64,000 nt of DNA, from NCBI RefSeq assembly GCF_002959855.1, contig NZ_PPDB01000007.1, forward strand, positions 434,001-498,000. The letters are read 5' to 3'. Under the pieces are notes generated by a model, which was given only the letters and a program-made list of their open reading frames with translations, ran no database searches and was not told the DNA's origin. The stretch is from Veillonella denticariosi JCM 15641. GTDB lineage: Bacteria > Bacillota > Negativicutes > Veillonellales > Veillonellaceae. Position 1 is the first letter of the stretch; each line of letters starts with the position of its first letter. A program made the translations under genes and the position numbers. Shown here in pieces: positions 1-64,000 of the stretch.

Positions 1-744
<744 letters not shown>

Positions 745-787
745 CTACATAATTGGACTATCCAATGCAATAGAAATATATATCTGT

Positions 788-822
788 GAAAGCGCTATAT
801 GAATACTCAAATATAACGCTTC
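788..822 (-). other. Imperfect hairpin between groES and groEL
   Basis: In the groES-groEL spacer the two arms GAAGCGTTATAT and ATATAGCGCTTTC pair imperfectly (one G-U pair and one bulge) around a roughly 10-base loop. It is not followed by a run of U, so it is not a typical terminator. It may be an mRNA processing or stability element separating the two cistrons. The role is inference. Confidence 0.35.
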
Positions 823-853
823 TAATAAATATTTAACCTATTATTTTAACCTA

Positions 854-1135
854 TTATAATATTGCTAGAATATCGCGTTCACTGATAATCAAGTGAGTAG
901 CGCCGTCGATTTCTAACTCGCTACCGGCATATTTCGCGAACATAACATGGTCGCCAACCTTAACTTCCGGAGCTACACGTTGACCATTGTCACATAGTTT
1001 ACCGGAACCTACAGCTACGACTTCACCTTCTTGAGGTTTTTCTTTTGCTGTATCGGGAAGAAAAATACCGCTCTTCGTTTTTTCCTCTTTTTCTACTAAA
1101 CGAATAACAACACGATCAGCTAATGGTTTTAACAT
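854..1135 (-). CDS. groES: GroES (Cpn10) co-chaperonin
   Basis: This 93-residue protein has the normal length of the family and starts [10 protein letters not shown]. It contains the mobile-loop region (about residues 16-30, [18 protein letters not shown]), which contacts GroEL, and the typical GSGK and VKVGDHVMF segments of the beta-barrel. GroES caps the GroEL ring during ATP-dependent folding in the cytoplasm. It is the first gene of the groES-groEL operon, and the CIRCE operator lies just upstream, so it should be repressed by HrcA and induced by heat or misfolded protein. hrcA itself is not in the window. Confidence 0.98.
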
Positions 1136-1168
1136 ATGATGTCACTCCTTTTTTATCTCATTCACCTG

Positions 1169-1195
1169 TTAGCACTCAAAGACATCGAGTGCTAA
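1169..1195 (-). promoter_or_regulatory. CIRCE operator (HrcA binding site)
   Basis: Perfect 9-base inverted repeat TTAGCACTC-N9-GAGTGCTAA upstream of groES. This is the classical CIRCE element bound by the heat-shock repressor HrcA. It lies downstream of the predicted -10 box, in the untranslated leader, the usual place in Firmicutes. Confidence 0.97.
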
Positions 1196-1206
1196 TTACA
1201 AGTATT

Positions 1207-1234
1207 ATTATAACCTAACTTAAAATAATTGCAA
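1207..1234 (-). promoter_or_regulatory. groES-groEL promoter
   Basis: Reading the minus strand, TTGCAA (1234-1229) and TATAAT (1212-1207) are separated by 16 bases, a good sigma-A type promoter. The transcript would start just before the CIRCE element, so HrcA binding there would block it. Confidence 0.75.
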
Positions 1235-1259
1235 GACTTTATTTTGATTTTTTGACTAT

Positions 1260-1838
1260 TTAGGTTTTTCCTGATTTATTAACTTGTTCAATAATACATT
1301 GACAGGTTTTTACTATAGACATATGTTGCTTCATACTTAGGCTTCGTATACGTCCATAGGCTTCTTCCTCGGAAATTTTATATAGCTCCATAAGAATGCC
1401 CGTCCCTCTTTGAATAAGCTTGCGCTCTTCCAAGGATTGTTCCAATTGAACCATCTGCCTCCTTAAGCTTTCATCGGATTTAAAACGTCCTAACGCCATT
1501 TCCAAGGTAGGCATCAACTGATCCTCCCGCAACGGTTTGATTAAATAACCGTACACCCCCGATTCACGGGCTTTATCAATTAAATCCTGTTGGCTATAAC
1601 TCGTGAGTAACACAACCGGTGCATAATGATGAAAACCGATTTGTCGGGCCGCCTCGATACCGTCCAACTCAGGCATTTTTACATCCATTAAAATAATGTC
1701 AGGATGATGATCTTTGCATAATTGAATCGCTTCTATTCCATTGGAGCCTTCCCCTACCACTTCATGGCCTTGAGACTCCAATATATCCCGTAAATCCATA
1801 CGAATAAGGGATTCATCGTCTACAATAGCTATGCGCAT
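1260..1838 (-). CDS. ANTAR-domain response regulator (PdtaR/AmiR-NasR type)
   Basis: A 192-residue two-domain regulator. The receiver domain (about 1-120) has the acidic pair D7/D8, phospho-acceptor D52 in LMDVKMPELDG and a conserved Lys near 102 (LIKPL). A coiled linker (about 120-135) leads to an ANTAR domain (about 136-188) with the hallmark pattern GILMELYKISEEEAYGRIR. ANTAR proteins bind paired RNA hairpins in leader transcripts and prevent termination, so this is an RNA-level rather than DNA-binding regulator. It starts right at the stop codon of the histidine kinase gene, its evident partner. The family and mechanism are known from AmiR, NasR, EutV and PdtaR; its RNA targets are not visible here. 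Confidence 0.93.
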   Translation of the reverse strand: MRIAIVDDESLIRMDLRDILESQGHEVVGEGSNGIEAIQLCKDHHPDIILMDVKMPELDGIEAARQIGFHHYAPVVLLTSYSQQDLIDKARESGVYGYLIKPLREDQLMPTLEMALGRFKSDESLRRQMVQLEQSLEERKLIQRGTGILMELYKISEEEAYGRIRSLSMKQHMSIVKTCQCIIEQVNKSGKT

Positions 1839-3230
1839 TTATTTCTCCTTTTTCATATGAATCGTAACAGTCACACCTTTTTGTGAATTCGCTATGCGTA
1901 AAGATCCTTTTAATTCATGGGTGACCAGATTATTAATAATTGTCAATCCTAATCGCTTATTAGAAACTATATCGAAATCTTCCGGCAATCCACGACCGTC
2001 GTCACTGAAGGTCATGATGATGTCATCATCCGTTTCATCAACGGCTAAATGAATATTTCCGCTTTCACCGTCTAAACCATGTTCCAGACTATTGGTAATC
2101 AATTCATTAATAATGAGTGACACATAACTCGCCACATATGAGGAAATTAATATATCTGCTCCCTCATAAGTAAAGGTTACCATTTGATTATGACGGACCA
2201 TACTGAGTCTTAGCAATCGACACAACTCATCATATATGGAACGTACACCGATATAATCCTCATCATAATGTGACACTATATCATGAACTAATGCCATGCT
2301 TTCAATGCGATTGATTCCTTCCTGCAAAGCTTGTTTTACTTCCGGTAAATTCGACCGGCGGGCCTCCATACGCAAAAGCCCGGCTACCGTCTGCAGATTA
2401 TTTTTTACACGATGGTGAATTTCTTTAATGATAGAATTTTTTACGAGCAACTCCTGCTGCTGTTTACTTTCATGGGTGCAATCATGGAGAACTAAAAAAC
2501 ACCTCGTTTCATTACGACCCATGGTGATAGGAATCATATGCTGACGAATGACCATATCTTGATAGATTTCTTCACTGGTGTATACAGTCCTGTTCTCTAA
2601 TACCTGCTGTATAGCGGAGATTTTTAAGGCCCCCCCGTAAATTGATGAACCGATGAGACGACGATTAAATCCCAATATATCGACCAGCTGTAAGGCGGCT
2701 TCATTGCCGTAAATAATTGTATTAGTATGATCAAATATGATAAGTCCGTCCAGATACGATATAGGTTCATAGAACTGTATCTGTTCATCTGTCGCAGTCA
2801 ACATGAGCCGATGCATCGTATCCGATAATATATACTCCCGTTCAAATTGATCAGGTTGAACGGAGGTAGATAAGGTAAATGAAATACCTCCGATGATCCG
2901 CCCCCCATTATCAACAATGGGAAAAACATGTTCGCGGCTTGCTTCAGCGGTTCCACATTGAGGGCACCCCTTATCAAACATATTCCGCCATAAATAGGAA
3001 CTCTTTGTCCGACGCGTCACAATCTCCGTATCATTACGCATGATACAGAGCATATTAATACCGTCCTTATGGATGTCCTCATAATAGGATTTTAAAAGTG
3101 GCGTAAAAATCTGTATCCTTTGACGGGTTACAGATTCGCCAAAGGATATAAGTGTGCTGATATGCTCAAGTAATGCTGTTTGTGATGGTCCCAATGGGGT
3201 TTCATTCAAAATATCCTGATCGATATCCAC
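1839..3230 (-). CDS. Cytosolic sensor histidine kinase, PdtaS/EutW-like
   Basis: I place the start at GTG 3230, with GAGG seven bases before it, giving 463 residues beginning MDIDQDILNETPLG. An N-terminal sensor domain resembling the PdtaS-type H_kinase_N/GAF region (about 20-145) contains a CPQC motif near residues 89-92. A PAS-like domain follows (about 155-255), then a HisKA_2 dimerisation segment with the phospho-acceptor in EIHHRVKNNLQ (about 270-280), and a HATPase_c domain with NELITNSLEH and DDGRGLP. No membrane segment is apparent, so the signal is probably intracellular. It follows tsaD by two bases and is directly upstream of the ANTAR regulator, so the two form a phosphorelay. The ligand is unknown; redox, metal or a metabolite are possible. 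Confidence 0.9.
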   Translation of the reverse strand: MDIDQDILNETPLGPSQTALLEHISTLISFGESVTRQRIQIFTPLLKSYYEDIHKDGINMLCIMRNDTEIVTRRTKSSYLWRNMFDKGCPQCGTAEASREHVFPIVDNGGRIIGGISFTLSTSVQPDQFEREYILSDTMHRLMLTATDEQIQFYEPISYLDGLIIFDHTNTIIYGNEAALQLVDILGFNRRLIGSSIYGGALKISAIQQVLENRTVYTSEEIYQDMVIRQHMIPITMGRNETRCFLVLHDCTHESKQQQELLVKNSIIKEIHHRVKNNLQTVAGLLRMEARRSNLPEVKQALQEGINRIESMALVHDIVSHYDEDYIGVRSIYDELCRLLRLSMVRHNQMVTFTYEGADILISSYVASYVSLIINELITNSLEHGLDGESGNIHLAVDETDDDIIMTFSDDGRGLPEDFDIVSNKRLGLTIINNLVTHELKGSLRIANSQKGVTVTIHMKKEK

Positions 3231-3232
3231 AA

Positions 3233-4264
3233 TTAATCCTCTTTCCAAGACACATAACCTATTTCAACACTCGGTTTCGCATTTAATGTAAGATCGCTGA
3301 ATTTCCCGGCCTTAGCCATATAATAGGCTCTACATCCAATCATAGCCGCATTATCCGTGGATAAAATCTTGTTAGGTTTATAATAAAGGAACCCTTCCTT
3401 GTGACACATGTTTTCTAATGCGCTCTGCAAACCTTTATTTGCGGATACTCCGCCGGCAATAGTGATGCGAGTTTCCCCCAATGTATGTGCCGCATCCTTC
3501 GTCTTTTCCACCAGTACATCAACGATGGCTTTTTGAAAGGATGCCGCCACATCCGCTTGGTTAACAGGCTCGTCTTTCTGCTGTTTGCTGTTGAGATAAT
3601 TGAGGACCGCAGACTTTAAACCGCTAAAACTGAATTCAAAATTTCCGGGTTCGCTCAAAGCCTTCGGAAACTCAACAGCATTTTCATCGCCTGTAACGGC
3701 AAGAGCATCGATATGAGGTCCTCCGGGATAAGGAAAACCCATTACGCGAGCAATTTTATCAAACGCCTCGCCCGCTGCATCATCCCGGGTTTGTCCTAAA
3801 ATATAAAATTCTTCATACCCTTTCACATGAACGAGCATCGTATGTCCACCGGATACAACGAGACTTAAAAACGGCGGTTCCAGATCAGGATTGGCAAGAA
3901 AATTAGCAAAAATATGCCCTTCCATATGATGTACCGGCACCAAGGGGATTCCTGTTGCAAAGGATAATCCCTTTGCCGCTGCAACACCGACCAGCAAAGC
4001 ACCAACCAGTCCGGGACCATATGTCACACCGATATGATCAATGTCTTTCAAAGTAATCTTTGCATCTTTTAAGGCCTGATCAATGACGGGGATTACCTGT
4101 TCGATATGATGGCGGGAAGCAATTTCAGGTACAACGCCGCCAAATTTTCTATGTATTGGAATTTGACTGGATATAACATTCGATAAAACGGTGCGACCAT
4201 CTTTGAGGACTGCCGCCGATGTTTCATCACAGCTGCTTTCCAATGCTAATGTATATATACTCAT
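3233..4264 (-). CDS. tsaD: tRNA N6-adenosine threonylcarbamoyltransferase TsaD
   Basis: A 343-residue member of the Kae1/TsaD/YgjD family, of usual length. TsaD transfers the threonylcarbamoyl group from threonylcarbamoyl-AMP to A37 of ANN-decoding tRNAs (t6A), working with TsaB and TsaE. Visible hallmarks are LALESSCDETS at the N-terminus, the metal ligands in HHMEGH (about residues 110-116), the VSGGHT loop and the FSFSGLKSA segment. The ATG shares a base with the stop of rimI (TAATG), after an AAGGA site, so translation is coupled. All three dedicated t6A genes tsaE, tsaB and tsaD lie in this operon. Confidence 0.97.
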   Translation of the reverse strand: MSIYTLALESSCDETSAAVLKDGRTVLSNVISSQIPIHRKFGGVVPEIASRHHIEQVIPVIDQALKDAKITLKDIDHIGVTYGPGLVGALLVGVAAAKGLSFATGIPLVPVHHMEGHIFANFLANPDLEPPFLSLVVSGGHTMLVHVKGYEEFYILGQTRDDAAGEAFDKIARVMGFPYPGGPHIDALAVTGDENAVEFPKALSEPGNFEFSFSGLKSAVLNYLNSKQQKDEPVNQADVAASFQKAIVDVLVEKTKDAAHTLGETRITIAGGVSANKGLQSALENMCHKEGFLYYKPNKILSTDNAAMIGCRAYYMAKAGKFSDLTLNAKPSVEIGYVSWKED

Positions 4265-4713
4265 TATATTTCCTTTGTAACGAGAGACATGATATATGCA
4301 TCTTCCTTAGGTTCCGAATAATAGTCTTTGCGTATACCCTTTACAGTAAATCCTAAATTTCTATACATAGCCAAGGCCGATAAGTTTGAAATTCGGACCT
4401 CCAGAAAGATTTCCTGCATCCCTCGCTTAACACATGCATCAATTAAACGTTCCATCAATTGAGTACCGTAGCCCTTGCACCGAGCTTCGGGGATAATGGC
4501 GATATTCGTAATCTGTCCTTCATCATAAATAAGCCAAACACCGCCATATCCGATAATTCGGTCATTTTCTATCAGCACCATATACAGCTTATTCGATGTT
4601 TTGTCCAACTCAGACGTAACAGACTCTAAGCTCCATGGAACAGAAAAAGATACCTGTTCAATTTCATAGATAGCCTGTGCATCTTCTATGGTAGCCATTC
4701 GAATATCCATCAT
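4264..4713 (-). CDS. rimI: Ribosomal-protein-alanine N-acetyltransferase RimI
   Basis: A 149-residue GNAT acetyltransferase. The acetyl-CoA binding signature RCKGYGTQLM (motif A, about residues 78-88) and the C-terminal ALAMYRNLGF segment are typical of RimI. RimI acetylates the N-terminal alanine of ribosomal protein S18 and possibly other proteins. The start overlaps the tsaB stop by four bases (ATGA). The gene order tsaB-rimI-tsaD is common in Firmicutes, which supports the name. Substrate specificity cannot be proved from sequence. Confidence 0.93.
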   Translation of the reverse strand: MMDIRMATIEDAQAIYEIEQVSFSVPWSLESVTSELDKTSNKLYMVLIENDRIIGYGGVWLIYDEGQITNIAIIPEARCKGYGTQLMERLIDACVKRGMQEIFLEVRISNLSALAMYRNLGFTVKGIRKDYYSEPKEDAYIMSLVTKEI

Positions 4714-5468
4714 TCTGCCCCTGCCGCTTCCGTCACGATAACAGAAGGATTTTGAGATAGCATATCCTGGTTATCCTTATGGCGTTCCTCCCATAAAACC
4801 TCAGCCTCGGAGCGACGGATATAATAAGGCACCATATCCATCGGATCCGATATAAGATTCTTACGCGCCAATTCTTTTCCGGCCAACAATAAGGAGCTCG
4901 CCTTAGGAATCCTTCTCATTATATCGGCAATCGTGCAGTTTGAATCACTTTCATCTAACAGTTTTTCGATACGCTTGATACCGTCCCCGATGAAAATAAC
5001 CTTCTCCTTATAATCTCTAAAACGATTAATCAAATTTGCAGCTTCAACAACAAAAGGATCTTCGATGCGAAGTAAACGATTTGCCTCATAATGGTATAGG
5101 GCTGCATAGACATGTTTTTTTTGGGCGTCCACAACAGTACAGATTGTATAATCCGTATATGGAATATTATGAGCCAGACTATCCATAGTCATAACGCCAT
5201 ACAAGGGAATCTGCAAGGCATAGGCCATCGCCTTCGCTGTTCCCATACCGATTCGCAGCCCCGTAAAAGATCCGGGCCCGATACTAACCATTATTCCTTT
5301 CAACATATCTTTTGTCACCTGTGTCGATTGTAAAAGCATATCGATATGCGGCACCAACTGTTCGGAATGAGTCAATCCGGCTTGTACGGTTAGTTCCCCC
5401 ACAAGGTGTTCTTCATCCATTAATGCAACACTGGAAACAAGAGAGCTCGTTTCAATTCCCAACCACAT
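4710..5468 (-). CDS. tsaB: t6A biosynthesis scaffold protein TsaB (YeaZ)
   Basis: A 252-residue ASKHA-fold protein starting MWLGIETSS, preceded by GGAGG at five bases. TsaB heterodimerises with TsaD and is needed for assembly of the bacterial t6A complex, but is not itself catalytic. The motifs IETSS, GPGSFTGLRIG (about 64-74) and KAMAYAL are diagnostic. The C-terminal part is longer and less conserved, as usual for TsaB. It overlaps tsaE by 17 bases upstream and rimI by four bases downstream, showing a translationally coupled operon. Confidence 0.95.
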   Translation of the reverse strand: MWLGIETSSLVSSVALMDEEHLVGELTVQAGLTHSEQLVPHIDMLLQSTQVTKDMLKGIMVSIGPGSFTGLRIGMGTAKAMAYALQIPLYGVMTMDSLAHNIPYTDYTICTVVDAQKKHVYAALYHYEANRLLRIEDPFVVEAANLINRFRDYKEKVIFIGDGIKRIEKLLDESDSNCTIADIMRRIPKASSLLLAGKELARKNLISDPMDMVPYYIRRSEAEVLWEERHKDNQDMLSQNPSVIVTEAAGAE

Positions 5469-5946
5469 AATGGCCTCCTATCTCCACCAAATCATCCACT
5501 TCAAGATGATCGCTATCAAGTATAATCGAGCGACTCATATCATCGATGGTCTTTAAATTAATCCACAAAGTTTCATCCGGTAATTCATCACGAAACTTGT
5601 CCGCCCATTCTACAATAGAGATCTGCTCCTCTGTATATTCATAAAATCCGATGTTTTCAAGTTCACTTACATCGTCTAAACGATACACATCAAAATGATA
5701 TAAGGGACCGGACTCTGCGGTATATGTATTCATAATTGCAAAGGTAGGACTTGTAATCTCTTCCGTTACACCGAATCCCTGAGCAATCCCTTGCGCCAAA
5801 TGAGTCTTGCCTGTACCCAGATCGCCGACGAGTGCTACGCATAACGGATCTCTTTTTTTACTTAACCATTTCCCCAAGTTTTTACCAAAATCCTGTGTAT
5901 CTTTTACCGAATGAGTTTCTAATCGAACCCGCGCTTTATGATTCAT
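5452..5946 (-). CDS. tsaE: t6A biosynthesis ATPase TsaE (YjeE)
   Basis: A small P-loop ATPase of the t6A complex that drives turnover of the TsaB-TsaD pair. The Walker A motif GDLGTGKT, the switch SPTFAIMNTY, the YRLDD segment and a Walker-B-like IVEWADKF are all visible. I start it at ATG 5946 (MNHKARVRL, 164 residues, closer to family length) rather than at the TTG at 5973. An AAAGGA site lies further upstream than ideal. The start overlaps the end of thiL by 11 bases. The function is securely assigned from the family and from tsaB and tsaD next door. Confidence 0.95.
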   Translation of the reverse strand: MNHKARVRLETHSVKDTQDFGKNLGKWLSKKRDPLCVALVGDLGTGKTHLAQGIAQGFGVTEEITSPTFAIMNTYTAESGPLYHFDVYRLDDVSELENIGFYEYTEEQISIVEWADKFRDELPDETLWINLKTIDDMSRSIILDSDHLEVDDLVEIGGHYVVGN

Positions 5947-6916
5947 GAAAATGATTATATCCTTTCGCTTCAATAGTTTTAACCGTTTTATCCGGCGTTA
6001 CCATCTGTACAACGGTCGGTCCCGACAACACTTCACCAATTAATGAAATACCGTCCATATCCTGTAATTGAGGAACTAAAGATTTCGGTGCAGTAAAGAC
6101 AAGCTGAAAATCTTCCCCTCCATACAGTGCATAATCCACGGGATTAGTCTGTAGATGTTCAGCTAAGGCATATGTTTCCGCATGTAAGGGAATCGCCTTT
6201 TCCTCAATAACAATAGATACCGAGCTGGCCGATGCAATTTCATTAAGCTCACTGGCAAGACCATCACTGATATCATTCATACTGTGAACCCCAAGGTCTC
6301 GTAATCTCTGTCCCAAGAAAACCTGTGGTTCCGGCCGTTGATGCCCGATCTTGGTCATAGTATATCCATCTAGTGAATACATAAGTGCACTCAATCCGGT
6401 GGCGGCATATCCTAAATAATTGGTCACGCCCACCACATCGCTGATTTGAGCTCCGCTACGTAATACGGCACATCCTTGCGGTACTTCACCGATGATGGTT
6501 ACTGTCCAAACCATAGGTCCTTCGATACGTACTGTATCGCCACCTAGTATATTAACGCCATACTTCTTACATTGATCTTTAATACCTCTATAGATTTCAT
6601 CCAATATATCCGTATCTATATAATCCGGTGCAGCTACAGACAAAACCACTTGCTTAGGCGTTCCCCCCATTGCAGCAATATCACTTAAATTAGCTGACAT
6701 GAGGCGATATCCCACATCATAGGGCATCATATAGTGAAAGCTGAAATGAATCCCTTCCACCATTGTATCCGTACTGATTAACTGATTCACATGCTCAGAA
6801 GTATTGTAAATGGCACAATCATCACCAATACCTTGAATTACCGTATCCGGATTATAAATGGTATCACTCTGAATATGACATATGAAATTAAATTCTCCTA
6901 TCTGTTTTAATTGCAT
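5936..6916 (-). CDS. thiL: Thiamine-monophosphate kinase ThiL
   Basis: ThiL phosphorylates thiamine monophosphate to thiamine diphosphate with ATP. The start chosen, ATG 6916 (MQLKQIGEFNFICHI), has AGGTGAT six bases before it and gives 326 residues, the normal family length; an in-frame ATG at 6961 lies upstream without a good site. Family motifs include GIGDDCAIY (metal/ATP site), STDTMVEGIHF, the LSDIAAMGGTP helix, GGDT, DISDGLASEL and YGGEDFQLVFT. It is the first gene of the thiL-tsaE-tsaB-rimI-tsaD operon, an arrangement seen in several Firmicutes. No TPP riboswitch is visible upstream. Confidence 0.96.
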   Translation of the reverse strand: MQLKQIGEFNFICHIQSDTIYNPDTVIQGIGDDCAIYNTSEHVNQLISTDTMVEGIHFSFHYMMPYDVGYRLMSANLSDIAAMGGTPKQVVLSVAAPDYIDTDILDEIYRGIKDQCKKYGVNILGGDTVRIEGPMVWTVTIIGEVPQGCAVLRSGAQISDVVGVTNYLGYAATGLSALMYSLDGYTMTKIGHQRPEPQVFLGQRLRDLGVHSMNDISDGLASELNEIASASSVSIVIEEKAIPLHAETYALAEHLQTNPVDYALYGGEDFQLVFTAPKSLVPQLQDMDGISLIGEVLSGPTVVQMVTPDKTVKTIEAKGYNHFHES

Positions 6917-6975
6917 CCCATCACCTAATTTCCGATTATTGTACTCTTTGTATTGTAACATATAATAAAGTCAAC

Positions 6976-7016
6976 AAAAATAGCAGGCAGTCGATATGTT
7001 ATCGACTGCCTGCTAT
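6976..7016 (-). terminator. Rho-independent terminator after the GerMN gene
   Basis: A 15-base perfect stem (ATCGACTGCCTGCTA with its complement, loop of five at 6996-7000) is followed on the minus strand by TTTTTG. It ends the amidase-GerMN transcript before thiL. Confidence 0.9.
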
Positions 7017-7032
7017 TTTGTGCTGATTCCTA

Positions 7033-7593
7033 TTATTTTTTAATAAGATCATTCATTCGTTTTACCGGTTCGCTTGTATCAAAACCGCCTATCGTATCCA
7101 CCTTTTTCCCGTCGGATACAAAGAGAACACCGTTAATATTATCAAATGACGTCAACGTATTAACAATCGCCGCCATTTGTAATTTAACTGTTAAATCTCC
7201 ACCTTTGGCTGCAACAAAGGCTTTATTGACCTCAACAGAAGCAATACCGTTCTTGACCGTAACAGAATTGATTTCCACATCCTTGGAGAATACCGGATAC
7301 TGTTGCGCTCGATCGGATTCCAGCATTGCAAGTAATGCTGCTTTTGGAGTTACCTTATTAGCTTCCGTATCAACAGTTTTCTGTTTGACACCGGAGCCAT
7401 CTTCCGTAGGAACATAGAATACCATTTTTACCTTCTCATTCGATGTTTTTGTTGTTTCTGCATCCTTATTTATCTTTGACTCCTGTACAGGTTCACTTTT
7501 ACCTGGAGTCGGTGATTGTTCCGGTCCACAGCCTGCAGCAAAAGCGAGAATGCCAATACAGAGGATCGATAAAACTTGCTTACGTAACTTCAT
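7033..7593 (-). CDS. GerMN-domain lipoprotein
   Basis: A 186-residue exported protein. The signal sequence ends in a lipobox (LAFAAGC, Cys near residue 22), so it should be a lipid-anchored envelope protein. After a Ser/Thr/Lys-rich linker comes a GerMN domain (about 55-175), with the typical KMVFYVPTEDG start, PKAALLAML, the VEVNKAF strand and the QMAAIVNTL helix. GerMN domains occur in sporulation protein GerM and in envelope proteins such as LpqB; the precise role in non-sporulating species is unknown. The gene starts three bases after the amidase, with a GGAGG site overlapping that stop region, so both are co-expressed, suggesting a role in peptidoglycan remodelling. Confidence 0.85.
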   Translation of the reverse strand: MKLRKQVLSILCIGILAFAAGCGPEQSPTPGKSEPVQESKINKDAETTKTSNEKVKMVFYVPTEDGSGVKQKTVDTEANKVTPKAALLAMLESDRAQQYPVFSKDVEINSVTVKNGIASVEVNKAFVAAKGGDLTVKLQMAAIVNTLTSFDNINGVLFVSDGKKVDTIGGFDTSEPVKRMNDLIKK

Positions 7594-7596
7594 CCA

Positions 7597-8694
7597 TTAA
7601 CCTCCAAAGTAGCTCGCAATACCATTGGCAATGCGTTTTGCAAAATCCTCTTGTGTTTGTGGCGATTGTAATGCCTTTTCTTCATTAGGATTTGAAATGA
7701 AACCGAGTTCAACAAGAATTGCAGGCATATTAGAATGTCTCAATACATATAAGTTGCCTTCTTGACTGCCGCGATCTCCGCCAAAACCAGGAGCATTAGC
7801 AATTTGAGATTGTACCTTTTGAGCCAATCGCAAGTCATTACCAGTCTTACTATAATAGTATGTTGCAATACCACCAACACTTGGATTATTAAACGAATTG
7901 ATATGAACACTAACCAATGCATCGGAATTATTAGCATTCGCAACATTAACACGAGCACCCAATTCATCAACACCGCTCGCATTAGGACCATATACATCCA
8001 CATCGGATGTACGAGTCATAACAACCTTGGCACCACGAGATTCCAAAGCGGCTTTCAAATATTTGGAAACCGGCAATGTGATATTCTTCTCTTGTACCCC
8101 ATGAGGACCGATAGCACCCGGATCACTACCACCATGACCTGGATCGATAGTAATAGTTTTACCGGAAAGACCTCCCGATGTAGAGTACTTACCGGAACCA
8201 CCAGGCAAATTCTTTGCCGGATGTGCGGAAGGTGACGGCTTCTTGCCATAATAAGCAGGCTTAGATGCGATCCCTTTCTTTTGTACATCTACAACGATGC
8301 GATACGGCTTCTTATTAACCGTATCTTTTTTCAAGGAAAAGACTTTTACATCACCCGTATCAAGGGCAGAAGGTGTTGTAATCGTTACGGTTACGTCTTT
8401 ACCCACTTGAGAAAATTGAGCTGAATTAGCAATACTGGAATCCATCGTAATATTCCGTTTCGCTGTTTTCAACTTGGTGTTTTTCAAGGTGACCGTCGTC
8501 GTTTTCCCATCCTTGCTAATCGATGCGGACGCTTTTACAGGCGTGGATAAATCCATAACTATACGTACGTATGGTGCTGGTGCATCCGTTCTTGTCACCC
8601 ATCGAGCATCCTCAAGATTAGCCGCCTTTGCCTGAGTCAATAACAGGGGTATAGCCATCAAGACTGCAAGGCAAATAAAAAATAGTTTACGCAA
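7597..8694 (-). CDS. N-acetylmuramoyl-L-alanine amidase with AMIN domain
   Basis: A secreted zinc amidase (Amidase_3) that cleaves the bond between MurNAc and the stem peptide during cell separation. A signal peptide (about residues 1-25, ending TQAKA) is followed by an AMIN-type beta domain (about 30-130, VRIVMDLSTPVKA) that would target it to septal peptidoglycan, a linker, and the catalytic domain (about 180-365) with TIDPGHGGSDPGA, the zinc ligand Glu in VQEKNITL, VSVHINSF and VELGFISN. I prefer TTG 8694 (GGAG eight bases before) to GTG 8703, whose Shine-Dalgarno would be too close. AMIN plus Amidase_3 resembles AmiC of diderm bacteria. Confidence 0.92.
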   Translation of the reverse strand: MRKLFFICLAVLMAIPLLLTQAKAANLEDARWVTRTDAPAPYVRIVMDLSTPVKASASISKDGKTTTVTLKNTKLKTAKRNITMDSSIANSAQFSQVGKDVTVTITTPSALDTGDVKVFSLKKDTVNKKPYRIVVDVQKKGIASKPAYYGKKPSPSAHPAKNLPGGSGKYSTSGGLSGKTITIDPGHGGSDPGAIGPHGVQEKNITLPVSKYLKAALESRGAKVVMTRTSDVDVYGPNASGVDELGARVNVANANNSDALVSVHINSFNNPSVGGIATYYYSKTGNDLRLAQKVQSQIANAPGFGGDRGSQEGNLYVLRHSNMPAILVELGFISNPNEEKALQSPQTQEDFAKRIANGIASYFGG

Positions 8695-8703
8695 TACATT
8701 CAC

Positions 8704-8918
8704 TCCAATCTAACTGACATACATTGTGTCCAAACCATAGAGATGAGCCGACGAAAGCTTTGTCTATCAAAGTCTCATCGTTCCAATCTATCGATAAACT
8801 AATATTAGATTATAAATAGATTATTTCATACAAAGATGAAGACTAGTATATTGATTATACATAGAACCCTTATGTAAAACACATCATAAGAATTGTATTC
8901 TACAAATCAAAATCAATC
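8704..8918. other. Intergenic region, 215 bases, probable leader
   Basis: Between the MBL lipoprotein stop and the amidase start. A TATAAT hexamer is present on the minus strand near 8855-8860 without a convincing -35 partner. A weak nested inverted repeat (GATGAG to CTCATC, inner CTTTG/CAAAG) lies at about 8740-8780. It has no U-tract and matches no riboswitch I recognise. Confidence 0.4.
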
Positions 8919-9860
8919 CTACCTCTCTGTAGTAATTTGCCATTCATTCCCATCCGTACTGATGTGGATACGTCCCATCGTATCCGTACGGTAAATAGCA
9001 ATATTGTTTTCCTGCAAGCGACGCAATGTCACATCGTGAGGATGACCATACTTATTATACATGCCATTTGAGATTAATGCACTCTCTGGCTTGATAGATT
9101 TCAAAAAATCTTTTGAACTGCTCGTGCGAGATCCGTGATGTCCTACCTTCAAAATACGTGCAAAAAGCTTGGAATTCAGTTCTTTTACCAATTTTTTCTC
9201 TTCTTGTATTTCTGCATCTCCCGTAAAGAGCATTGAAAATTTGCCGAAAATCAATTTTCCTACAATCGAATTATTATTAAGATCCGGCTCTCCTTTTTTA
9301 TCGGTAAGCATTTCATTCCACGGTGCATAAACTACAAAGACCGCCCCATGTCCAAAATCCACCACATCACCATTTTTTAAAGTCGAGCGTTGAATCTTAT
9401 TTTTTTCAATCCAGCGTTCATAGGTTTTATACATATTGTTATCTACGGCGATACCGTCATCATAAACATGCTCAATAGGCATTGCTTTCGTAATTGCCAA
9501 AAATCCGCCCATATGATCTGCATGAGGATGGGTAATAATTACATTTTTAAGCTTTGTAACCCCCATTGATTTCAGTTGAGCCACGATATTCTCACGATGT
9601 TCTATATCACCGGTATCAATCATACTGTACTCATCACCTATTTTGAGTAAAATGGCATCACCTTGACCGATATCGAGCATATATATATCAAGATGTCCCT
9701 CAGGTGTCGTCGTTTTCGTATCAATTGAATATTCCTTAGATGTTGTTACGGTATTGCTTGTCGCATTGGCGACATCTGTCGACTTACATCCGGCAATGGC
9801 AAAAACAGGAATACATAAAAGCAACAAAAAGGCCAATAAGCGTTGTATTTTATATGTCAT
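8919..9860 (-). CDS. ComEC/Rec2-like MBL-fold hydrolase, secreted lipoprotein
   Basis: A 313-residue protein with a signal sequence and lipobox (FAIAGC, Cys near 25), then a metallo-beta-lactamase domain. The zinc motif THPHADHMGG (about 110-119), the D in DIGQGDAILL, the GDA of LLFTGDAE and the downstream HHGSR are those of the soluble C-terminal nuclease-like domain of ComEC. The membrane channel domain of ComEC is absent, so this is a stand-alone extracytoplasmic MBL protein. It may be a nuclease or phosphodiesterase acting in the envelope; the substrate is unknown. It overlaps the end of the NAD(P)HX repair gene by four bases (ATGA). Confidence 0.9.
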   Translation of the reverse strand: MTYKIQRLLAFLLLLCIPVFAIAGCKSTDVANATSNTVTTSKEYSIDTKTTTPEGHLDIYMLDIGQGDAILLKIGDEYSMIDTGDIEHRENIVAQLKSMGVTKLKNVIITHPHADHMGGFLAITKAMPIEHVYDDGIAVDNNMYKTYERWIEKNKIQRSTLKNGDVVDFGHGAVFVVYAPWNEMLTDKKGEPDLNNNSIVGKLIFGKFSMLFTGDAEIQEEKKLVKELNSKLFARILKVGHHGSRTSSSKDFLKSIKPESALISNGMYNKYGHPHDVTLRRLQENNIAIYRTDTMGRIHISTDGNEWQITTER

Positions 9861-11437
9861 TTCCGTTCTCCCAACAATTCACCAATAACTTGTCCGATAT
9901 GGAGACTTACGTCACTCGGCGTATACCCCCAAGGCCTGTTATCAAATAAGAGATCGGCACTGCGGCTATGTACATAAACTCCTAATACAGCACTATCCTG
10001 CAATGAATAACCTTGACTGATAAAAGCGGAAATAACCCCTGTTAATACATCACCCATACCACCTGTTCCCATTCCGGAATTTCCAATAGTATTGATATAT
10101 ACAGTTCCATCCGGTAACGCCACCAAAGATGGTATACCTTTCAGCACAAGAACAACATTATGGGCCATTGCAAAAGCTCGAGCCACTATTACGTAATTAC
10201 GTTCAATCCACTTGACAGGCATATTGATAAGGCGACTGAATTCACCCAGATGAGGCGTCATCACACATGATGGTATTGATTTTGACACGGAGTATAACTT
10301 ATTAAGATCACCTGATACCACGGCCTCTTGATTTACAATACCTATATGCCCCATTGCGTATAATGCATCTGCATCAATCACCAAAGGATTATCACACATA
10401 GTAAGTACAGATTGGACGAGTGTTTTTACTTCACCGGTACGTCCCAAGCCCGGACCGATGGCAACAACATTACGTTGATGACATAAACCGCTTATATCAG
10501 CCGTTATAGAGGTAACCATAACTTCTGGAATAATGCGGCCTTGCACAATTTTCTGTATCTTTTCAGGTACAGCCAAGGTAGTCTTACCTGCACCGCTATG
10601 AACAGCCGCTTCACCGGCCAACATGGGGGCCCCGACCATATCCCCTGATCCGCCGATAATGAGCAAATTACCGTTTACACCTTTATGAGCCGTATCGGGC
10701 CGATACTCTATTAATAGCTCAGCTAATTCGTTATCAATGGTAAATGTTTGATATCTATCCACTATCATCTGTTGCCATGGAACCCCTAGAGGAGCAACGA
10801 TACAAACTCCTCCGACATTTTTTCCCGGATAAAGCAACAGCCCCTGCTTCATTGCACCGAAGGTAACCGTATAATCACAAGCTAAAGTACCTTCAGAAAT
10901 CTGACCCGTTGTCACATCCAAGCCGGCAGGCACATCAATAGCCCATACATCAAATCCATATTGAGTTCTCATGATATCAATATCATGCAAAATCTCTATT
11001 GTCGAACTTCGTAAAGCACCTTCCAGTCCGGTACCTACCAAGCCCTCCACAACAACGACGGCCTGACTCCAGTCATTAAAATCATCGTATACCTCCACGC
11101 TGCATCCGATGGTCTTACATCGCTTTAACTGACTCTGAAAGAGAGTACTTCCCTTATCAGGATTCCCACAAAGTACAACGCGTACAGGTACACCTTGCTC
11201 CATAAGATGACGTGCCGCAACCAGTCCATCCGTACCATTATTACCGCAACCGCAAAGGAATAACACAAAGCGCCCCTGCATGTTGTTTTCATCCAGCTGA
11301 AGCAAATCATAATTTCCCCACAAGGCATCTACGAGACCTCTGCCGGCATTTTCCATTAATAGCTCTAAAGGAATATCAAAAGTGGTAGGAACAACTTGAT
11401 CAATATATTGTGCATCTTCTCGCGTCAATATGTGCAT
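9857..11437 (-). CDS. nnr: Bifunctional NAD(P)HX epimerase/dehydratase
   Basis: A 526-residue fusion enzyme that repairs hydrated NADH and NADPH. The N-terminal YjeF_N domain (about 1-215) epimerises S- and R-forms and shows CGCGNNGTDGLVAARHL and VWAIDVPAGLD. The C-terminal ribokinase-like domain (about 230-520) is the ADP/ATP-dependent dehydratase and shows GGSGDMVGAPMLAG, NTIGNSGMGTGGMGDVLTG and VYVHSRSADL. The start ATG 11437 has GGAG six bases before it; the in-frame TTG 15 bases upstream is part of that ribosome site. It starts close to the end of acpS, a frequent pairing in Firmicutes. Confidence 0.96.
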   Translation of the reverse strand: MHILTREDAQYIDQVVPTTFDIPLELLMENAGRGLVDALWGNYDLLQLDENNMQGRFVLFLCGCGNNGTDGLVAARHLMEQGVPVRVVLCGNPDKGSTLFQSQLKRCKTIGCSVEVYDDFNDWSQAVVVVEGLVGTGLEGALRSSTIEILHDIDIMRTQYGFDVWAIDVPAGLDVTTGQISEGTLACDYTVTFGAMKQGLLLYPGKNVGGVCIVAPLGVPWQQMIVDRYQTFTIDNELAELLIEYRPDTAHKGVNGNLLIIGGSGDMVGAPMLAGEAAVHSGAGKTTLAVPEKIQKIVQGRIIPEVMVTSITADISGLCHQRNVVAIGPGLGRTGEVKTLVQSVLTMCDNPLVIDADALYAMGHIGIVNQEAVVSGDLNKLYSVSKSIPSCVMTPHLGEFSRLINMPVKWIERNYVIVARAFAMAHNVVLVLKGIPSLVALPDGTVYINTIGNSGMGTGGMGDVLTGVISAFISQGYSLQDSAVLGVYVHSRSADLLFDNRPWGYTPSDVSLHIGQVIGELLGERK

Positions 11438-11438
11438 G

Positions 11439-11810
11439 CTAATCTCCTTCAAAAATAACCGTACTCATCGCATATGATTGGCAATGACTGATAGATACGA
11501 GAATATTCTTGTACCCTTTCTCATCATATATTTCCTTAAATACACCTTGTAAACGAATGAAAGGTGCCCCTAACTTATCATGGGCTATTTCTATATCTAA
11601 CCAGGAACCTCTGCGCAATCCGGTTCCTAAGGCCTTCAGAAAAGCCTCTTTTGCCGTATATATGCCCGCATAAGATTCATATTTGCCTTTATTACGACTT
11701 TCACAATATGCTATTTCAGCCTCTGTAAATAGACGTTCAAGAAACCGGTCAGATTTATTAATCGCATCGGTAATACGTTTAATTTCAATAATATCATTAC
11801 CTAGCCTCAT
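11439..11810 (-). CDS. acpS: Holo-[acyl-carrier-protein] synthase AcpS
   Basis: A 123-residue 4'-phosphopantetheinyl transferase, of usual length. AcpS transfers phosphopantetheine from CoA to a serine of acyl carrier protein, switching it on for fatty-acid synthesis. The magnesium-binding Asp in GNDIIEIKRI and the catalytic Glu in TAKEAFLKALGTG are present, as is the C-terminal VSISHCQSYA. It is the first gene of the acpS-nnr-MBL operon. A TATAAT at roughly 11846-11851 on the minus strand may be its -10 box. Confidence 0.96.
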   Translation of the reverse strand: MRLGNDIIEIKRITDAINKSDRFLERLFTEAEIAYCESRNKGKYESYAGIYTAKEAFLKALGTGLRRGSWLDIEIAHDKLGAPFIRLQGVFKEIYDEKGYKNILVSISHCQSYAMSTVIFEGD

Positions 11811-11858
11811 ATATGCCTCCTATATACACTAATAATTTTATTATACACGTATAATAGA

Positions 11859-11903
11859 AGAAAAAAAAATTCCGACCCCATTGGTACAACAGGATCGAAA
11901 TTT
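11859..11903 (-). terminator. Rho-independent terminator after the 12.1 kb orphan gene
   Basis: On the minus strand AAATTTCGATCC pairs with GGGTCGGAATTT (two G-U pairs), followed by a run of eight or nine T. It lies about 190 bases beyond the stop of the orphan gene and just before the acpS leader. Confidence 0.8.
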
Positions 11904-12092
11904 ATATGGTGTCAGATCATCTTATATTCATAATACCTATAATATATCTGACCCGTTCATTATAACAAAGTTAATTCTATGAGGCAATCATAAAATATAA
12001 AATAAATCCATAGCAATATGTAAATCTATATATTACTAATTATTATATAAACTAGATAATCGATTATCAACATATCCGAATATAGCAATAGA
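11904..12092. other. AT-rich untranslated region
   Basis: No open reading frame or known RNA recognised. There are AT-rich repeats and a long-range TCAGAT/ATCTGA complementarity (about 11923-11952) that may fold, but nothing that supports a call. It would be the 3' untranslated part of the orphan transcript. Confidence 0.4.
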
Positions 12093-12884
12093 TTATGCCC
12101 GTGTATCGAACGGTAATTTAGGAACTCCGTAAATCTGCACCTTTCCCTTATAATTTACGGCTACATACATGATCCCCTTCCGATAATCCATATCTTCAAC
12201 CTCCATACCGCTGGTATATGGCATAATACTTTGAACATCACCGCCTTTATTTACAAAAACAAATGACGACAAAGTTGTAAAAATGGTACTGCCATTATGA
12301 GCATAAGCCCCATTATTATTTAGATTGCTATGTTGGGCATTGATTCTAGCAGAACGTAATCGTTTAAACCGTGCATCATAATAATTAATAGTTCGATATG
12401 TATTGGTTAAAGGTAAAATGGATACAAATTGATTCAATTCAGTATCATAAGCCAGATTAAAAACTTTATCACTCAGTTTGATCGGACTTTCCACCTCTAA
12501 TGTATCCGCATTGATGGGCGTCACCATATAACCATTAACTATCGCATTGGTAGTATAGAGCTTATTCGTCTTCGGATTATAGGTCAATGTATTCATGTGT
12601 CCTAAATTATTTTTATCTTTATATTCATAACGATTAACGACGTTAAAATTGCTCGGATCCAATTCATAAATAATCTGTTTTGTACTCTCTTCGTTAATGC
12701 ATGCTAACACGAACACATCTTTCTTCGAATTATAACAAAACCCCTGACATTGATTAACGCCTTCATTTAAAGGTACTGTTGCTAATAACTTTAACGACAT
12801 AGGTGTTTGAACCTCTGATACACGACGCTCCACAGTCGGCATCATTATTAACGTATTAATATAATCTAAAATTGCCTGATCCAT
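12093..12884 (-). CDS. Orphan protein of unknown function, beta-propeller-like
   Basis: I do not recognise the family. The 263 residues have no signal peptide and no membrane segment. After a helical N-terminus (MDQAILDYINTLIM) the protein looks all-beta, with repeated units of the type x-F-C-Y-N-S-K-x-D-V-F, L-T-Y-N-P-K-T-N-K-L-Y, L-A-Y-D-T-E-L-N-Q-F and M-D-Y-R-K-G-I-M-Y spaced some 45-60 residues apart. That spacing and the Tyr-Asn-Pro-Lys-x-Asn turns recall WD/YVTN-type or phage-tail beta-propellers. ATG 12884 has a GAGGAG site. It stands alone between its own terminator and a tRNA-Leu gene, so it may be an acquired gene. Function unknown. Confidence 0.6.
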   Translation of the reverse strand: MDQAILDYINTLIMMPTVERRVSEVQTPMSLKLLATVPLNEGVNQCQGFCYNSKKDVFVLACINEESTKQIIYELDPSNFNVVNRYEYKDKNNLGHMNTLTYNPKTNKLYTTNAIVNGYMVTPINADTLEVESPIKLSDKVFNLAYDTELNQFVSILPLTNTYRTINYYDARFKRLRSARINAQHSNLNNNGAYAHNGSTIFTTLSSFVFVNKGGDVQSIMPYTSGMEVEDMDYRKGIMYVAVNYKGKVQIYGVPKLPFDTRA

Positions 12885-12976
12885 AAATACTCCTCATTAA
12901 ATTCAAACTAAAGCATTTAACATAAAAACTAATAAGAACTAATAAATCCAATGAAATATATAAGAATTTAATATAT

Positions 12977-13011
12977 AAAAATAGGCGGCAAGACATAAAG
13001 CCTTACCGCCT
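12977..13011 (-). terminator. Terminator of the tRNA-Leu transcript
   Basis: On the minus strand AGGCGGTAAGGC pairs with GTCTTGCCGCCT around a five-base loop, followed by TTTTT. It begins six bases after the tRNA CCA end. Confidence 0.92.
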
Positions 13012-13016
13012 AAGTT

Positions 13017-13100
13017 TGGTGCCGGAGGTGGGACTTGAACCCACACGGTGTTACCCGCTTGATTTTGAGTCAAGTGCGTCTGCCATTCCGCCACTCCGGC
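13017..13100 (-). tRNA. tRNA-Leu (anticodon CAA)
   Basis: The 84-base minus-strand sequence starts GCCGGAGTGGCGG and ends CTCCGGC-A-CCA with an encoded CCA. The seven-base acceptor arms pair perfectly. The anticodon stem-loop CTTGA-CTCAAAA-TCAAG gives anticodon CAA, reading UUG. A long variable arm (GGGTAACACC region) identifies a class II tRNA, and the T-arm GGGTTCAAGTCCC is standard. It is a single tRNA with its own promoter and terminator. Confidence 0.97.
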
Positions 13101-13117
13101 ATTTCGGAACATTTGTA

Positions 13118-13146
13118 ATTATACCTAAACGCCCAAATGATGTCAA
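13118..13146 (-). promoter_or_regulatory. Consensus promoter of tRNA-Leu
   Basis: On the minus strand TTGACA (13146-13141), a 17-base spacer and TATAAT (13123-13118): an exact match to the sigma-70/sigma-A consensus. Transcription would start about ten bases before the tRNA 5' end. Confidence 0.93.
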
Positions 13147-13153
13147 TATATTT

Positions 13154-13915
13154 TTATTTTTTATATAAAATTTTTTGAACAGCTTCCATATCCGAATCGG
13201 ATTGTTGTTTCCATGTCAAAGCTACAGCAGTGATATAACCCTTTCGAGCATACTCCACATCAGTCGGAACAGCCTCCGCACCATAATCCAGTTCACCGGC
13301 TAACCAGTAATAATCCTGACCTCTCGAATTAATACGAGCATCAATGATATTACTATAAGTTTGTAAGCCTTGACTCACTATTTTAAAATGATCCCAATCA
13401 CATACACCTCTTAGTGGAAAGTTCACATTCAACAATCCCGGAAACTGACCGGACACATAGATTTTTTCTATCAAATCATGAATAAATGGATGCATCTCTT
13501 CCGCTCTTTCCGTGGAGTAACGCTCCACGGATAATGCCAATCCTGGAATACCGTAAAAACAACTCTCCATAGCCGCTGATACTGTTCCTGAATACAGCAC
13601 ATCGGAACCTAAATTGAAGCCATGATTAATGCCTGAAACAACTAAATCGGGTATATCATCCGTTAATAAATAACTCAAACCGAATTTCATACAATCCGAC
13701 GGAGTCCCTGTTAGTGCATAGAGGCGAGGATTTTCATCCTCGCCATTATAAGCATCTAACTTTAAAGGATTTTCCGTAGTCAATGCATGTGATTTGGCAC
13801 TTTGCTCCACAGCAGGTGCCACAACGGTAATGCGATAAAACTGTCCTAAATAATCAGCCAAATTACGTAAGCCACCGGCTAATATACCGTCATCATTACA
13901 CATTAAAATATGCAT
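13154..13915 (-). CDS. surE: 5'/3'-nucleotidase SurE
   Basis: A 253-residue SurE-type metallophosphatase that dephosphorylates nucleoside monophosphates (and may act on polyphosphate). The metal-binding motif MCNDDGILAGGL is at the N-terminus, followed by PAVEQSAKSHALT, GTPSDCMKFG, VSGINHGFNLGSDVLYSGTVSAAMES and LNVNFP, all family hallmarks. It is the last gene of the guaB-to-surE run, 17 bases after the glycosyltransferase gene. It is about the usual length. Confidence 0.95.
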   Translation of the reverse strand: MHILMCNDDGILAGGLRNLADYLGQFYRITVVAPAVEQSAKSHALTTENPLKLDAYNGEDENPRLYALTGTPSDCMKFGLSYLLTDDIPDLVVSGINHGFNLGSDVLYSGTVSAAMESCFYGIPGLALSVERYSTERAEEMHPFIHDLIEKIYVSGQFPGLLNVNFPLRGVCDWDHFKIVSQGLQTYSNIIDARINSRGQDYYWLAGELDYGAEAVPTDVEYARKGYITAVALTWKQQSDSDMEAVQKILYKK

Positions 13916-13932
13916 ATCTACTCCTGAAAAGT

Positions 13933-15198
13933 CTATTTTCTACTCTTTTTATTCATGTCGCCCATACGAGTCAATTTGACATCATATAAGCCTACCGCAC
14001 GTGTATGCTGCGTATGAGACCACACCTTATTATGCCGTCTGAAAAAGCCCAAAATATTAACGGGAATCCACGAATATACAAATAAAGGATATAACAAATA
14101 ATAGAGCCAGATCTTAGGCGGCACCTTAATTTTTAACAATACTACAAGCGGAAACAGGTATTGTCCCACACCGATAATGGTCCATACAGACATCGGTAAA
14201 ATCTGATAAAGAATATTGGTATAAATAGGTATATACGCATTAATATAAGATAACACTAAATATATAGTAGTCATCAATAAGAAATACGGTTGACTCACCT
14301 GAAATATACCGTCCAAAATCATAAGATTTCCCGTTTTAATGCCTATAGCAAACAGCTTTGGTATATACCGCCCTGCACAATCAAACTGACCTTGTGCCCA
14401 TCGTAAACGCTGCTTGCAAGATGCCATCATGGTCGTTACCTTTTCATCATATACGATAGCATCATGAGCCCAGCAGGTACGAACACCGTGAGTCAATAAT
14501 TTCATGGAAAACTCCATATCTTCCGTCAAGCTGTTACAATCCCACCCGTATTCTCTGATAACAGACGTACGAATACACATGCCGGTTCCACCTAAAGCAG
14601 TAGATAAGCCAACCCGATATTTTGCCAAATGCCACATATGATTAACCATCCAGAAAGCGATGGAAAATGTACCTGCCACCCAGGAATCTGTAGGATTCTT
14701 AGAGTTAAGATATCCTTGAATAACGGACTCGCCCTTCTCTAAATGATCATTCATTTCTAACATAAATTGAGGATGTACTAAATTATCGGCATCAAAAACA
14801 AGAAATGCATCATAATGAGTATCCATTTTCTCAACGCGGTCAAACATCCATCCCATGGCATACCCTTTGCCGACCTCATCTCTGTTGACGCGCACATGCA
14901 CATTGGCACCTGCCGCTTCCGCAACCTCTGCAGTCTTATCGGTACAGTTATCAGCTACAACAAAAATATCATATAGTTCATCAGGATAATTCAAGCCACG
15001 TAAATTTTTTACCAGCTCTCCCACTACAGTTTCCTCATTATGTGCACATACCACAATGGCAAAAGAATTCTTCGGCGTGTAATTTTTATGTACCCCTGAC
15101 CGCCACATACCAATAACGGCTAGTACAAAATAATAAATCGTATAAATCACGATTATTACCTGCATAGGAATCAATAATAGATCCAGTAGGTAATTCAT
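13933..15198 (-). CDS. Membrane glycosyltransferase, family 2, processive type
   Basis: A 421-residue inner-membrane GT2 enzyme. A membrane segment near residues 5-30 is followed by the catalytic domain with AHNEETVVGELV, the DxD motif in VFDADN, the acceptor-site TEDMEF and the QxxRW motif in KQRLRWAQGQ, which marks polymer-forming or lipid-glycosylating GT2 enzymes. Four or so hydrophobic segments close the protein (about 285-400). Start ATG 15198 has GGAGG eight bases before it. The donor sugar and product are unknown; neighbours (PE synthesis, WecG/TagA-like enzyme) suggest envelope glycan or glycolipid synthesis. Confidence 0.85.
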   Translation of the reverse strand: MNYLLDLLLIPMQVIIVIYTIYYFVLAVIGMWRSGVHKNYTPKNSFAIVVCAHNEETVVGELVKNLRGLNYPDELYDIFVVADNCTDKTAEVAEAAGANVHVRVNRDEVGKGYAMGWMFDRVEKMDTHYDAFLVFDADNLVHPQFMLEMNDHLEKGESVIQGYLNSKNPTDSWVAGTFSIAFWMVNHMWHLAKYRVGLSTALGGTGMCIRTSVIREYGWDCNSLTEDMEFSMKLLTHGVRTCWAHDAIVYDEKVTTMMASCKQRLRWAQGQFDCAGRYIPKLFAIGIKTGNLMILDGIFQVSQPYFLLMTTIYLVLSYINAYIPIYTNILYQILPMSVWTIIGVGQYLFPLVVLLKIKVPPKIWLYYLLYPLFVYSWIPVNILGFFRRHNKVWSHTQHTRAVGLYDVKLTRMGDMNKKSRK

Positions 15199-15217
15199 AC
15201 TAATATCCTCCACACAC

Positions 15218-15889
15218 CTATTTACGCACTATATTTATGGCCGAGTTACAAAGCCCAAACAACACATACCCGGCGAAAATCATAACAGCCCATGTATGCC
15301 AGTCATACACGAGACATGCTACTACAAAAACTAAGGTAACGGCAATTGCGATGTAGTTAATGCGCACCGCACTATGACCTTTAAAATCAGGATATTTTAC
15401 TTCGCTAACCATGAGAATACCCACACAAATCATGGCTACCGCAAGCACAAGCTGAGGCACCGACACACCACACAATACATACGTTGCCGCCAAACAGCCG
15501 GCCGCAGGAATCGGTAACCCCTCAAAATATCCATGAACTTCATCAGTTTTAATGTTAAAACGAGCTAAGCGAAAGGCTCCCAAAACGGCAAATGCCAAAA
15601 GTGGTATATACGCTACCCATCCTAAACCGAATAATTCCTTCGTATATAACATATAGGCAGGAGCCACACCAAATCCGACTACATCGGATAAAGAATCCAA
15701 TTCGCGTCCCATAGGACCTGCTACGCGCAATGCACGTGCTACACGACCATCAAGGCCATCTGCGGCCAAAGAAAGCAAAATACATATAGCTGCCGCAAAT
15801 GAATTCCCTGTAGCAGAGAAAGTGATACTGATAACACCAAATGCTAAATTAGCAGCGGTAAATAAATTAGGAATAACAGACTTATTCAT
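15218..15889 (-). CDS. pssA: CDP-diacylglycerol-serine O-phosphatidyltransferase
   Basis: A 223-residue polytopic membrane protein of the CDP-alcohol phosphatidyltransferase family, making phosphatidylserine from CDP-diacylglycerol and serine. The signature DGxxARxxxxxxxxGxxxDxxxD is complete (starting ADGLDGRVARAL, about residues 42-66). Roughly six to eight hydrophobic helices follow. Its start overlaps the end of psd by eight bases, and that partner enzyme decarboxylates its product, giving phosphatidylethanolamine. This is the Bacillus-type PssA, not the E. coli type. Confidence 0.95.
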   Translation of the reverse strand: MNKSVIPNLFTAANLAFGVISITFSATGNSFAAAICILLSLAADGLDGRVARALRVAGPMGRELDSLSDVVGFGVAPAYMLYTKELFGLGWVAYIPLLAFAVLGAFRLARFNIKTDEVHGYFEGLPIPAAGCLAATYVLCGVSVPQLVLAVAMICVGILMVSEVKYPDFKGHSAVRINYIAIAVTLVFVVACLVYDWHTWAVMIFAGYVLFGLCNSAINIVRK

Positions 15890-16523
15890 GACGCAACCTC
15901 CCTATAACGGTATCTCCGCCCGTAATATGTTGACCTTTTTCCACGAACAACTCTACATCCTTGTCCATATACAGCTCAGTACAAGAACCGAATTTTATCA
16001 TTCCGTACAATTGTCCACGCTCAAGCATACTGTCAAGATCTGTCCAAGATACGATGCGTCGAGCTAAAAGCCCTGCAATTTGTGTTACCAATACAGCAGT
16101 ACGATCATTTTCGATACAAATTGTATGTCGTTCATTTTCAAACCCTACATCTTCTTTAAAGGCAGGCAAAAAACTTCCCATCGTATAATGACGATATGTA
16201 ATCTTTCCGCCGATAGGTGCTCGGTTTGCATGTACGTCAAATACGGATAAGAATATGGTAACTTTTTTACATTCCCGATGTAGATATATATCTTCATAAA
16301 CATCTGAAATATCCATGATTTTACCATCCGCAGGGGATAGAATTAAATCCGGATCTTGAGGGATAACGCGTTTTGGATTTCTGAAGAAATTGATAAAAAA
16401 TAAAGCCAAGATAAAAGGAATAATAGCGATAATATAATATCCAAAAAACGCCAATACCGCTGAAAGAACGAGCATAGCACCAATCAGCGGGAACCCTTCT
16501 TTTATAATTGGTCCTGTAGGCAC
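15882..16523 (-). CDS. psd: Phosphatidylserine decarboxylase, short type
   Basis: A 213-residue proenzyme of the short Psd family. The self-cleavage site Gly-Ser in MIKFGSCTELYM (about 178-180) would yield the pyruvoyl group of the alpha chain. Two N-terminal hydrophobic stretches (about 12-45) anchor it. ILSPADGKIMDIS and SVFDVHANRAPIGG are typical. It starts at GTG 16523, with GGAG nine bases before it. With pssA it forms phosphatidylethanolamine, a main lipid (and plasmalogen precursor) of Veillonella-type membranes. The archaetidylserine decarboxylases are close relatives, but context favours PS. Confidence 0.93.
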   Translation of the reverse strand: MPTGPIIKEGFPLIGAMLVLSAVLAFFGYYIIAIIPFILALFFINFFRNPKRVIPQDPDLILSPADGKIMDISDVYEDIYLHRECKKVTIFLSVFDVHANRAPIGGKITYRHYTMGSFLPAFKEDVGFENERHTICIENDRTAVLVTQIAGLLARRIVSWTDLDSMLERGQLYGMIKFGSCTELYMDKDVELFVEKGQHITGGDTVIGRLRHE

Positions 16524-16537
16524 AATTCAACACTCCT

Positions 16538-17260
16538 CTATTTATTTCTAATAACCGTCCACATAAACTTAGGAATAGCCAACATTCGGCCGATCCGTTT
16601 AGGTTCTAAATATAATCGATACAACCATTCAAGTCGATTTTGCTGCATCCAATGTGGAGCCCGAGGAATATTACCGGCCAGAACATCAAATGATCCTCCG
16701 ATACCGATAGCTACCACACCATCGAGATGACTCAAATTTTCTGAAATCCATTGTTCCTGTTTTGGAACACCTAAAGCAACAAATACAAGCTTGGCTTTGG
16801 AATCACCAATGGCTTTTATGATTTTCTGTTCTTCTATGCTATCGAAAAATCCATCATGAATTCCGACAATATTCAAAGGACCGATTTCAGCAGATAAATT
16901 ATCAATCGCTCGCTGAGCAACACCTGGTGCCGCCCCTAAGCAGTATACAGGAATTTGATGAGTCGCCGCAACCTTAAATAATTCCTTCGTTACATCCACA
17001 CCGGTCACACGTTCCGGTACATGTTCACCGTTACGCTCTGCAGCCCATAAAATGCCAGCCCCATCCGGTACGACAAGACTAGCATTATTCAATATGGTAT
17101 GCAATGTAGGATTTTCATTTGCCAACATAACCATTTCTGCATTAGCCGTTGCTACTAAATGTAGCCCCGGCTCTGCAGTTAGTTGTAAAATACGTTGAAC
17201 CGCCTCATTCATTGTTAAACAATCAATAGGCACAGACAAAACAGAAATACGTTTACTCAA
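16538..17260 (-). CDS. WecG/TagA/CpsF-family glycosyltransferase
   Basis: A 240-residue GT26 enzyme that adds a sugar (ManNAc or ManNAcA in known members) to a lipid-linked GlcNAc acceptor at the inner membrane. Diagnostic stretches are VVPDGAGILWAA, ERVTGVDV, the GAAPGVAQRA loop, VALGVPKQEQWI and GIGGSFDVLAG. It starts with TTG 17260, with GGAG seven bases before it. It lies between guaB and psd in one operon. The exact polymer (teichoic-acid-like, ECA-like or capsule) cannot be told from sequence. Confidence 0.9.
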   Translation of the reverse strand: MSKRISVLSVPIDCLTMNEAVQRILQLTAEPGLHLVATANAEMVMLANENPTLHTILNNASLVVPDGAGILWAAERNGEHVPERVTGVDVTKELFKVAATHQIPVYCLGAAPGVAQRAIDNLSAEIGPLNIVGIHDGFFDSIEEQKIIKAIGDSKAKLVFVALGVPKQEQWISENLSHLDGVVAIGIGGSFDVLAGNIPRAPHWMQQNRLEWLYRLYLEPKRIGRMLAIPKFMWTVIRNK

Positions 17261-17272
17261 TGTAATACTCCA

Positions 17273-18801
<1,529 letters not shown>

Positions 18802-18803
18802 CT

Positions 18804-18989
18804 TTAGCGTTCAGACCGCAAAATGCCGCCTTCCATATAATCATCTTTTTTCATATCTACGAAGATTACCTTTACCGCATCTGCCGGAACCTTAACGATT
18901 TCCACGGCTGCCTTCGTAATAGCTTCACCTAACTGTTTTTTCTGTTCTTTTGTACGCCCTTCAACGAGCTCTACATGAATAAGTGGCAT
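18804..18989 (-). CDS. 4-oxalocrotonate tautomerase family protein
   Basis: A 61-residue protein starting MPLIHVELVEGRT. Removal of Met leaves the N-terminal proline that is the general base in this superfamily, so ATG 18989 (GGAGG six bases before) is chosen over an in-frame codon 12 bases upstream. A conserved Arg (R11 region, GRTKEQK) and hydrophobic TKAAVEIV helix match. Members form hexamers or trimers and tautomerise small keto-enol acids; in Firmicutes their natural substrate is usually unknown. It is monocistronic, with its own promoter and strong terminator. Confidence 0.92.
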   Translation of the reverse strand: MPLIHVELVEGRTKEQKKQLGEAITKAAVEIVKVPADAVKVIFVDMKKDDYMEGGILRSER

Positions 18990-19028
18990 AGTTACCTCCA
19001 TAGATGAAAGAAATAAATTGTTTGTTCT

Positions 19029-19057
19029 ATTATACGGTATGAAGAACTGTTACACAA
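19029..19057 (-). promoter_or_regulatory. Promoter of the tautomerase gene
   Basis: Minus strand: TTGTGT (19057-19052), a 17-base spacer and a perfect TATAAT (19034-19029), about 40 bases before the ATG at 18989. Confidence 0.75.
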
Positions 19058-19116
19058 GGGGCAAAGCCAGATAAAATCTATATTATTGCCACTTATGAAC
19101 TTATAACTTCTACCTC

Positions 19117-21159
19117 TTAATTATACAATATTCTTAAAAATTTTTCACCAAATCTTTTTTCTAACTCGGGTTTCATAACTGATTCAAGCCGTTCCATGCC
19201 AAAAGCCTCGGCATAATGTAATACATCCTGACGCGCTTTCACGAGAATGTCGATATCCTTAATAATATTGGCGACCCGCAGATCAGGTAATCCGGATTGA
19301 ACCAGTCCGAACAGTTGTCCCGAGCCTCGCAACAACAAATCCTGTTCCGCCAATTCAAACCCGTCCTGTATCTGCTCCATCAGTTTAAGTCGCTCCCGGG
19401 TCAAATCATTTTTTGCATCGCTCACTAAAATACAGTACGATTGTGCTGTACCGCGCCCTACACGGCCCCGCAACTGATGTAATTGTGATAAACCGAATCT
19501 TTCGGCCCCTTCTATGCACATAATCGTCGCATTCGGTACATTCACACCTACCTCGATAACAGTCGTCGATACGAGCAATGAAATATCACCATTATAAAAG
19601 TCATTCATAATGGTCTCTTTTTCATCAGGCTTCATCCGCCCATGAATAAGCCCGACATTGAAAGTCTTATAAAAATAATTTTTAAGTTCGATATATAACT
19701 CTTCTGCCGCCTGTAAATCTAATTTCTCCGATTCCTCTACGAGAGGACATACTACATAAACTTGTCGGCCTTCTGCCATTTCCTTTCCAAAGAAGGTGCG
19801 CAATCGTTCCGTATACGAACCATCTACCACATAAGTTCTGACCGGTTTACGCCCCGGCGGCATTTCTTTGATTAAAGATACGGCTAAGTCTCCATATACG
19901 GACAGTGTCATTGTACGAGGTATAGGTGTAGCGGTCATAATCAATACATGAGGATATTCCCCCTTTTTTTGCAATCTGGCCCTCTGTTCGACACCAAATC
20001 GATGTTGTTCATCAATGACGATGAGACCTAGTTTAGAAAACTGTACGCCTTCCTGTATCAGTGCATGAGTTCCCACAACGATACTAATAGTACCGTCGGC
20101 CAGCCCCGCATATATACGCTCTTTCTCTTTTTTACCCGTGGACCCGGTCAACAGTTCAATAGAAATTTCCAAATTATCACACAGATTGCGAATACCTTCA
20201 TAATGTTGAGCCGCCAGAATTTCTGTAGGCGCCATCAACGCCCCCTGGAATCCGTTTTCAACAGCTTTGATCAAACTCAGTGTAGCTACAACGGTCTTAC
20301 CCGATCCTACATCGCCTTGTAACAGACGTTGCATAGGTCTTTCATCCTCCATATCCGAGGAAATATCCTGAAAAGCACGCTCTTGATCTCCGGTTAAGGA
20401 AAATGGCAGTTCTTCAATACAACGCTCTATTAAAACTCCGTTCGGTTCCATTTTAAAGCCTTTATGCCGTTGTTCCTTATTTCTCAACAACGCAAGACCT
20501 GCCTGCATAACAAACAGCTCTTCATAAGCCAATTGGTGACGGGCCAGTTCATACTGCTCCGAAGATTCCGGAAAGTGCATCGCTTTAAATGCATCATAAC
20601 GATTCATATACTGATGGTTTGATAAAATTTCTTCAGGCAGAATTTCATCCATCGCCTCATGAGATTGAAACCAATTCCTTACAGCCGACCGTACTACAAA
20701 TTGGGATACACCATCTGCAAGAGCGTAAATCGGCACGATACCACGGTCCGGTTCAGCAAACTCCCCCAAATTTTCTATTTGAGGAGTATTCATCTGCATG
20801 GCACCATATTGAAACTCGGCCTTTCCATAGACATAAAGGCGCTGTCCGATTTTATAAAAATTCTTTTTATATCCTTGGTTAAATAATACGATTTTTAACG
20901 ATCCTGTCCCATCAGTAATGACAATATCCAAAATAGATAAACGGGACCTCGGTCTTTTTTCTTGAATACCGGATACTACACCAACAACACCACCGGTCAT
21001 TCCCGTTTTTAAATCTCCAATCTTATAGATGGTTCGTCGATCTTCATAGGTACGAGGGAAATAGGTTAACAAGGACGTAATATTGTTAATACCCAATTTA
21101 TGTAGTTGTTTCTCCCGACCCGGACCTACGCCTTTAATCGTAGTTAAACTTTCATCCAT
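19117..21159 (-). CDS. recG: ATP-dependent DNA helicase RecG
   Basis: A 680-residue helicase that remodels stalled replication forks and Holliday junctions. The N-terminal wedge/OB domain (about 1-230, starting with a helix-hairpin-like TIKGVGPGREKQL) is followed by the superfamily 2 motor. Walker A LLQGDVGSGKTVV, motif II DEQHRFG, motif III TATPIPRT and motif VI QLRGRVGRG are all intact. Length is as usual. It is alone between the tautomerase gene and the divergent rpmB gene; its promoter must lie within 21160-21340, where several AT-rich -10-like hexamers occur. Confidence 0.98.
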   Translation of the reverse strand: MDESLTTIKGVGPGREKQLHKLGINNITSLLTYFPRTYEDRRTIYKIGDLKTGMTGGVVGVVSGIQEKRPRSRLSILDIVITDGTGSLKIVLFNQGYKKNFYKIGQRLYVYGKAEFQYGAMQMNTPQIENLGEFAEPDRGIVPIYALADGVSQFVVRSAVRNWFQSHEAMDEILPEEILSNHQYMNRYDAFKAMHFPESSEQYELARHQLAYEELFVMQAGLALLRNKEQRHKGFKMEPNGVLIERCIEELPFSLTGDQERAFQDISSDMEDERPMQRLLQGDVGSGKTVVATLSLIKAVENGFQGALMAPTEILAAQHYEGIRNLCDNLEISIELLTGSTGKKEKERIYAGLADGTISIVVGTHALIQEGVQFSKLGLIVIDEQHRFGVEQRARLQKKGEYPHVLIMTATPIPRTMTLSVYGDLAVSLIKEMPPGRKPVRTYVVDGSYTERLRTFFGKEMAEGRQVYVVCPLVEESEKLDLQAAEELYIELKNYFYKTFNVGLIHGRMKPDEKETIMNDFYNGDISLLVSTTVIEVGVNVPNATIMCIEGAERFGLSQLHQLRGRVGRGTAQSYCILVSDAKNDLTRERLKLMEQIQDGFELAEQDLLLRGSGQLFGLVQSGLPDLRVANIIKDIDILVKARQDVLHYAEAFGMERLESVMKPELEKRFGEKFLRILYN

Positions 21160-21310
21160 AAGAACTCCTCTAAACCTCCAAATGATTGCATGATATATCC
21201 ATTTTTACATATCATTGTACAAAAGACCTGTCATATCATAAAATATGATATATAGTATACTTTATATTGTAGTATATTTCATAAAAAGAGCAATATGTAC
21301 TATAAAACAC

Positions 21311-21339
21311 TTGCTTTAACCTAACCTTTATGATAATAT
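21311..21339 (+). promoter_or_regulatory. Promoter of rpmB
   Basis: Plus strand TTGCTT (21311-21316), 17-base spacer, TAATAT (21334-21339), about 40 bases before the rpmB ATG. Confidence 0.65.
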
Positions 21340-21379
21340 ACTTTTGTTATGTTATAGATTAAGCTTGGAGGTGGAAACT

Positions 21380-21568
21380 ATGGCAAACCTTTGCGAAGTA
21401 TGTGGCAAATCCACATCTAGCGGCATGAACGTGAGTCATTCTCACATTCGCACAAGAAAGACTTGGAAACCGAACATTCAAAGAGTACGGGCGGTTGTAG
21501 ACGGTGCTACAAAAAAAGTAAATGTATGCACACGCTGCCTTCGTTCTAATAAAATTACACGCGCGTAA
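21380..21568 (+). CDS. rpmB: Ribosomal protein L28 (bL28), zinc-binding form
   Basis: A 62-residue large-subunit protein beginning MANLCEVCGKST. ATG 21380 is preceded by GGAGGTGG at a good distance; an in-frame start 36 bases upstream lacks one. Two Cys pairs, CEVC near the N-terminus and CTRC near residues 52-55, mark the zinc-ribbon (C+) paralogue type, which in many bacteria is the form used when zinc is sufficient. It is one of only two plus-strand genes in the window and is monocistronic, with its own promoter and a strong bidirectional terminator. Confidence 0.97.
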   Translation: MANLCEVCGKSTSSGMNVSHSHIRTRKTWKPNIQRVRAVVDGATKKVNVCTRCLRSNKITRA

Positions 21569-21606
21569 AATAAAAAGTACATGTACTCTTCAAGGCTGCA
21601 AAGTCT

Positions 21607-21646
21607 AAAAAAGAAGTTAGTTCAAATGAACTAACTTCTTTTTTAT
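21607..21646 (+). terminator. Bidirectional terminator between rpmB and dgt
   Basis: An 18-base perfect palindromic stem (AAAAAAGAAGTTAGTTCA and its complement, two-base loop) flanked by A and T runs. It can end rpmB on the plus strand and the dgt operon on the minus strand. The minus-strand stop of dgt lies at its border. Confidence 0.93.
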
Positions 21647-22635
21647 TACAAAGTAATGTTAGGAATGTAATACTGCTTAAATAGCTTGATAGCATATTGA
21701 TCTGTAAGACCCGCTACATAATCCACCACATCACGGGTCGAATAAAATCCTTCCCGATTAGTACATTCCTCCATGTCATGCGGATGTTCCATAAAATGGA
21801 CAAATAGATTTTTAACCACATGAGAGGCTTTACTTCGATCCGGAATCAAAGCCGGAGCCAGATAAACATGCTTAAACATAAACTTACGTAATATATTCAT
21901 CGTCATCTCCACGGTATCTGACATGGCGATAGCCGGTTTATCCAAAGATTCTCGAACCATATCCTCTACCATAGCGGTAATCATACTGGACGGAGTCATA
22001 CCAAAATGCTCACGAACCTCTAACGGCAAATTCTCCGCCTGTAGCATTCCGGCCCGCTGCGCATCATCAAAATCATGACACAAATAGGCAATTCGGTCTA
22101 CAATGCGAATAATTTGTCCTTCCAAGGTAACGGGAATCGTCGGTCCCGTATGTCCTAAAATACCGTTCCGAACAGCGGATGTAAGATTTAAACCTTGATG
22201 TTCTCCATGTTTTTCTAATACTTCCACCATTCGTAAGCTTTGTTCATTATGATTAAAATGCCCAACCATATCGCGTAAGGCATACTCCCCTACATGTCCA
22301 AACGGAGTATGACCCACATCATGTCCCATAGCAATAGCCTCGACTAAATCTTCATTAAGACGTAATGCACGGGCTACGGTACGGCCGATCTGCCCTACCT
22401 CCAATGTATGGGTCATACGCGTCCGGTAATGGTCCCCCGGCGCAATATACACCTGGGTTTTGTGTTTTAATCGTCTAAAACATTTACTGTGAATGATGCG
22501 ATCTCGATCACGTTGAAATGCTGTGCGAAGCGGATCAGGAGCTTCATCCTCATCTCGAACGACATCGCGGCTCTTTGCCGCATAAGGAGACAAAAGCAGT
22601 TCTTCTCTCTCCTCTATTTGTTCCCGTATATTCAT
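21646..22635 (-). CDS. dgt: dGTP triphosphohydrolase-like HD-domain protein
   Basis: A 329-residue HD phosphohydrolase of the dGTPase-like family that cleaves dNTPs to nucleoside and triphosphate. The HD signature is complete: RMTHTLEVGQIGR (first His), AMGHDVGHTPFGHVGE (HD pair) and a downstream Asp in DRIAYLCHDFDD. Length matches the shorter dGTPase-like type rather than the 500-residue E. coli Dgt. Its start overlaps the ppsR stop by four bases (ATGA). In many Firmicutes this gene sits near dnaG/rpoD, but here it closes the CcpN-like/ppsR operon. Confidence 0.92.
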   Translation of the reverse strand: MNIREQIEEREELLLSPYAAKSRDVVRDEDEAPDPLRTAFQRDRDRIIHSKCFRRLKHKTQVYIAPGDHYRTRMTHTLEVGQIGRTVARALRLNEDLVEAIAMGHDVGHTPFGHVGEYALRDMVGHFNHNEQSLRMVEVLEKHGEHQGLNLTSAVRNGILGHTGPTIPVTLEGQIIRIVDRIAYLCHDFDDAQRAGMLQAENLPLEVREHFGMTPSSMITAMVEDMVRESLDKPAIAMSDTVEMTMNILRKFMFKHVYLAPALIPDRSKASHVVKNLFVHFMEHPHDMEECTNREGFYSTRDVVDYVAGLTDQYAIKLFKQYYIPNITL

Positions 22636-23453
22636 TTACCCTCCAGTCCACGGTTACGATCGATGAGTTGCATCACAAGGGAAGCCGTTTCCTCTATAGA
22701 TTTATTGGATACGTCCAGCACTTGGCAATGTAGACGTCTCATAACAGCTTTTGCGTATTCCAGTTCCGCCTGAATACGCTCAATGGATGCATAATTTGCT
22801 TCATCTTCTAAGCCGATAGCGCGCAACCGTTCACTACGAATATTATTTAATTTGAAAGGATCTATAATCAGACCCACGATTTTCTTTGCCGGAATCTTAA
22901 ATAACTCTTCAGGCAACGGCACTTCCGGTACCAACGGCAAGTTAGCCGCTTTAATTTTTTTATATGCTAAAAACATGGAAAGCGGAGTTTTACTTGTTCT
23001 GGATACCCCTATGATAACGATATCCGCCTTTTCAAAGCCCGACGGATTTTTACCGTCATCATATTTTACAGCAAATTCAATAGCCTCCACCTTTTTAAAG
23101 TATTCCTGGTCCAGTTTATGAACCATACCTGCCGTCATACGAGGCTTAGTCGTGGCTACCGTACCTACCGCCTCTAAAACGGGACCCATAATATCCACAG
23201 CCGGAATCTTGTATTGAGCCACCTTCTCATGTAAATATTTACGTAACGACTCGGATACAATAGTGTGACAAATTACATGGTTGCCTTCTTTTGCATCGGC
23301 TATAATTTCATCAATTTGATCCTTACTGTCAATATATGGAATTCTAACAATTTCAATCTGCTCTTTATCATACTGACTGGCTGTGGCACGTGCCACGGCT
23401 TCAGCGGTTTCCCCGAGGGAATCCGATATCGCATATATAATCTTTTCTACCAT
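22632..23453 (-). CDS. ppsR: PEP synthase regulatory protein (DUF299 kinase/phosphorylase)
   Basis: A 273-residue bifunctional regulator of the DUF299 family. Such proteins inactivate PEP synthase or pyruvate phosphate dikinase by ADP-dependent phosphorylation of a threonine beside the catalytic His, and reverse it by Pi-dependent phosphorolysis. The P-loop VSRTSKTPLSMFLAY (about 148-163) and the N-terminal VEKIIYAISDSLGETAE are diagnostic. The start is ATG 23453 with GAGG eight bases before it. Because the nearby enzyme gene encodes a PEP synthase rather than a PPDK, PEP synthase is the likely target. It is downstream of the CcpN-like gene, as yqfL is in Bacillus. Confidence 0.95.
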   Translation of the reverse strand: MVEKIIYAISDSLGETAEAVARATASQYDKEQIEIVRIPYIDSKDQIDEIIADAKEGNHVICHTIVSESLRKYLHEKVAQYKIPAVDIMGPVLEAVGTVATTKPRMTAGMVHKLDQEYFKKVEAIEFAVKYDDGKNPSGFEKADIVIIGVSRTSKTPLSMFLAYKKIKAANLPLVPEVPLPEELFKIPAKKIVGLIIDPFKLNNIRSERLRAIGLEDEANYASIERIQAELEYAKAVMRRLHCQVLDVSNKSIEETASLVMQLIDRNRGLEGK

Positions 23454-23463
23454 TCTCAAAACC

Positions 23464-24093
23464 TCAATGAATACTACATTCTAAAAATATTTTTGTCACA
23501 GTTGTTTTCGATACTCGGCCAACAACCTTTAATCGTTTCTTATGCCCCGAGTCCTCCCGAACTACAACAGGCAAAGAATCCACCTCATAATCTATCATCT
23601 TCTGCGCCGCTTCTACCAATGTATCTGTAGGCTCCACGGCGATTACTTTGCTCACAGGGGTCATAATCATAGATATAGGCATAGTATGTGAATCCATTTG
23701 TCCCATAGAGGCGCGTAATAAATCCTTTCGCGACACAATACCGACTAAATAGGAATCATCACAGACAAGAATTGTTCCTACATCCTCTGTAAATAATGTT
23801 ACAATCGTATCATATAAATTCGTATTATCATTGACAACCACGGCTTGAGATAACACATCGGACACTCGAAATGACTTCAGACGTTCCGCCGTCTGTGTTT
23901 CCTTTGAAAGTCCTACATAATAATATCCCACATTAGGTCGCGCATCGAGAACCCCGAGCATAGTCAGTACAGCCAAATCTGACCGTAATGCGGATCTTGT
24001 GACCTCTAAGTGCTCAGCAATTGCACTACCCGTAACAGGACCTTCTTCACGAACAATCTGAGCAATTTGTTCTTGTCGTTTCGACAGTTTCAC
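23464..24093 (-). CDS. CcpN-like HTH and CBS-domain transcription regulator
   Basis: A 209-residue protein with a DeoR/HTH_11-type helix-turn-helix (about 5-60, starting VKLSKRQEQIAQIV) and two CBS domains (about 75-205). This is the architecture of Bacillus CcpN, which represses gluconeogenic genes when glycolysis is active. The start chosen is GTG 24093, with GGGGG seven bases before it, matching the CcpN N-terminus; the ATG at 24111 would place this ribosome site inside the gene. It precedes ppsR by ten bases and follows ppsA, so ppsA is a likely target. An ATP/ADP-sensing role for the CBS pair is inference from the family. Confidence 0.88.
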   Translation of the reverse strand: MKLSKRQEQIAQIVREEGPVTGSAIAEHLEVTRSALRSDLAVLTMLGVLDARPNVGYYYVGLSKETQTAERLKSFRVSDVLSQAVVVNDNTNLYDTIVTLFTEDVGTILVCDDSYLVGIVSRKDLLRASMGQMDSHTMPISMIMTPVSKVIAVEPTDTLVEAAQKMIDYEVDSLPVVVREDSGHKKRLKVVGRVSKTTVTKIFLECSIH

Positions 24094-24144
24094 ACCGTAA
24101 CCCCCTTTCATCTCTGACTGTATTATATCCTATGTTTCCATTCA

Positions 24145-24172
24145 GAAAAAGAGGAGACCCGAAAGCCTCCTC
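24145..24172 (-). terminator. Terminator after ppsA
   Basis: Minus strand GAGGAGGC-TTTCGG-GTCTCCTC followed by TTTTTC. It separates ppsA from the ccpN-like/ppsR/dgt operon. Confidence 0.9.
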
Positions 24173-24197
24173 ATTTCCGCACATATTAACTATGAAA

Positions 24198-26582
24198 TTA
24201 CCATACTAATTCATCAGAATCCTGACGACCGCGACCGGTCATGGCATCTAACATGATGCGTTGTTCCAATTGAGCCACCATTTTTTTCGTACTAACCACT
24301 GCATCAGGGTTAACGGAAATAGAATCGATGCCACTCTTTACGAGGAATTCACAAAGTTCAGGATATACGCTTGGTGCCTGTCCGCAAATAGATACGGTTT
24401 TACCGTCCTTATGAGCCACTTCAATGAGATGATGAATCGCTCTACGCACCGCTAGATTCCGCTCATCATAAATATGTTGAACAGTTTCATTATCCCGATC
24501 ACAACCGAGAACAAGCATCGTCAAGTCATTGGAGCCGATAGAATACCCATCAACATATTGATTAAATTGATCAGCCAAGATGATATTGGCAGGAATTTCA
24601 GCCATGAGCCAAATCTTAAAATCCTTACCGCGCACAAGACCTTCTTCTGCCATTAAGCCCGTTACAAGTTTTGCTTCTTCCACGGTACGACAGAACGGAA
24701 TCATAACTTGCAAATTCTTAAATCCAAATTCATTACGTACTTTTTTAATAGCTTCCAATTCTAATTTAAAAGCTGGTAAATATTTTGGATCATAATAGCG
24801 AGATGCGCCACGCCAACCCAATAAGGCACTGGACTCATGAGGCTCGTATTTATCTCCGCCTTTAAGGTCCCGATATTCACTGGATTTAAAATCGCTTAAA
24901 CGAACTACCACTTGTCTAGGCGCCAACGCCTGACATACTTTACGCATACCTTCCGCCAAAGTATTCACGGCTACGTCACTACGCCCCGTTTCAATGAGAT
25001 GTAACGGATGTTCATGAATGAAGGTTGTCCATATAAACTCTTCACGCATAAGACCGATACCGTCACAAGGTAATACCCCATATTTTTCAGCTAAGTCAGG
25101 GTCACCTAAGTTCATATAAATCTTAGTCCCCGTTACAGGCACATATTCAGTAGCCACAGCAGCGGAAGCCTGCACTTCAGGTTTCTTGACGATATCCTCT
25201 ACAATACCGTCATAAACGATACCATTTGTAGCATCAACCGTAATCATCTGACCGTCTTTAATAGATGTGGTCGCTTCATGACTGCGGCTCTTGGTACCTA
25301 CAATACACGGAATACCGAGCTCACGGCTGACGATAGATGCATGACAGGTCATACCGCCCGCATCGGTAACGATAGCTTTCGCCTTTTTCATAGCCGGAAC
25401 CCAGTCAGGGGCCGTCATAGCAGTTACAAGGATTTCCCCTTCTTTGAACTCATCGATATCCTCAGGATTGATGATAACATGAGCCTTACCTGCTGCATTA
25501 CCAGGAGAAGCAGGTAGACCTTTTACAACGATATCACGATTAGCTGTTGCTGCTGACATATCTGTAGTCTGAGGCGCATCAGATTTCTGCTTACGGGACC
25601 AAACGGTTTCCGGACGTGCTTGCAGAATCCAAATTTTTCCGTTTCTTTCATCAACGCCCCATTCCATATCCATGTAGCAACCGTAATGTTTTTCGATTGC
25701 TTTCGCATATTCGGCAAGCTCCAATACCTGCTCATCAGAAATAACTTGAGCCTTTGCCTCATCGCTTGGAACAACCTCTTCAACGCAGTCGCCATCAGCC
25801 TTTCGAACAAGACGGACATGTTTATCATTGATCATGCGGTCCGTAATTTTCATTTTTGCTTTATCCACACGGAAATTATCGGGCGTTACAGTCCCCTGTA
25901 CAACATATTCACCAAGGCCCCAAGAACCTTCAATAAGAATATTATTATCATCACCGGTTACAAGATCAACCGTAAACATAACGCCGGCGGCTTTAGAGAA
26001 TACCATCATCTGAACAGCGGCACTCAACGCGACCGTCATATGGTCAAAACCTTGTTTTACACGGTAATATGTTGCGCGGTCCGTGAAAGTAGATGCGTAG
26101 CATTCTTTTACTTTCTCAATGATAACATCGGCACCGCGTACATTTAGATACGTATCTTGTTGACCGGCAAAACTCGCATCCGGTAAATCTTCAGCAGTTG
26201 CACTGGAACGAACCGCTACAAACGGATCTTTCTCCTTAACCTTTTTACCTAATTCTTCATACGCTTTACGAATTGCCTTTGCTAAATCCTTAGGCATTTT
26301 TTCTTCGCAAATCATACGGCGAATCTTAGCACACACTTCGCGCAATAATGCAGAGTTTTCTACATCATCCAAAGCATCCAGTTCAGCTCGAATTCTATCC
26401 TCCAAGCCTGTTTCTTTCATAAATTCACGATACCCATAAGCCGTTGTAGCAAAGCCGTAAGGTACAGGTACATTAGTGGAGGATGTCAATTCCCCTAAGG
26501 AAGAAGACTTACCACCGACTAAATTAACATCTTCACGTTGTAATTCATCAAACCAAAGTACGTATGCTGTTTCGCGATTCAT
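24198..26582 (-). CDS. ppsA: Phosphoenolpyruvate synthase
   Basis: A 794-residue enzyme converting pyruvate, ATP and water to PEP, AMP and phosphate, the entry step of gluconeogenesis from lactate or pyruvate. The N-terminal ATP-binding domain has VGGKSSSLGEL and RSSATAEDLPDASFAGQQDT. The swivelling phosphohistidine domain has the catalytic His in GGMTCHASIVSRELG. The C-terminal PEP/pyruvate domain ends with CGQAPS. Length and LWFDEL start match PpsA rather than the longer PPDK. It is monocistronic, with a near-consensus promoter and a terminator. The phosphorylatable Thr next to the catalytic His (MTCH) is present, as the adjacent ppsR-type regulator requires. Confidence 0.97.
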   Translation of the reverse strand: MNRETAYVLWFDELQREDVNLVGGKSSSLGELTSSTNVPVPYGFATTAYGYREFMKETGLEDRIRAELDALDDVENSALLREVCAKIRRMICEEKMPKDLAKAIRKAYEELGKKVKEKDPFVAVRSSATAEDLPDASFAGQQDTYLNVRGADVIIEKVKECYASTFTDRATYYRVKQGFDHMTVALSAAVQMMVFSKAAGVMFTVDLVTGDDNNILIEGSWGLGEYVVQGTVTPDNFRVDKAKMKITDRMINDKHVRLVRKADGDCVEEVVPSDEAKAQVISDEQVLELAEYAKAIEKHYGCYMDMEWGVDERNGKIWILQARPETVWSRKQKSDAPQTTDMSAATANRDIVVKGLPASPGNAAGKAHVIINPEDIDEFKEGEILVTAMTAPDWVPAMKKAKAIVTDAGGMTCHASIVSRELGIPCIVGTKSRSHEATTSIKDGQMITVDATNGIVYDGIVEDIVKKPEVQASAAVATEYVPVTGTKIYMNLGDPDLAEKYGVLPCDGIGLMREEFIWTTFIHEHPLHLIETGRSDVAVNTLAEGMRKVCQALAPRQVVVRLSDFKSSEYRDLKGGDKYEPHESSALLGWRGASRYYDPKYLPAFKLELEAIKKVRNEFGFKNLQVMIPFCRTVEEAKLVTGLMAEEGLVRGKDFKIWLMAEIPANIILADQFNQYVDGYSIGSNDLTMLVLGCDRDNETVQHIYDERNLAVRRAIHHLIEVAHKDGKTVSICGQAPSVYPELCEFLVKSGIDSISVNPDAVVSTKKMVAQLEQRIMLDAMTGRGRQDSDELVW

Positions 26583-26634
26583 GTGAGAACCTCCTAAATT
26601 AATTAGTGCAACACATTAAACCTTTTACACATAA

Positions 26635-26663
26635 ATAGTATACCTTAATTTATAATCTGTCAA
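26635..26663 (-). promoter_or_regulatory. Promoter of ppsA
   Basis: Minus strand TTGACA (26663-26658), 17-base spacer, TACTAT (26640-26635). The -35 box lies within the last codons of the upstream Nudix gene. The leader to the ATG is about 45 bases and carries an AGGAGG site. Confidence 0.85.
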
Positions 26664-27301
26664 TTTTTGTGGGCATTATTATGTAAATGAATATCCCTAT
26701 ATATATCTAAAAAGTTCTTCAGTACCCGCCCAGTCAGTCCCCATATGGTGTATTGTTTATAGGGATAGAAATAGACAGAGTAGTTTTGTCTAATTTTCCA
26801 ATCGATATTGTAGCCCTCTAATAAATGGAACGGAAAATCGCGCAACGGTCTTGTAGCTATGTCAAGGTGTCCTACAGTTGGTTCCATATCTAACAGATAC
26901 CGTAGTGGAACGGTAAACACCTCACTTACCTCATCGATATTCGGTTTGAATTGACCGGTATGCAGTCGTACTGCTACGGCATATAGTTTTACACCTATGG
27001 CGGACACTAAACAATCTAAATTACCAAGTAGTTCAATTTTATCTAACCCTATACCTAGTTCCTCAGAGCATTCACGCATGGCAGCATAAGCACCGCTTTT
27101 ATCATTAGGTTCACAGTGACCACCGGGAAAGCTGATTTCACCCGGTTGACGTCGCAACGTATTGCTACGTACGGTAAACACCACATGATCCTCTCCATCA
27201 ATTTCTAATAATGGTACAGCTACTGCCGCAGTTATAACATCAATATCGGTAAGAACAGTATGTTCCCGCTGCTCTAAAAAGTTAGTTAATTTTTTATCCA
27301 T
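26660..27301 (-). CDS. CoA-type Nudix hydrolase
   Basis: A 213-residue Nudix protein of the NuCoA (UPF0035) subgroup, which splits CoA and related dinucleotides to phosphopantetheine and 3',5'-ADP. The subgroup signature is seen as FTVRSNTLRRQPGEISFPGG directly before the Nudix box, which itself reads GHCEPNDKSGAYAAMRE then CSEELGI. The catalytic REx2EE core is intact, whereas the Glu usually found mid-box is not obvious, as is common in this subgroup. It stands alone between tyrS and ppsA. Confidence 0.88.
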   Translation of the reverse strand: MDKKLTNFLEQREHTVLTDIDVITAAVAVPLLEIDGEDHVVFTVRSNTLRRQPGEISFPGGHCEPNDKSGAYAAMRECSEELGIGLDKIELLGNLDCLVSAIGVKLYAVAVRLHTGQFKPNIDEVSEVFTVPLRYLLDMEPTVGHLDIATRPLRDFPFHLLEGYNIDWKIRQNYSVYFYPYKQYTIWGLTGRVLKNFLDIYRDIHLHNNAHKN

Positions 27302-27477
27302 ATTATATAATCCTCTTACAAGTCAATATGATCCGCTTACAAATAATATTTAGCTTTATGGTATATGAATTAAGGTTTTATGTTTCAAGTTCATTTTTAT
27401 ATTTACTTTCATTATACATTAGCTTGTAAAAGATAATCACTAACTTATAGATAGTAAAATATCAATATCATAGATAG
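27302..27477. other. AT-rich intergenic region
   Basis: This holds the leader of the Nudix gene and nothing else I can identify: no open reading frame with a ribosome site, no T-box, no known RNA. Confidence 0.5.
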
Positions 27478-27518
27478 AAAAAAACTGTGACGGGCTTTCT
27501 GCACCCCATCACAGTTTT
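27478..27518 (-). terminator. Terminator after tyrS
   Basis: Minus strand AAAACTGTGATGGG pairs with CCCGTCACAGTTTT (one G-U) and is followed by further T, about 40 bases past the tyrS stop. Confidence 0.9.
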
Positions 27519-27556
27519 ATATGAAGTTAAAATTTAGTTAAATATATTAAGTTAAA

Positions 27557-28765
27557 TTAGTTAAATTTAATTTTCACAAATTTGCGTTTACCTACTTGAA
27601 GAATCATGCCGTCTTCAAGAGTAATATTTTCTTCGCTATATTTTTCACCATTTACTTTGAAAGCACCCGCCTTAATAGAGCGACGAGCTTCACCATTGGA
27701 TGCGGTCAAACCGGCATCTGTACAGAACTGCGGTACAAAGATTGGTGCTGCTGGCGCATCCATAGCATATTCGGGAATATCCGTAGGCATAGCGCGTTGT
27801 TGGAATACGCGTTTGAATTCCTCTTCCGCCTCTAAAGCCGCTTCTTCACCATGGTACAAACGAACGATTGTGCGTGCTAACTGCATCTTCGCATCACGAG
27901 GATGCAATTCACCGGATTCAAGTCGCGTTGTCATGTCTTCCTGATCTTCGATAGACATATCGGTAACAAGCATGAAATAACGCATCATCAATTCATCAGG
28001 AATGGACATTGCTTTGCCGTACATTTCTTTTGGCTCTTCATCGATACCGATGTAGTTTCCTAAAGATTTACTCATTTTTTGAACGCCATCAAGGCCTTCC
28101 AATAACGGCATCGTGATAACCACTTGCGGTTCTTGACCTTCTATTTCTTGTAGATGACGGCCCATTAACAAGTTGAACGTTTGGTCTGTACCGCCAAATT
28201 CAACATCTGCATGTAATGCGACGGAATCTTGACCTTGCATCAATGGATACATGAACTCATGAACCCCGATAGGACGACCTTCTTTAAAGCGCTTATTGAA
28301 ATCATCACGCTCCATCATTCGCGCAACCGTATAAGAAGCAGCCAAGCGAAGTACATCGGCAAAATTCATCTGTTCCAACCATTCACTGTTATCGCGAACG
28401 ATGGTTTTTTCAGGATCTAAGACCTTAAAAATCTGTGCTTTATATGTTTGTGCATTTTCCAGCACCTGCTCTTTCGTAAGTGGCGGACGAGTTACACTTT
28501 TACCGGACGGATCGCCGATACGGGCCGTGAAGCCGCCGATAACGATCACAACCTGATGACCGAACTCTTGGAATAAACGAAGTTTACGGAGCGGCACGGT
28601 ATGGCCCAAATGAATATCCGGTGCAGTTGGATCTAAGCCCAACTTTACAACTAAAGGTTTATTCTCCTTGATAGATCTTTCTATTTTTTTTACGAGATCT
28701 TGTTCGTTAATTAAATCCGCTACGCCATGTTTAATTTGACGCACTTGTTCTTGAGCACTAATCAT
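27557..28765 (-). CDS. tyrS: Tyrosyl-tRNA synthetase
   Basis: A 402-residue class I aminoacyl-tRNA synthetase charging tRNA-Tyr. The HIGH-type motif [10 protein letters not shown] (about 47-56) and the KMSKS motif in [10 protein letters not shown] (about 230) are intact, and an S4-like RNA-binding domain closes the protein (about 335-402, [11 protein letters not shown]). It belongs to the TyrRS subtype with the KMSKS spelling (TyrZ-like). The leader is short, about 30 bases from the predicted promoter to the ATG, so there is no T-box control, unlike many Firmicutes. Confidence 0.97.
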
Positions 28766-28794
28766 GACAATCCTCCTAGAAATACTATTTTATA

Positions 28795-28823
28795 AGTATA
28801 CCATTAACTATAAACTTTCACAA
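28795..28823 (-). promoter_or_regulatory. Promoter of tyrS
   Basis: Minus strand TTGTGA (28823-28818), 17-base spacer, TATACT (28800-28795), leaving a leader too short for a T-box. Confidence 0.7.
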
Positions 28824-28921
28824 TTATATATAGTATTGGTTTGATGCAATTTATGATATAATATTTACAACTGCGTAATAGATTTTACGTTATATTTACT
28901 AAGGAAAAAAGAGGTGACTCT

Positions 28922-31012
28922 ATGAGTAACAACTCAAATACGAGAGCTCGCCGCCGCACATCAGGCGGCAGCAGTTCTGAACAGAAGAAAACCAATAGAA
29001 AACGTTTCTTTTGGATTATCACTCTTCTCATAATACTCATCGTAGCGGGTGGTGGTTGTGGTTTTATCAGTGCCACACTATCAAATTTACCGGATGTCTC
29101 AAACGTAAGACCTTCTGCATCATCTCAAATTTATGATGTTCACGGTAATCTCATCACTACAGTCCATTCAGTGGAAAACAGATTACCGGTACCACTCAAA
29201 GATGTACCGAAAGATCTACAGGATGCTTTCATCGCTACAGAAGACTCTCGTTTCTATTCCCATCATGGCATTGACCCAATCGGGATTTTGCGTGCCGTAT
29301 GGGTTAATATTATTCATAGCGGTGTTTCTGAAGGTGGTTCTACAATTACACAGCAACTTGCCAGAGGTATGTTCTTAACACAAGACAGAACACTGAAACG
29401 TAAAATCTCGGAAGCGCTCTTAGCGATAAAAATTGAACAGAACTATACAAAACAAGAAATTCTTGAAATGTATATGAATCAAATTTACTTCGGTCAAGGT
29501 GCTTATGGTGTACAGTCCGCATCGCATGTATACTTCGGCAAGGATGTACAGGATTTGACATTGGCTCAAGCCGCTCTCATTGCCGGTCTTCCTCAAAGCC
29601 CTAACTACTACTCTCCTTTCAATAACTTAGAGGAAAGTAAAAAACGTCAGGCGATCGTATTGGGGCAAATGGTTAAATACGGTTATATTACACAAGAACA
29701 AGCCGATGAAGCTCGCCAAGCCGATTTAGGACTGATTGCTAAGCAAGAACAGGCTCATGAAGATTCAAATGCGTCATACTTTATCAACTATGTTATCTCT
29801 CAGGTTTCTGAAAAATATGGTGATGATGCTATCTATAAAGATGGGCTTAAAATCTATACAACGTTAGATATGAATGCTCAGAATGCAGCTGTCGCAGCTA
29901 TGCAAAACCTCCCTAGCTTTTACAATGATCAAAATGGTCTACAACAGCCGCAAGGTGCCATTGTGGCCATGAATCCGCATAACGGTTATATCGTAGCCAT
30001 GGTCGGTGGTCGTGGTGATGATGCCTTTAACCGTGCGACACAGGCGGAACGTCAGCCGGGTTCTGCTATGAAACCGTTTGTATACCTGGCGGCGATTCAA
30101 AGCGGTAAAACCCCTGGCTCCATCGTCGATGACAGTCCGGTCGATTTCAACGGTTGGCGTCCACAGAACTATGAAAAAGAATTCAACGGCGAGATTACAT
30201 ATCGCTATGCACTACAACACTCAGTTAACGTAGCGACTATTAAAATTGCCGATGAAATAGGCATGTCTAAGATTCTCCGTTTAGCAAAAGATATGGGTAT
30301 TACTACTCTCACTGATAATGATAACAACTTGTCCACAGCTATCGGCGGTCTAACACATGGTGTAACGCCTCTCGAAATGGCACAGGCATACGGTGTACTC
30401 GCCAATGGCGGTATCAAAGTACAACCTACTGCCATCGTTAAAATCGTAGACAGAAACGGTCAAATCGTAGAGGAAAATTCAATTCAGGAAAAACGCATTA
30501 TCGAAGAAAAAGATGCGGCTATTTTAACCAATATGCTTGAATCCGTAATAAATGGCGGTACTGGTGGCAATGCAGCAATCGGACGACCTGTAGCCGGCAA
30601 GACAGGTACTACAGATGACTCCAAAGATGCCTGGTTCGTAGGTTATACGCCTGACTTAGTCGCTGCCGTATGGATGGGTGATGATTATGGTACGGAAACA
30701 TTGCACGGTATCACAGGCGGTACTACACCGGCTATTATCTGGGCACAATTTATGAGCAATGCACTTGCCAATACACCTGTATCCGATTTTAGTGTCCCTG
30801 CCAGCGCACAGTCAGCGATTCAGGAAGGTTACCGAAATCCTGTAAAAGAAACACCTAAACAGGAAGAAGTGAGAGAAACTCGACAATCATCTGAACGGGT
30901 AAGGAAAGATGAAAAAGTGAAAGAAGAAGAAAAGCCGTCTAAAGAGGAGGCTTCAGACTCAAAATCTCACTCATCTAAGAACTCAAAAAAATCCAGTAAA
31001 AAAGATCGTTAG
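28922..31012 (+). CDS. Class A penicillin-binding protein (PBP1A type)
   Basis: A 696-residue bifunctional peptidoglycan synthase. A cytoplasmic basic N-terminus (about 1-30) is followed by one membrane anchor (about 32-52), a GT51 glycosyltransferase domain (about 65-240) with EDSRFYSHHGIDPIG and GGSTITQQLARG, and a transpeptidase domain (about 310-620) with the active Ser in GSAMKPF, the SVN triad and the KTGTTDDSKD motif. A roughly 65-residue hydrophilic tail rich in Lys, Glu and Ser (about 630-696) is presumably disordered outside the membrane. It is on the plus strand, divergent from tyrS, with a GAGG site before the ATG. Confidence 0.96.
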   Translation: MSNNSNTRARRRTSGGSSSEQKKTNRKRFFWIITLLIILIVAGGGCGFISATLSNLPDVSNVRPSASSQIYDVHGNLITTVHSVENRLPVPLKDVPKDLQDAFIATEDSRFYSHHGIDPIGILRAVWVNIIHSGVSEGGSTITQQLARGMFLTQDRTLKRKISEALLAIKIEQNYTKQEILEMYMNQIYFGQGAYGVQSASHVYFGKDVQDLTLAQAALIAGLPQSPNYYSPFNNLEESKKRQAIVLGQMVKYGYITQEQADEARQADLGLIAKQEQAHEDSNASYFINYVISQVSEKYGDDAIYKDGLKIYTTLDMNAQNAAVAAMQNLPSFYNDQNGLQQPQGAIVAMNPHNGYIVAMVGGRGDDAFNRATQAERQPGSAMKPFVYLAAIQSGKTPGSIVDDSPVDFNGWRPQNYEKEFNGEITYRYALQHSVNVATIKIADEIGMSKILRLAKDMGITTLTDNDNNLSTAIGGLTHGVTPLEMAQAYGVLANGGIKVQPTAIVKIVDRNGQIVEENSIQEKRIIEEKDAAILTNMLESVINGGTGGNAAIGRPVAGKTGTTDDSKDAWFVGYTPDLVAAVWMGDDYGTETLHGITGGTTPAIIWAQFMSNALANTPVSDFSVPASAQSAIQEGYRNPVKETPKQEEVRETRQSSERVRKDEKVKEEEKPSKEEASDSKSHSSKNSKKSSKKDR

Positions 31013-31047
31013 ACTATAAAAGCAACTATAAGTCATAGATGTCACAG

Positions 31048-31080
31048 AGGGCGGAACAATGTGTTCCGCCCTTTCTCTCT
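31048..31080 (+). terminator. Terminator after the PBP gene
   Basis: AGGGCGGAACA-ATG-TGTTCCGCCCT, 11 perfect base pairs, followed by a pyrimidine-rich TTCTCTCTTTC stretch on the plus strand. Confidence 0.88.
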
Positions 31081-31086
31081 TTCATG

Positions 31087-31127
31087 TAAAAATGGTAGCG
31101 GATTCAACGCATCCGCTACCATTTTCA
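31087..31127 (-). terminator. Bidirectional terminator between the PBP gene and mutS2
   Basis: A 15-base perfect stem (AAAATGGTAGCGGAT and its complement, seven-base loop) with A and T flanks. It faces convergent transcription: it can end mutS2 on the minus strand and back up the PBP terminator. Confidence 0.88.
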
Positions 31128-31212
31128 TTACAATATTAATATTATGTATTATTAGGCTGAAATTTATTTTCACAACTGTTATCAACAACCGATATAAAAA
31201 TCTAAATAATAG

Positions 31213-33591
31213 TTATTTAAGTACTACATTAGTAGCACCTGCACCGCCTTCATCATAACCGGCCGTTTCAAAATGCGCCACATGAGGCAATGTACGTAAA
31301 TATTGATGAACACCTTCGCGCAATGCACCTGTTCCCTTACCATGAATAATTCGTACCTGGTTGACACCGCCCAGTAACGCCTGGTCGATAAATCGACCCA
31401 CAGATACGGTCGCTTCATCTACGGTCTGACCGAGAATATTGATTTCCGTACGCACCTCTTTTTGTCGTTGAACCGCTGAACCGCCCATACGCTTTCTCAT
31501 CTTAGGAATAGCACCCCTTTGTTCACGTTCAAGCTTGTGTCCTTCTTCTCGTGTTGCAGATTGTAATTCATTAATCTTAACCGTCGCGGTAAGTCCATTA
31601 ATATCTACATTGACACGATTGCCCTTAACGGATAATACCGTTCCTAATGAACGCAGTGTCGTCACATATACGGCCTGACCGACTTTAATAGTATCCGGTG
31701 TTAAGCTTTTGCGATTGTCATCCACCGGTGCATCCGGTACATATACATTTGAAATCCCCTTACGAGCCGCATTAATGGCAGACTGTCTCTTATCCTTATT
31801 CATTTCAGAGAATTGAGATTTCAACTGCTTGATAATGGCCTCCCCTTCGACGCGTAAACTGCGTTTCATAGACTCCGCATCGGCTTGTGCCTTGGCTAAA
31901 ATCTGCTTTCGCTTCTCATTGAACTGTTTCTTTTCCTTTTCCAATTGCCCCCGCATACGACGAGTTTCATCAAGTTCCTTTTTAAGGGCTCGCTCCCGCT
32001 CCGATGCCTTACGCAATTGTTCATTCAAATCGGAAAGAACTTCCTCCATTTCATGACTGCCGAATTGCGATTTATACTCCGATGCACGAGCCACGATATC
32101 CTTAGGAAGTCCCAACCGCGCGGCAATGCTCAACGCATGACTGCTGCCGGCTACACCGATATGTAAACGATAGGTCGGCTTTAATGTACGTTCATCAAAT
32201 TCCACATGTCCATTTTCGATGCCCTCAGTATGATAGGCATAATTCTTAAGCTCATTATAATGGGTGCTGACCATCATAAGAGCGCCCTTTTGACGGAAAA
32301 ATTCCAAAATAGATACGGCCAGAGCACTACCTTCTTCGGGGTCCGTACCGGATCCGAGCTCATCGAGTAATACGAGATCATTAGGCCCGCAATGTTTAAT
32401 GATCGAAATAACCTGCGTCATATGCGCGGAAAACGTACTGAGACTGGCCTCAATACTCTGCTCATCCCCGATATCCGCAAAGATATTATGGAATATCGGC
32501 AACATAGAACCGTGATCAGCGGGAATAAACAGTCCACATTGATTCATCAGGCTTAATAAGCCCAATGTCTTAAGTGATACCGTCTTACCTCCCGTATTGG
32601 ACCCCGTAATCAAAAGGATTCGATATGATGTACCCAATTGAATATTTGTTGGTACTACCATATTGGCAGGAATCAATGGATGACGGGCGCGCATAAGATT
32701 TACCGTTCGATCCGTGCTCAAAACGGCGGGTACACCTTTATAGGCAATGGCAAGACTCGCCTTACCATATACAAATTCAATATGAGATACTCTTTCACAG
32801 GCATCCATCAAATCATTACTATGCTGTTTTACAAGGGCTGAAAGTTCACGATAAATACGTATTACTTCCTGTTCTTCACCAATCAAAGCCTCCTGTAATT
32901 CATTATTTAAATTTACCAAGCGCATCGGCTCGATATACAAGGTCTGACCCGTTGCGGAACGATCGTGAATGAGTCCGTCAAAATACTGGCGATATTCTTG
33001 CTTTACAGGAATCACATAGCGGTTATTGCGCTGTGTGATAATCGCCTCTTGAAAATACTTTTGATTGTCCTTGTCATGCAGGATAGCTTGTATATCATGC
33101 TTGATCTTATCGCGTGTTTTAACGATGGTATTACGGAGACTTGCCAGTTTAGGCGATGCCGTATCCAGCAATTCCCCTTTATCATCAAAAACACGTCTGA
33201 AACGCTGTTCTAACCGATCTGTATTCGGCATATCCTGCACCCAAAGAGATAACAATGGATACTCCATATACTTCGTTCTAAAGAACTTCGTCATCCGCTT
33301 ATAAGCCCCTATAGTGGAATAAATATCCCACAAGGCTTCACGGGTGAGTACAAAATCCTTTCGGCTATTCTTACAGGATTCGCGGATATCACGCGTTCCC
33401 CCCAATGGCTGTTCCACCTCGGTTTGCAACGACCGTACGGCTTCAGCGGTTTCATCAAGATTCTCCTGAATCGCTTTTATATCGGTCATCGGTTCCATCT
33501 GTATAGCCAACTCTTTGGCAATACTGGAACTGCAATGTTGCTGCAATTGTTCTTTTATATGGTGAAAGTCTAATACATTTTCGTTAAACAA
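31213..33591 (-). CDS. mutS2: Endonuclease MutS2
   Basis: A MutS-family ATPase without the mismatch-recognition domain, carrying a C-terminal Smr nuclease domain. It is known to suppress recombination and, in Bacillus, to rescue collided ribosomes. Walker A ITGSNTGGKTVSLK, the LLDELGSGTDPEEG Walker B and the Smr motif HGKGTGALREG are visible. A long coiled coil lies between (about 510-620). I favour TTG 33591 (GAGG seven bases before, 14 bases after the U32 stop, 792 residues, close to family length) over the ATG at 33651, which would overlap the upstream gene by 47 bases. Confidence 0.94.
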   Translation of the reverse strand: MFNENVLDFHHIKEQLQQHCSSSIAKELAIQMEPMTDIKAIQENLDETAEAVRSLQTEVEQPLGGTRDIRESCKNSRKDFVLTREALWDIYSTIGAYKRMTKFFRTKYMEYPLLSLWVQDMPNTDRLEQRFRRVFDDKGELLDTASPKLASLRNTIVKTRDKIKHDIQAILHDKDNQKYFQEAIITQRNNRYVIPVKQEYRQYFDGLIHDRSATGQTLYIEPMRLVNLNNELQEALIGEEQEVIRIYRELSALVKQHSNDLMDACERVSHIEFVYGKASLAIAYKGVPAVLSTDRTVNLMRARHPLIPANMVVPTNIQLGTSYRILLITGSNTGGKTVSLKTLGLLSLMNQCGLFIPADHGSMLPIFHNIFADIGDEQSIEASLSTFSAHMTQVISIIKHCGPNDLVLLDELGSGTDPEEGSALAVSILEFFRQKGALMMVSTHYNELKNYAYHTEGIENGHVEFDERTLKPTYRLHIGVAGSSHALSIAARLGLPKDIVARASEYKSQFGSHEMEEVLSDLNEQLRKASERERALKKELDETRRMRGQLEKEKKQFNEKRKQILAKAQADAESMKRSLRVEGEAIIKQLKSQFSEMNKDKRQSAINAARKGISNVYVPDAPVDDNRKSLTPDTIKVGQAVYVTTLRSLGTVLSVKGNRVNVDINGLTATVKINELQSATREEGHKLEREQRGAIPKMRKRMGGSAVQRQKEVRTEINILGQTVDEATVSVGRFIDQALLGGVNQVRIIHGKGTGALREGVHQYLRTLPHVAHFETAGYDEGGAGATNVVLK

Positions 33592-33604
33592 TGTACTACC
33601 TCGT

Positions 33605-36034
33605 TTATAAAATACCTCTAAAATAATGCCCCCGAGTAATAGGCGTATCATTCTTGCCTATACTCTTATGAGGAGCCTGTTTCTTTCCATTTTGAATAGC
33701 CACAGCCACATAATCCGTTACGATGTTACGTAATCTATTGGAATCCATATGGCGACCATCAATACGCAATATACGTAACCCCTTGCGCATTAACTCCGGC
33801 ACATAAGAACGCATATCCATCTCATGACTGTTCATGATATGCATACGACAATACGGATCTGTACGCAACGGAAAAACTTCCCCTTTTCGATCCCTTAACG
33901 CATACTCTTCAGTAATACATGGCATAGGACAATTTTCTTTTTTTCCGGTACCCACGAAACCGGCAATAGCGCAGTATTCGGAAATCATCATTTCCGTATA
34001 CCCATGAACCATCACCTCCAGGGGCAATATGGTAGACCTTTGCAATTGTACTAACTGTGTCAAAGTTAATTCCAAAGATGGTGCAATACTGCTCATATTA
34101 AAGTCCTGCCATACTGTTAAAGCACAACGATTAAATATATTGAGACCCGTATCGGCTTCAATGGCTCCGGTATAGTTTAAATCTCGAAGCCACAGTAATG
34201 CCTGCGGCACATGAATGGAAATGCTATCAGGTTTAGCCTCTACCATAGCTTGTAAGGTTTTCATATAAGCATCTACTTCATCATCTTTTATCACCCGCGG
34301 TGTAGCAAATGCACAGATAACCTCATGCTCTTTACAAAGATTTGAAACCTGCTCATAAACACGTGGTTCATAAGGTTTTCGTTGTAAGCGATCACCTCCG
34401 AAAATGATTTTCTTGGCGCCCCCTTCGATAGCGGCTGACACACCTTCTACTTCATCTACACGAACACTGATGATAGACCCTTCATATTGAATACTATGTT
34501 TAGCCACCATAGATGACATATCTCGGGGCTCTACGGATAATTTAGCCCATGAATCCTCATGAGCCTTAATTAATAAAGATTCCAAAGCCTCTGCAGCATC
34601 ACGGCGCAATGTATTTAATACGCTCGCCGGCCACATATATGGTCCCTCAGGAATCGACATAGAGCCTAATGTAAATAATGTATTACCCAAACGTCCCACC
34701 TGGTTAGTGACTTTTTCTAATGATGTGGGCTTATTATTGGCATATACCGGTTCAAACTCATTAGATACGGTTACGCTGCGGCCATCATTCAAAACGAATG
34801 TGAGTTCTGTAAAAGCTCGCTCCGTTTCCGCATTGATCGTCAGATATCCATGAACTTCAAGTTTTGCCGTAAAATCCTGTAAACCACGCTGCTTTTGTGA
34901 TTTAGGTGCAGATGCCAGATACACTTGTCCTGCTGCAAAGCCTTCATCAGGTTTACCCATAAAATGTTTATCATCAATTACCGACCAGTTTTGATCGATT
35001 TGATAATACGTAATGCTTCCCGATGCTTGCATCACCTTCAGTAATGAACCCTTTTCAATAGGCTCAGTCAGAATTAAATGAACTTGTCTCTTTTTTATAA
35101 CCGCTTTGCCAATAGGTTTTCCCTGATTATTTGGAGCTACAACGGTCATCATCGATTTTCCTACATGATCTGTTAAATAATCTGTAGAAAATCCCCGATT
35201 AAAGCCTGCCGCCAATGCATCAGCATCGGATGATTCCATATGAGCCGTATCCAGAATATGTCGATATATACCGATAACCTGGCGTACATAGGACACCTTT
35301 TTCATGCGGCCTTCCACCTTAAACGATGTAACCCCTCCCGCAACCAATTCATTCATGTGCTCGCTATAATTTAAATCCTTGGGACTCAGTAAATAAGCTT
35401 CATGCTTCGGTAATAAACTCGTTCCCGACGAATTCAGCAACTCATAAGGTAGACGACAAGGCTGTGCACAGGCACCGCGATTACCGCTGCGTCCGCCGAT
35501 GAAAGAACTCATCAAACATTGCCCGGAATAGCACACGCATAAGGCACCATGTACAAAAACTTCAATCTCCGCTGTGCAGTTTTTACAAATATGTTCGATT
35601 TCTGAAAGGCTCAATTCTCGCGCCAACACGACACGTGTAAAACCGAGATTTTCATAAAAACGAACAGCATCGAGTGTGGCCGCCGTCATCTGCGTACTGC
35701 CGTGAAGATGTAACTTAGGGGCCACCTGTTGTGCTAATTTAGCCACGGCCAAGTCTTGCACGATGATAGCATCGACACCGATACGCTCTAACTCCTTCAA
35801 ATATTCAGCAAGGGCCGTAAGTTCAGAATCACCAATCAGGATATTTACCGTAACATAAACGGACACATCCAATATGTGCGCCATACGGATGGCCTCCGAC
35901 AGCTCATCAATACCAAAATTCGCTGCATGAGCACGTGCATTAAATCCCTTACCGCCCAGATAAATTGCATCCGCCCCGGCCTCTAACGCAGCTATAAAAT
36001 TTTCCATCGTACCGGCAGGAGCCAATAGTTCCAT
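33605..36034 (-). CDS. U32 family peptidase-like protein (RlhA-type, DUF3656)
   Basis: An 809-residue protein. The first half (about 1-330) is a U32 domain with the PROSITE-type signature EVFVHGALCVCYSGQCLMS and further cysteines (CAQPCR). The remainder combines a DUF3656-like insert and a second TIM-barrel-like U32 half with another Cys set (ENCPMPC, about 700-730). In E. coli the long U32 protein RlhA makes 5-hydroxycytidine in 23S rRNA; many proteins named collagenase-like protease are really such RNA hydroxylation factors. I therefore regard rRNA modification as more likely than proteolysis. It is directly upstream of mutS2. Confidence 0.85.
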   Translation of the reverse strand: MELLAPAGTMENFIAALEAGADAIYLGGKGFNARAHAANFGIDELSEAIRMAHILDVSVYVTVNILIGDSELTALAEYLKELERIGVDAIIVQDLAVAKLAQQVAPKLHLHGSTQMTAATLDAVRFYENLGFTRVVLARELSLSEIEHICKNCTAEIEVFVHGALCVCYSGQCLMSSFIGGRSGNRGACAQPCRLPYELLNSSGTSLLPKHEAYLLSPKDLNYSEHMNELVAGGVTSFKVEGRMKKVSYVRQVIGIYRHILDTAHMESSDADALAAGFNRGFSTDYLTDHVGKSMMTVVAPNNQGKPIGKAVIKKRQVHLILTEPIEKGSLLKVMQASGSITYYQIDQNWSVIDDKHFMGKPDEGFAAGQVYLASAPKSQKQRGLQDFTAKLEVHGYLTINAETERAFTELTFVLNDGRSVTVSNEFEPVYANNKPTSLEKVTNQVGRLGNTLFTLGSMSIPEGPYMWPASVLNTLRRDAAEALESLLIKAHEDSWAKLSVEPRDMSSMVAKHSIQYEGSIISVRVDEVEGVSAAIEGGAKKIIFGGDRLQRKPYEPRVYEQVSNLCKEHEVICAFATPRVIKDDEVDAYMKTLQAMVEAKPDSISIHVPQALLWLRDLNYTGAIEADTGLNIFNRCALTVWQDFNMSSIAPSLELTLTQLVQLQRSTILPLEVMVHGYTEMMISEYCAIAGFVGTGKKENCPMPCITEEYALRDRKGEVFPLRTDPYCRMHIMNSHEMDMRSYVPELMRKGLRILRIDGRHMDSNRLRNIVTDYVAVAIQNGKKQAPHKSIGKNDTPITRGHYFRGIL

Positions 36035-36075
36035 GGAGAGTCCTTTCTATCTCACTAAAGGTATAACTATAGTAC

Positions 36076-36107
36076 TAAAAGGGTTTACCATACGGTAAAC
36101 CCTTTCA
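36076..36107 (-). terminator. Terminator-like hairpin after pheT
   Basis: Perfect 12-base stem AAAGGGTTTACC/GGTAAACCCTTT, four-base loop, just after the pheT stop. The T-tract on the minus strand is short (CCCTTTTAGT), so termination may be partial. Confidence 0.75.
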
Positions 36108-36122
36108 ATATACTGCTTGAGA

Positions 36123-38567
36123 TTAACGTAATCTACAATTAATTTCTGCTAATGCATCAATAATAGCTTGAATATTACCATCAATATCGTCATCGTTCAG
36201 CGTACCGTCCATAGAGCGGAATTGCAAATTGTACGCAAGACTGCGGTAACCGTCCTCGATATGTTCCCCTTCATACACATCAAAGATAGATGCACTTTCT
36301 AAATATTCACCACCATGTTCTGTAATGATTGATAACACATCATCACTGGATACGGATACGGGTGCCACAATAGCGAGATCGCGACTGGTTCCCGGGAATT
36401 TACTGAAAGCTGTATAACGGAATGGCGGAATCGACAAAGATAATACTGCTTCCAAGTCGATTTCAAACATATATACCTTGCCAGGCAAATCAAAATTCTT
36501 GCTCACTTGGGGATGTAATTCACCATACTGAGCAATCATTTTGCCGTCTACAACGTATTGAGCGCTTACTCCAGGATGGAAATATGGTTCGGTACCGCGA
36601 TTAACAGTATAGTCCTTGACACCAAGCTTAGCCAATAAACCGTCGATGATGCCTTTTACATCATAGAAATCTGTAGTGCGTTCTGCTTGGTTCCAACTAG
36701 CTTGGTTTACCTTGCCCATCAAGATACCGCAGGCCATAGGACGTTCGTGAGGAACTTCGGTTAACGGTAAAGTCTTAGGTTCATATACATTTGCAATTTC
36801 AAATAACCAGAGGTCCTTGTTCTGCTGCGCTATATTTCGTTGCGCCGCTTCGATAACAGCCGGCACCAATGTGGTACGCATATACGGAAATTCTTCAGAA
36901 ATAGGATTCAAAATAGGAATCGCTGTATAACGACTATCACCTTCAGGCAACATCATATTGGCTAACCCGTCTTTATGCATGAAGCTAAAGGTAATGATTT
37001 GAGTCATGCCCATATCCGCCAATGTATGTGTCACCTTTTTAATGAGAGCTTTTTTAGGTGTCATACCGCCGGAGGATAGTACCGCAACAGGAATGGTCGG
37101 TTTAATATTGTCATAACCGTGAATACGAGCAATTTCCTCCGCAATATCAGGCATCACGGTCACATCTCCGCGCCATGTCGGAACAAGAGCGGACAATTGA
37201 TGACCCTCTTCGGTAATCACAAACTCAAGAGCTGTCAAAATACGGACCATTTCATCTTTTGATATATCGGTTCCCAAGTAGTCATTAATTTGTTCTACTG
37301 TGAAAGTAACGGTACGTTGTTCTACAGGATTTTTATATACATCGATAACGCCTACATCAACTTTACAAGTAGGACAGATCTGCTGTAATAATTGAGCTGC
37401 TCTGTCGATAGCATAGGCAGTGTATTTATGATTTACACCACGTTCAAAACGACCGGATGCCTCGGAACGCATGCCGAGAGCTTTTGCCGTGCGGCGAATA
37501 GACGGGCCGTTAAAGACGGCGGCTTCCAATATGACCGTAGTAGTTTCATTCGTTACTTCACTATCAAAACCGCCCATGATGCCCGCAACGCCTACCGGAC
37601 GTTCCGCATCGGCAATGATGAGCATGGAGTCATTCAATTCGCGCTCAGAACCGTCAAGTGTAACCAGAACTTCTCCATTTTGAGCACGTCTTGCCACTAA
37701 TTGATGACCTTTTACATGGTCATAGTCATATGCATGCATAGGTTGACCAAGCTCCAACATAACGTAATTTGTCACGTCTACCACATTGTTAATAGGGCGA
37801 ATACCGCTGTTACGCAAACGGTTTTGCATCCACAATGGAGAGGGTTCAATGGTCACATTTGTAATTATACGGGATGTAAAACGGGTACAAAGATCATCAG
37901 CTTCGATGGATACAGATGCTTTACCTTCGATGGATTCACCGTTTTCATTCACCATGATAACGGGAAACAACGCTTTTTGATTTGTCATCAGACCGAACTC
38001 GCGAGATAAGCCAACCATAGAGAAACAATCTGCACGATTTGCGGTAAGTTCAAATTCATATACTATATCATTCAGGCCCAATACGTCTTTTACATCAAGA
38101 CCGATTTGTGTATTTTCCGGAAAAATATAAATGCCTTGCGCTTCTTCGGGCAACACTAAGTCGCTGGAGATACCGAATTCTGCAACAGAACAGAACATAC
38201 CTTCAGATACGACACCACGTAATTTACCCTTTTTAATTTCCGTACCGTCCGCTAAGCGAGATTTATGATATGCTACAGGTACGATTTGACCTACCGCAAC
38301 ATTAGTAGCAGCCGTTACAATTTGCTTTGTAACAGGTTCGCCTTCTTCTGTTAGGCATTCTACTTGACATACTTGTAATTTATCCGCATCCGGATGTTTA
38401 GTAATCTCAATGATTTTACCGGTATAAATTTTCTTAATGCCCTTATCCATAACAATGACATCTTCTACAGGAATACCCGCTTGTGTCAATTCATCGGCCA
38501 ATTCCTGGGCGGGACGAGTCATATCCACAGGCACGTATTCATTCATCCACTGTAAGCTTGCTTTCAT
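36123..38567 (-). CDS. pheT: Phenylalanyl-tRNA synthetase beta subunit
   Basis: An 814-residue subunit of the (alpha-beta)2 PheRS. Domains in order: N-terminal, with a tRNA-binding OB domain (about 40-150), the B3/B4 editing domain (about 210-385), B5, the catalytic-like core, and the C-terminal FDX-ACB anticodon-binding domain (about 720-814, FRYTAFSKFPGTSRDLAIV). Length is standard. It follows pheS by nine bases and is the last gene of the thioesterase-pheS-pheT run. Confidence 0.98.
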   Translation of the reverse strand: MKASLQWMNEYVPVDMTRPAQELADELTQAGIPVEDVIVMDKGIKKIYTGKIIEITKHPDADKLQVCQVECLTEEGEPVTKQIVTAATNVAVGQIVPVAYHKSRLADGTEIKKGKLRGVVSEGMFCSVAEFGISSDLVLPEEAQGIYIFPENTQIGLDVKDVLGLNDIVYEFELTANRADCFSMVGLSREFGLMTNQKALFPVIMVNENGESIEGKASVSIEADDLCTRFTSRIITNVTIEPSPLWMQNRLRNSGIRPINNVVDVTNYVMLELGQPMHAYDYDHVKGHQLVARRAQNGEVLVTLDGSERELNDSMLIIADAERPVGVAGIMGGFDSEVTNETTTVILEAAVFNGPSIRRTAKALGMRSEASGRFERGVNHKYTAYAIDRAAQLLQQICPTCKVDVGVIDVYKNPVEQRTVTFTVEQINDYLGTDISKDEMVRILTALEFVITEEGHQLSALVPTWRGDVTVMPDIAEEIARIHGYDNIKPTIPVAVLSSGGMTPKKALIKKVTHTLADMGMTQIITFSFMHKDGLANMMLPEGDSRYTAIPILNPISEEFPYMRTTLVPAVIEAAQRNIAQQNKDLWLFEIANVYEPKTLPLTEVPHERPMACGILMGKVNQASWNQAERTTDFYDVKGIIDGLLAKLGVKDYTVNRGTEPYFHPGVSAQYVVDGKMIAQYGELHPQVSKNFDLPGKVYMFEIDLEAVLSLSIPPFRYTAFSKFPGTSRDLAIVAPVSVSSDDVLSIITEHGGEYLESASIFDVYEGEHIEDGYRSLAYNLQFRSMDGTLNDDDIDGNIQAIIDALAEINCRLR

Positions 38568-38576
38568 GAGTTCCTC

Positions 38577-39599
<1,023 letters not shown>

Positions 39600-39635
39600 T
39601 CAAGCATCCTCCTATAGTACAAAGTTCAAACCTCA

Positions 39636-40100
39636 TTATACCAAATCAGGGTTGTCCTCTTCAATAAAACGCCATGGTAAATCAGGCAACGGCTTTTCTT
39701 CCAAGACATAAAATGTACCCCTTGCCAAATGAACGAGTTCTCCGAGTTCATTATAAATACGTGCCGTCGCAACCATAGTGGTTTTACCGTTATGTTCTAC
39801 ATTAGCCACACCGCGTAATAATGTACCGCCTGTAACAGCTTTCACATAATTGCCGTTAATATCGATTGTACTCACGGATTTTCCTAAGGTAAAACAGGAT
39901 GAGCCCATCAAACTATCCGCAAAACCGATGCAGACTGCGCCATGCAGATGGCCTCTAAAATTACAGTACTCCGTTGCATTCGTTTGTAATGTCATTTCGA
40001 TATGACCGGCCTCAACAGCCGTAACCTCCGAATCTTTCACCCAAGAAAAAGGATTTTGCTCGCGCAGTTCGTTAAAATATTCTAATAAGCTCGTCGCCAT
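39636..40100 (-). CDS. PaaI-type hotdog-fold thioesterase
   Basis: A 154-residue hotdog-fold protein. The catalytic-type loop NFRGHLHGAVCIGFADSLMG (about 49-68) matches the PaaI/YdiI HGG-like motif, here HLHGAV. Such enzymes hydrolyse acyl- or aryl-CoA thioesters; the actual substrate is not predictable. I choose ATG 40100 because GGAG sits six bases before it, instead of the TTG 18 bases upstream. It is immediately upstream of pheS-pheT and probably co-transcribed. Confidence 0.85.
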   Translation of the reverse strand: MATSLLEYFNELREQNPFSWVKDSEVTAVEAGHIEMTLQTNATEYCNFRGHLHGAVCIGFADSLMGSSCFTLGKSVSTIDINGNYVKAVTGGTLLRGVANVEHNGKTTMVATARIYNELGELVHLARGTFYVLEEKPLPDLPWRFIEEDNPDLV

Positions 40101-40206
40101 GGGATTCTCCATTTTCAATTTACAATACGTTTTAAATAAAATTTATTTCTACTCAATACACATATACATTCTTTCGTTGATGGAACTTGAAGTTTTTCCA
40201 TCAATA

Positions 40207-40250
40207 TAAAATGGTGCGTTACGTAATCATTGTATCACGCAACGCACCAT
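40207..40250 (-). terminator. Terminator after the MacB-like gene
   Basis: Minus strand ATGGTGCGTT pairs perfectly with AACGCACCAT, with a further partly paired upper stem, followed by TTTTATATTG. It closes the three-gene exporter operon. Confidence 0.85.
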
Positions 40251-40283
40251 ATGCGAATAGCTACCGTGTAAACAGTAGATCAT

Positions 40284-41495
40284 TTATTCATAATGTAATG
40301 CATCAATAGGGTTCAATTTAGCCGCTTTACGGGCAGGGTAAATACCGAAGATTAACCCGATAGCCATGGAGAAGCCGAAGGATAAGAAAATCGTCGGAAC
40401 GGATATAACCGTATGCATACCGGATGCCGTACCGATCAATTTAGATACGCCGATACCGAAGGCAATACCAATGAGACCACCCATCAAACTGATAACGACG
40501 GCCTCGATTAAGAACTGTGTAACAATTACGCTGTACGTCGCCCCCAGAGCCTTACGTATACCGATTTCTCGAGTACGCTCCGTTACGGATACAAGCATGA
40601 TGTTCATGATGCCGATACCGCCTACTACGAGCGAAATCGCCGCTACAGCACCTAAGAACAATGTAAATGTCCCGGTTGTCTCAGCTACTGTTTCCATAAT
40701 AGATTTCATATTTTGAACATTAAAATCATCCAAATTCGTATCCTTAATATTATGACGAACACGTAATAAATTTTCTATATCCGCCTGTAATCTATCGATA
40801 CCGTCATCATCCTTAGCTACAACATACAACATACGTAGGTAGTCAACACCTTCCACGCGTTCCATTGCCGTTGTATAAGGTATTAATATCGTATCATCTT
40901 GGTCATTACCCATTGAGCCGTTCCCTTTACTATTGAGGACTCCGATAACACGGAACGGGATGTTTTTAACCCGAATCTCCTGTCCGACAGGGTCTTCGTC
41001 GGCAAATAGATTTTTCACCACCGTCTGACCTACAACCGCTACACGTTCACGGTTTTTTACATTCTTATCGGAGAAAAAACGACCGGATGCCATTGACCAG
41101 TTATTTACATCCTGAAAGTTCGAGTTAACGCCTGACACGGATGTGGTCCAGTTTTTATTCTGATAAATCACCACATACGAATTATTAGTCATCGGACTGA
41201 CAGCTTTCACACCGTCTAGCTTGGCAATCGCTTCATAGTCGGATATTTTTAAGGACTTCATGGACCCTGCCGAAGGTCTAACCCCCGGGGTACGTGCAGC
41301 CCCCGGCATAACTACCAGTAAATTGGAACCCAAACTGGAAATAGACTCTTGAATGTTCTGCTTTACACCATTACCGATTGATACCAATGCAATAACGGCG
41401 GCTACACCGATGATAATACCCAGCATGGTCAATATAGACCGCATTTTATTAGCGACCAAGGAGGCCCAAGCCATTAAGAAACTTTCTCTATACAT
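40284..41495 (-). CDS. ABC transporter permease, MacB/FtsX type
   Basis: A 403-residue membrane protein with one N-terminal helix (about 15-45), a MacB periplasmic core domain (about 50-240) and three C-terminal helices (about 280-400) in the FtsX fold. This layout is that of type VII, mechanotransmission ABC systems. The typical IGIRKALGAT coupling-helix motif lies near residue 315. It works with the ATPase gene that overlaps it by eight bases and the adaptor upstream. Substrates of such systems include antibiotics, peptides, siderophores or lipoproteins; none can be named here. Confidence 0.93.
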   Translation of the reverse strand: MYRESFLMAWASLVANKMRSILTMLGIIIGVAAVIALVSIGNGVKQNIQESISSLGSNLLVVMPGAARTPGVRPSAGSMKSLKISDYEAIAKLDGVKAVSPMTNNSYVVIYQNKNWTTSVSGVNSNFQDVNNWSMASGRFFSDKNVKNRERVAVVGQTVVKNLFADEDPVGQEIRVKNIPFRVIGVLNSKGNGSMGNDQDDTILIPYTTAMERVEGVDYLRMLYVVAKDDDGIDRLQADIENLLRVRHNIKDTNLDDFNVQNMKSIMETVAETTGTFTLFLGAVAAISLVVGGIGIMNIMLVSVTERTREIGIRKALGATYSVIVTQFLIEAVVISLMGGLIGIAFGIGVSKLIGTASGMHTVISVPTIFLSFGFSMAIGLIFGIYPARKAAKLNPIDALHYE

Positions 41496-42210
41496 GAGGC
41501 ACCTCCTCTACCGGAGTCATATTTGAATTAATCGAATCCTCCACAATTATTCCATCTTTGAGAACAACATTACGACTTGCATACGTTGCAATATCCGGTT
41601 CATGCGTTACGAGAATAATTGTTCGCCCTTCAGCATGAAGGCCACGAAAAATATTCATGACATCGATGGTCGACTTGGAATCGAGATTCCCTGTGGGCTC
41701 ATCGGCCATAATGATTGAAGGGTCATTCGCCAACGCACGGGCAATGGCAACACGTTGTCGTTGCCCACCAGATAATTCGGACGGCAAGTGATCCATACGG
41801 TCTCCGAGGCCGACGGATTGTAATAACAAAGAAGCCCGCTCATTTCGATTTTTCTTGCCTACACCAGCATAAATCATAGGCAATGCCACATTTTCAAGAG
41901 CTGTTAATTTTGTTAGCAGATTAAAACTTTGGAATACAAAACCGATCTGTTTATTTCGCACAAACGCCAATTCATCATCGGATAAGGTGGCAACCTCATC
42001 ACCATTAAGACGATAAGAACCGGTCGTAGGGCGGTCCAAACAGCCGAGAATATTCATAAAGGTGGATTTACCGGAACCAGATGGCCCCATGATGGATATA
42101 AACTCGCCCTTATTGACAAGTAAATCAATGCCATGCAAAACAGGAACTGATAATTTGCCATTCACATAGGTCTTTGTAATCCCTTGTATATCAATTACTG
42201 ATTGATTCAT
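41488..42210 (-). CDS. ABC transporter ATPase, MacB/LolD type
   Basis: A 240-residue ATPase. Walker [10 protein letters not shown], the Q-loop in FVFQSFNLL, the signature [15 protein letters not shown], Walker [13 protein letters not shown] and the H-loop VTHE are intact. The LolD-type insertion after Walker A ([15 protein letters not shown]) is present. Start ATG 42210 with AAGG five bases before; an in-frame GTG six bases upstream is less likely. It energises the downstream permease. Confidence 0.95.
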
Positions 42211-42222
42211 AAGCACCTTCTC

Positions 42223-43305
42223 TTAGAATGGTCCGCCTACATTACTCTTTGGTGCGGTCACATCACCGCTCACGATGATTTCGTCACCTTCAGACAAGCC
42301 TTTGAGAATTTGTACATTCGTATCTCCGGTTACGCCGGTAGATACAGCTGTTCTCACAGGTTGACCATCTTTAATAACATATACATATTCCCCTTGCTTA
42401 TCAGTACGTACAGCTGTTAGAGGAACAACTAATGTATTCTTTATATCATCCCCGAAAATAGTGGCCCTCGCTGTCATTGTCGGCAAGAAATTACCCGCTA
42501 TATCCTGAGGTATGGCAACTTTTACGGTATAGTACACTACACTCGTACTGGTTTTGCCTAATTCACCCTTTGTACCTTTAGCAATTTCAGATACATAGCC
42601 CGTAAAAGTCTCACCAGGTTTGGAGTCGACTGTAAACTCAACACGCGATCCGTTTTTAATATTTCCAATATCCGTTTCGTCCACTGTGAGATAAATTTCT
42701 AAATTAGATAAATCGGCAATCGTGGCGATAATCATCTGTGTCGAAATCCCCGTACTAATCGTTTGGCCCGCCTTCAAAGGGGTACCCACAACGGTACCGG
42801 CCATCGGAGCCGTAATGGTGGCATCGCTCAAATCAGCTACAGCTTTATCATATACAGACTTAGCACGTTCATAGTCAGTAACGGAATCATCATATTTCTG
42901 TTGTGCAATCGCATTCTGATCAACCAAGGCTTTATAACGATTCATATCAAGTTCAGCCTTTGACATTGCTGCACGTGCATCGTCGACAGTGGCTTGTAAT
43001 TGACGCGTATCAATATACGCAATAACCTGACCGGCTGTAACTTGGTCATTTTCCTTAACCAATACTGATTCAAGCTTGCCGGCTACATTTGTGGATACAT
43101 CTACATAGTTGACAGGATTAATTGTCCCTGTTGCGGAAATACTTGTTTTAACATCACCTTTTTCAACTTTACCCGTAGTATATAGTTTTTGTGATTGACT
43201 CGCATCATCGCTGTTAATGTAGTAATAAACACCGCCACCGAGTACACATAGTACTACAGCACCGGTAATAATACGTTTGCGATGTTTTCTAAAAAATTCT
43301 TTCAT
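42223..43305 (-). CDS. Periplasmic adaptor protein, MacA/HlyD type
   Basis: A 360-residue membrane-fusion protein. It has a basic N-terminus and one membrane anchor (about 9-28), a split biotinyl-lipoyl domain (VDVSTNVAGKLESVLVKEND and ITAPMAGTVVGTPLKAGQ), a helical hairpin between (about 95-150, with NAIAQQKYDDS), a beta-barrel and a C-terminal membrane-proximal domain. ATG 43305 with GGAG six bases before is preferred to the ATG at 43347. It links the MacB-like ABC pair to the outer envelope. No TolC-like outer-membrane gene is adjacent, so that partner must be elsewhere or absent. Confidence 0.93.
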   Translation of the reverse strand: MKEFFRKHRKRIITGAVVLCVLGGGVYYYINSDDASQSQKLYTTGKVEKGDVKTSISATGTINPVNYVDVSTNVAGKLESVLVKENDQVTAGQVIAYIDTRQLQATVDDARAAMSKAELDMNRYKALVDQNAIAQQKYDDSVTDYERAKSVYDKAVADLSDATITAPMAGTVVGTPLKAGQTISTGISTQMIIATIADLSNLEIYLTVDETDIGNIKNGSRVEFTVDSKPGETFTGYVSEIAKGTKGELGKTSTSVVYYTVKVAIPQDIAGNFLPTMTARATIFGDDIKNTLVVPLTAVRTDKQGEYVYVIKDGQPVRTAVSTGVTGDTNVQILKGLSEGDEIIVSGDVTAPKSNVGGPF

Positions 43306-43355
43306 TCTTATCTCCTTATAGAAAAATGAAGAACTGATTATATTCATGAGAATCT

Positions 43356-43372
43356 ATAGCCAATCAGGCTAT
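43356..43372. promoter_or_regulatory. Inverted repeat in the exporter operon leader
   Basis: ATAGCC-AATCA-GGCTAT lies between the predicted start point and the adaptor ATG. Position and symmetry suggest an operator for an unknown repressor or a small RNA hairpin; no regulator gene is adjacent. Confidence 0.35.
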
Positions 43373-43390
43373 GTCTATCGGTTTTAATCA

Positions 43391-43419
43391 ATTATACAGT
43401 ACTATTGACTTTTACACAA
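43391..43419 (-). promoter_or_regulatory. Promoter of the MacA-LolD-MacB operon
   Basis: Minus strand TTGTGT (43419-43414), 17-base spacer, perfect TATAAT (43396-43391). Confidence 0.75.
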
Positions 43420-43457
43420 TATAATTTTATTGAGATAAAAAATGACCCTTCGAGCCA

Positions 43458-44417
43458 TTAACTACTTAAAATAGACAACAAAGTATATTGTTCTTCATTG
43501 ATTGGAAACTGCAATTTTTCCGCTTCCTTATAAGATATAGTACGAATATGACCATCAATATACCCGATTAAACGATTATCTACGCCGCTCATCAATGTAT
43601 TAATACATACCTCACTCATACGGGCGGCTAAAATCGCATCAAATGCGGAAGGTCCGCCACCACGTTGTAAATAACCTAGAACAGTCAAACTCGGGTCAAA
43701 TTCCGTATGATTTTTTATAAATTCTTTTACTTCGCCACTTTTGTAGGCACCTTCTGCCACAAGTATAACGCTATACTCCTTACCTCGCAATTGAGTTTCC
43801 TTCAAATGGCGGCAAACTTCATGAAGCGGCATCGGATTCTCAGGTACCAGAACGATTTCAGCGCCACATGCAATCCCGGACTGCAAAGCAATATGTCCGG
43901 CCTTGCGGCCCATTACTTCCACAATGGCTACCCGCTCATGAGAGTTCGATGTATCGCGGATATGCCCGACCGCATCAACAACAGTATTCAGTGCCGTATC
44001 AAATCCGATGGTATATTGCGTACCGCCCATATCATTATCAATAGTACAAGGAATTGTCATCGTTGACATACCGTGTCTTGATAAGCCCTGTGCACCGCGC
44101 ATGGAACCGTCACCACCTATGACGATCAGATGATCGATACCATGACGCTTCAATATTTGATAAGCGTTCTCTTGCAAAGATTCATCTTGAAACTCAGGAT
44201 ACCTTGCCGTTTTAAGCATTGTACCGCCCTGAGTGATAATTCCGCCAACATCGCGAGCCTGTAGAGGGAATATAGCCTCTTGTATAATGCCAAGATACCC
44301 CCGTTCAATGCCGAATACTTGAAAACCTTCATGGATTGCTTTTCTTGTAACGGCCCGAATGGCGGCGTTCATTCCCGGTGCGTCTCCACCGCTTGTTAAT
44401 ATTGCGATTTTTCTCAT
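43458..44417 (-). CDS. pfkA: 6-phosphofructokinase family protein
   Basis: A 319-residue PFK of standard bacterial length. The start ATG 44417 (MRKIAILTSGGDAPGMNAA) has GAGGGGG eight bases before it; an in-frame start 135 bases upstream would lie far inside the preceding gene. The catalytic TIDND (Asp near 127), GGDGS, RDTSNSHER and EVMGRKAGH motifs are present. The residue before TIDND, usually Gly in ATP-PFK and Lys in PPi-PFK (E. coli position 124), is Cys here (IPCTIDND), and the following IKGTD is MGGTQ. The first 89 bases overlap the kinase-like gene upstream. The reaction is probably fructose-6-phosphate phosphorylation, but the phosphoryl donor and control may differ. Confidence 0.92.
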   Translation of the reverse strand: MRKIAILTSGGDAPGMNAAIRAVTRKAIHEGFQVFGIERGYLGIIQEAIFPLQARDVGGIITQGGTMLKTARYPEFQDESLQENAYQILKRHGIDHLIVIGGDGSMRGAQGLSRHGMSTMTIPCTIDNDMGGTQYTIGFDTALNTVVDAVGHIRDTSNSHERVAIVEVMGRKAGHIALQSGIACGAEIVLVPENPMPLHEVCRHLKETQLRGKEYSVILVAEGAYKSGEVKEFIKNHTEFDPSLTVLGYLQRGGGPSAFDAILAARMSEVCINTLMSGVDNRLIGYIDGHIRTISYKEAEKLQFPINEEQYTLLSILSS

Positions 44418-45027
44418 ATCCATTACCCCCTCGTGGTATATCTTGTTTGGATATAGCATCTGATGGAATTGTATTATCTTTGGATCGACGCCTTGCTTTA
44501 AATTGTACCGCAGATGTTTCGAGCGCCTTTTCGATTCGCTGCATAAAATCAAAAGTTCGACCGTTTGTCGTATCTAATACATAGTCACACTGTTTATATA
44601 CAGGTTTCCAGGATTGTATCATGGTATGAACAAAAGAATTCACATTTGTATAATCCATCGTCGGTCGTTTACCGATACGGCGATTAACACGACTTACAAT
44701 ACGAAATTGTGCTGCGCGAATACCGATGATATAGGAATATTTTTTCAATATCTTTAACGTACGATGTTCTATCGGAAAGTTTCCGCCTACTGAAATAACA
44801 GCTTCATGGTATAAGCATACCTTTTTTAAAACATCCATTTCAGCACGGCGAAATGCTTTTTCTCCGATTTTTTTATAAATATCTGCAATGGGCAAGCCAA
44901 AACGATCTTCCAATACGCGATCGGTATCTACGAATTGCCAGCCTTTTCGTTCCGCCAGATTGCGACCGAAGTGACTTTTTCCACTTCCCATAGAACCGAT
45001 GAGCATAATATTTCGTTTAATTATCAT
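44329..45027 (-). CDS. Shikimate-kinase-like P-loop protein
   Basis: A 232-residue protein. The first 165 residues align with AroK: KRNIMLIGSMGSGKSHFGR (Walker A), DTD at the substrate-site Asp, FRRAE with the substrate-binding Arg (R58 equivalent), and the lid KRPTM. However the GGG of the substrate site reads GGN (ISVGGNFP), and the Arg of the C-terminal RNPLY motif (R136 equivalent) appears replaced by Trp (SWKPVY). A basic extension of about 60 residues (KARRRSKDN onward) follows, much of it encoded in the overlap with pfkA. It may be a diverged family member with another substrate. ATG 45027 has AAGGGG ten bases before it. Confidence 0.75.
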   Translation of the reverse strand: MIIKRNIMLIGSMGSGKSHFGRNLAERKGWQFVDTDRVLEDRFGLPIADIYKKIGEKAFRRAEMDVLKKVCLYHEAVISVGGNFPIEHRTLKILKKYSYIIGIRAAQFRIVSRVNRRIGKRPTMDYTNVNSFVHTMIQSWKPVYKQCDYVLDTTNGRTFDFMQRIEKALETSAVQFKARRRSKDNTIPSDAISKQDIPRGGNGYEKNRNINKRWRRTGNERRHSGRYKKSNP

Positions 45028-45060
45028 GTATAGTGAGCCCCTTATCATTTCATATCTTTC

Positions 45061-45088
45061 ATTTTACTATAATTCCATGTAAAAACAA
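45061..45088 (-). promoter_or_regulatory. Possible promoter of the aroK-like/pfkA pair
   Basis: Minus strand TTGTTT (45088-45083), 16-base spacer, TAAAAT (45066-45061), directly after the pilus-operon terminator. Confidence 0.4.
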
Positions 45089-45126
45089 AGATAGACCCTT
45101 TGGATATAACTCACCAGGGTCTATTT
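45082..45126 (-). terminator. Terminator of the pilus operon
   Basis: Minus strand ATAGACCCT pairs with AGGGTCTAT across a 16-base loop, followed by CTTTGTTTTT. It lies about 60 bases after the last pilus gene. Confidence 0.75.
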
Positions 45127-45181
45127 CTATTCATTATCTATAAAATTATAATAACATAAACGAATGAAAAAAGGCTTGAGT

Positions 45182-45682
45182 CTATTTATCGGACTTTATC
45201 ATACATTGCACATATACAACATTGCCCTTCCGCTCAATATCTGCTATTTCTATATGATGTTGAGATTCTGCTTTCTCGACTGAATTCAACCAATTAAATA
45301 GACTTTCCGTACTGCCCAGCAACGTTAATTCCAGCATCTTTTCATGTTCCACCGTACTCACAATCATTAAGGGTTCGCCTCGCAAAGATTCCAATATCTG
45401 TTCATAAGACGTATCTTCATATTGAAACCGCATCAATAACTCGGCCTCTTTAGAGGTTAAATAATCAGATTTAACCTGCATATTTATAGTATATAACTCC
45501 ATCTGCTCCGCTATGGAATATTGATGATTATAAAAATATACATATCCATATAGACAGACTCCGCTAAGGATTATCCAAAGCAGAAGCGCTCCCATGATTT
45601 TCTCCACCGGTAGCGTTGTGCTCGCCTTCAGATCCATCCATATGGAATGTATATTTTCCTTTATTCGCTTTAACTGTTCCAT
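45182..45682 (-). CDS. PilO/GspM-like pilus assembly protein
   Basis: A 166-residue bitopic membrane protein. A basic, amphipathic N-terminus (about 1-28) precedes one transmembrane helix (about 32-52), a coiled-coil-like stretch and a small alpha/beta domain (about 90-165) like the ferredoxin-like fold of PilO/GspM. Family identity is inferred from architecture and from its place after the PilN-like gene, since primary sequence is poorly conserved. Two starts compete: ATG 45682, which retains the GspM-like basic region but overlaps pilN by 119 bases, and ATG 45592, which has a strong GGAG six bases before it. Last gene of the operon. Confidence 0.7.
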   Translation of the reverse strand: MEQLKRIKENIHSIWMDLKASTTLPVEKIMGALLLWIILSGVCLYGYVYFYNHQYSIAEQMELYTINMQVKSDYLTSKEAELLMRFQYEDTSYEQILESLRGEPLMIVSTVEHEKMLELTLLGSTESLFNWLNSVEKAESQHHIEIADIERKGNVVYVQCMIKSDK

Positions 45683-46142
45683 GACACTCAATTTTCGTCA
45701 ATCGATGTTGAACATTATCCAAAAAAGCTCGACACCGTTCATCACTTATGCCCTCTCCATCAATGGATATATGCCCATTCTTATACGCAAGATGATTTAA
45801 ACTTATTTCTTGATTCATCGCCAGATCTAATATACAAATTATAACGGCATTATGTGAAAAACCTTTATCGCGTTGCAATATTTGATTACGCAAAGACATT
45901 ACCGTATCATACTTTTGCCGTACGTCCACATACTGTCTATTATTTTTCACATCACACCACTGACCTACCTGATTCCGATAAGACTGATATGAAGTGATAC
46001 ATAAATAGATCGATATACAGCCTAACAGGAAAAATACAACACTTAATATATACCCTAAATATCGATACCTATGCCAAAAACTGTGCCATTGCAAAGAACG
46101 GGGCATAAGATTGATTAATTCATTATTACCATCCCTGACCAA
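45564..46142 (-). CDS. PilN-like pilus assembly protein
   Basis: A 192-residue bitopic membrane protein. It begins with the cytoplasmic stretch NNELINLMPRSL, which resembles the INLLP motif of PilN that binds PilM. A transmembrane helix follows (about 28-50), then a coiled coil (about 55-90) and an alpha/beta domain (about 95-165), ending in a Gly/Glu/His-rich tail encoded in the overlap with the next gene. The likely start is TTG 46142, overlapping the PilM-like gene by 17 bases. Together with the PilM- and PilO-like neighbours it would form the inner-membrane alignment complex of the pilus. Confidence 0.75.
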   Translation of the reverse strand: MVRDGNNELINLMPRSLQWHSFWHRYRYLGYILSVVFFLLGCISIYLCITSYQSYRNQVGQWCDVKNNRQYVDVRQKYDTVMSLRNQILQRDKGFSHNAVIICILDLAMNQEISLNHLAYKNGHISIDGEGISDERCRAFLDNVQHRLTKIECHGTVKANKGKYTFHMDGSEGEHNATGGENHGSASALDNP

Positions 46143-46980
46143 TCCACTTTAACCCCCTTGCCGCCATGCCTATGGCCATATCCCAATCAAGACATCCGAT
46201 CTGGCATCGATTCCGGCCACGTCCTAACAATAGCAGAGGTATATATTCTATATCACCATACATATCTACAATAGAATTCAATTCACGCCATTTCTCCGTA
46301 GTAAGGTCTTCAGTTCCATAAAAATGAACTCCTTTAATTTCATCTATACCGAACTGCTGTAATTTCTCCTCGAGTCTTAAAATAGCCTCTTTTATATCTG
46401 ATTCCGTTATAGGAACGATAACGTCCTGTACAGATACATCCTTCCACCAAGCCCATAAATGCATACCTTCCGGCTCTACAATCCCGGTTATGATTCCACT
46501 GCGTTGCATATAACTGTAACATATCGGTATAGGCCACCCATCAATAACATCTACCGGCGCATACGTATCCCGTATCCCCTGCTTCAATAACTCCAAATCA
46601 TGCCGATCAACAGCCACCATGAACATGTAATAATTATGTCGTGGATATTCTCGACGACATGCATCCATTTGAAAGCAATCGCCATCAAAATCAAAATAGT
46701 CATCCACATTCCATTTAATAAATTCCTTCACATCAAAATCATGCGGATCATAAGCGGCCATATGCATTTGTGTCTTTATATCCGCAACAATACTATACTC
46801 TCCGTCATCTAAATCATAAGTTTCAATAAAATTTGCTACATCTTCATCAATGGAGCCGGTTCGTTTCATTTCAAGCGCATCGGTAATTACCATGGTTTTA
46901 TTTTCAATATGTGCCGTTACACCGACGATTCTCTCATCGGTTACACATAGTCCCGCATGGACCTTTTTCTTTTCTTTCAT
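46126..46980 (-). CDS. Divergent PilM-like protein
   Basis: A 284-residue soluble protein just before the PilN-like gene. The N-terminus (HAGLCVTDERIVGVTAHIENKTMVITDALEMKRTG) has the beta-strand layout of the actin-like PilM/GspL cytoplasmic domain. It is acidic and Trp-rich in the middle, and the usual ATP-binding motifs of PilM cannot be seen, so it may not bind nucleotide. Its identity rests mainly on order (pilM-pilN-pilO) and length. AGGAG lies before ATG 46980. A family-level search with structure prediction would decide. Confidence 0.6.
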   Translation of the reverse strand: MKEKKKVHAGLCVTDERIVGVTAHIENKTMVITDALEMKRTGSIDEDVANFIETYDLDDGEYSIVADIKTQMHMAAYDPHDFDVKEFIKWNVDDYFDFDGDCFQMDACRREYPRHNYYMFMVAVDRHDLELLKQGIRDTYAPVDVIDGWPIPICYSYMQRSGIITGIVEPEGMHLWAWWKDVSVQDVIVPITESDIKEAILRLEEKLQQFGIDEIKGVHFYGTEDLTTEKWRELNSIVDMYGDIEYIPLLLLGRGRNRCQIGCLDWDMAIGMAARGLKWIGQGW

Positions 46981-46989
46981 ATGTTCTCC

Positions 46990-47397
46990 TCAGTATGGTT
47001 TTATAGAAACTACATGCATATGATGATTTGTATCAACCGTAACATACATATGAATTCGACTGCTAATTTCATACGATTTTATCCTGCCGTAACTGATTAC
47101 ATGTCGTGGTATATCTTTACGCTTATCAGCCTCAATATAAATCGTGCAATCCTTATCATCAACAACCGATAACGGCTCATTAAAATCCCATCCATTCCCG
47201 GATTTACAATAGCCGACAAACCAGTGTGCTCCCCGTTCAGCTGCATAATGAGCCTCTTCAAGATGTAATTCATCCATTGTATTACTTTCACATATTTGAC
47301 CTATATGAAGCCCGGTAAAAGCCACCAGCAATAAAAAAGTCATCGATAATATAGCCACATATGTAATGAATCCCGCATTATAAGTCTCTGTGTTCAC
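46990..47397 (-). CDS. Minor pilin-like protein (ComGG/PilX-like)
   Basis: A 135-residue protein with an N-terminal hydrophobic helix after a Gly-Phe junction (ETYNAG then FITYVAILSMTFLLL), which looks like a prepilin cleavage site. Residue 5 after the cut is Val rather than Glu. The rest is a small domain with three Cys. I choose GTG 47397 (GAGGG five bases before; overlap of 20 bases with the previous gene); in-frame ATG codons at 47415-47418 are alternatives. Position after three other minor pilins suggests a tip or initiation role like ComGG or PilX. Family uncertain. Confidence 0.6.
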   Translation of the reverse strand: MNTETYNAGFITYVAILSMTFLLLVAFTGLHIGQICESNTMDELHLEEAHYAAERGAHWFVGYCKSGNGWDFNEPLSVVDDKDCTIYIEADKRKDIPRHVISYGRIKSYEISSRIHMYVTVDTNHHMHVVSIKPY

Positions 47398-47965
47398 TAT
47401 CGCCCTCGTTCTCATCATGTATATACCAATTAAATATCGTCCCTCGACCTGTAGCCACTTCATAACCGGCTATACCGCCATAGCCCTCGGTATATGATTT
47501 TTCTTTAGCAAACCGATTATTAATGAACCAATGTAAATGAACCACACCGTACTCATCCATCGCAAATCCTTTATCCCGCGTATGATCTAAATGTCTTTTA
47601 TCCGCAGTTCCGATAATGCGACTACCGCTGACAGGTTGTAAACTGCCGTCCGTTAGTTTACGATACAATGCATGTCGACGAATAACGAATGTAGTTCTTT
47701 TATTATCATGAATCATAAGGCTTTGATTGGCATCCTCAACCGTTACAGGAGCCTTATTCCACATTATATGGGCTACTACCATACGTCGTGTATAACGACC
47801 ATCCTCCATCATCGATACACTATCAAGCAGCTTGGCATCCCACATGACAGCATAGAATATGACGCTCAACAGAATCGACAATATAATTGTAGAGATGGTT
47901 ATACTGATAACAGTTGAGTATAAAATAAAGCCTGCTTGTTTATTTTTTTTTAAGACCCTTCTCAT
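47378..47965 (-). CDS. Minor pilin-like protein (PilW/ComGF-like)
   Basis: A 195-residue protein with a short basic leader (MRRVLKKNKQAG) and a prepilin-like hydrophobic helix starting FILYSTVIS. The residue at mature position 5 is Ser, not the usual Glu. The helix (about 13-40) is followed by a mostly beta domain with a C-terminal section rich in Gly and Tyr (YTEGYGGIAGYEV). Size and location recall PilW or GspJ/ComGF. The ribosome site is weak (AAGTATT). Confidence 0.65.
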   Translation of the reverse strand: MRRVLKKNKQAGFILYSTVISITISTIILSILLSVIFYAVMWDAKLLDSVSMMEDGRYTRRMVVAHIMWNKAPVTVEDANQSLMIHDNKRTTFVIRRHALYRKLTDGSLQPVSGSRIIGTADKRHLDHTRDKGFAMDEYGVVHLHWFINNRFAKEKSYTEGYGGIAGYEVATGRGTIFNWYIHDENEGDSEHRDL

Positions 47966-48042
47966 AATACTTACAATTCATATATGCATCCTTTCAAGAA
48001 TATAATTCATATCCATACAACTCATAGGTTATATACCTAGTT

Positions 48043-48471
48043 TCAATGTTCAATATCCGTACACAATGTATAAACAATGTGTCCGTTATCTAACGCCTGT
48101 ACGGTTATATGCTGCATAGGAACACCTTTTATATCAATAAGCGCAGCACCTTTTCTGTAAGTTATGTTCATCCCGTTACTGATAATAAACTGTGACGGAT
48201 AATCTCCGGCGGTAACATGTCCCGTTTTATAATATTCACACTTAGCCTCCTCCAAATATGTAAGAGTATCTTGCAAAATATGATCCCAATAGTAAGCCCG
48301 TTGAACAGAAAGACTTGCTAACCAGAACACGGACAATACGACGGGCAAAATAAATAGGATGATCATGGCTGATGCAAGTGCATCTCCATATAGAAAACCC
48401 GAATCAGTGAATTTCCTCCCACCGTATACGCCCCGTTTGTACAGATATCCAGATGCGATTTTTCTCACCAC
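48043..48471 (-). CDS. Minor pilin-like protein with Asp at position 5
   Basis: A 142-residue protein. The 25-residue leader (MVRKIASGYLYKR onward) ends in DSG, followed by FLYGDALASAMIILFIL, a prepilin-like junction with Asp in place of Glu5. A short soluble domain of about 90 residues follows. GTG 48471 has AAGGA at a suitable distance and lies inside the end of the GspH-like gene (68-base overlap). It likely corresponds to ComGE or PilV/GspI. Identification depends on the N-terminal pattern and operon position. Confidence 0.65.
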   Translation of the reverse strand: MVRKIASGYLYKRGVYGGRKFTDSGFLYGDALASAMIILFILPVVLSVFWLASLSVQRAYYWDHILQDTLTYLEEAKCEYYKTGHVTAGDYPSQFIISNGMNITYRKGAALIDIKGVPMQHITVQALDNGHIVYTLCTDIEH

Positions 48472-48865
48472 TTTCCTTATCTAATAAAACTATTTCCGTC
48501 TCATCATACGGTAAACCGAAAGCGGAAAAGGAAATCGTCGTTAAGGACCTCTGACTTTCAATTGACGTTGGTAACTGTATATCAACGGTATGATGATACA
48601 TATCTTCCGCAATGGTGTATTTATTCTTATGCAGTACAAATGTCATGTGACCCAAGCGATTGGACTTATGCCCCAGCATAGACCAAAACTGTACCTTTTT
48701 AATCATACATACGACCTCTTGTGTAGCTCCATTAAGAGTATAACGAGACGGCGTCGTCATCATAGGCATAGTTAGCGTGGCAATGAGTATTACTAAACCG
48801 ATGGTAATAACCCACTCCACAAGTAGAGCACCTACCCTTGGCCCTTTAAGCTGACGAGTATCCAT
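48404..48865 (-). CDS. GspH/FimT-like minor pilin (ComGD-like)
   Basis: A 153-residue prepilin. The 12-residue leader MDTRQLKGPRVG is followed by ALLVEWVITIGLVILIATL, with the conserved Glu at mature position 5. A TLNGATQEVVCMIKKVQFWSMLG helix-and-strand section and the C-terminal SFSAFGLP and GRIRW strands resemble GspH/FimT. In comG-type systems this protein is ComGD. GGAGG lies ten bases before ATG 48865, and the gene overlaps the peptidase gene by 34 bases. Confidence 0.8.
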   Translation of the reverse strand: MDTRQLKGPRVGALLVEWVITIGLVILIATLTMPMMTTPSRYTLNGATQEVVCMIKKVQFWSMLGHKSNRLGHMTFVLHKNKYTIAEDMYHHTVDIQLPTSIESQRSLTTISFSAFGLPYDETEIVLLDKESGEKNRIWISVQTGRIRWEEIH

Positions 48866-49386
48866 CTATACAATACCTCCATGTAACTCCCGCAGTGTAA
48901 TGCACACCATCCGCCAAAGCATAGAAAGGGACCAAACGGTATATATCGTTTCTTATAGCCGCTCAGTAAGAGATAGAGTGAACCTGAGCAAAACGCTATG
49001 TAGAAGAAACAGATTAATTCCCACGGCGTCAACCATGTAGCGATAGCACAAAACCACTTTACATCACCTAGGCCAAATCCCTTGTGACTGATATAGCGTA
49101 TAAGTAATGTAATGAGGCCAACTACACAAACACCTGTAAGAACGTTCACTAAACTATAATCATTTATATAGCTGTATATACATCCTCCTATGGCAAGAAT
49201 AACTGCACCTTCATCAGGCAGTATATAGTAATGCATATCGATGGTAGCACCTGCTAAGAGTATGAGTGAAAACACTGCATATAAAGCAACGTGAATATAA
49301 GATACTGCCTGTATACAAAACCATAGAGGGAGCACTATGGATGCTACATATATAACTAACGCGATAATATACTGTGTCCCTTTCAT
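48832..49386 (-). CDS. Prepilin peptidase, short form lacking the methylase domain
   Basis: A 184-residue polytopic membrane aspartyl protease of family A24. Both catalytic Asp motifs are present: ATIDMHYYILPDE (about residue 50) and GFGLGDVKW (about 105). Five to six hydrophobic helices are visible. The N-terminal cytoplasmic domain of full PilD, with its Cys pairs and N-methyltransferase function, is missing, so this enzyme probably cleaves but does not methylate, like ComC-short or TadV types. ATG 49386 has AGGA seven bases before it. It should process the pilin and minor pilins of this operon. Confidence 0.88.
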   Translation of the reverse strand: MKGTQYIIALVIYVASIVLPLWFCIQAVSYIHVALYAVFSLILLAGATIDMHYYILPDEGAVILAIGGCIYSYINDYSLVNVLTGVCVVGLITLLIRYISHKGFGLGDVKWFCAIATWLTPWELICFFYIAFCSGSLYLLLSGYKKRYIPFGPFLCFGGWCALHCGSYMEVLYRWILVSLKGQG

Positions 49387-49471
49387 AAGCCTATCCTTAT
49401 CAGACAAATACGAACTTACACATTATTGAAACTTAACAACATACAATCATCTTTACAATTTCAGCCATCCA

Positions 49472-49918
49472 TCATGGTGTATTTGGAGCGGTAACGACGA
49501 CAGATTTACCTGTATTACCGCTTACCTGTTCATAACTGATAGTATATTCCTTGCCTTTTGATGTTTTTACATGTTCCGTTAAATACCCTTCCTTATATAG
49601 ACTTTCAACAGTCGGCGGTGTCTCTATGTTCTTGTCGATCATATACAACTGAGTGGCATTTTTAATAATCTGAATATCAGCAGTTTCCTTAGCCGCTTTA
49701 GCTTTATCCGCCGCGCTCATAAACTGTGGCATCGCAATGGCCGCCAATATTGCAATAACAGCAACCACCACCATTAATTCCACCAAGGTGAAACCGCCTT
49801 CGCGCGATCTTTTAAGGTCCTGCTGAACATGACCTAACTTCAGATGACTCACAACCCATTGACTACAGCGATGTAATCTTTCATCAACCGTATTGACAAA
49901 CCGTAACATGTAATTCAT
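49472..49918 (-). CDS. Type IV major pilin (PilA/ComGC-like) with long leader
   Basis: A 148-residue prepilin. The canonical cleavage site GG then FTLVELMVVVAVIAILAAIAM has Glu at mature position 5. What is odd is the leader of 42 residues, with many charged residues and two His/Cys sites, instead of the usual 6-25. ATG 49918 has a strong AAGGAG site, and no later start codon has one, so the leader appears real. The mature 106-residue pilin has the alpha1-helix, DIQIIKNATQLYMIDKN and a short beta domain without a Cys pair. It is likely the main subunit of the pilus or pseudopilus. Confidence 0.92.
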   Translation of the reverse strand: MNYMLRFVNTVDERLHRCSQWVVSHLKLGHVQQDLKRSREGGFTLVELMVVVAVIAILAAIAMPQFMSAADKAKAAKETADIQIIKNATQLYMIDKNIETPPTVESLYKEGYLTEHVKTSKGKEYTISYEQVSGNTGKSVVVTAPNTP

Positions 49919-50014
49919 ACTATTCTCCTTTTCATTTCACACAAAACTTTTTTCTTTACGATAACAATTGTTACTCCTAATCAAAATAAACCTGCATAAA
50001 TAACGATATGTCGC
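49919..50014. other. Spacer between pilC and the pilin gene
   Basis: Contains the pilin ribosome site and a perfect 12-base palindrome TAACAATTGTTA (49962-49973). No U-tract follows, so not a terminator. It may hold a second promoter, but no clear -35/-10 pair is seen. Confidence 0.4.
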
Positions 50015-51190
50015 TCAATATCCGCTGAGAGATGAAATTGACGTAAACAACGGATACATAACAGATACGACGAGTACAGCTACACCAATCCCCATAACCG
50101 TTAACAGAATAGGCTCCAACAGTCTCTCCAAACGCCCTATATACTTTGCCAATATCAACTCGTAATAGCGACCGCAGTGATTCAACATCGTTACGAGCTC
50201 GCCGCTTTCCTCTCCGATAGATACCATTTGCCATATGAAAGTATTCCCTATATGTGCAGCTTCTAAACTTTCACATAAAGAGTGACCGCTTAACAGTTCT
50301 CTTTTCACGTATTCACTGCATTCACGACCATATAGATTAGGCCATAAAGGTTGGGTGATCTCTACAGTTTGAATAATAGAAAGCCCCGCCTCCAACAACA
50401 ATGCCCAAATCTTGAGCATACTCGTATAATACATACAGGTTAACCATTGATGACGATGAGCCAGTTGCCATAACCTACGATGTACTGCATGACGTATACG
50501 ATTTTGTTTATAGCCCCACAGGATACAGACGGCACCTAGGAAATGAATACCTATTGCCATTACCGGATGATCCTTTAACCCCTGTCCTAATGCAAATAGA
50601 GCTCTAGTCATCATCGGCAATTCAATATGCATGGTCTCAAACACCTTCTGAAAGGACGGAATGATAAACAATACGGTGACAAAGAAAAATAAATTCATCA
50701 GAACCAAGAGAAATGCCGGATATGAGATAGCGCTGATAATCTTTTGACGCAGTTGCCGCTCCCATTCATAATGATGTGAAATATACCGCAGACTCTCTCC
50801 TAACGTACCCGATGCCTCTCCGCTCTCAAGCAGAGCCAATGCGATAGGCGGACAACCTTCATTCCGAAACGCCTGAGACAAAGGTTGCCCTCGCTCAATT
50901 GATTCGTAAAGAGCCCTGTACACTAGTGCTCTACGACCATTACATAGCAAATGCAGAGCGCGTCTCAAAGGAACACCGGACTCTATCAGTAATCCCAACT
51001 GATAAGTTATATCGGCCACCACTTCATGACTCCATGATTGCACCTTTGATTTTTCTTTGCGGTTAATACGATAAATCCGGAATCCGTCACGTTTTAACCG
51101 AAGTGCTATTTCTCGTTCGGATTCACCCCACAATACACCTTTTACGGTTTCATCCGCATCATTTCTTACTACATATTCATATGCATCCAT
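50015..51190 (-). CDS. pilC: PilC/GspF inner-membrane platform protein
   Basis: A 391-residue polytopic protein with two GspF domains (about 60-180 and 265-385), each with hydrophobic helices. A typical LLIESGVPLRRAL, LALLESGEASGTLGESL and IGEESGELVTML pattern is repeated in the halves. The start is ATG 51190 (MDAYEYVVRN), preceded by AGGAG five bases earlier; upstream in-frame codons would lie inside pilT. PilC/ComGB anchors the ATPase and the growing pilus. The gene begins nine bases beyond the stop side of pilT, with a small overlap. Confidence 0.93.
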   Translation of the reverse strand: MDAYEYVVRNDADETVKGVLWGESEREIALRLKRDGFRIYRINRKEKSKVQSWSHEVVADITYQLGLLIESGVPLRRALHLLCNGRRALVYRALYESIERGQPLSQAFRNEGCPPIALALLESGEASGTLGESLRYISHHYEWERQLRQKIISAISYPAFLLVLMNLFFFVTVLFIIPSFQKVFETMHIELPMMTRALFALGQGLKDHPVMAIGIHFLGAVCILWGYKQNRIRHAVHRRLWQLAHRHQWLTCMYYTSMLKIWALLLEAGLSIIQTVEITQPLWPNLYGRECSEYVKRELLSGHSLCESLEAAHIGNTFIWQMVSIGEESGELVTMLNHCGRYYELILAKYIGRLERLLEPILLTVMGIGVAVLVVSVMYPLFTSISSLSGY

Positions 51191-51198
51191 GCTTACTC

Positions 51199-52218
51199 CT
51201 ATGACAATTGCTGATCGAGTAAAGAATGTAACTGCTGATATCCACCGTATTGAGCTTTTACATCGCGCACCGACATTTCCAACGTCTTCATGGGCATCTG
51301 TGTTTCCTGTATGGAAACAATTTGCGGCTCTTTTCGCGTCCGTATAAGATTGGCCACCGCATGCGTATTTAATAAAATATCTCGAATCGTAATGAACTGC
51401 TGGTTCCACCGTAATAACCGTTGACATATTACTGCACGTAACACTTGAGAGATTTGACTACGCACCTCTTCTTGTTGTTCACTTGGAAAAAGTGAAATCA
51501 TTCTATGTACAGCCATTACAGCCCGTTGTGTATGCATCGTAGCCATTACCAAGTGACCCGTTTCAGCAGCATGCAAAGCCGCCTCCAGGGTTTCCCGATC
51601 ACGCAGTTCGCCTACCATAATCACATCAGGATCTTCACGCAGCGCATCCCGTATTCCTGAGGACATAGAGATGATGTCACAACCCAATTGGCGTTGATGG
51701 ATAAGGGATTTCTGCGCAACAAACTCGAACTCGATTGGATCCTCCAGTGTAATAATGTGTTTTTCCATCGTTTGATTAATATAATCAATGCAACACGCTA
51801 AGGTATAACTTTTACCGCTACCCGTCGGGCCGCATACCAGAAGCAATCCGTCATGAGCGGCACATAAATTTTGCAATAACTTGCCTTCACCGGTATCATC
51901 CAATCCCAATTTATGATGGCATAAAAGTCGCAACGTGCCGCATATGATGTGATTGGCACGATATAAATGAACCCTGATTCGTACGCCGCAGCAGGAGCAT
52001 GCTTCGTCTAAAGACTGCCATTCGTCAGTTTCTATACCGCATCGCTGTAAGATATCCTCAATGAGTTCGGTTGTACAAATCGAATGTGTCGGCTTTAATC
52101 CGTCTCCACTTCGCAAATAAATCAACTGTCCACATTGTAAGTGAATATCTGTAGAAGATTTATCCAAAGCTTGCTGCACAATACCTTCAAGATCAACTAT
52201 CTCACAACAAAAGTCCAC
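51199..52218 (-). CDS. pilT: PilT-type pilus ATPase
   Basis: A 339-residue secretion ATPase of PilT length. Walker A GPTGSGKS (about 127-134), the Asp box TLEDPIEFEF, Walker B DPDVIMVGELRD and the His box GHLVMATMHT are all present. The C-terminal third has the PilT-like ILLNTHAVANLIRTRKEPQI and KTLEMSV pattern, supporting retraction rather than assembly. Start GTG 52218 with GGAGGAGG upstream; it overlaps pilB by 17 bases. The N-terminal domain is divergent (TDIHLQCGQLIYLRSG). Presence of PilT suggests twitching or active DNA uptake. Confidence 0.92.
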   Translation of the reverse strand: MDFCCEIVDLEGIVQQALDKSSTDIHLQCGQLIYLRSGDGLKPTHSICTTELIEDILQRCGIETDEWQSLDEACSCCGVRIRVHLYRANHIICGTLRLLCHHKLGLDDTGEGKLLQNLCAAHDGLLLVCGPTGSGKSYTLACCIDYINQTMEKHIITLEDPIEFEFVAQKSLIHQRQLGCDIISMSSGIRDALREDPDVIMVGELRDRETLEAALHAAETGHLVMATMHTQRAVMAVHRMISLFPSEQQEEVRSQISQVLRAVICQRLLRWNQQFITIRDILLNTHAVANLIRTRKEPQIVSIQETQMPMKTLEMSVRDVKAQYGGYQQLHSLLDQQLS

Positions 52219-53212
52219 AACGATGCACCTCCTCCAAAGATGTTATATGTCTCTGCACTGCATCATTTGCGGAGTCCTCAAGAGATAATAATAGATGAGA
52301 CGCCAGATTATCCCAATCAGCCTCATTAAGAGGTATCTCCAAATACTCAAATAAAGCAGTTCTATCATGATATACAGTTCCATCAAAACGTCTGACTAAA
52401 CGCTGTGCGACGGCACCTATTAAAGTAGCCCGAATCAAATAGGGCTCCACGCCCATATCCATAAGCCGTGTGACAACGCCCATAGCAGTATTGGTGTGAA
52501 TTGTAGAGAGCACACGATGTCCTGTCAAAGCCGATTTAACGGCTAATTCGGCAGTCTCCCGATCTCGAATTTCTCCAATCATAATCGTATCCGGATCCTG
52601 ACGCAGTACTGAGCGCAGCCCTTTGGCAAAAGTAAAACCGATTTTCTCATTAATACCGATTTGAATGGCACCTTTAATTTCCGCCTCAACCGGATCTTCC
52701 AGACAGATGAGCTTCGTTTCACGTAAATTAAGCATTCGCAACATAGAATATAATGTGGCTGTTTTACCACTGCCCGTAGGACCGCAAATTAACATGAGCC
52801 CATACGGTCTTTGCAGTAATTTTTTTATATGTTCAAAAATATGCTGCGGCATACCTAACGCTTCAAGACTTTTATGGCTCCCTTCATTTCCCATAAGACG
52901 ACACACTACAGTTTCACCATACAGACTGGGGAGTGTGGAAACGCGCATCGTTACAGATTCATTGCGATGCTTCCATACCCACCGTCCATCTTGAGGTAAT
53001 CGCTTCTCACTGATATCAAGAGCGCTACATACCTTAATTCGATTTAATACGAGATCCGCCTCCTCATCAGGCAGTGTCATATGCGTCTGTAATAAACCAT
53101 CTTGACGAAACCTGACATACACACCTTCTTCCATCGGATCAAAATGAATATCGCTCACATTATGTTGCAAAGCACATAGAATAATATCATCCAACGTTAC
53201 ATCTACATACAT
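52202..53212 (-). CDS. pilB: PilB/GspE/ComGA-type assembly ATPase, short form
   Basis: A 336-residue ATPase driving pilus extension. It starts directly with the second N-terminal domain (NVSDIHFDPMEEGVYVRFR), so the MshEN-like N1 domain of full PilB (about 550 residues) is absent, as in Bacillus ComGA. Walker A GPTGSGKT, Asp box CLEDPVE, Walker B DPDTIMIGEIRD and His box GHRVLSTIHT are intact. The Cys4 zinc motif usually following QRLVRR is lacking (RRFDGTVYHD). ATG 53212 has GGAGG five bases before it. First gene of the pilus operon. Confidence 0.92.
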   Translation of the reverse strand: MYVDVTLDDIILCALQHNVSDIHFDPMEEGVYVRFRQDGLLQTHMTLPDEEADLVLNRIKVCSALDISEKRLPQDGRWVWKHRNESVTMRVSTLPSLYGETVVCRLMGNEGSHKSLEALGMPQHIFEHIKKLLQRPYGLMLICGPTGSGKTATLYSMLRMLNLRETKLICLEDPVEAEIKGAIQIGINEKIGFTFAKGLRSVLRQDPDTIMIGEIRDRETAELAVKSALTGHRVLSTIHTNTAMGVVTRLMDMGVEPYLIRATLIGAVAQRLVRRFDGTVYHDRTALFEYLEIPLNEADWDNLASHLLLSLEDSANDAVQRHITSLEEVHRCGLLL

Positions 53213-53265
53213 GGTCACCTCCTAAACCTTGCGGTATGTTTTTACCTCACCCTAACGTATGGCGT

Positions 53266-53285
53266 ATATTGTTTCGACACAATAT
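53266..53285. promoter_or_regulatory. Palindrome upstream of pilB, possible operator
   Basis: ATATTGT-TTCGAC-ACAATAT, a 7-base perfect inverted repeat, lies in the 134 bases between the eno terminator and pilB. It may be a regulator site for the pilus operon. A TATAAT on the minus strand at about 53328-53333 could be the -10 box, with a poor -35 match. Confidence 0.4.
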
Positions 53286-53346
53286 CTTAAATTCCTCTTT
53301 TATTTCTAAAAATCCACGAAGCGAAAAATTATAACTTTCACACAAA

Positions 53347-53370
53347 TAAAAAAGCGCCCCGAAGGGCGCT
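53347..53370 (-). terminator. Terminator after eno
   Basis: Minus strand AGCGCCC-TTCG-GGGCGCT, a stable tetraloop stem, followed by TTTTTATTT. It closes the glycolytic operon about 80 bases after the eno stop. Confidence 0.93.
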
Positions 53371-53450
53371 GGTATCAGCATATTCTTGCCTAATACTGTT
53401 AAACGGAACTGAATTTAACAGTAACTGGGTAATTTAAGTTATTATATCTG

Positions 53451-54746
<1,296 letters not shown>

Positions 54747-54840
54747 TCATATAAAATACTATTATCAAAATACAGATGTATCATTTCTATAACCCAGAAA
54801 TTCAATTCACCTGCGTTCATATAAAACAATATCTGCCTTA

Positions 54841-56367
54841 TTAAGATTTACGTAATAAGCTATGCCCCGTCATCGATGCAGGTTTATTAATTCCGGCTAA
54901 ATCCAGCAATGTCGGCGCGATATCACAGAGCTTACCCGCTTCTAAATGGTCTGATTTATGTTCATCACTGACCAAAATGAGCGGTACCAGATTCGTTGTG
55001 TGTGCCGTATGAACCTTACCGGTTTCATGATTCACCATAACCTCCGCATTCCCATGATCCGCTGTAACCAGTAAATGTCCATGTTTACTGCGAATGGCCG
55101 CTACAATTCGTACCAAACATGAATCTACAGCCTGAACGGCTTTAACCGCCGCCTGAAAACTGCCCGTATGTCCGACCATATCAGGATTCGCAAAATTAAG
55201 AATGATCATATCATATCGAGACGATTCAATAGCCTCTACGACACGATCCGTCACCTCATAAGCGCTCATTTCCGGTTGCAGATCATAGGTCGCTACCTGC
55301 GGCGACTTCACCAAGATTCGATCTTCACCATCAAAAGGTTCCTCTTTACCGCCATTAAAGAAGTATGTCACATGAGCATACTTTTCCGTCTCCGCAATGC
55401 GTAACTGACGATAGCCGCCCATACTCAACACTTCCCCCAGTGTTTCCGGCAACGTATCCTTTTCATACACGATATGTACCGGCAAGCCGTCTTCATACTT
55501 TGTCATTGTTGCCATATAAATGGACAACGGTTCACGCTGAAAGCCGTCAAATTCCGGTAATACCAATGCTTTGGTGAGTTCACGTCCCCGGTCGGGACGG
55601 AAATTACAGAAAATTACCGCATCTCCATTTTTGATGGTTCCCTCATGATCAATAACGGTAGGGATAACAAATTCGTCCGTCACATCTTTATCATAAGACT
55701 GTTGTACCGCTTCACAGGCGGATGCTGCCGTTTCACCTTGACCATTCACAATGGCATTATAAGCCAATTCTTCACGGTCCCAGCGATTATCACGATCCAT
55801 TCCATAATAACGCCCGCTGACTGTGGCAATCTTACCGCAATGAACATCCGCCATATAGGATTCTAACTCTTTCAGGTAAACCTTCGCACATTGTGGTGCC
55901 ACATCGCGACCATCAAGCAGAGCATGTACATATACCCGCTCAATGCCATTATCATGAGCACCTTTAATGACCGCTTTAATATGCTCTAGCGAACAGTGGA
56001 CATTACCGTCAGAAACAAGACCGATAATGTGAAGACTTTGCTTTTTAGCCACTTTATACAATTCCTTTATAACAGGACGCTTGTAAAAGTCACCGGATTC
56101 CACATCTTTTGTGATACGTGTCAAATCTTGATATACGATACGACCGGATCCGAGGTTTAAATGACCAACCTCAGAGTTTCCCATCTGTCCATCCGGCAAG
56201 CCTACAGCAAGCCCTGAAGCCTCTAATGTTGTATGAGGATACATATCCCATAATTGATTAAAACAGAACGGCTTCGCCTGTACGACAGCATTGGTCTTAT
56301 CTAATTGATCCCCCATGCCAAAGCCATCCAAAATAACCAGCATAACCGGGGCCTCTAATTTAGCCAT
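54841..56367 (-). CDS. gpmI: 2,3-bisphosphoglycerate-independent phosphoglycerate mutase
   Basis: A 508-residue manganese-dependent mutase interconverting 3- and 2-phosphoglycerate. The alkaline-phosphatase-like core shows ILDGFGMGD (metal Asp), MGNSEVGHLNLGSGR with the phosphorylated Ser, HALLDGRDVAP, FRPDRGREL, NPDMVGHTGSF and TADHGNAE. Length is standard. It follows tpiA by 14 bases. The iPGM type fits an anaerobic Firmicute. Confidence 0.98.
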   Translation of the reverse strand: MAKLEAPVMLVILDGFGMGDQLDKTNAVVQAKPFCFNQLWDMYPHTTLEASGLAVGLPDGQMGNSEVGHLNLGSGRIVYQDLTRITKDVESGDFYKRPVIKELYKVAKKQSLHIIGLVSDGNVHCSLEHIKAVIKGAHDNGIERVYVHALLDGRDVAPQCAKVYLKELESYMADVHCGKIATVSGRYYGMDRDNRWDREELAYNAIVNGQGETAASACEAVQQSYDKDVTDEFVIPTVIDHEGTIKNGDAVIFCNFRPDRGRELTKALVLPEFDGFQREPLSIYMATMTKYEDGLPVHIVYEKDTLPETLGEVLSMGGYRQLRIAETEKYAHVTYFFNGGKEEPFDGEDRILVKSPQVATYDLQPEMSAYEVTDRVVEAIESSRYDMIILNFANPDMVGHTGSFQAAVKAVQAVDSCLVRIVAAIRSKHGHLLVTADHGNAEVMVNHETGKVHTAHTTNLVPLILVSDEHKSDHLEAGKLCDIAPTLLDLAGINKPASMTGHSLLRKS

Positions 56368-56381
56368 TTTAATACCTCTTA

Positions 56382-57152
56382 TCAGACGTCCGCCATATTA
56401 GCCGCCTTAATGATTTCTACAAAGTCATCCACCACGAGGGATGCACCACCTACAAGGGCTCCATCGATATTAGGCTGCCCTAAAATTTGTTTGCTATTAT
56501 CCGATTTTACACTGCCACCATATTGAATGCGCACTCTATCCGACACATCATGACCATATACGGATCGGATGTAATCCCGAATGGATTTACATACAGTTTC
56601 CGCTTGAGCTGCCGTCGCCGTTTTACCGGTCCCGATGGCCCATATAGGCTCATACGCAATAATCAACTGGCTCACCTGTTCTTTAGGAATATCCTGTAAC
56701 GCGCCTTTCAATTGAGACGTTATCCACTCCAATGTGTGTCCCGCTTCGCGTTGCTCTAAGCTTTCACCGACACAGACAATAGGTATCAAATTATGACGAA
56801 AGGCACTCTTAATTTTCGCATTCACAGTTTCATCCGTTTCACCATAATATTCACGGCGTTCAGAATGACCGATAATCACATAAGATACCCCCACCTCTGT
56901 GAGCATAAGCGGAGAAATCTCACCGGTAAAAGCACCCGCATCATGGTAGTCCATCGTTTGCGCCCCTACTTCAATCGCCGTGTTTCGCGTCAATGTAACC
57001 GCACGTTCAAGGGCTGTGAAGGGAGGGCATACCACCACATCACAGGACAGATCCATACCTTCTAAGACGTTATTGAACGCTTCAATTAATATAGATCCTG
57101 ATGCGATTGTACCATTCATCTTCCAATTTCCCGCAATAATAGGTTTTCTCAT
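56382..57152 (-). CDS. tpiA: Triosephosphate isomerase
   Basis: A 256-residue TIM-barrel enzyme. The N-terminal AGNWKMNGT (substrate Lys and Asn), catalytic His in IIGHSERRE, catalytic Glu in AYEPIWAIGTGKTA and the GGSVKSDN phosphate loop are present. The start lies one base after the pgk stop region, so the two are coupled. Length is normal. Confidence 0.99.
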   Translation of the reverse strand: MRKPIIAGNWKMNGTIASGSILIEAFNNVLEGMDLSCDVVVCPPFTALERAVTLTRNTAIEVGAQTMDYHDAGAFTGEISPLMLTEVGVSYVIIGHSERREYYGETDETVNAKIKSAFRHNLIPIVCVGESLEQREAGHTLEWITSQLKGALQDIPKEQVSQLIIAYEPIWAIGTGKTATAAQAETVCKSIRDYIRSVYGHDVSDRVRIQYGGSVKSDNSKQILGQPNIDGALVGGASLVVDDFVEIIKAANMADV

Positions 57153-57153
57153 A

Positions 57154-58332
57154 TTATGCCTCAGTCAATGCAGCAATACCCGGTAGAATCTTGCCTTCCA
57201 GGAATTCAAGCGATGCACCGCCACCGGTGGAAATATGACTAATCTTATCTGCTAAACCACTCTTTTCAATAGCAGCCACAGAATCACCCCCGCCGACGAT
57301 AGTCATCGCGTCAGATTCAGCTACAGCTTTCGCTACCGCATTAGTACCGGCTGCAAAGTTTTCCATTTCAAATACGCCCATAGGGCCATTCCAAATAATC
57401 GTTTTCATCGGGGCCAATGCCTCTGTGTAAAGTTCACGTGTTTTAGGTCCAATATCTAAAATCATCCAGCCATCCTCAATCTGATCCACATCGACGATTT
57501 TAGTATTAGCATCATTACTGAAAGCATCAGCCACCACCGCATCTACAGGTGTTAACAGTCTAGCACCTGCCACACGTGCTTCCATCACAAGATCTGTCGC
57601 AATCGCTTCCTGCCCTTCTTCAAATAAGGAGTTGCCGATATTACAGCCTTGAGCTTTAATGAAAGCATTAGCCATGCCGCCACCGATGATCATTACATCC
57701 ACCTTAGGCAATAAATTCGAGATAACAGAAATCTTATCAGTTACCTTAGCACCGCCTATAATAGCCGCCATAGGTGTTTTAGGATGTACAACAGCTGCGC
57801 TTAATGCATCGATTTCTTTTTTCAATAAGAAACCTGCACCCATAGGAATATAATCAGCAATACCGACTACAGATGCCGCATTGCGATGAGATACACCGAA
57901 AGCATCATTGATGGCCACATCGGCCAAAGACGCCAACTGTTTTGCGAACGCAGGATCGTTTTTAGTTTCTTCGTTGTGGTACCGCAAATTTTCAAGCATC
58001 AACACATCACCAGGTTGTAACGCTTTTACAGCTTCTTCCACCTTTGGCCCGATACAATCATCCACGAATGCTACTGGCTTATTGATGAGACCAGATAAAT
58101 GCTTAGCACATGGGGCCAAGGACATTTCCGGTTTGCGTTCCCCCTTTGGGCGACCGAAATGTGATGCGAGGATAACTTTTGCGCCCTTTTCAATCAGATA
58201 GTTTATCGTCGGTAAAGCACTACGAATACGCGTATCATCAGTGATGACACCGTCTTTCATAGGCACATTAAAATCAACACGTACAAATACTGTTTTATTC
58301 GCTACTTGTAAATCCTCAATTGTCTGTTTCAT
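57154..58332 (-). CDS. pgk: Phosphoglycerate kinase
   Basis: A 392-residue monomeric kinase interconverting 1,3-bisphosphoglycerate/ADP and 3-phosphoglycerate/ATP. The signature VFVRVDFNVPMKDG, SHFGRPKGE, LENLRYH, the GGAKVTDKI loop and the C-terminal GGGDSVAAIEKSG are visible. The start is ATG 58332 (MKQTIEDLQ), with GGGAGG five bases before it; an in-frame upstream codon would reach into gapA by some 80 bases and lacks a ribosome site. It follows gapA by 13 bases. Confidence 0.98.
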   Translation of the reverse strand: MKQTIEDLQVANKTVFVRVDFNVPMKDGVITDDTRIRSALPTINYLIEKGAKVILASHFGRPKGERKPEMSLAPCAKHLSGLINKPVAFVDDCIGPKVEEAVKALQPGDVLMLENLRYHNEETKNDPAFAKQLASLADVAINDAFGVSHRNAASVVGIADYIPMGAGFLLKKEIDALSAAVVHPKTPMAAIIGGAKVTDKISVISNLLPKVDVMIIGGGMANAFIKAQGCNIGNSLFEEGQEAIATDLVMEARVAGARLLTPVDAVVADAFSNDANTKIVDVDQIEDGWMILDIGPKTRELYTEALAPMKTIIWNGPMGVFEMENFAAGTNAVAKAVAESDAMTIVGGGDSVAAIEKSGLADKISHISTGGGASLEFLEGKILPGIAALTEA

Positions 58333-58345
58333 AAAAGCCTCCCGA

Positions 58346-59356
58346 TTATAAGCCTTTACTTGCCACGAATGCAGCCATATCGATAAGACGTTCAGAGTAG
58401 CCCCATTCATTATCATACCAGGAAACAATTTTCACCAAATTACCGTCCATAACCATCGTCAAATCAGCATCAACGATGGAACTGCGTGGATCAGAGCCGA
58501 AATCACAGGATACCAATGGCACATCGGATACGCCAAGGATCCCCTTTAATTCTCCGGCAGCAGCCTTACGGAATGCTTCGTTGATTTCTTCTTTAGTAGC
58601 CGGTTTTTCAAGTTCGCACACGAGATCAGTGGCGGATACATCCGGAGTCGGTACACGCAATGCGAAACCGTCAAGTTTGCCTTTCAATTGAGGCAATACC
58701 TTAGCCACAGCCTTTGCCGCACCGGTTGTAGTAGGGATGATAGACATGGCCGCCGCACGGGCACGACGAGGATCTTTATGACGCGCATCAAGAATTTTCT
58801 GATCGTTAGTATAGGAATGAATTGTTGTCATCATTCCGCGTTTAATACCGAATTCATCGCACAATACTTTAGCAAATGGAGCCAAGCAGTTTGTTGTGCA
58901 AGATGCGTTAGAGATAATATGATGTTTTGCAGGATCATACATATCCTGGTTAACGCCCATAACCATCGTTAAGTCTTCGTTTTTACCAGGTGCGGAAATC
59001 AACACTTTTTTAACAGTCGGTTGATTCAAATGAACCTTTGCTTCCTCAGCATCACGGTATTTACCGGTACATTCCATAACGATTTCTACGCCTTCTTCAG
59101 ACCAAGGCAATTTGGAAGCATCACGGTCGTGGAATACACGAATTTTCTTACCATCAACATAGATGTTATCATCATCAAATGTTACTTCATTAGGAATTGT
59201 GCCATGTACGGAATCGTATTTTAACAATAATGCGGTACCTTCATTGTCCCCGGTTGCATTAATAGCCACTACTTCCACATCAGGATTGTTAATCGCTGCA
59301 CGTACTACACATTTACCGATACGACCAAAACCGTTAATACCAACTTTTACTGCCAT
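58346..59356 (-). CDS. gapA: Glyceraldehyde-3-phosphate dehydrogenase
   Basis: A 336-residue NAD-type GAPDH. The Rossmann motif GINGFGRIGK, catalytic Cys in SNASCTTNCLAP (about residue 154) and the S-loop region PTPDVSATDLV are typical. Residue 34-36 region (AINATGD) lacks an Asp directly following the second strand, so use of NADP as well as NAD cannot be excluded. It is the only gap gene in the window and the first enzyme gene after the regulator cggR, 72 bases downstream of it, as in Bacillus. Confidence 0.98.
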   Translation of the reverse strand: MAVKVGINGFGRIGKCVVRAAINNPDVEVVAINATGDNEGTALLLKYDSVHGTIPNEVTFDDDNIYVDGKKIRVFHDRDASKLPWSEEGVEIVMECTGKYRDAEEAKVHLNQPTVKKVLISAPGKNEDLTMVMGVNQDMYDPAKHHIISNASCTTNCLAPFAKVLCDEFGIKRGMMTTIHSYTNDQKILDARHKDPRRARAAAMSIIPTTTGAAKAVAKVLPQLKGKLDGFALRVPTPDVSATDLVCELEKPATKEEINEAFRKAAAGELKGILGVSDVPLVSCDFGSDPRSSIVDADLTMVMDGNLVKIVSWYDNEWGYSERLIDMAAFVASKGL

Positions 59357-59428
59357 CGTTAGATCCTCCTAAACAAAAATATAAAAATTTATAGTCTAAA
59401 TACCTTAAATTATATATATTACAATTTC

Positions 59429-60454
59429 CTATAAAGCAGGAATCTGTAATAATTGACGCATACCTTCAGCGGCCTGTTCATCGATAATCAGAATGCCTTT
59501 TTTACAAGCCCTCATAACTCCGATAATAGCGCCGGCTTTATCTTCGCCTCCCGCTACAGCGATGACATTAGGCACCTCTGCAACATCCGGCAAAGACAAA
59601 CCGATATTATTTGTTGAATAAATTAAATTGCCTTCAATATCACAGTATTGACCTAAAGCCTCACCTACCGCATGATTTTCTACTAATATTTGACGAATAT
59701 CATCCCCGATATGACGCTGATCCGCCATGCGCATGGCCGTACCGATACCAAACAGCAACACATCAGTCCTATTGATGAGATCCCCAATCTCCTTAATTTG
59801 CGGTTCACAGGTCATGAGCATATGTAATGAATCCTGTGAAAGTCCATCTGGTAAATGAAGCATCTTATAGGTTCCGCGAAGACGTTCAGCAAGTACCGAA
59901 GCGATTACATTTGCTTGGTATTCTACAACCTCGCCGACACCGCCTCGAGCCGGCACTACCGTAGGCTCCAACGGTAAAAGAGGCATCTCCTCCGCTAATG
60001 CCGCCATGGTACTACCACCGCTGATAGCGACAACAGCATTTGGCTTTAACAGCTTCTGTAATAATTTTGAAGCTGTATAACCCAACTTTTTCACCATTAA
60101 TGTCCCATCTGTAGGTGTAATGATGACTCGATTAATATGAAGCGCCTCAGTCAATCGATGTTCCAATTCACCGATACGATCCAATTCATTCAAAAAATTT
60201 CGTAACTTAGGAACAATTGCTTGCCCCTCGTCAGTGAGATAAATCCCAGGTTTATAAATATCCACCAAACCATTGGTGCGCATCAGTTCAATATGACTTC
60301 GTACGGTACGCTCCGGCAAATCAGTGACCGCCGCCAATGTTCTTCGCCCGATAGGTTCTTCATAAACAAGATGATTTAATATTTTGTATCGTTCCTTTAA
60401 GACACTTACAATTTCAGGAACAATACGTTCACACACCATTAGAAACTCGTTCAT
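59429..60454 (-). CDS. cggR: Central glycolytic genes regulator CggR (SorC family)
   Basis: A 341-residue repressor. An N-terminal winged helix-turn-helix (about 20-75, GRRTLAAVTDLPERTVRSHIE) precedes a sugar-phosphate-binding SorC domain (about 90-340, with AISGGSTMAAL and FGIGTAMRMADQRH). In Bacillus, fructose-1,6-bisphosphate binding to this domain weakens operator binding. Start ATG 60454 has GGAGGAG upstream. It is the first gene of the operon it should control, and a two-half-site operator lies 33 bases before it. Confidence 0.96.
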   Translation of the reverse strand: MNEFLMVCERIVPEIVSVLKERYKILNHLVYEEPIGRRTLAAVTDLPERTVRSHIELMRTNGLVDIYKPGIYLTDEGQAIVPKLRNFLNELDRIGELEHRLTEALHINRVIITPTDGTLMVKKLGYTASKLLQKLLKPNAVVAISGGSTMAALAEEMPLLPLEPTVVPARGGVGEVVEYQANVIASVLAERLRGTYKMLHLPDGLSQDSLHMLMTCEPQIKEIGDLINRTDVLLFGIGTAMRMADQRHIGDDIRQILVENHAVGEALGQYCDIEGNLIYSTNNIGLSLPDVAEVPNVIAVAGGEDKAGAIIGVMRACKKGILIIDEQAAEGMRQLLQIPAL

Positions 60455-60486
60455 CGGGCTCCTCCTTTACCCTTTGGCAACCGTTT

Positions 60487-60522
60487 GAATTATTTCGTCC
60501 CATGTGAACAAAATTTGTCCCA
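60487..60522 (-). promoter_or_regulatory. CggR operator
   Basis: On the minus strand: TGGGAC-N6-TGTT-N4-TGGGAC-N6-ATTC. This matches the spacing of the Bacillus subtilis CggR site (CGGGAC-N6-TGTC-N4-CGGGAC-N6-TGTC) with one base change in each GGGAC half and small changes in the TGTC boxes. It lies downstream of the promoter, so bound repressor would act as a roadblock. Confidence 0.88.
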
Positions 60523-60552
60523 CTCAAAATAAAAAAACACTTTTACATTTGT

Positions 60553-60581
60553 ATTGTATACCCTATGTAGATTTTATTCAA
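60553..60581 (-). promoter_or_regulatory. Promoter of the cggR operon
   Basis: Minus strand TTGAAT (60581-60576), 17-base spacer, TACAAT (60558-60553); transcription would start about 25 bases before the CggR operator. Confidence 0.82.
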
Positions 60582-60595
60582 GTAAAAAATAAAAA

Positions 60596-60625
60596 ACGAA
60601 AAACGCTCCGAAGAGCGTTTTTTAC
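60596..60625 (-). terminator. Terminator after the zinc-ribbon gene
   Basis: AAAACGCTC-TTCG-GAGCGTTTT on the minus strand followed by TCGTTTTTT; near-symmetrical, so it may work in both directions. Confidence 0.88.
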
Positions 60626-60633
60626 TTGAATAA

Positions 60634-61095
60634 TTATTTTTTTAAATGATTAGGATACTCTTCAAAAGACTTTAATTCCATAGGGTTTAGTTGATAATCC
60701 CCATTTACCTTATTAATATCTTCAATAATAATGTCTGCTTTAAATTCAGATAAATCCGACTGACAATAGCGGCACTTAATAGCTTCCTTACGAATAAACT
60801 CACCGCAATATGGACATTTCTTGAGATTATTATCTTTAACCATAACACTATCATTATCATTAAGTGAAATAGCATGAATTAACGCAACTATCCATAGTAA
60901 ATTACTATATATCAACCATAAAAAAAAGGAACGTCCTTTTTTATTCGCAATAATTGCTGGTATTAAAAATAAACCAGCAATCACAGGAATCATTGACATA
61001 GGTTTTGTCCATATTGGATGATAAACAAAATCCATGTACCCATCAACAACAATACAAGAAATAATAAACCCCAATATACATTTTATAATGATCAT
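60634..61095 (-). CDS. Membrane protein with C-terminal zinc ribbon, unknown function
   Basis: A 153-residue protein. Two or three hydrophobic helices (about 2-20, 32-52 and 56-78) are followed by a zinc ribbon CPYCGEFIRKEAIKCRYC (about 94-111) and an acidic C-terminal tail. Zinc-ribbon plus membrane-helix proteins of this type are widespread and uncharacterised. It is co-oriented with upp, 26 bases after it, so it may be co-transcribed. Its base composition is more AT-rich than that of its neighbours, hinting at recent acquisition or weak constraint. Confidence 0.75.
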   Translation of the reverse strand: MIIIKCILGFIISCIVVDGYMDFVYHPIWTKPMSMIPVIAGLFLIPAIIANKKGRSFFLWLIYSNLLWIVALIHAISLNDNDSVMVKDNNLKKCPYCGEFIRKEAIKCRYCQSDLSEFKADIIIEDINKVNGDYQLNPMELKSFEEYPNHLKK

Positions 61096-61121
61096 CTTAA
61101 TATCCCCCTACAAAATTCCCC

Positions 61122-61937
<816 letters not shown>

Positions 61938-61971
61938 AATAAAAGAGGATATGCCTAAGCACATCCCCTTT
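61938..61971 (-). terminator. Terminator after glyA
   Basis: Minus strand AAAGGGGATGTGC pairs with GCATATCCTCTTT (with G-U pairs), four-base loop, then TTATTATG. Confidence 0.75.
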
Positions 61972-62031
61972 AAAAATATTCATATGAATTATATCTTAAT
62001 TGCAATTTATACAAATTTATATAACGAAAGA

Positions 62032-63264
62032 TTAGTATAACGGATATTCCTCACAAAGTGCAGCAACACGTTTACTTGCCTCTTCGTGAACAGCTTTATC
62101 TTCAGGATTTTTAAGTACTGTTGCAATAATATCAGCGATTTCTTCCATGTCTTTCACTTGCAGGCCACGAGTTGTAAGCGCCGGTGTACCTAAACGAATA
62201 CCGCTTGTTACAAATGGACTGGCCGGATCAAATGGAATAGTATTTTTATTACATGTAATCCCTACTTCATCAAGCAAATGTTCCGCTTCTTTACCCGTAA
62301 GACCTGTATTACGGACATCAACGAGCATCACATGTGTATCTGTACCGCCGGATACAATAGTTAATCCTTTTTCTTGTAATGCCGCAGCCAACGCCTTCGC
62401 ATTATCGATGACCTGTTGTGCATATACCTTGAACTCAGGTTGTAAAGCTTCACCAAGAGCAACGGCTTTTGCAGCGATTACATGCATTAAAGGACCACCT
62501 TGAATACCGGGGAAAATTGCTTTATCAATTGCTTTTGCGTATTTTTCTTTACAAAGAATCATCCCGCCACGAGGGCCGCGTAATGTTTTATGAGTTGTTG
62601 TCGTTACAATATCAGCATACTCTACAGGATTCGGATGTAAACCGGCTGCAACAAGACCTGCGAAATGAGCCATATCCACCATGAAAATCGCATCTACTTC
62701 ATGTGCCACATCAGCCATTTTTTTGAAATCGATTTGACGGCTGTAAGCACTACCACCGGCAATAATCAATTTAGGTTTTGCTTCCAGGACAATCTTGCGG
62801 AACTCATCATAATCGATTTGTTGCGTTTCTGCATCTACACCATAAGGAACTACATTGAAATATGTACCAGACACATTAACCGGAGAACCGTGAGTTAAAT
62901 GCCCCCCATGGGACAAATTCATACCCACAATAGTATCTCCCGGTTGTAATAGTGCAAAATACACACCGAAATTAGCTTGAGAACCGGAATGAGGCTGTAC
63001 ATTAGCATGCTCCGCACCGAAAAGACGTTTTGCCCGTTCGATTGCCAAGGTTTCGATAACATCGACATTTTCACAACCGCCATAGTAACGTTTACCGGGA
63101 TAGCCTTCCGCATACTTATTTGTCAATACACTACCTTGAGCTTCCATTACCGCCTGAGAAACGAAGTTTTCAGAGGCAATCATTTCCAATTTGTCACGTT
63201 GACGTGCCAACTCCTGATTGATAACAGCTTGAATATTAGGGTCTTGTTTTTCTAAGAAACTCAT
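62032..63264 (-). CDS. glyA: Serine hydroxymethyltransferase
   Basis: A 410-residue PLP enzyme interconverting serine and glycine with tetrahydrofolate. The PLP-lysine motif [15 protein letters not shown] (about 220-234), the N-terminal [37 protein letters not shown] and the THVMLVD region are intact. The start is ATG 63264 (MSFLEKQDP), with GGAGG six bases before it. It supplies one-carbon units for purines and thymidylate. It lies 45 bases after rpiB. Confidence 0.98.
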
Positions 63265-63309
63265 AAGTATCCTCCTCATGTAAATATATGCGTATAAGGT
63301 AACGATGTA

Positions 63310-63747
63310 TTACTTCTCTAAGGCTTTAATCTTTTCCACACGGCGTTCATGACGGCCACCTTCAAAATCCGTTGCCATCCAAATAATAACGATGTCCTTT
63401 GCAAGGCCGGGACCGATAACGCGTTCCCCCATAGTCAGAATATTCGCATCATTATGGGCACGACTATATTTTGCGGAAAATGAATCATGACAAAGAGCTG
63501 CACGTACACCCTTTATCTTATTAGCCGCGATGCCAATACCGATGCCAGTACCGCAGATCAGAATGCCCCGGTCCATTTCACCGGATACGACGGCGTTAGC
63601 TACTGGTACGGCAATATCGGGATAATCACAAGATTCCGATGTATATGTACCGAAATCTTTCACGTCATGACCTAAATCAGATAATAATTCTTTAATCTCT
63701 TCTTTTAAATGTAATCCACCGTGATCACAGCCGACAGCAACTTTCAT
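63310..63747 (-). CDS. rpiB: Ribose-5-phosphate isomerase B
   Basis: A 145-residue RpiB/LacAB-family isomerase interconverting ribulose- and ribose-5-phosphate. CDHGGLHLKEEI at the N-terminus, the catalytic Cys in LICGTGIGIGIAANKIKG and the HNDANILTMGERV helix are diagnostic. The order LMW phosphatase-rpiB-glyA-upp is common in Firmicutes. It starts 11 bases after the phosphatase gene. Confidence 0.97.
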   Translation of the reverse strand: MKVAVGCDHGGLHLKEEIKELLSDLGHDVKDFGTYTSESCDYPDIAVPVANAVVSGEMDRGILICGTGIGIGIAANKIKGVRAALCHDSFSAKYSRAHNDANILTMGERVIGPGLAKDIVIIWMATDFEGGRHERRVEKIKALEK

Positions 63748-63758
63748 ATTTTCATCTC

Positions 63759-64000
63759 CTATGCTTTCTGAGGCACCGTTTTAAGGCCTTCCTTCACCAA
63801 GTGATAAATTTGTTCCGCACATTGATTATACGTGGTTTGATCAGCTCCATAAGGATCTGATACGTCACCGTCCTGACCGCCCCACTCGGAAATGGTTTTA
63901 ATCTTTTTTTCCTCAAAAGGAAATTGACGAAGCAAAACGGATTTATGATCCTGTGTCATGCCGATAATAAGATCCGCCGCATTCACGAGTTCCATCGTCA
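63759..64000 (-). CDS. Low-molecular-weight protein-tyrosine phosphatase, C-terminal part
   Basis: About 80 C-terminal residues are visible and the gene runs off the right edge. AADLIIGMTQDHKSVL and the general-acid motif SDPYGADQTTYNQCAEQI match LMW phosphatases such as YwlE (arginine phosphatase in Bacillus) or Wzb. The N-terminal CxxxxxCRS catalytic loop is outside the window, so the choice between tyrosine and arginine phosphatase cannot be made. The rpiB linkage favours the YwlE-like group. Confidence 0.9.
   Translation of the reverse strand, partial: TMELVNAADLIIGMTQDHKSVLLRQFPFEEKKIKTISEWGGQDGDVSDPYGADQTTYNQCAEQIYHLVKEGLKTVPQKA

Follow-up and report, generated by a model that had tools for sequence, protein, structure and literature searches.

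Natural transformation in Veillonella parvula SKV38 depends on a competence gene locus of 12 genes (VPAR_RS05490-5435): once it was deleted, no transformants were detected, a reduction of at least 3 logs (Knapp et al. 2017, PMC5397411). The locus was described as syntenic in seven species. For the Negativicutes and Halanaerobiales a type IV pilus with a secretin has been reported (Antunes et al. 2016, PMC5007114). One published study lists six type IV filament systems with a secretin in diderm Firmicutes, as T4aP, Tad and T2SS; four of them group with those of Firmicutes and two with those of diderms. Prophages in comYC, comFA and comK, as well as elements in comM, have been described as blocking transformation (Croucher et al. 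2016, PMC4774983), with the competence genes disrupted in streptococci, Lactococcus, Listeria and Bacillus and, for comM, in Gram-negatives.

The window analysed here, i.e. the whole stretch of 64,000 nt, covers positions 434001-498000 of contig NZ_PPDB01000007.1 from the 1.98 Mb genome of V. denticariosi JCM 15641. It carries a pilus operon of 12 genes in one minus-strand run at 45182-53218, arranged as pilB-pilT-pilC-pilA-pilD, four minor pilins and pilM-pilN-pilO (Table 1), with an enolase gene (recognised by eye) upstream and shikimate kinase at the other side. A preliminary description of this DNA had given the place, strand and gene order as they were found here, every named gene being present; it had counted eleven genes, and while the operon stands, the count does not, since its own list also gives 12. 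Its genes had been called overlapping, which is true of some neighbours (by 17-128 nt), others being instead 8-96 nt apart. The start of pilC is more likely near 51190 (391 aa) than at 51427 (470 aa), and starting pilA at the ATG at 49918 gives a predicted leader of 42 residues.

Table 1. Coordinates of the pilus operon and neighbouring features in the window.
Feature	Position	Strand	Description
pilB	52202..53218	-	Extension ATPase, 338 aa, of ComGA length; front domain of PilB/GspE absent
pilT	51199..52218	-	Retraction ATPase, 339 aa; TIGR01420 2.6e-90
pilC	50015..51190	-	Platform protein, 391 aa; T2SSF 2.7e-38
pilA	49472..49918	-	Major pilin, prepilin leader G^FTLVE; N_methyl 7.2e-9
TATGAT (gene strand) in pilA	49638..49643	-	Prophage attachment core in relatives; unoccupied in the window
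pilD	48832..49407	-	Short prepilin peptidase, A24 domain only; Peptidase_A24 3.5e-12
Minor pilin 1	48404..48865	-	GspH position; leader G^ALLVE; no Pfam/NCBIfam match
Minor pilin 2	48043..48471	-	Leader G^FLYGD (Asp at +5); no family match
Minor pilin 3	47378..47965	-	Leader G^FILYS (Ser at +5); family matches at chance level only
Minor pilin 4	46990..47463	-	GspK position; leader G^FITYV, without Glu at +5; chance-level family match only
pilM	46126..46980	-	284 aa, PilM homologue without recognisable conserved ATP-site motif
pilN	45564..46142	-	N-terminal NLMPRSL motif, one predicted membrane helix, ferredoxin-like C-terminal domain
pilO-like	45182..45691	-	169 aa; assigned by position and weak T2SSM matches
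Hairpin after pilO, intrinsic-terminator-like	45081..45124	-	T-rich run behind hairpin
Terminator-like site between enolase gene and pilB	53353..53370	-	Terminator scan

The terminator said to end the operon was recovered as a hairpin after pilO (54 nt at 45132-45079, -18.5 kcal/mol, z -3.98) that none of 200 shuffles equalled; it is absent from the output of the consensus terminator scanner, for which the loop limit is 8. The terminator scan found 6 sites overall against 5.3 expected, so that only individual structures count.

Twenty-four loci were fetched from 27 other genomes of the same family (three were left out). In 23 of these loci the set of 12 genes is complete and its order unchanged; in the remaining one the operon is interrupted by a prophage. 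Given this conservation, the arrangement of the operon is not due to chance. All 12 genes are present on the SKV38 chromosome (L037) and in V. rogosae JCM 15642 (L039), whereas the earlier report found no locus in V. rogosae from the partial data then at hand (PMC5397411). At the level of the order, 32 genomes were searched and 16 loci fetched, six from family f4, four from f3 and six from f2. The f4 and f3 loci retain pilB-T-C-A-D and several minor pilins; the f2 loci show only pilB and pilT, plus pilC in five of the six, L075 comprising 5 kb at the end of a contig.

What the operon contains and what it does are already known (PMC5397411; PMC5007114). With the published V. parvula locus it shares the 12 genes, two leading traffic ATPases of which the second is PilT-like, a platform protein, a prepilin peptidase and pilin-like genes; the main text of that report contains neither the names pilM, pilN, pilO, pilQ and comEA nor the word prophage. 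A conserved pilus locus and PilQ in diderm Firmicutes are shared with the account of Antunes et al. (PMC5007114), the difference being that 18 secretin loci here consist of a separate pilP-like/secretin pair, away from the pilus operon.

Clear family matches in Pfam/NCBIfam were obtained for PilB, PilT, PilC, PilA and PilD. PilB matched positions 115-384 of 486 in the GspE model, 186-455 of 564 in the PilB model and 2-266 of 267 in the ComGA model, scoring 274.8 bits against the last of these, below its cut-off of 300. Despite an E-value of 2.6e-90, PilT scored 303.1 bits against TIGR01420, below the cut-off of 319.1; it was detected in 58 of the 60 genomes searched, this one among them. Of the components of a T4aP, those present are separate extension (PilB) and retraction (PilT) ATPases, the latter scored under the curated threshold, a PilC platform, a PilA with prepilin leader, a PilD peptidase, PilM and PilN of the alignment complex and, elsewhere in the genome, the secretin PilQ. 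A bifunctional PilD with an A24_N domain is usual for T4aP, though perhaps not essential, and is missing here: across the same 60 genomes, own included, the domain was never found above cut-off (sub-threshold matches occurred in two order-level genomes), using a model that fires in 8 of 14 controls. Together with the ComGA-length PilB and a PilM that has no recognisable conserved ATP-site motif, this agrees with the several reduced parts noted previously.

In each of the five pilin-like proteins of the window a hydrophobic stretch follows a candidate cleavage site, and the residue at +5 is Glu in pilA and Glu, Asp, Ser and Val in minor pilins 1 to 4, respectively. For minor pilin 3 this residue is Ser in Veillonella (Gln in L051) and Glu in the 11 loci from the other genera of the family. 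Cleavage sites were chosen by a script as those with the most hydrophobic downstream stretch, which takes the wrong site for minor pilin 1 in many relatives, and conservation of the leader is thus not claimed for that protein. The four minor pilins gave no significant single-protein match in Pfam/NCBIfam (matches at chance level for two and none for the other two).

Single-protein Pfam/NCBIfam searches likewise gave no significant match for PilM, PilN and PilO of the window; these proteins and the minor pilins were identified through wider profiles, leader peptides, a single fold comparison and position. A match of PilM to Melibiase_2 (Pfam, 0.011) was dropped as chance-level, and the single-protein family match of PilN stood at 0.091. 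A PilM profile of 30 sequences (the window, 23 loci of its own family and six included by position from a second family of the order) returned two PDB matches below E 0.01, both to PilM (3jc8, 1.9e-7; 2ych, 7.2e-4), and a profile of the 24 family members alone placed PilM first and second (1.5e-5 and 0.012). A 7-sequence profile had no PDB match up to E 10, the 30 members searched singly in Pfam gave no PilM match, and the PilM profile did not reach into the f4 and f3 loci. Identity between PilM of the window and that of six Veillonella relatives was 63-74%. The predicted structure of PilM is poor (pLDDT 51), with query TM-scores of 0.12-0.24 among the 50 matches listed, most of which we take to be actin-like ATPases, PilM among them; the model lends only mild support to the PilM assignment.

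The ATP site of PilM is marked by D-[hydrophobic]-G motifs. The pattern D-[hydrophobic]-G-x-x-[TS] occurred in none of the 30 PilM-position proteins when the first 45 residues were scanned, and D-[hydrophobic]-G occurred anywhere in the whole protein in only eight of them, its position varying between four sites (around residues 50, 120, 212 and 252). Around residue 60, eight of the 30, including that of the window, carry D-x-G-x-x-S with x acidic. On these sequences it is likely, though not proven, that PilM has lost its ATP site.

The usual PilN motif is INLLP. Its counterpart here, N-[LF]-MPRSL, lies near the start of PilN in all seven aligned Veillonella sequences, and the looser N-[LFI]-x-P was found in 14 of 29 members across the order. 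Ten of the 29 matched Pfam PilN (PF05137) with E-values of 0.1 or lower, the best being 3.2e-5. Against the PDB, the PilN profile gave PilN as first match (0.0017), with many chance membrane matches below it. The PilN model (pLDDT 75) gave Foldseek matches (target TM-scores 0.41-0.75, best E 6.7e-4) to domains of PulM, XcpY, PilO and EpsM, in a list where designed and unrelated proteins were mixed among them. PilO is assigned mainly by its position after pilN, and the matches that accompany it are weak, with one member each to T2SSM and, for the profile against the PDB, chance membrane proteins on top and T2SS protein M at E 0.59. Thus, where PilM-, PilN- and PilO-like genes had been proposed, the former two hold through profile or fold comparison and the third through position and weak matches only. 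In all four loci fetched from one order-level family (L076, L079, L082, L085), the PilN-matching frame is 437-470 codons long and spans the pilM position, a likeness to GspL; the front half of this frame may be PilM-like.

The genome contains only one secretin (C6:65440, 425 aa, 3.3e-43), paired with a pilP-like gene ∼420 kb from the operon, as expected from the earlier suggestion that the secretin is encoded elsewhere, and comEA and comEC, for which a search had also been proposed, lie adjacent to each other at C6:354-357 kb. A secretin was found in 59 of 60 genomes, own included. Eighteen of these 59 secretin loci were fetched, and in all 18 a small pilP-like gene, with no Pfam match, lies directly upstream; no pilus operon was found within roughly 11-12 kb around them, and lone pilB-profile matches at four were taken for other ATPases. 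The secretin matches both GspD and PilQ, GspD first, and does not decide between T4aP and T2SS. The nearest named relatives are Veillonella, for which an outer membrane is published, in keeping with the diderm Firmicute that had been proposed.

Taken together, the locus is very probably the competence type IVa pilus of Veillonella, and the DNA-uptake function suggested at the outset is supported by the requirement for the same locus in transformation of V. parvula SKV38 (PMC5397411). In V. denticariosi, PilB would polymerise PilA on the PilC platform, the prepilins being cleaved by PilD and the four minor pilins forming a priming tip. PilM-PilN-PilO, along with the separately encoded PilP-like protein, would connect the platform to a short outer-membrane secretin (PilQ). 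Retraction of the fibre by PilT would then draw DNA into the periplasm, where it would be bound by ComEA and a single strand passed inwards by ComEC. Against this reading count the absence of significant single-protein matches for PilM, PilN, PilO and the minor pilins, the poor PilM model and the published V. parvula proteome, in which PilM and PilA were represented by only a few peptides under the growth conditions used.

A pilus serving mainly in twitching, adhesion or biofilm, with DNA uptake as a by-product, appears rather unlikely. PilT is present, which monoderm comG pili lack as a dedicated protein; against this stand the loss of detectable transformation upon deletion of the locus in SKV38, the presence of comEA-comEC and a prophage in the pilin gene, like the streptococcal comYC phages. 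It counts against the competence reading that the analyses here do not separate DNA uptake from twitching or adhesion. A monoderm comG pilus has no PilT, PilM/N/O or secretin, and PilT, PilM, PilN, a PilO-like protein and a secretin are found here, so that a comG operon which gained pilT and pilMNO is a doubtful origin that we hold to be very unlikely, even though PilB has the length of ComGA and covers 2-266 of 267 positions of its model; the ComGA cut-off was also missed (274.8 vs 300), and none of the six secretin-bearing filament systems of the published study is listed as comG.

The chance that the locus is a type II secretion system is slight. A T2SS has a single ATPase and no PilT, as the published text also states, whereas this operon includes a second, PilT-type ATPase, and the PDB matches of the PilM profile are PilM rather than GspL. 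In favour of a T2SS are the GspE model as best NCBIfam match of PilB, the PulM and XcpY domains matched by the PilN model, the resemblance of the minor pilins to the H-I-J-K pattern and, in one order-level family, four loci whose pilN frame also takes in the pilM position, much like GspL. The locus was also called homologous to T2SS by Knapp et al. (PMC5397411).

While the operon is known, the prophage that targets the pilin gene is the part worth pursuing. In G009, the genome whose PilT is most similar (98%), a truncated pilA is followed directly by an integrase and phage genes, and the 5' part of pilA lies about 41 kb from the 3' part, which is still joined to pilD and the genes beyond, with the downstream genes remaining open. 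Of the 148 residues of the pilin, 94 remain in the truncated protein, to which the phage adds 17. As with comYC prophages, the insertion is within the pilin gene; both prophage ends share a 6-bp core. Read on the gene strand, this core is TATGAT and corresponds to window positions 49638-49643. In a set of 14 Veillonella pilA genes, the window and the occupied gene included, it reads TATGAT in 10, CATGAT in three and TTTGCT in one, and one of the 14 is occupied. The core is short, at 6 bp.

A second case was found in the IMG/VR provirus UViG_2882406111, whose integrase is 92% identical to that of G009 and which has the same host-phage junction in a different pilA, the pilA-pilD stretch being 69% identical to the window. 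Only one junction is visible, as the integrase gene forms the opposite end of this record. Among 28 family genomes, only G009 had an integrase more than 44% identical. Against phage records the best-ranked match of the integrase was 30.6% identical, and all 672 matching records were below 60%. The phage collection searched with pilA of the window gave no record at E up to 5, and a literature search at index level found no report of a pilA-inserted prophage in Veillonella.

The comYC prophages of streptococci and Lactococcus likewise split the major competence pilin gene at a preferred site (PMC4774983), the difference being that the host of the pilA prophage is a diderm with a T4aP-type pilus. 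The pilA prophage fits the transformation-blocking pattern of Croucher et al. Lysogeny would split the operon and switch DNA uptake off, which would keep the prophage from being removed by transformation; uptake would return upon precise excision. Alternatively, phages that use the pilus as receptor may gain by its removal from the lysogen; the two prophage cases do not separate these readings. We tentatively combine the transformation-blocking reading with the features of the pilus itself in a joint proposal, possible but judged slightly more likely to fail than to hold, in which a temperate phage lineage uses the competence pilA of Veillonella as a specific attachment site and toggles uptake by lysogeny and excision, and the pilus of the order runs with a PilM no longer binding ATP and with prepilins that are cleaved yet not N-methylated.

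If true, the comYC and comK prophages would have a counterpart in the diderm Firmicutes, and the same tactic against a diderm-Firmicute pilin would support repeated evolution of phages toward blocking transformation; it might also explain the failure of some strains to transform. Should PilM have lost ATP binding, the system would provide a natural experiment on whether this protein has to bind nucleotide at all. The operon itself explains DNA uptake by an abundant outer-membrane anaerobe of the mouth and gut, as already published.

Lastly, an 18-base junction pattern was found in three records, two of which (L135, L137) were dropped as both lay within unrelated phage genes, and an IMG/VR search for further proviruses with pilD yielded one record, again UViG_2882406111. 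The prophage proteins matched phage families of integrase, repressor, Erf-like, HNH and tail type, and two further proteins matched families of unknown function.

The nearest relative, G009, carries an integrated prophage of roughly 41 kb that interrupts its major pilin gene, with the 6-bp core (TATGAT) present at both prophage ends (see table). This junction is also seen, at one prophage end, in a single IMG/VR record (L130:1552-1560). Should translation of the window's major pilin begin with the ATG at 49918, its predicted leader (49793-49918) would comprise 42 residues, which exceeds the usual length of a prepilin leader.

Features located in relatives
Feature	Location	Seen in
Prophage (~41 kb) inside major pilin gene	G009:C1, about 1192392-1233440	L059:1-7420 and L129:8393-16001
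PilN-matching open frame, pilM position included	L076:3672-5024
PilN-matching open frame, pilM position included	L079:2712-4061
PilN-matching open frame, pilM position included	L082:7814-9223
PilN-matching open frame, pilM position included	L085:7843-9156

The full 12-gene pilus locus was present in V. rogosae JCM 15642 (L039:3789-11823), whereas no such locus was found by Knapp et al. in their partial data for this species (PMC5397411).

The open frame matching PilN reached 437-470 codons in four loci of one order-level family. It also spans the pilM position and is possibly a GspL-like PilM-PilN fusion. Within the six fetched loci of a second order-level family (L075, L078, L081, L084, L087 and L089), pilB and pilT, with or without pilC, were the only pilus genes found together. 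The secretin of genome G034 (L100:4663-5983) reads as two pieces in differing frames, reflecting either sequencing error or a broken gene.

Beyond pilO, the next gene in the window encodes shikimate kinase and is followed by a pfkA-like gene, recognised by eye (43458-45048); the same order was observed in L088, a locus from a different family.
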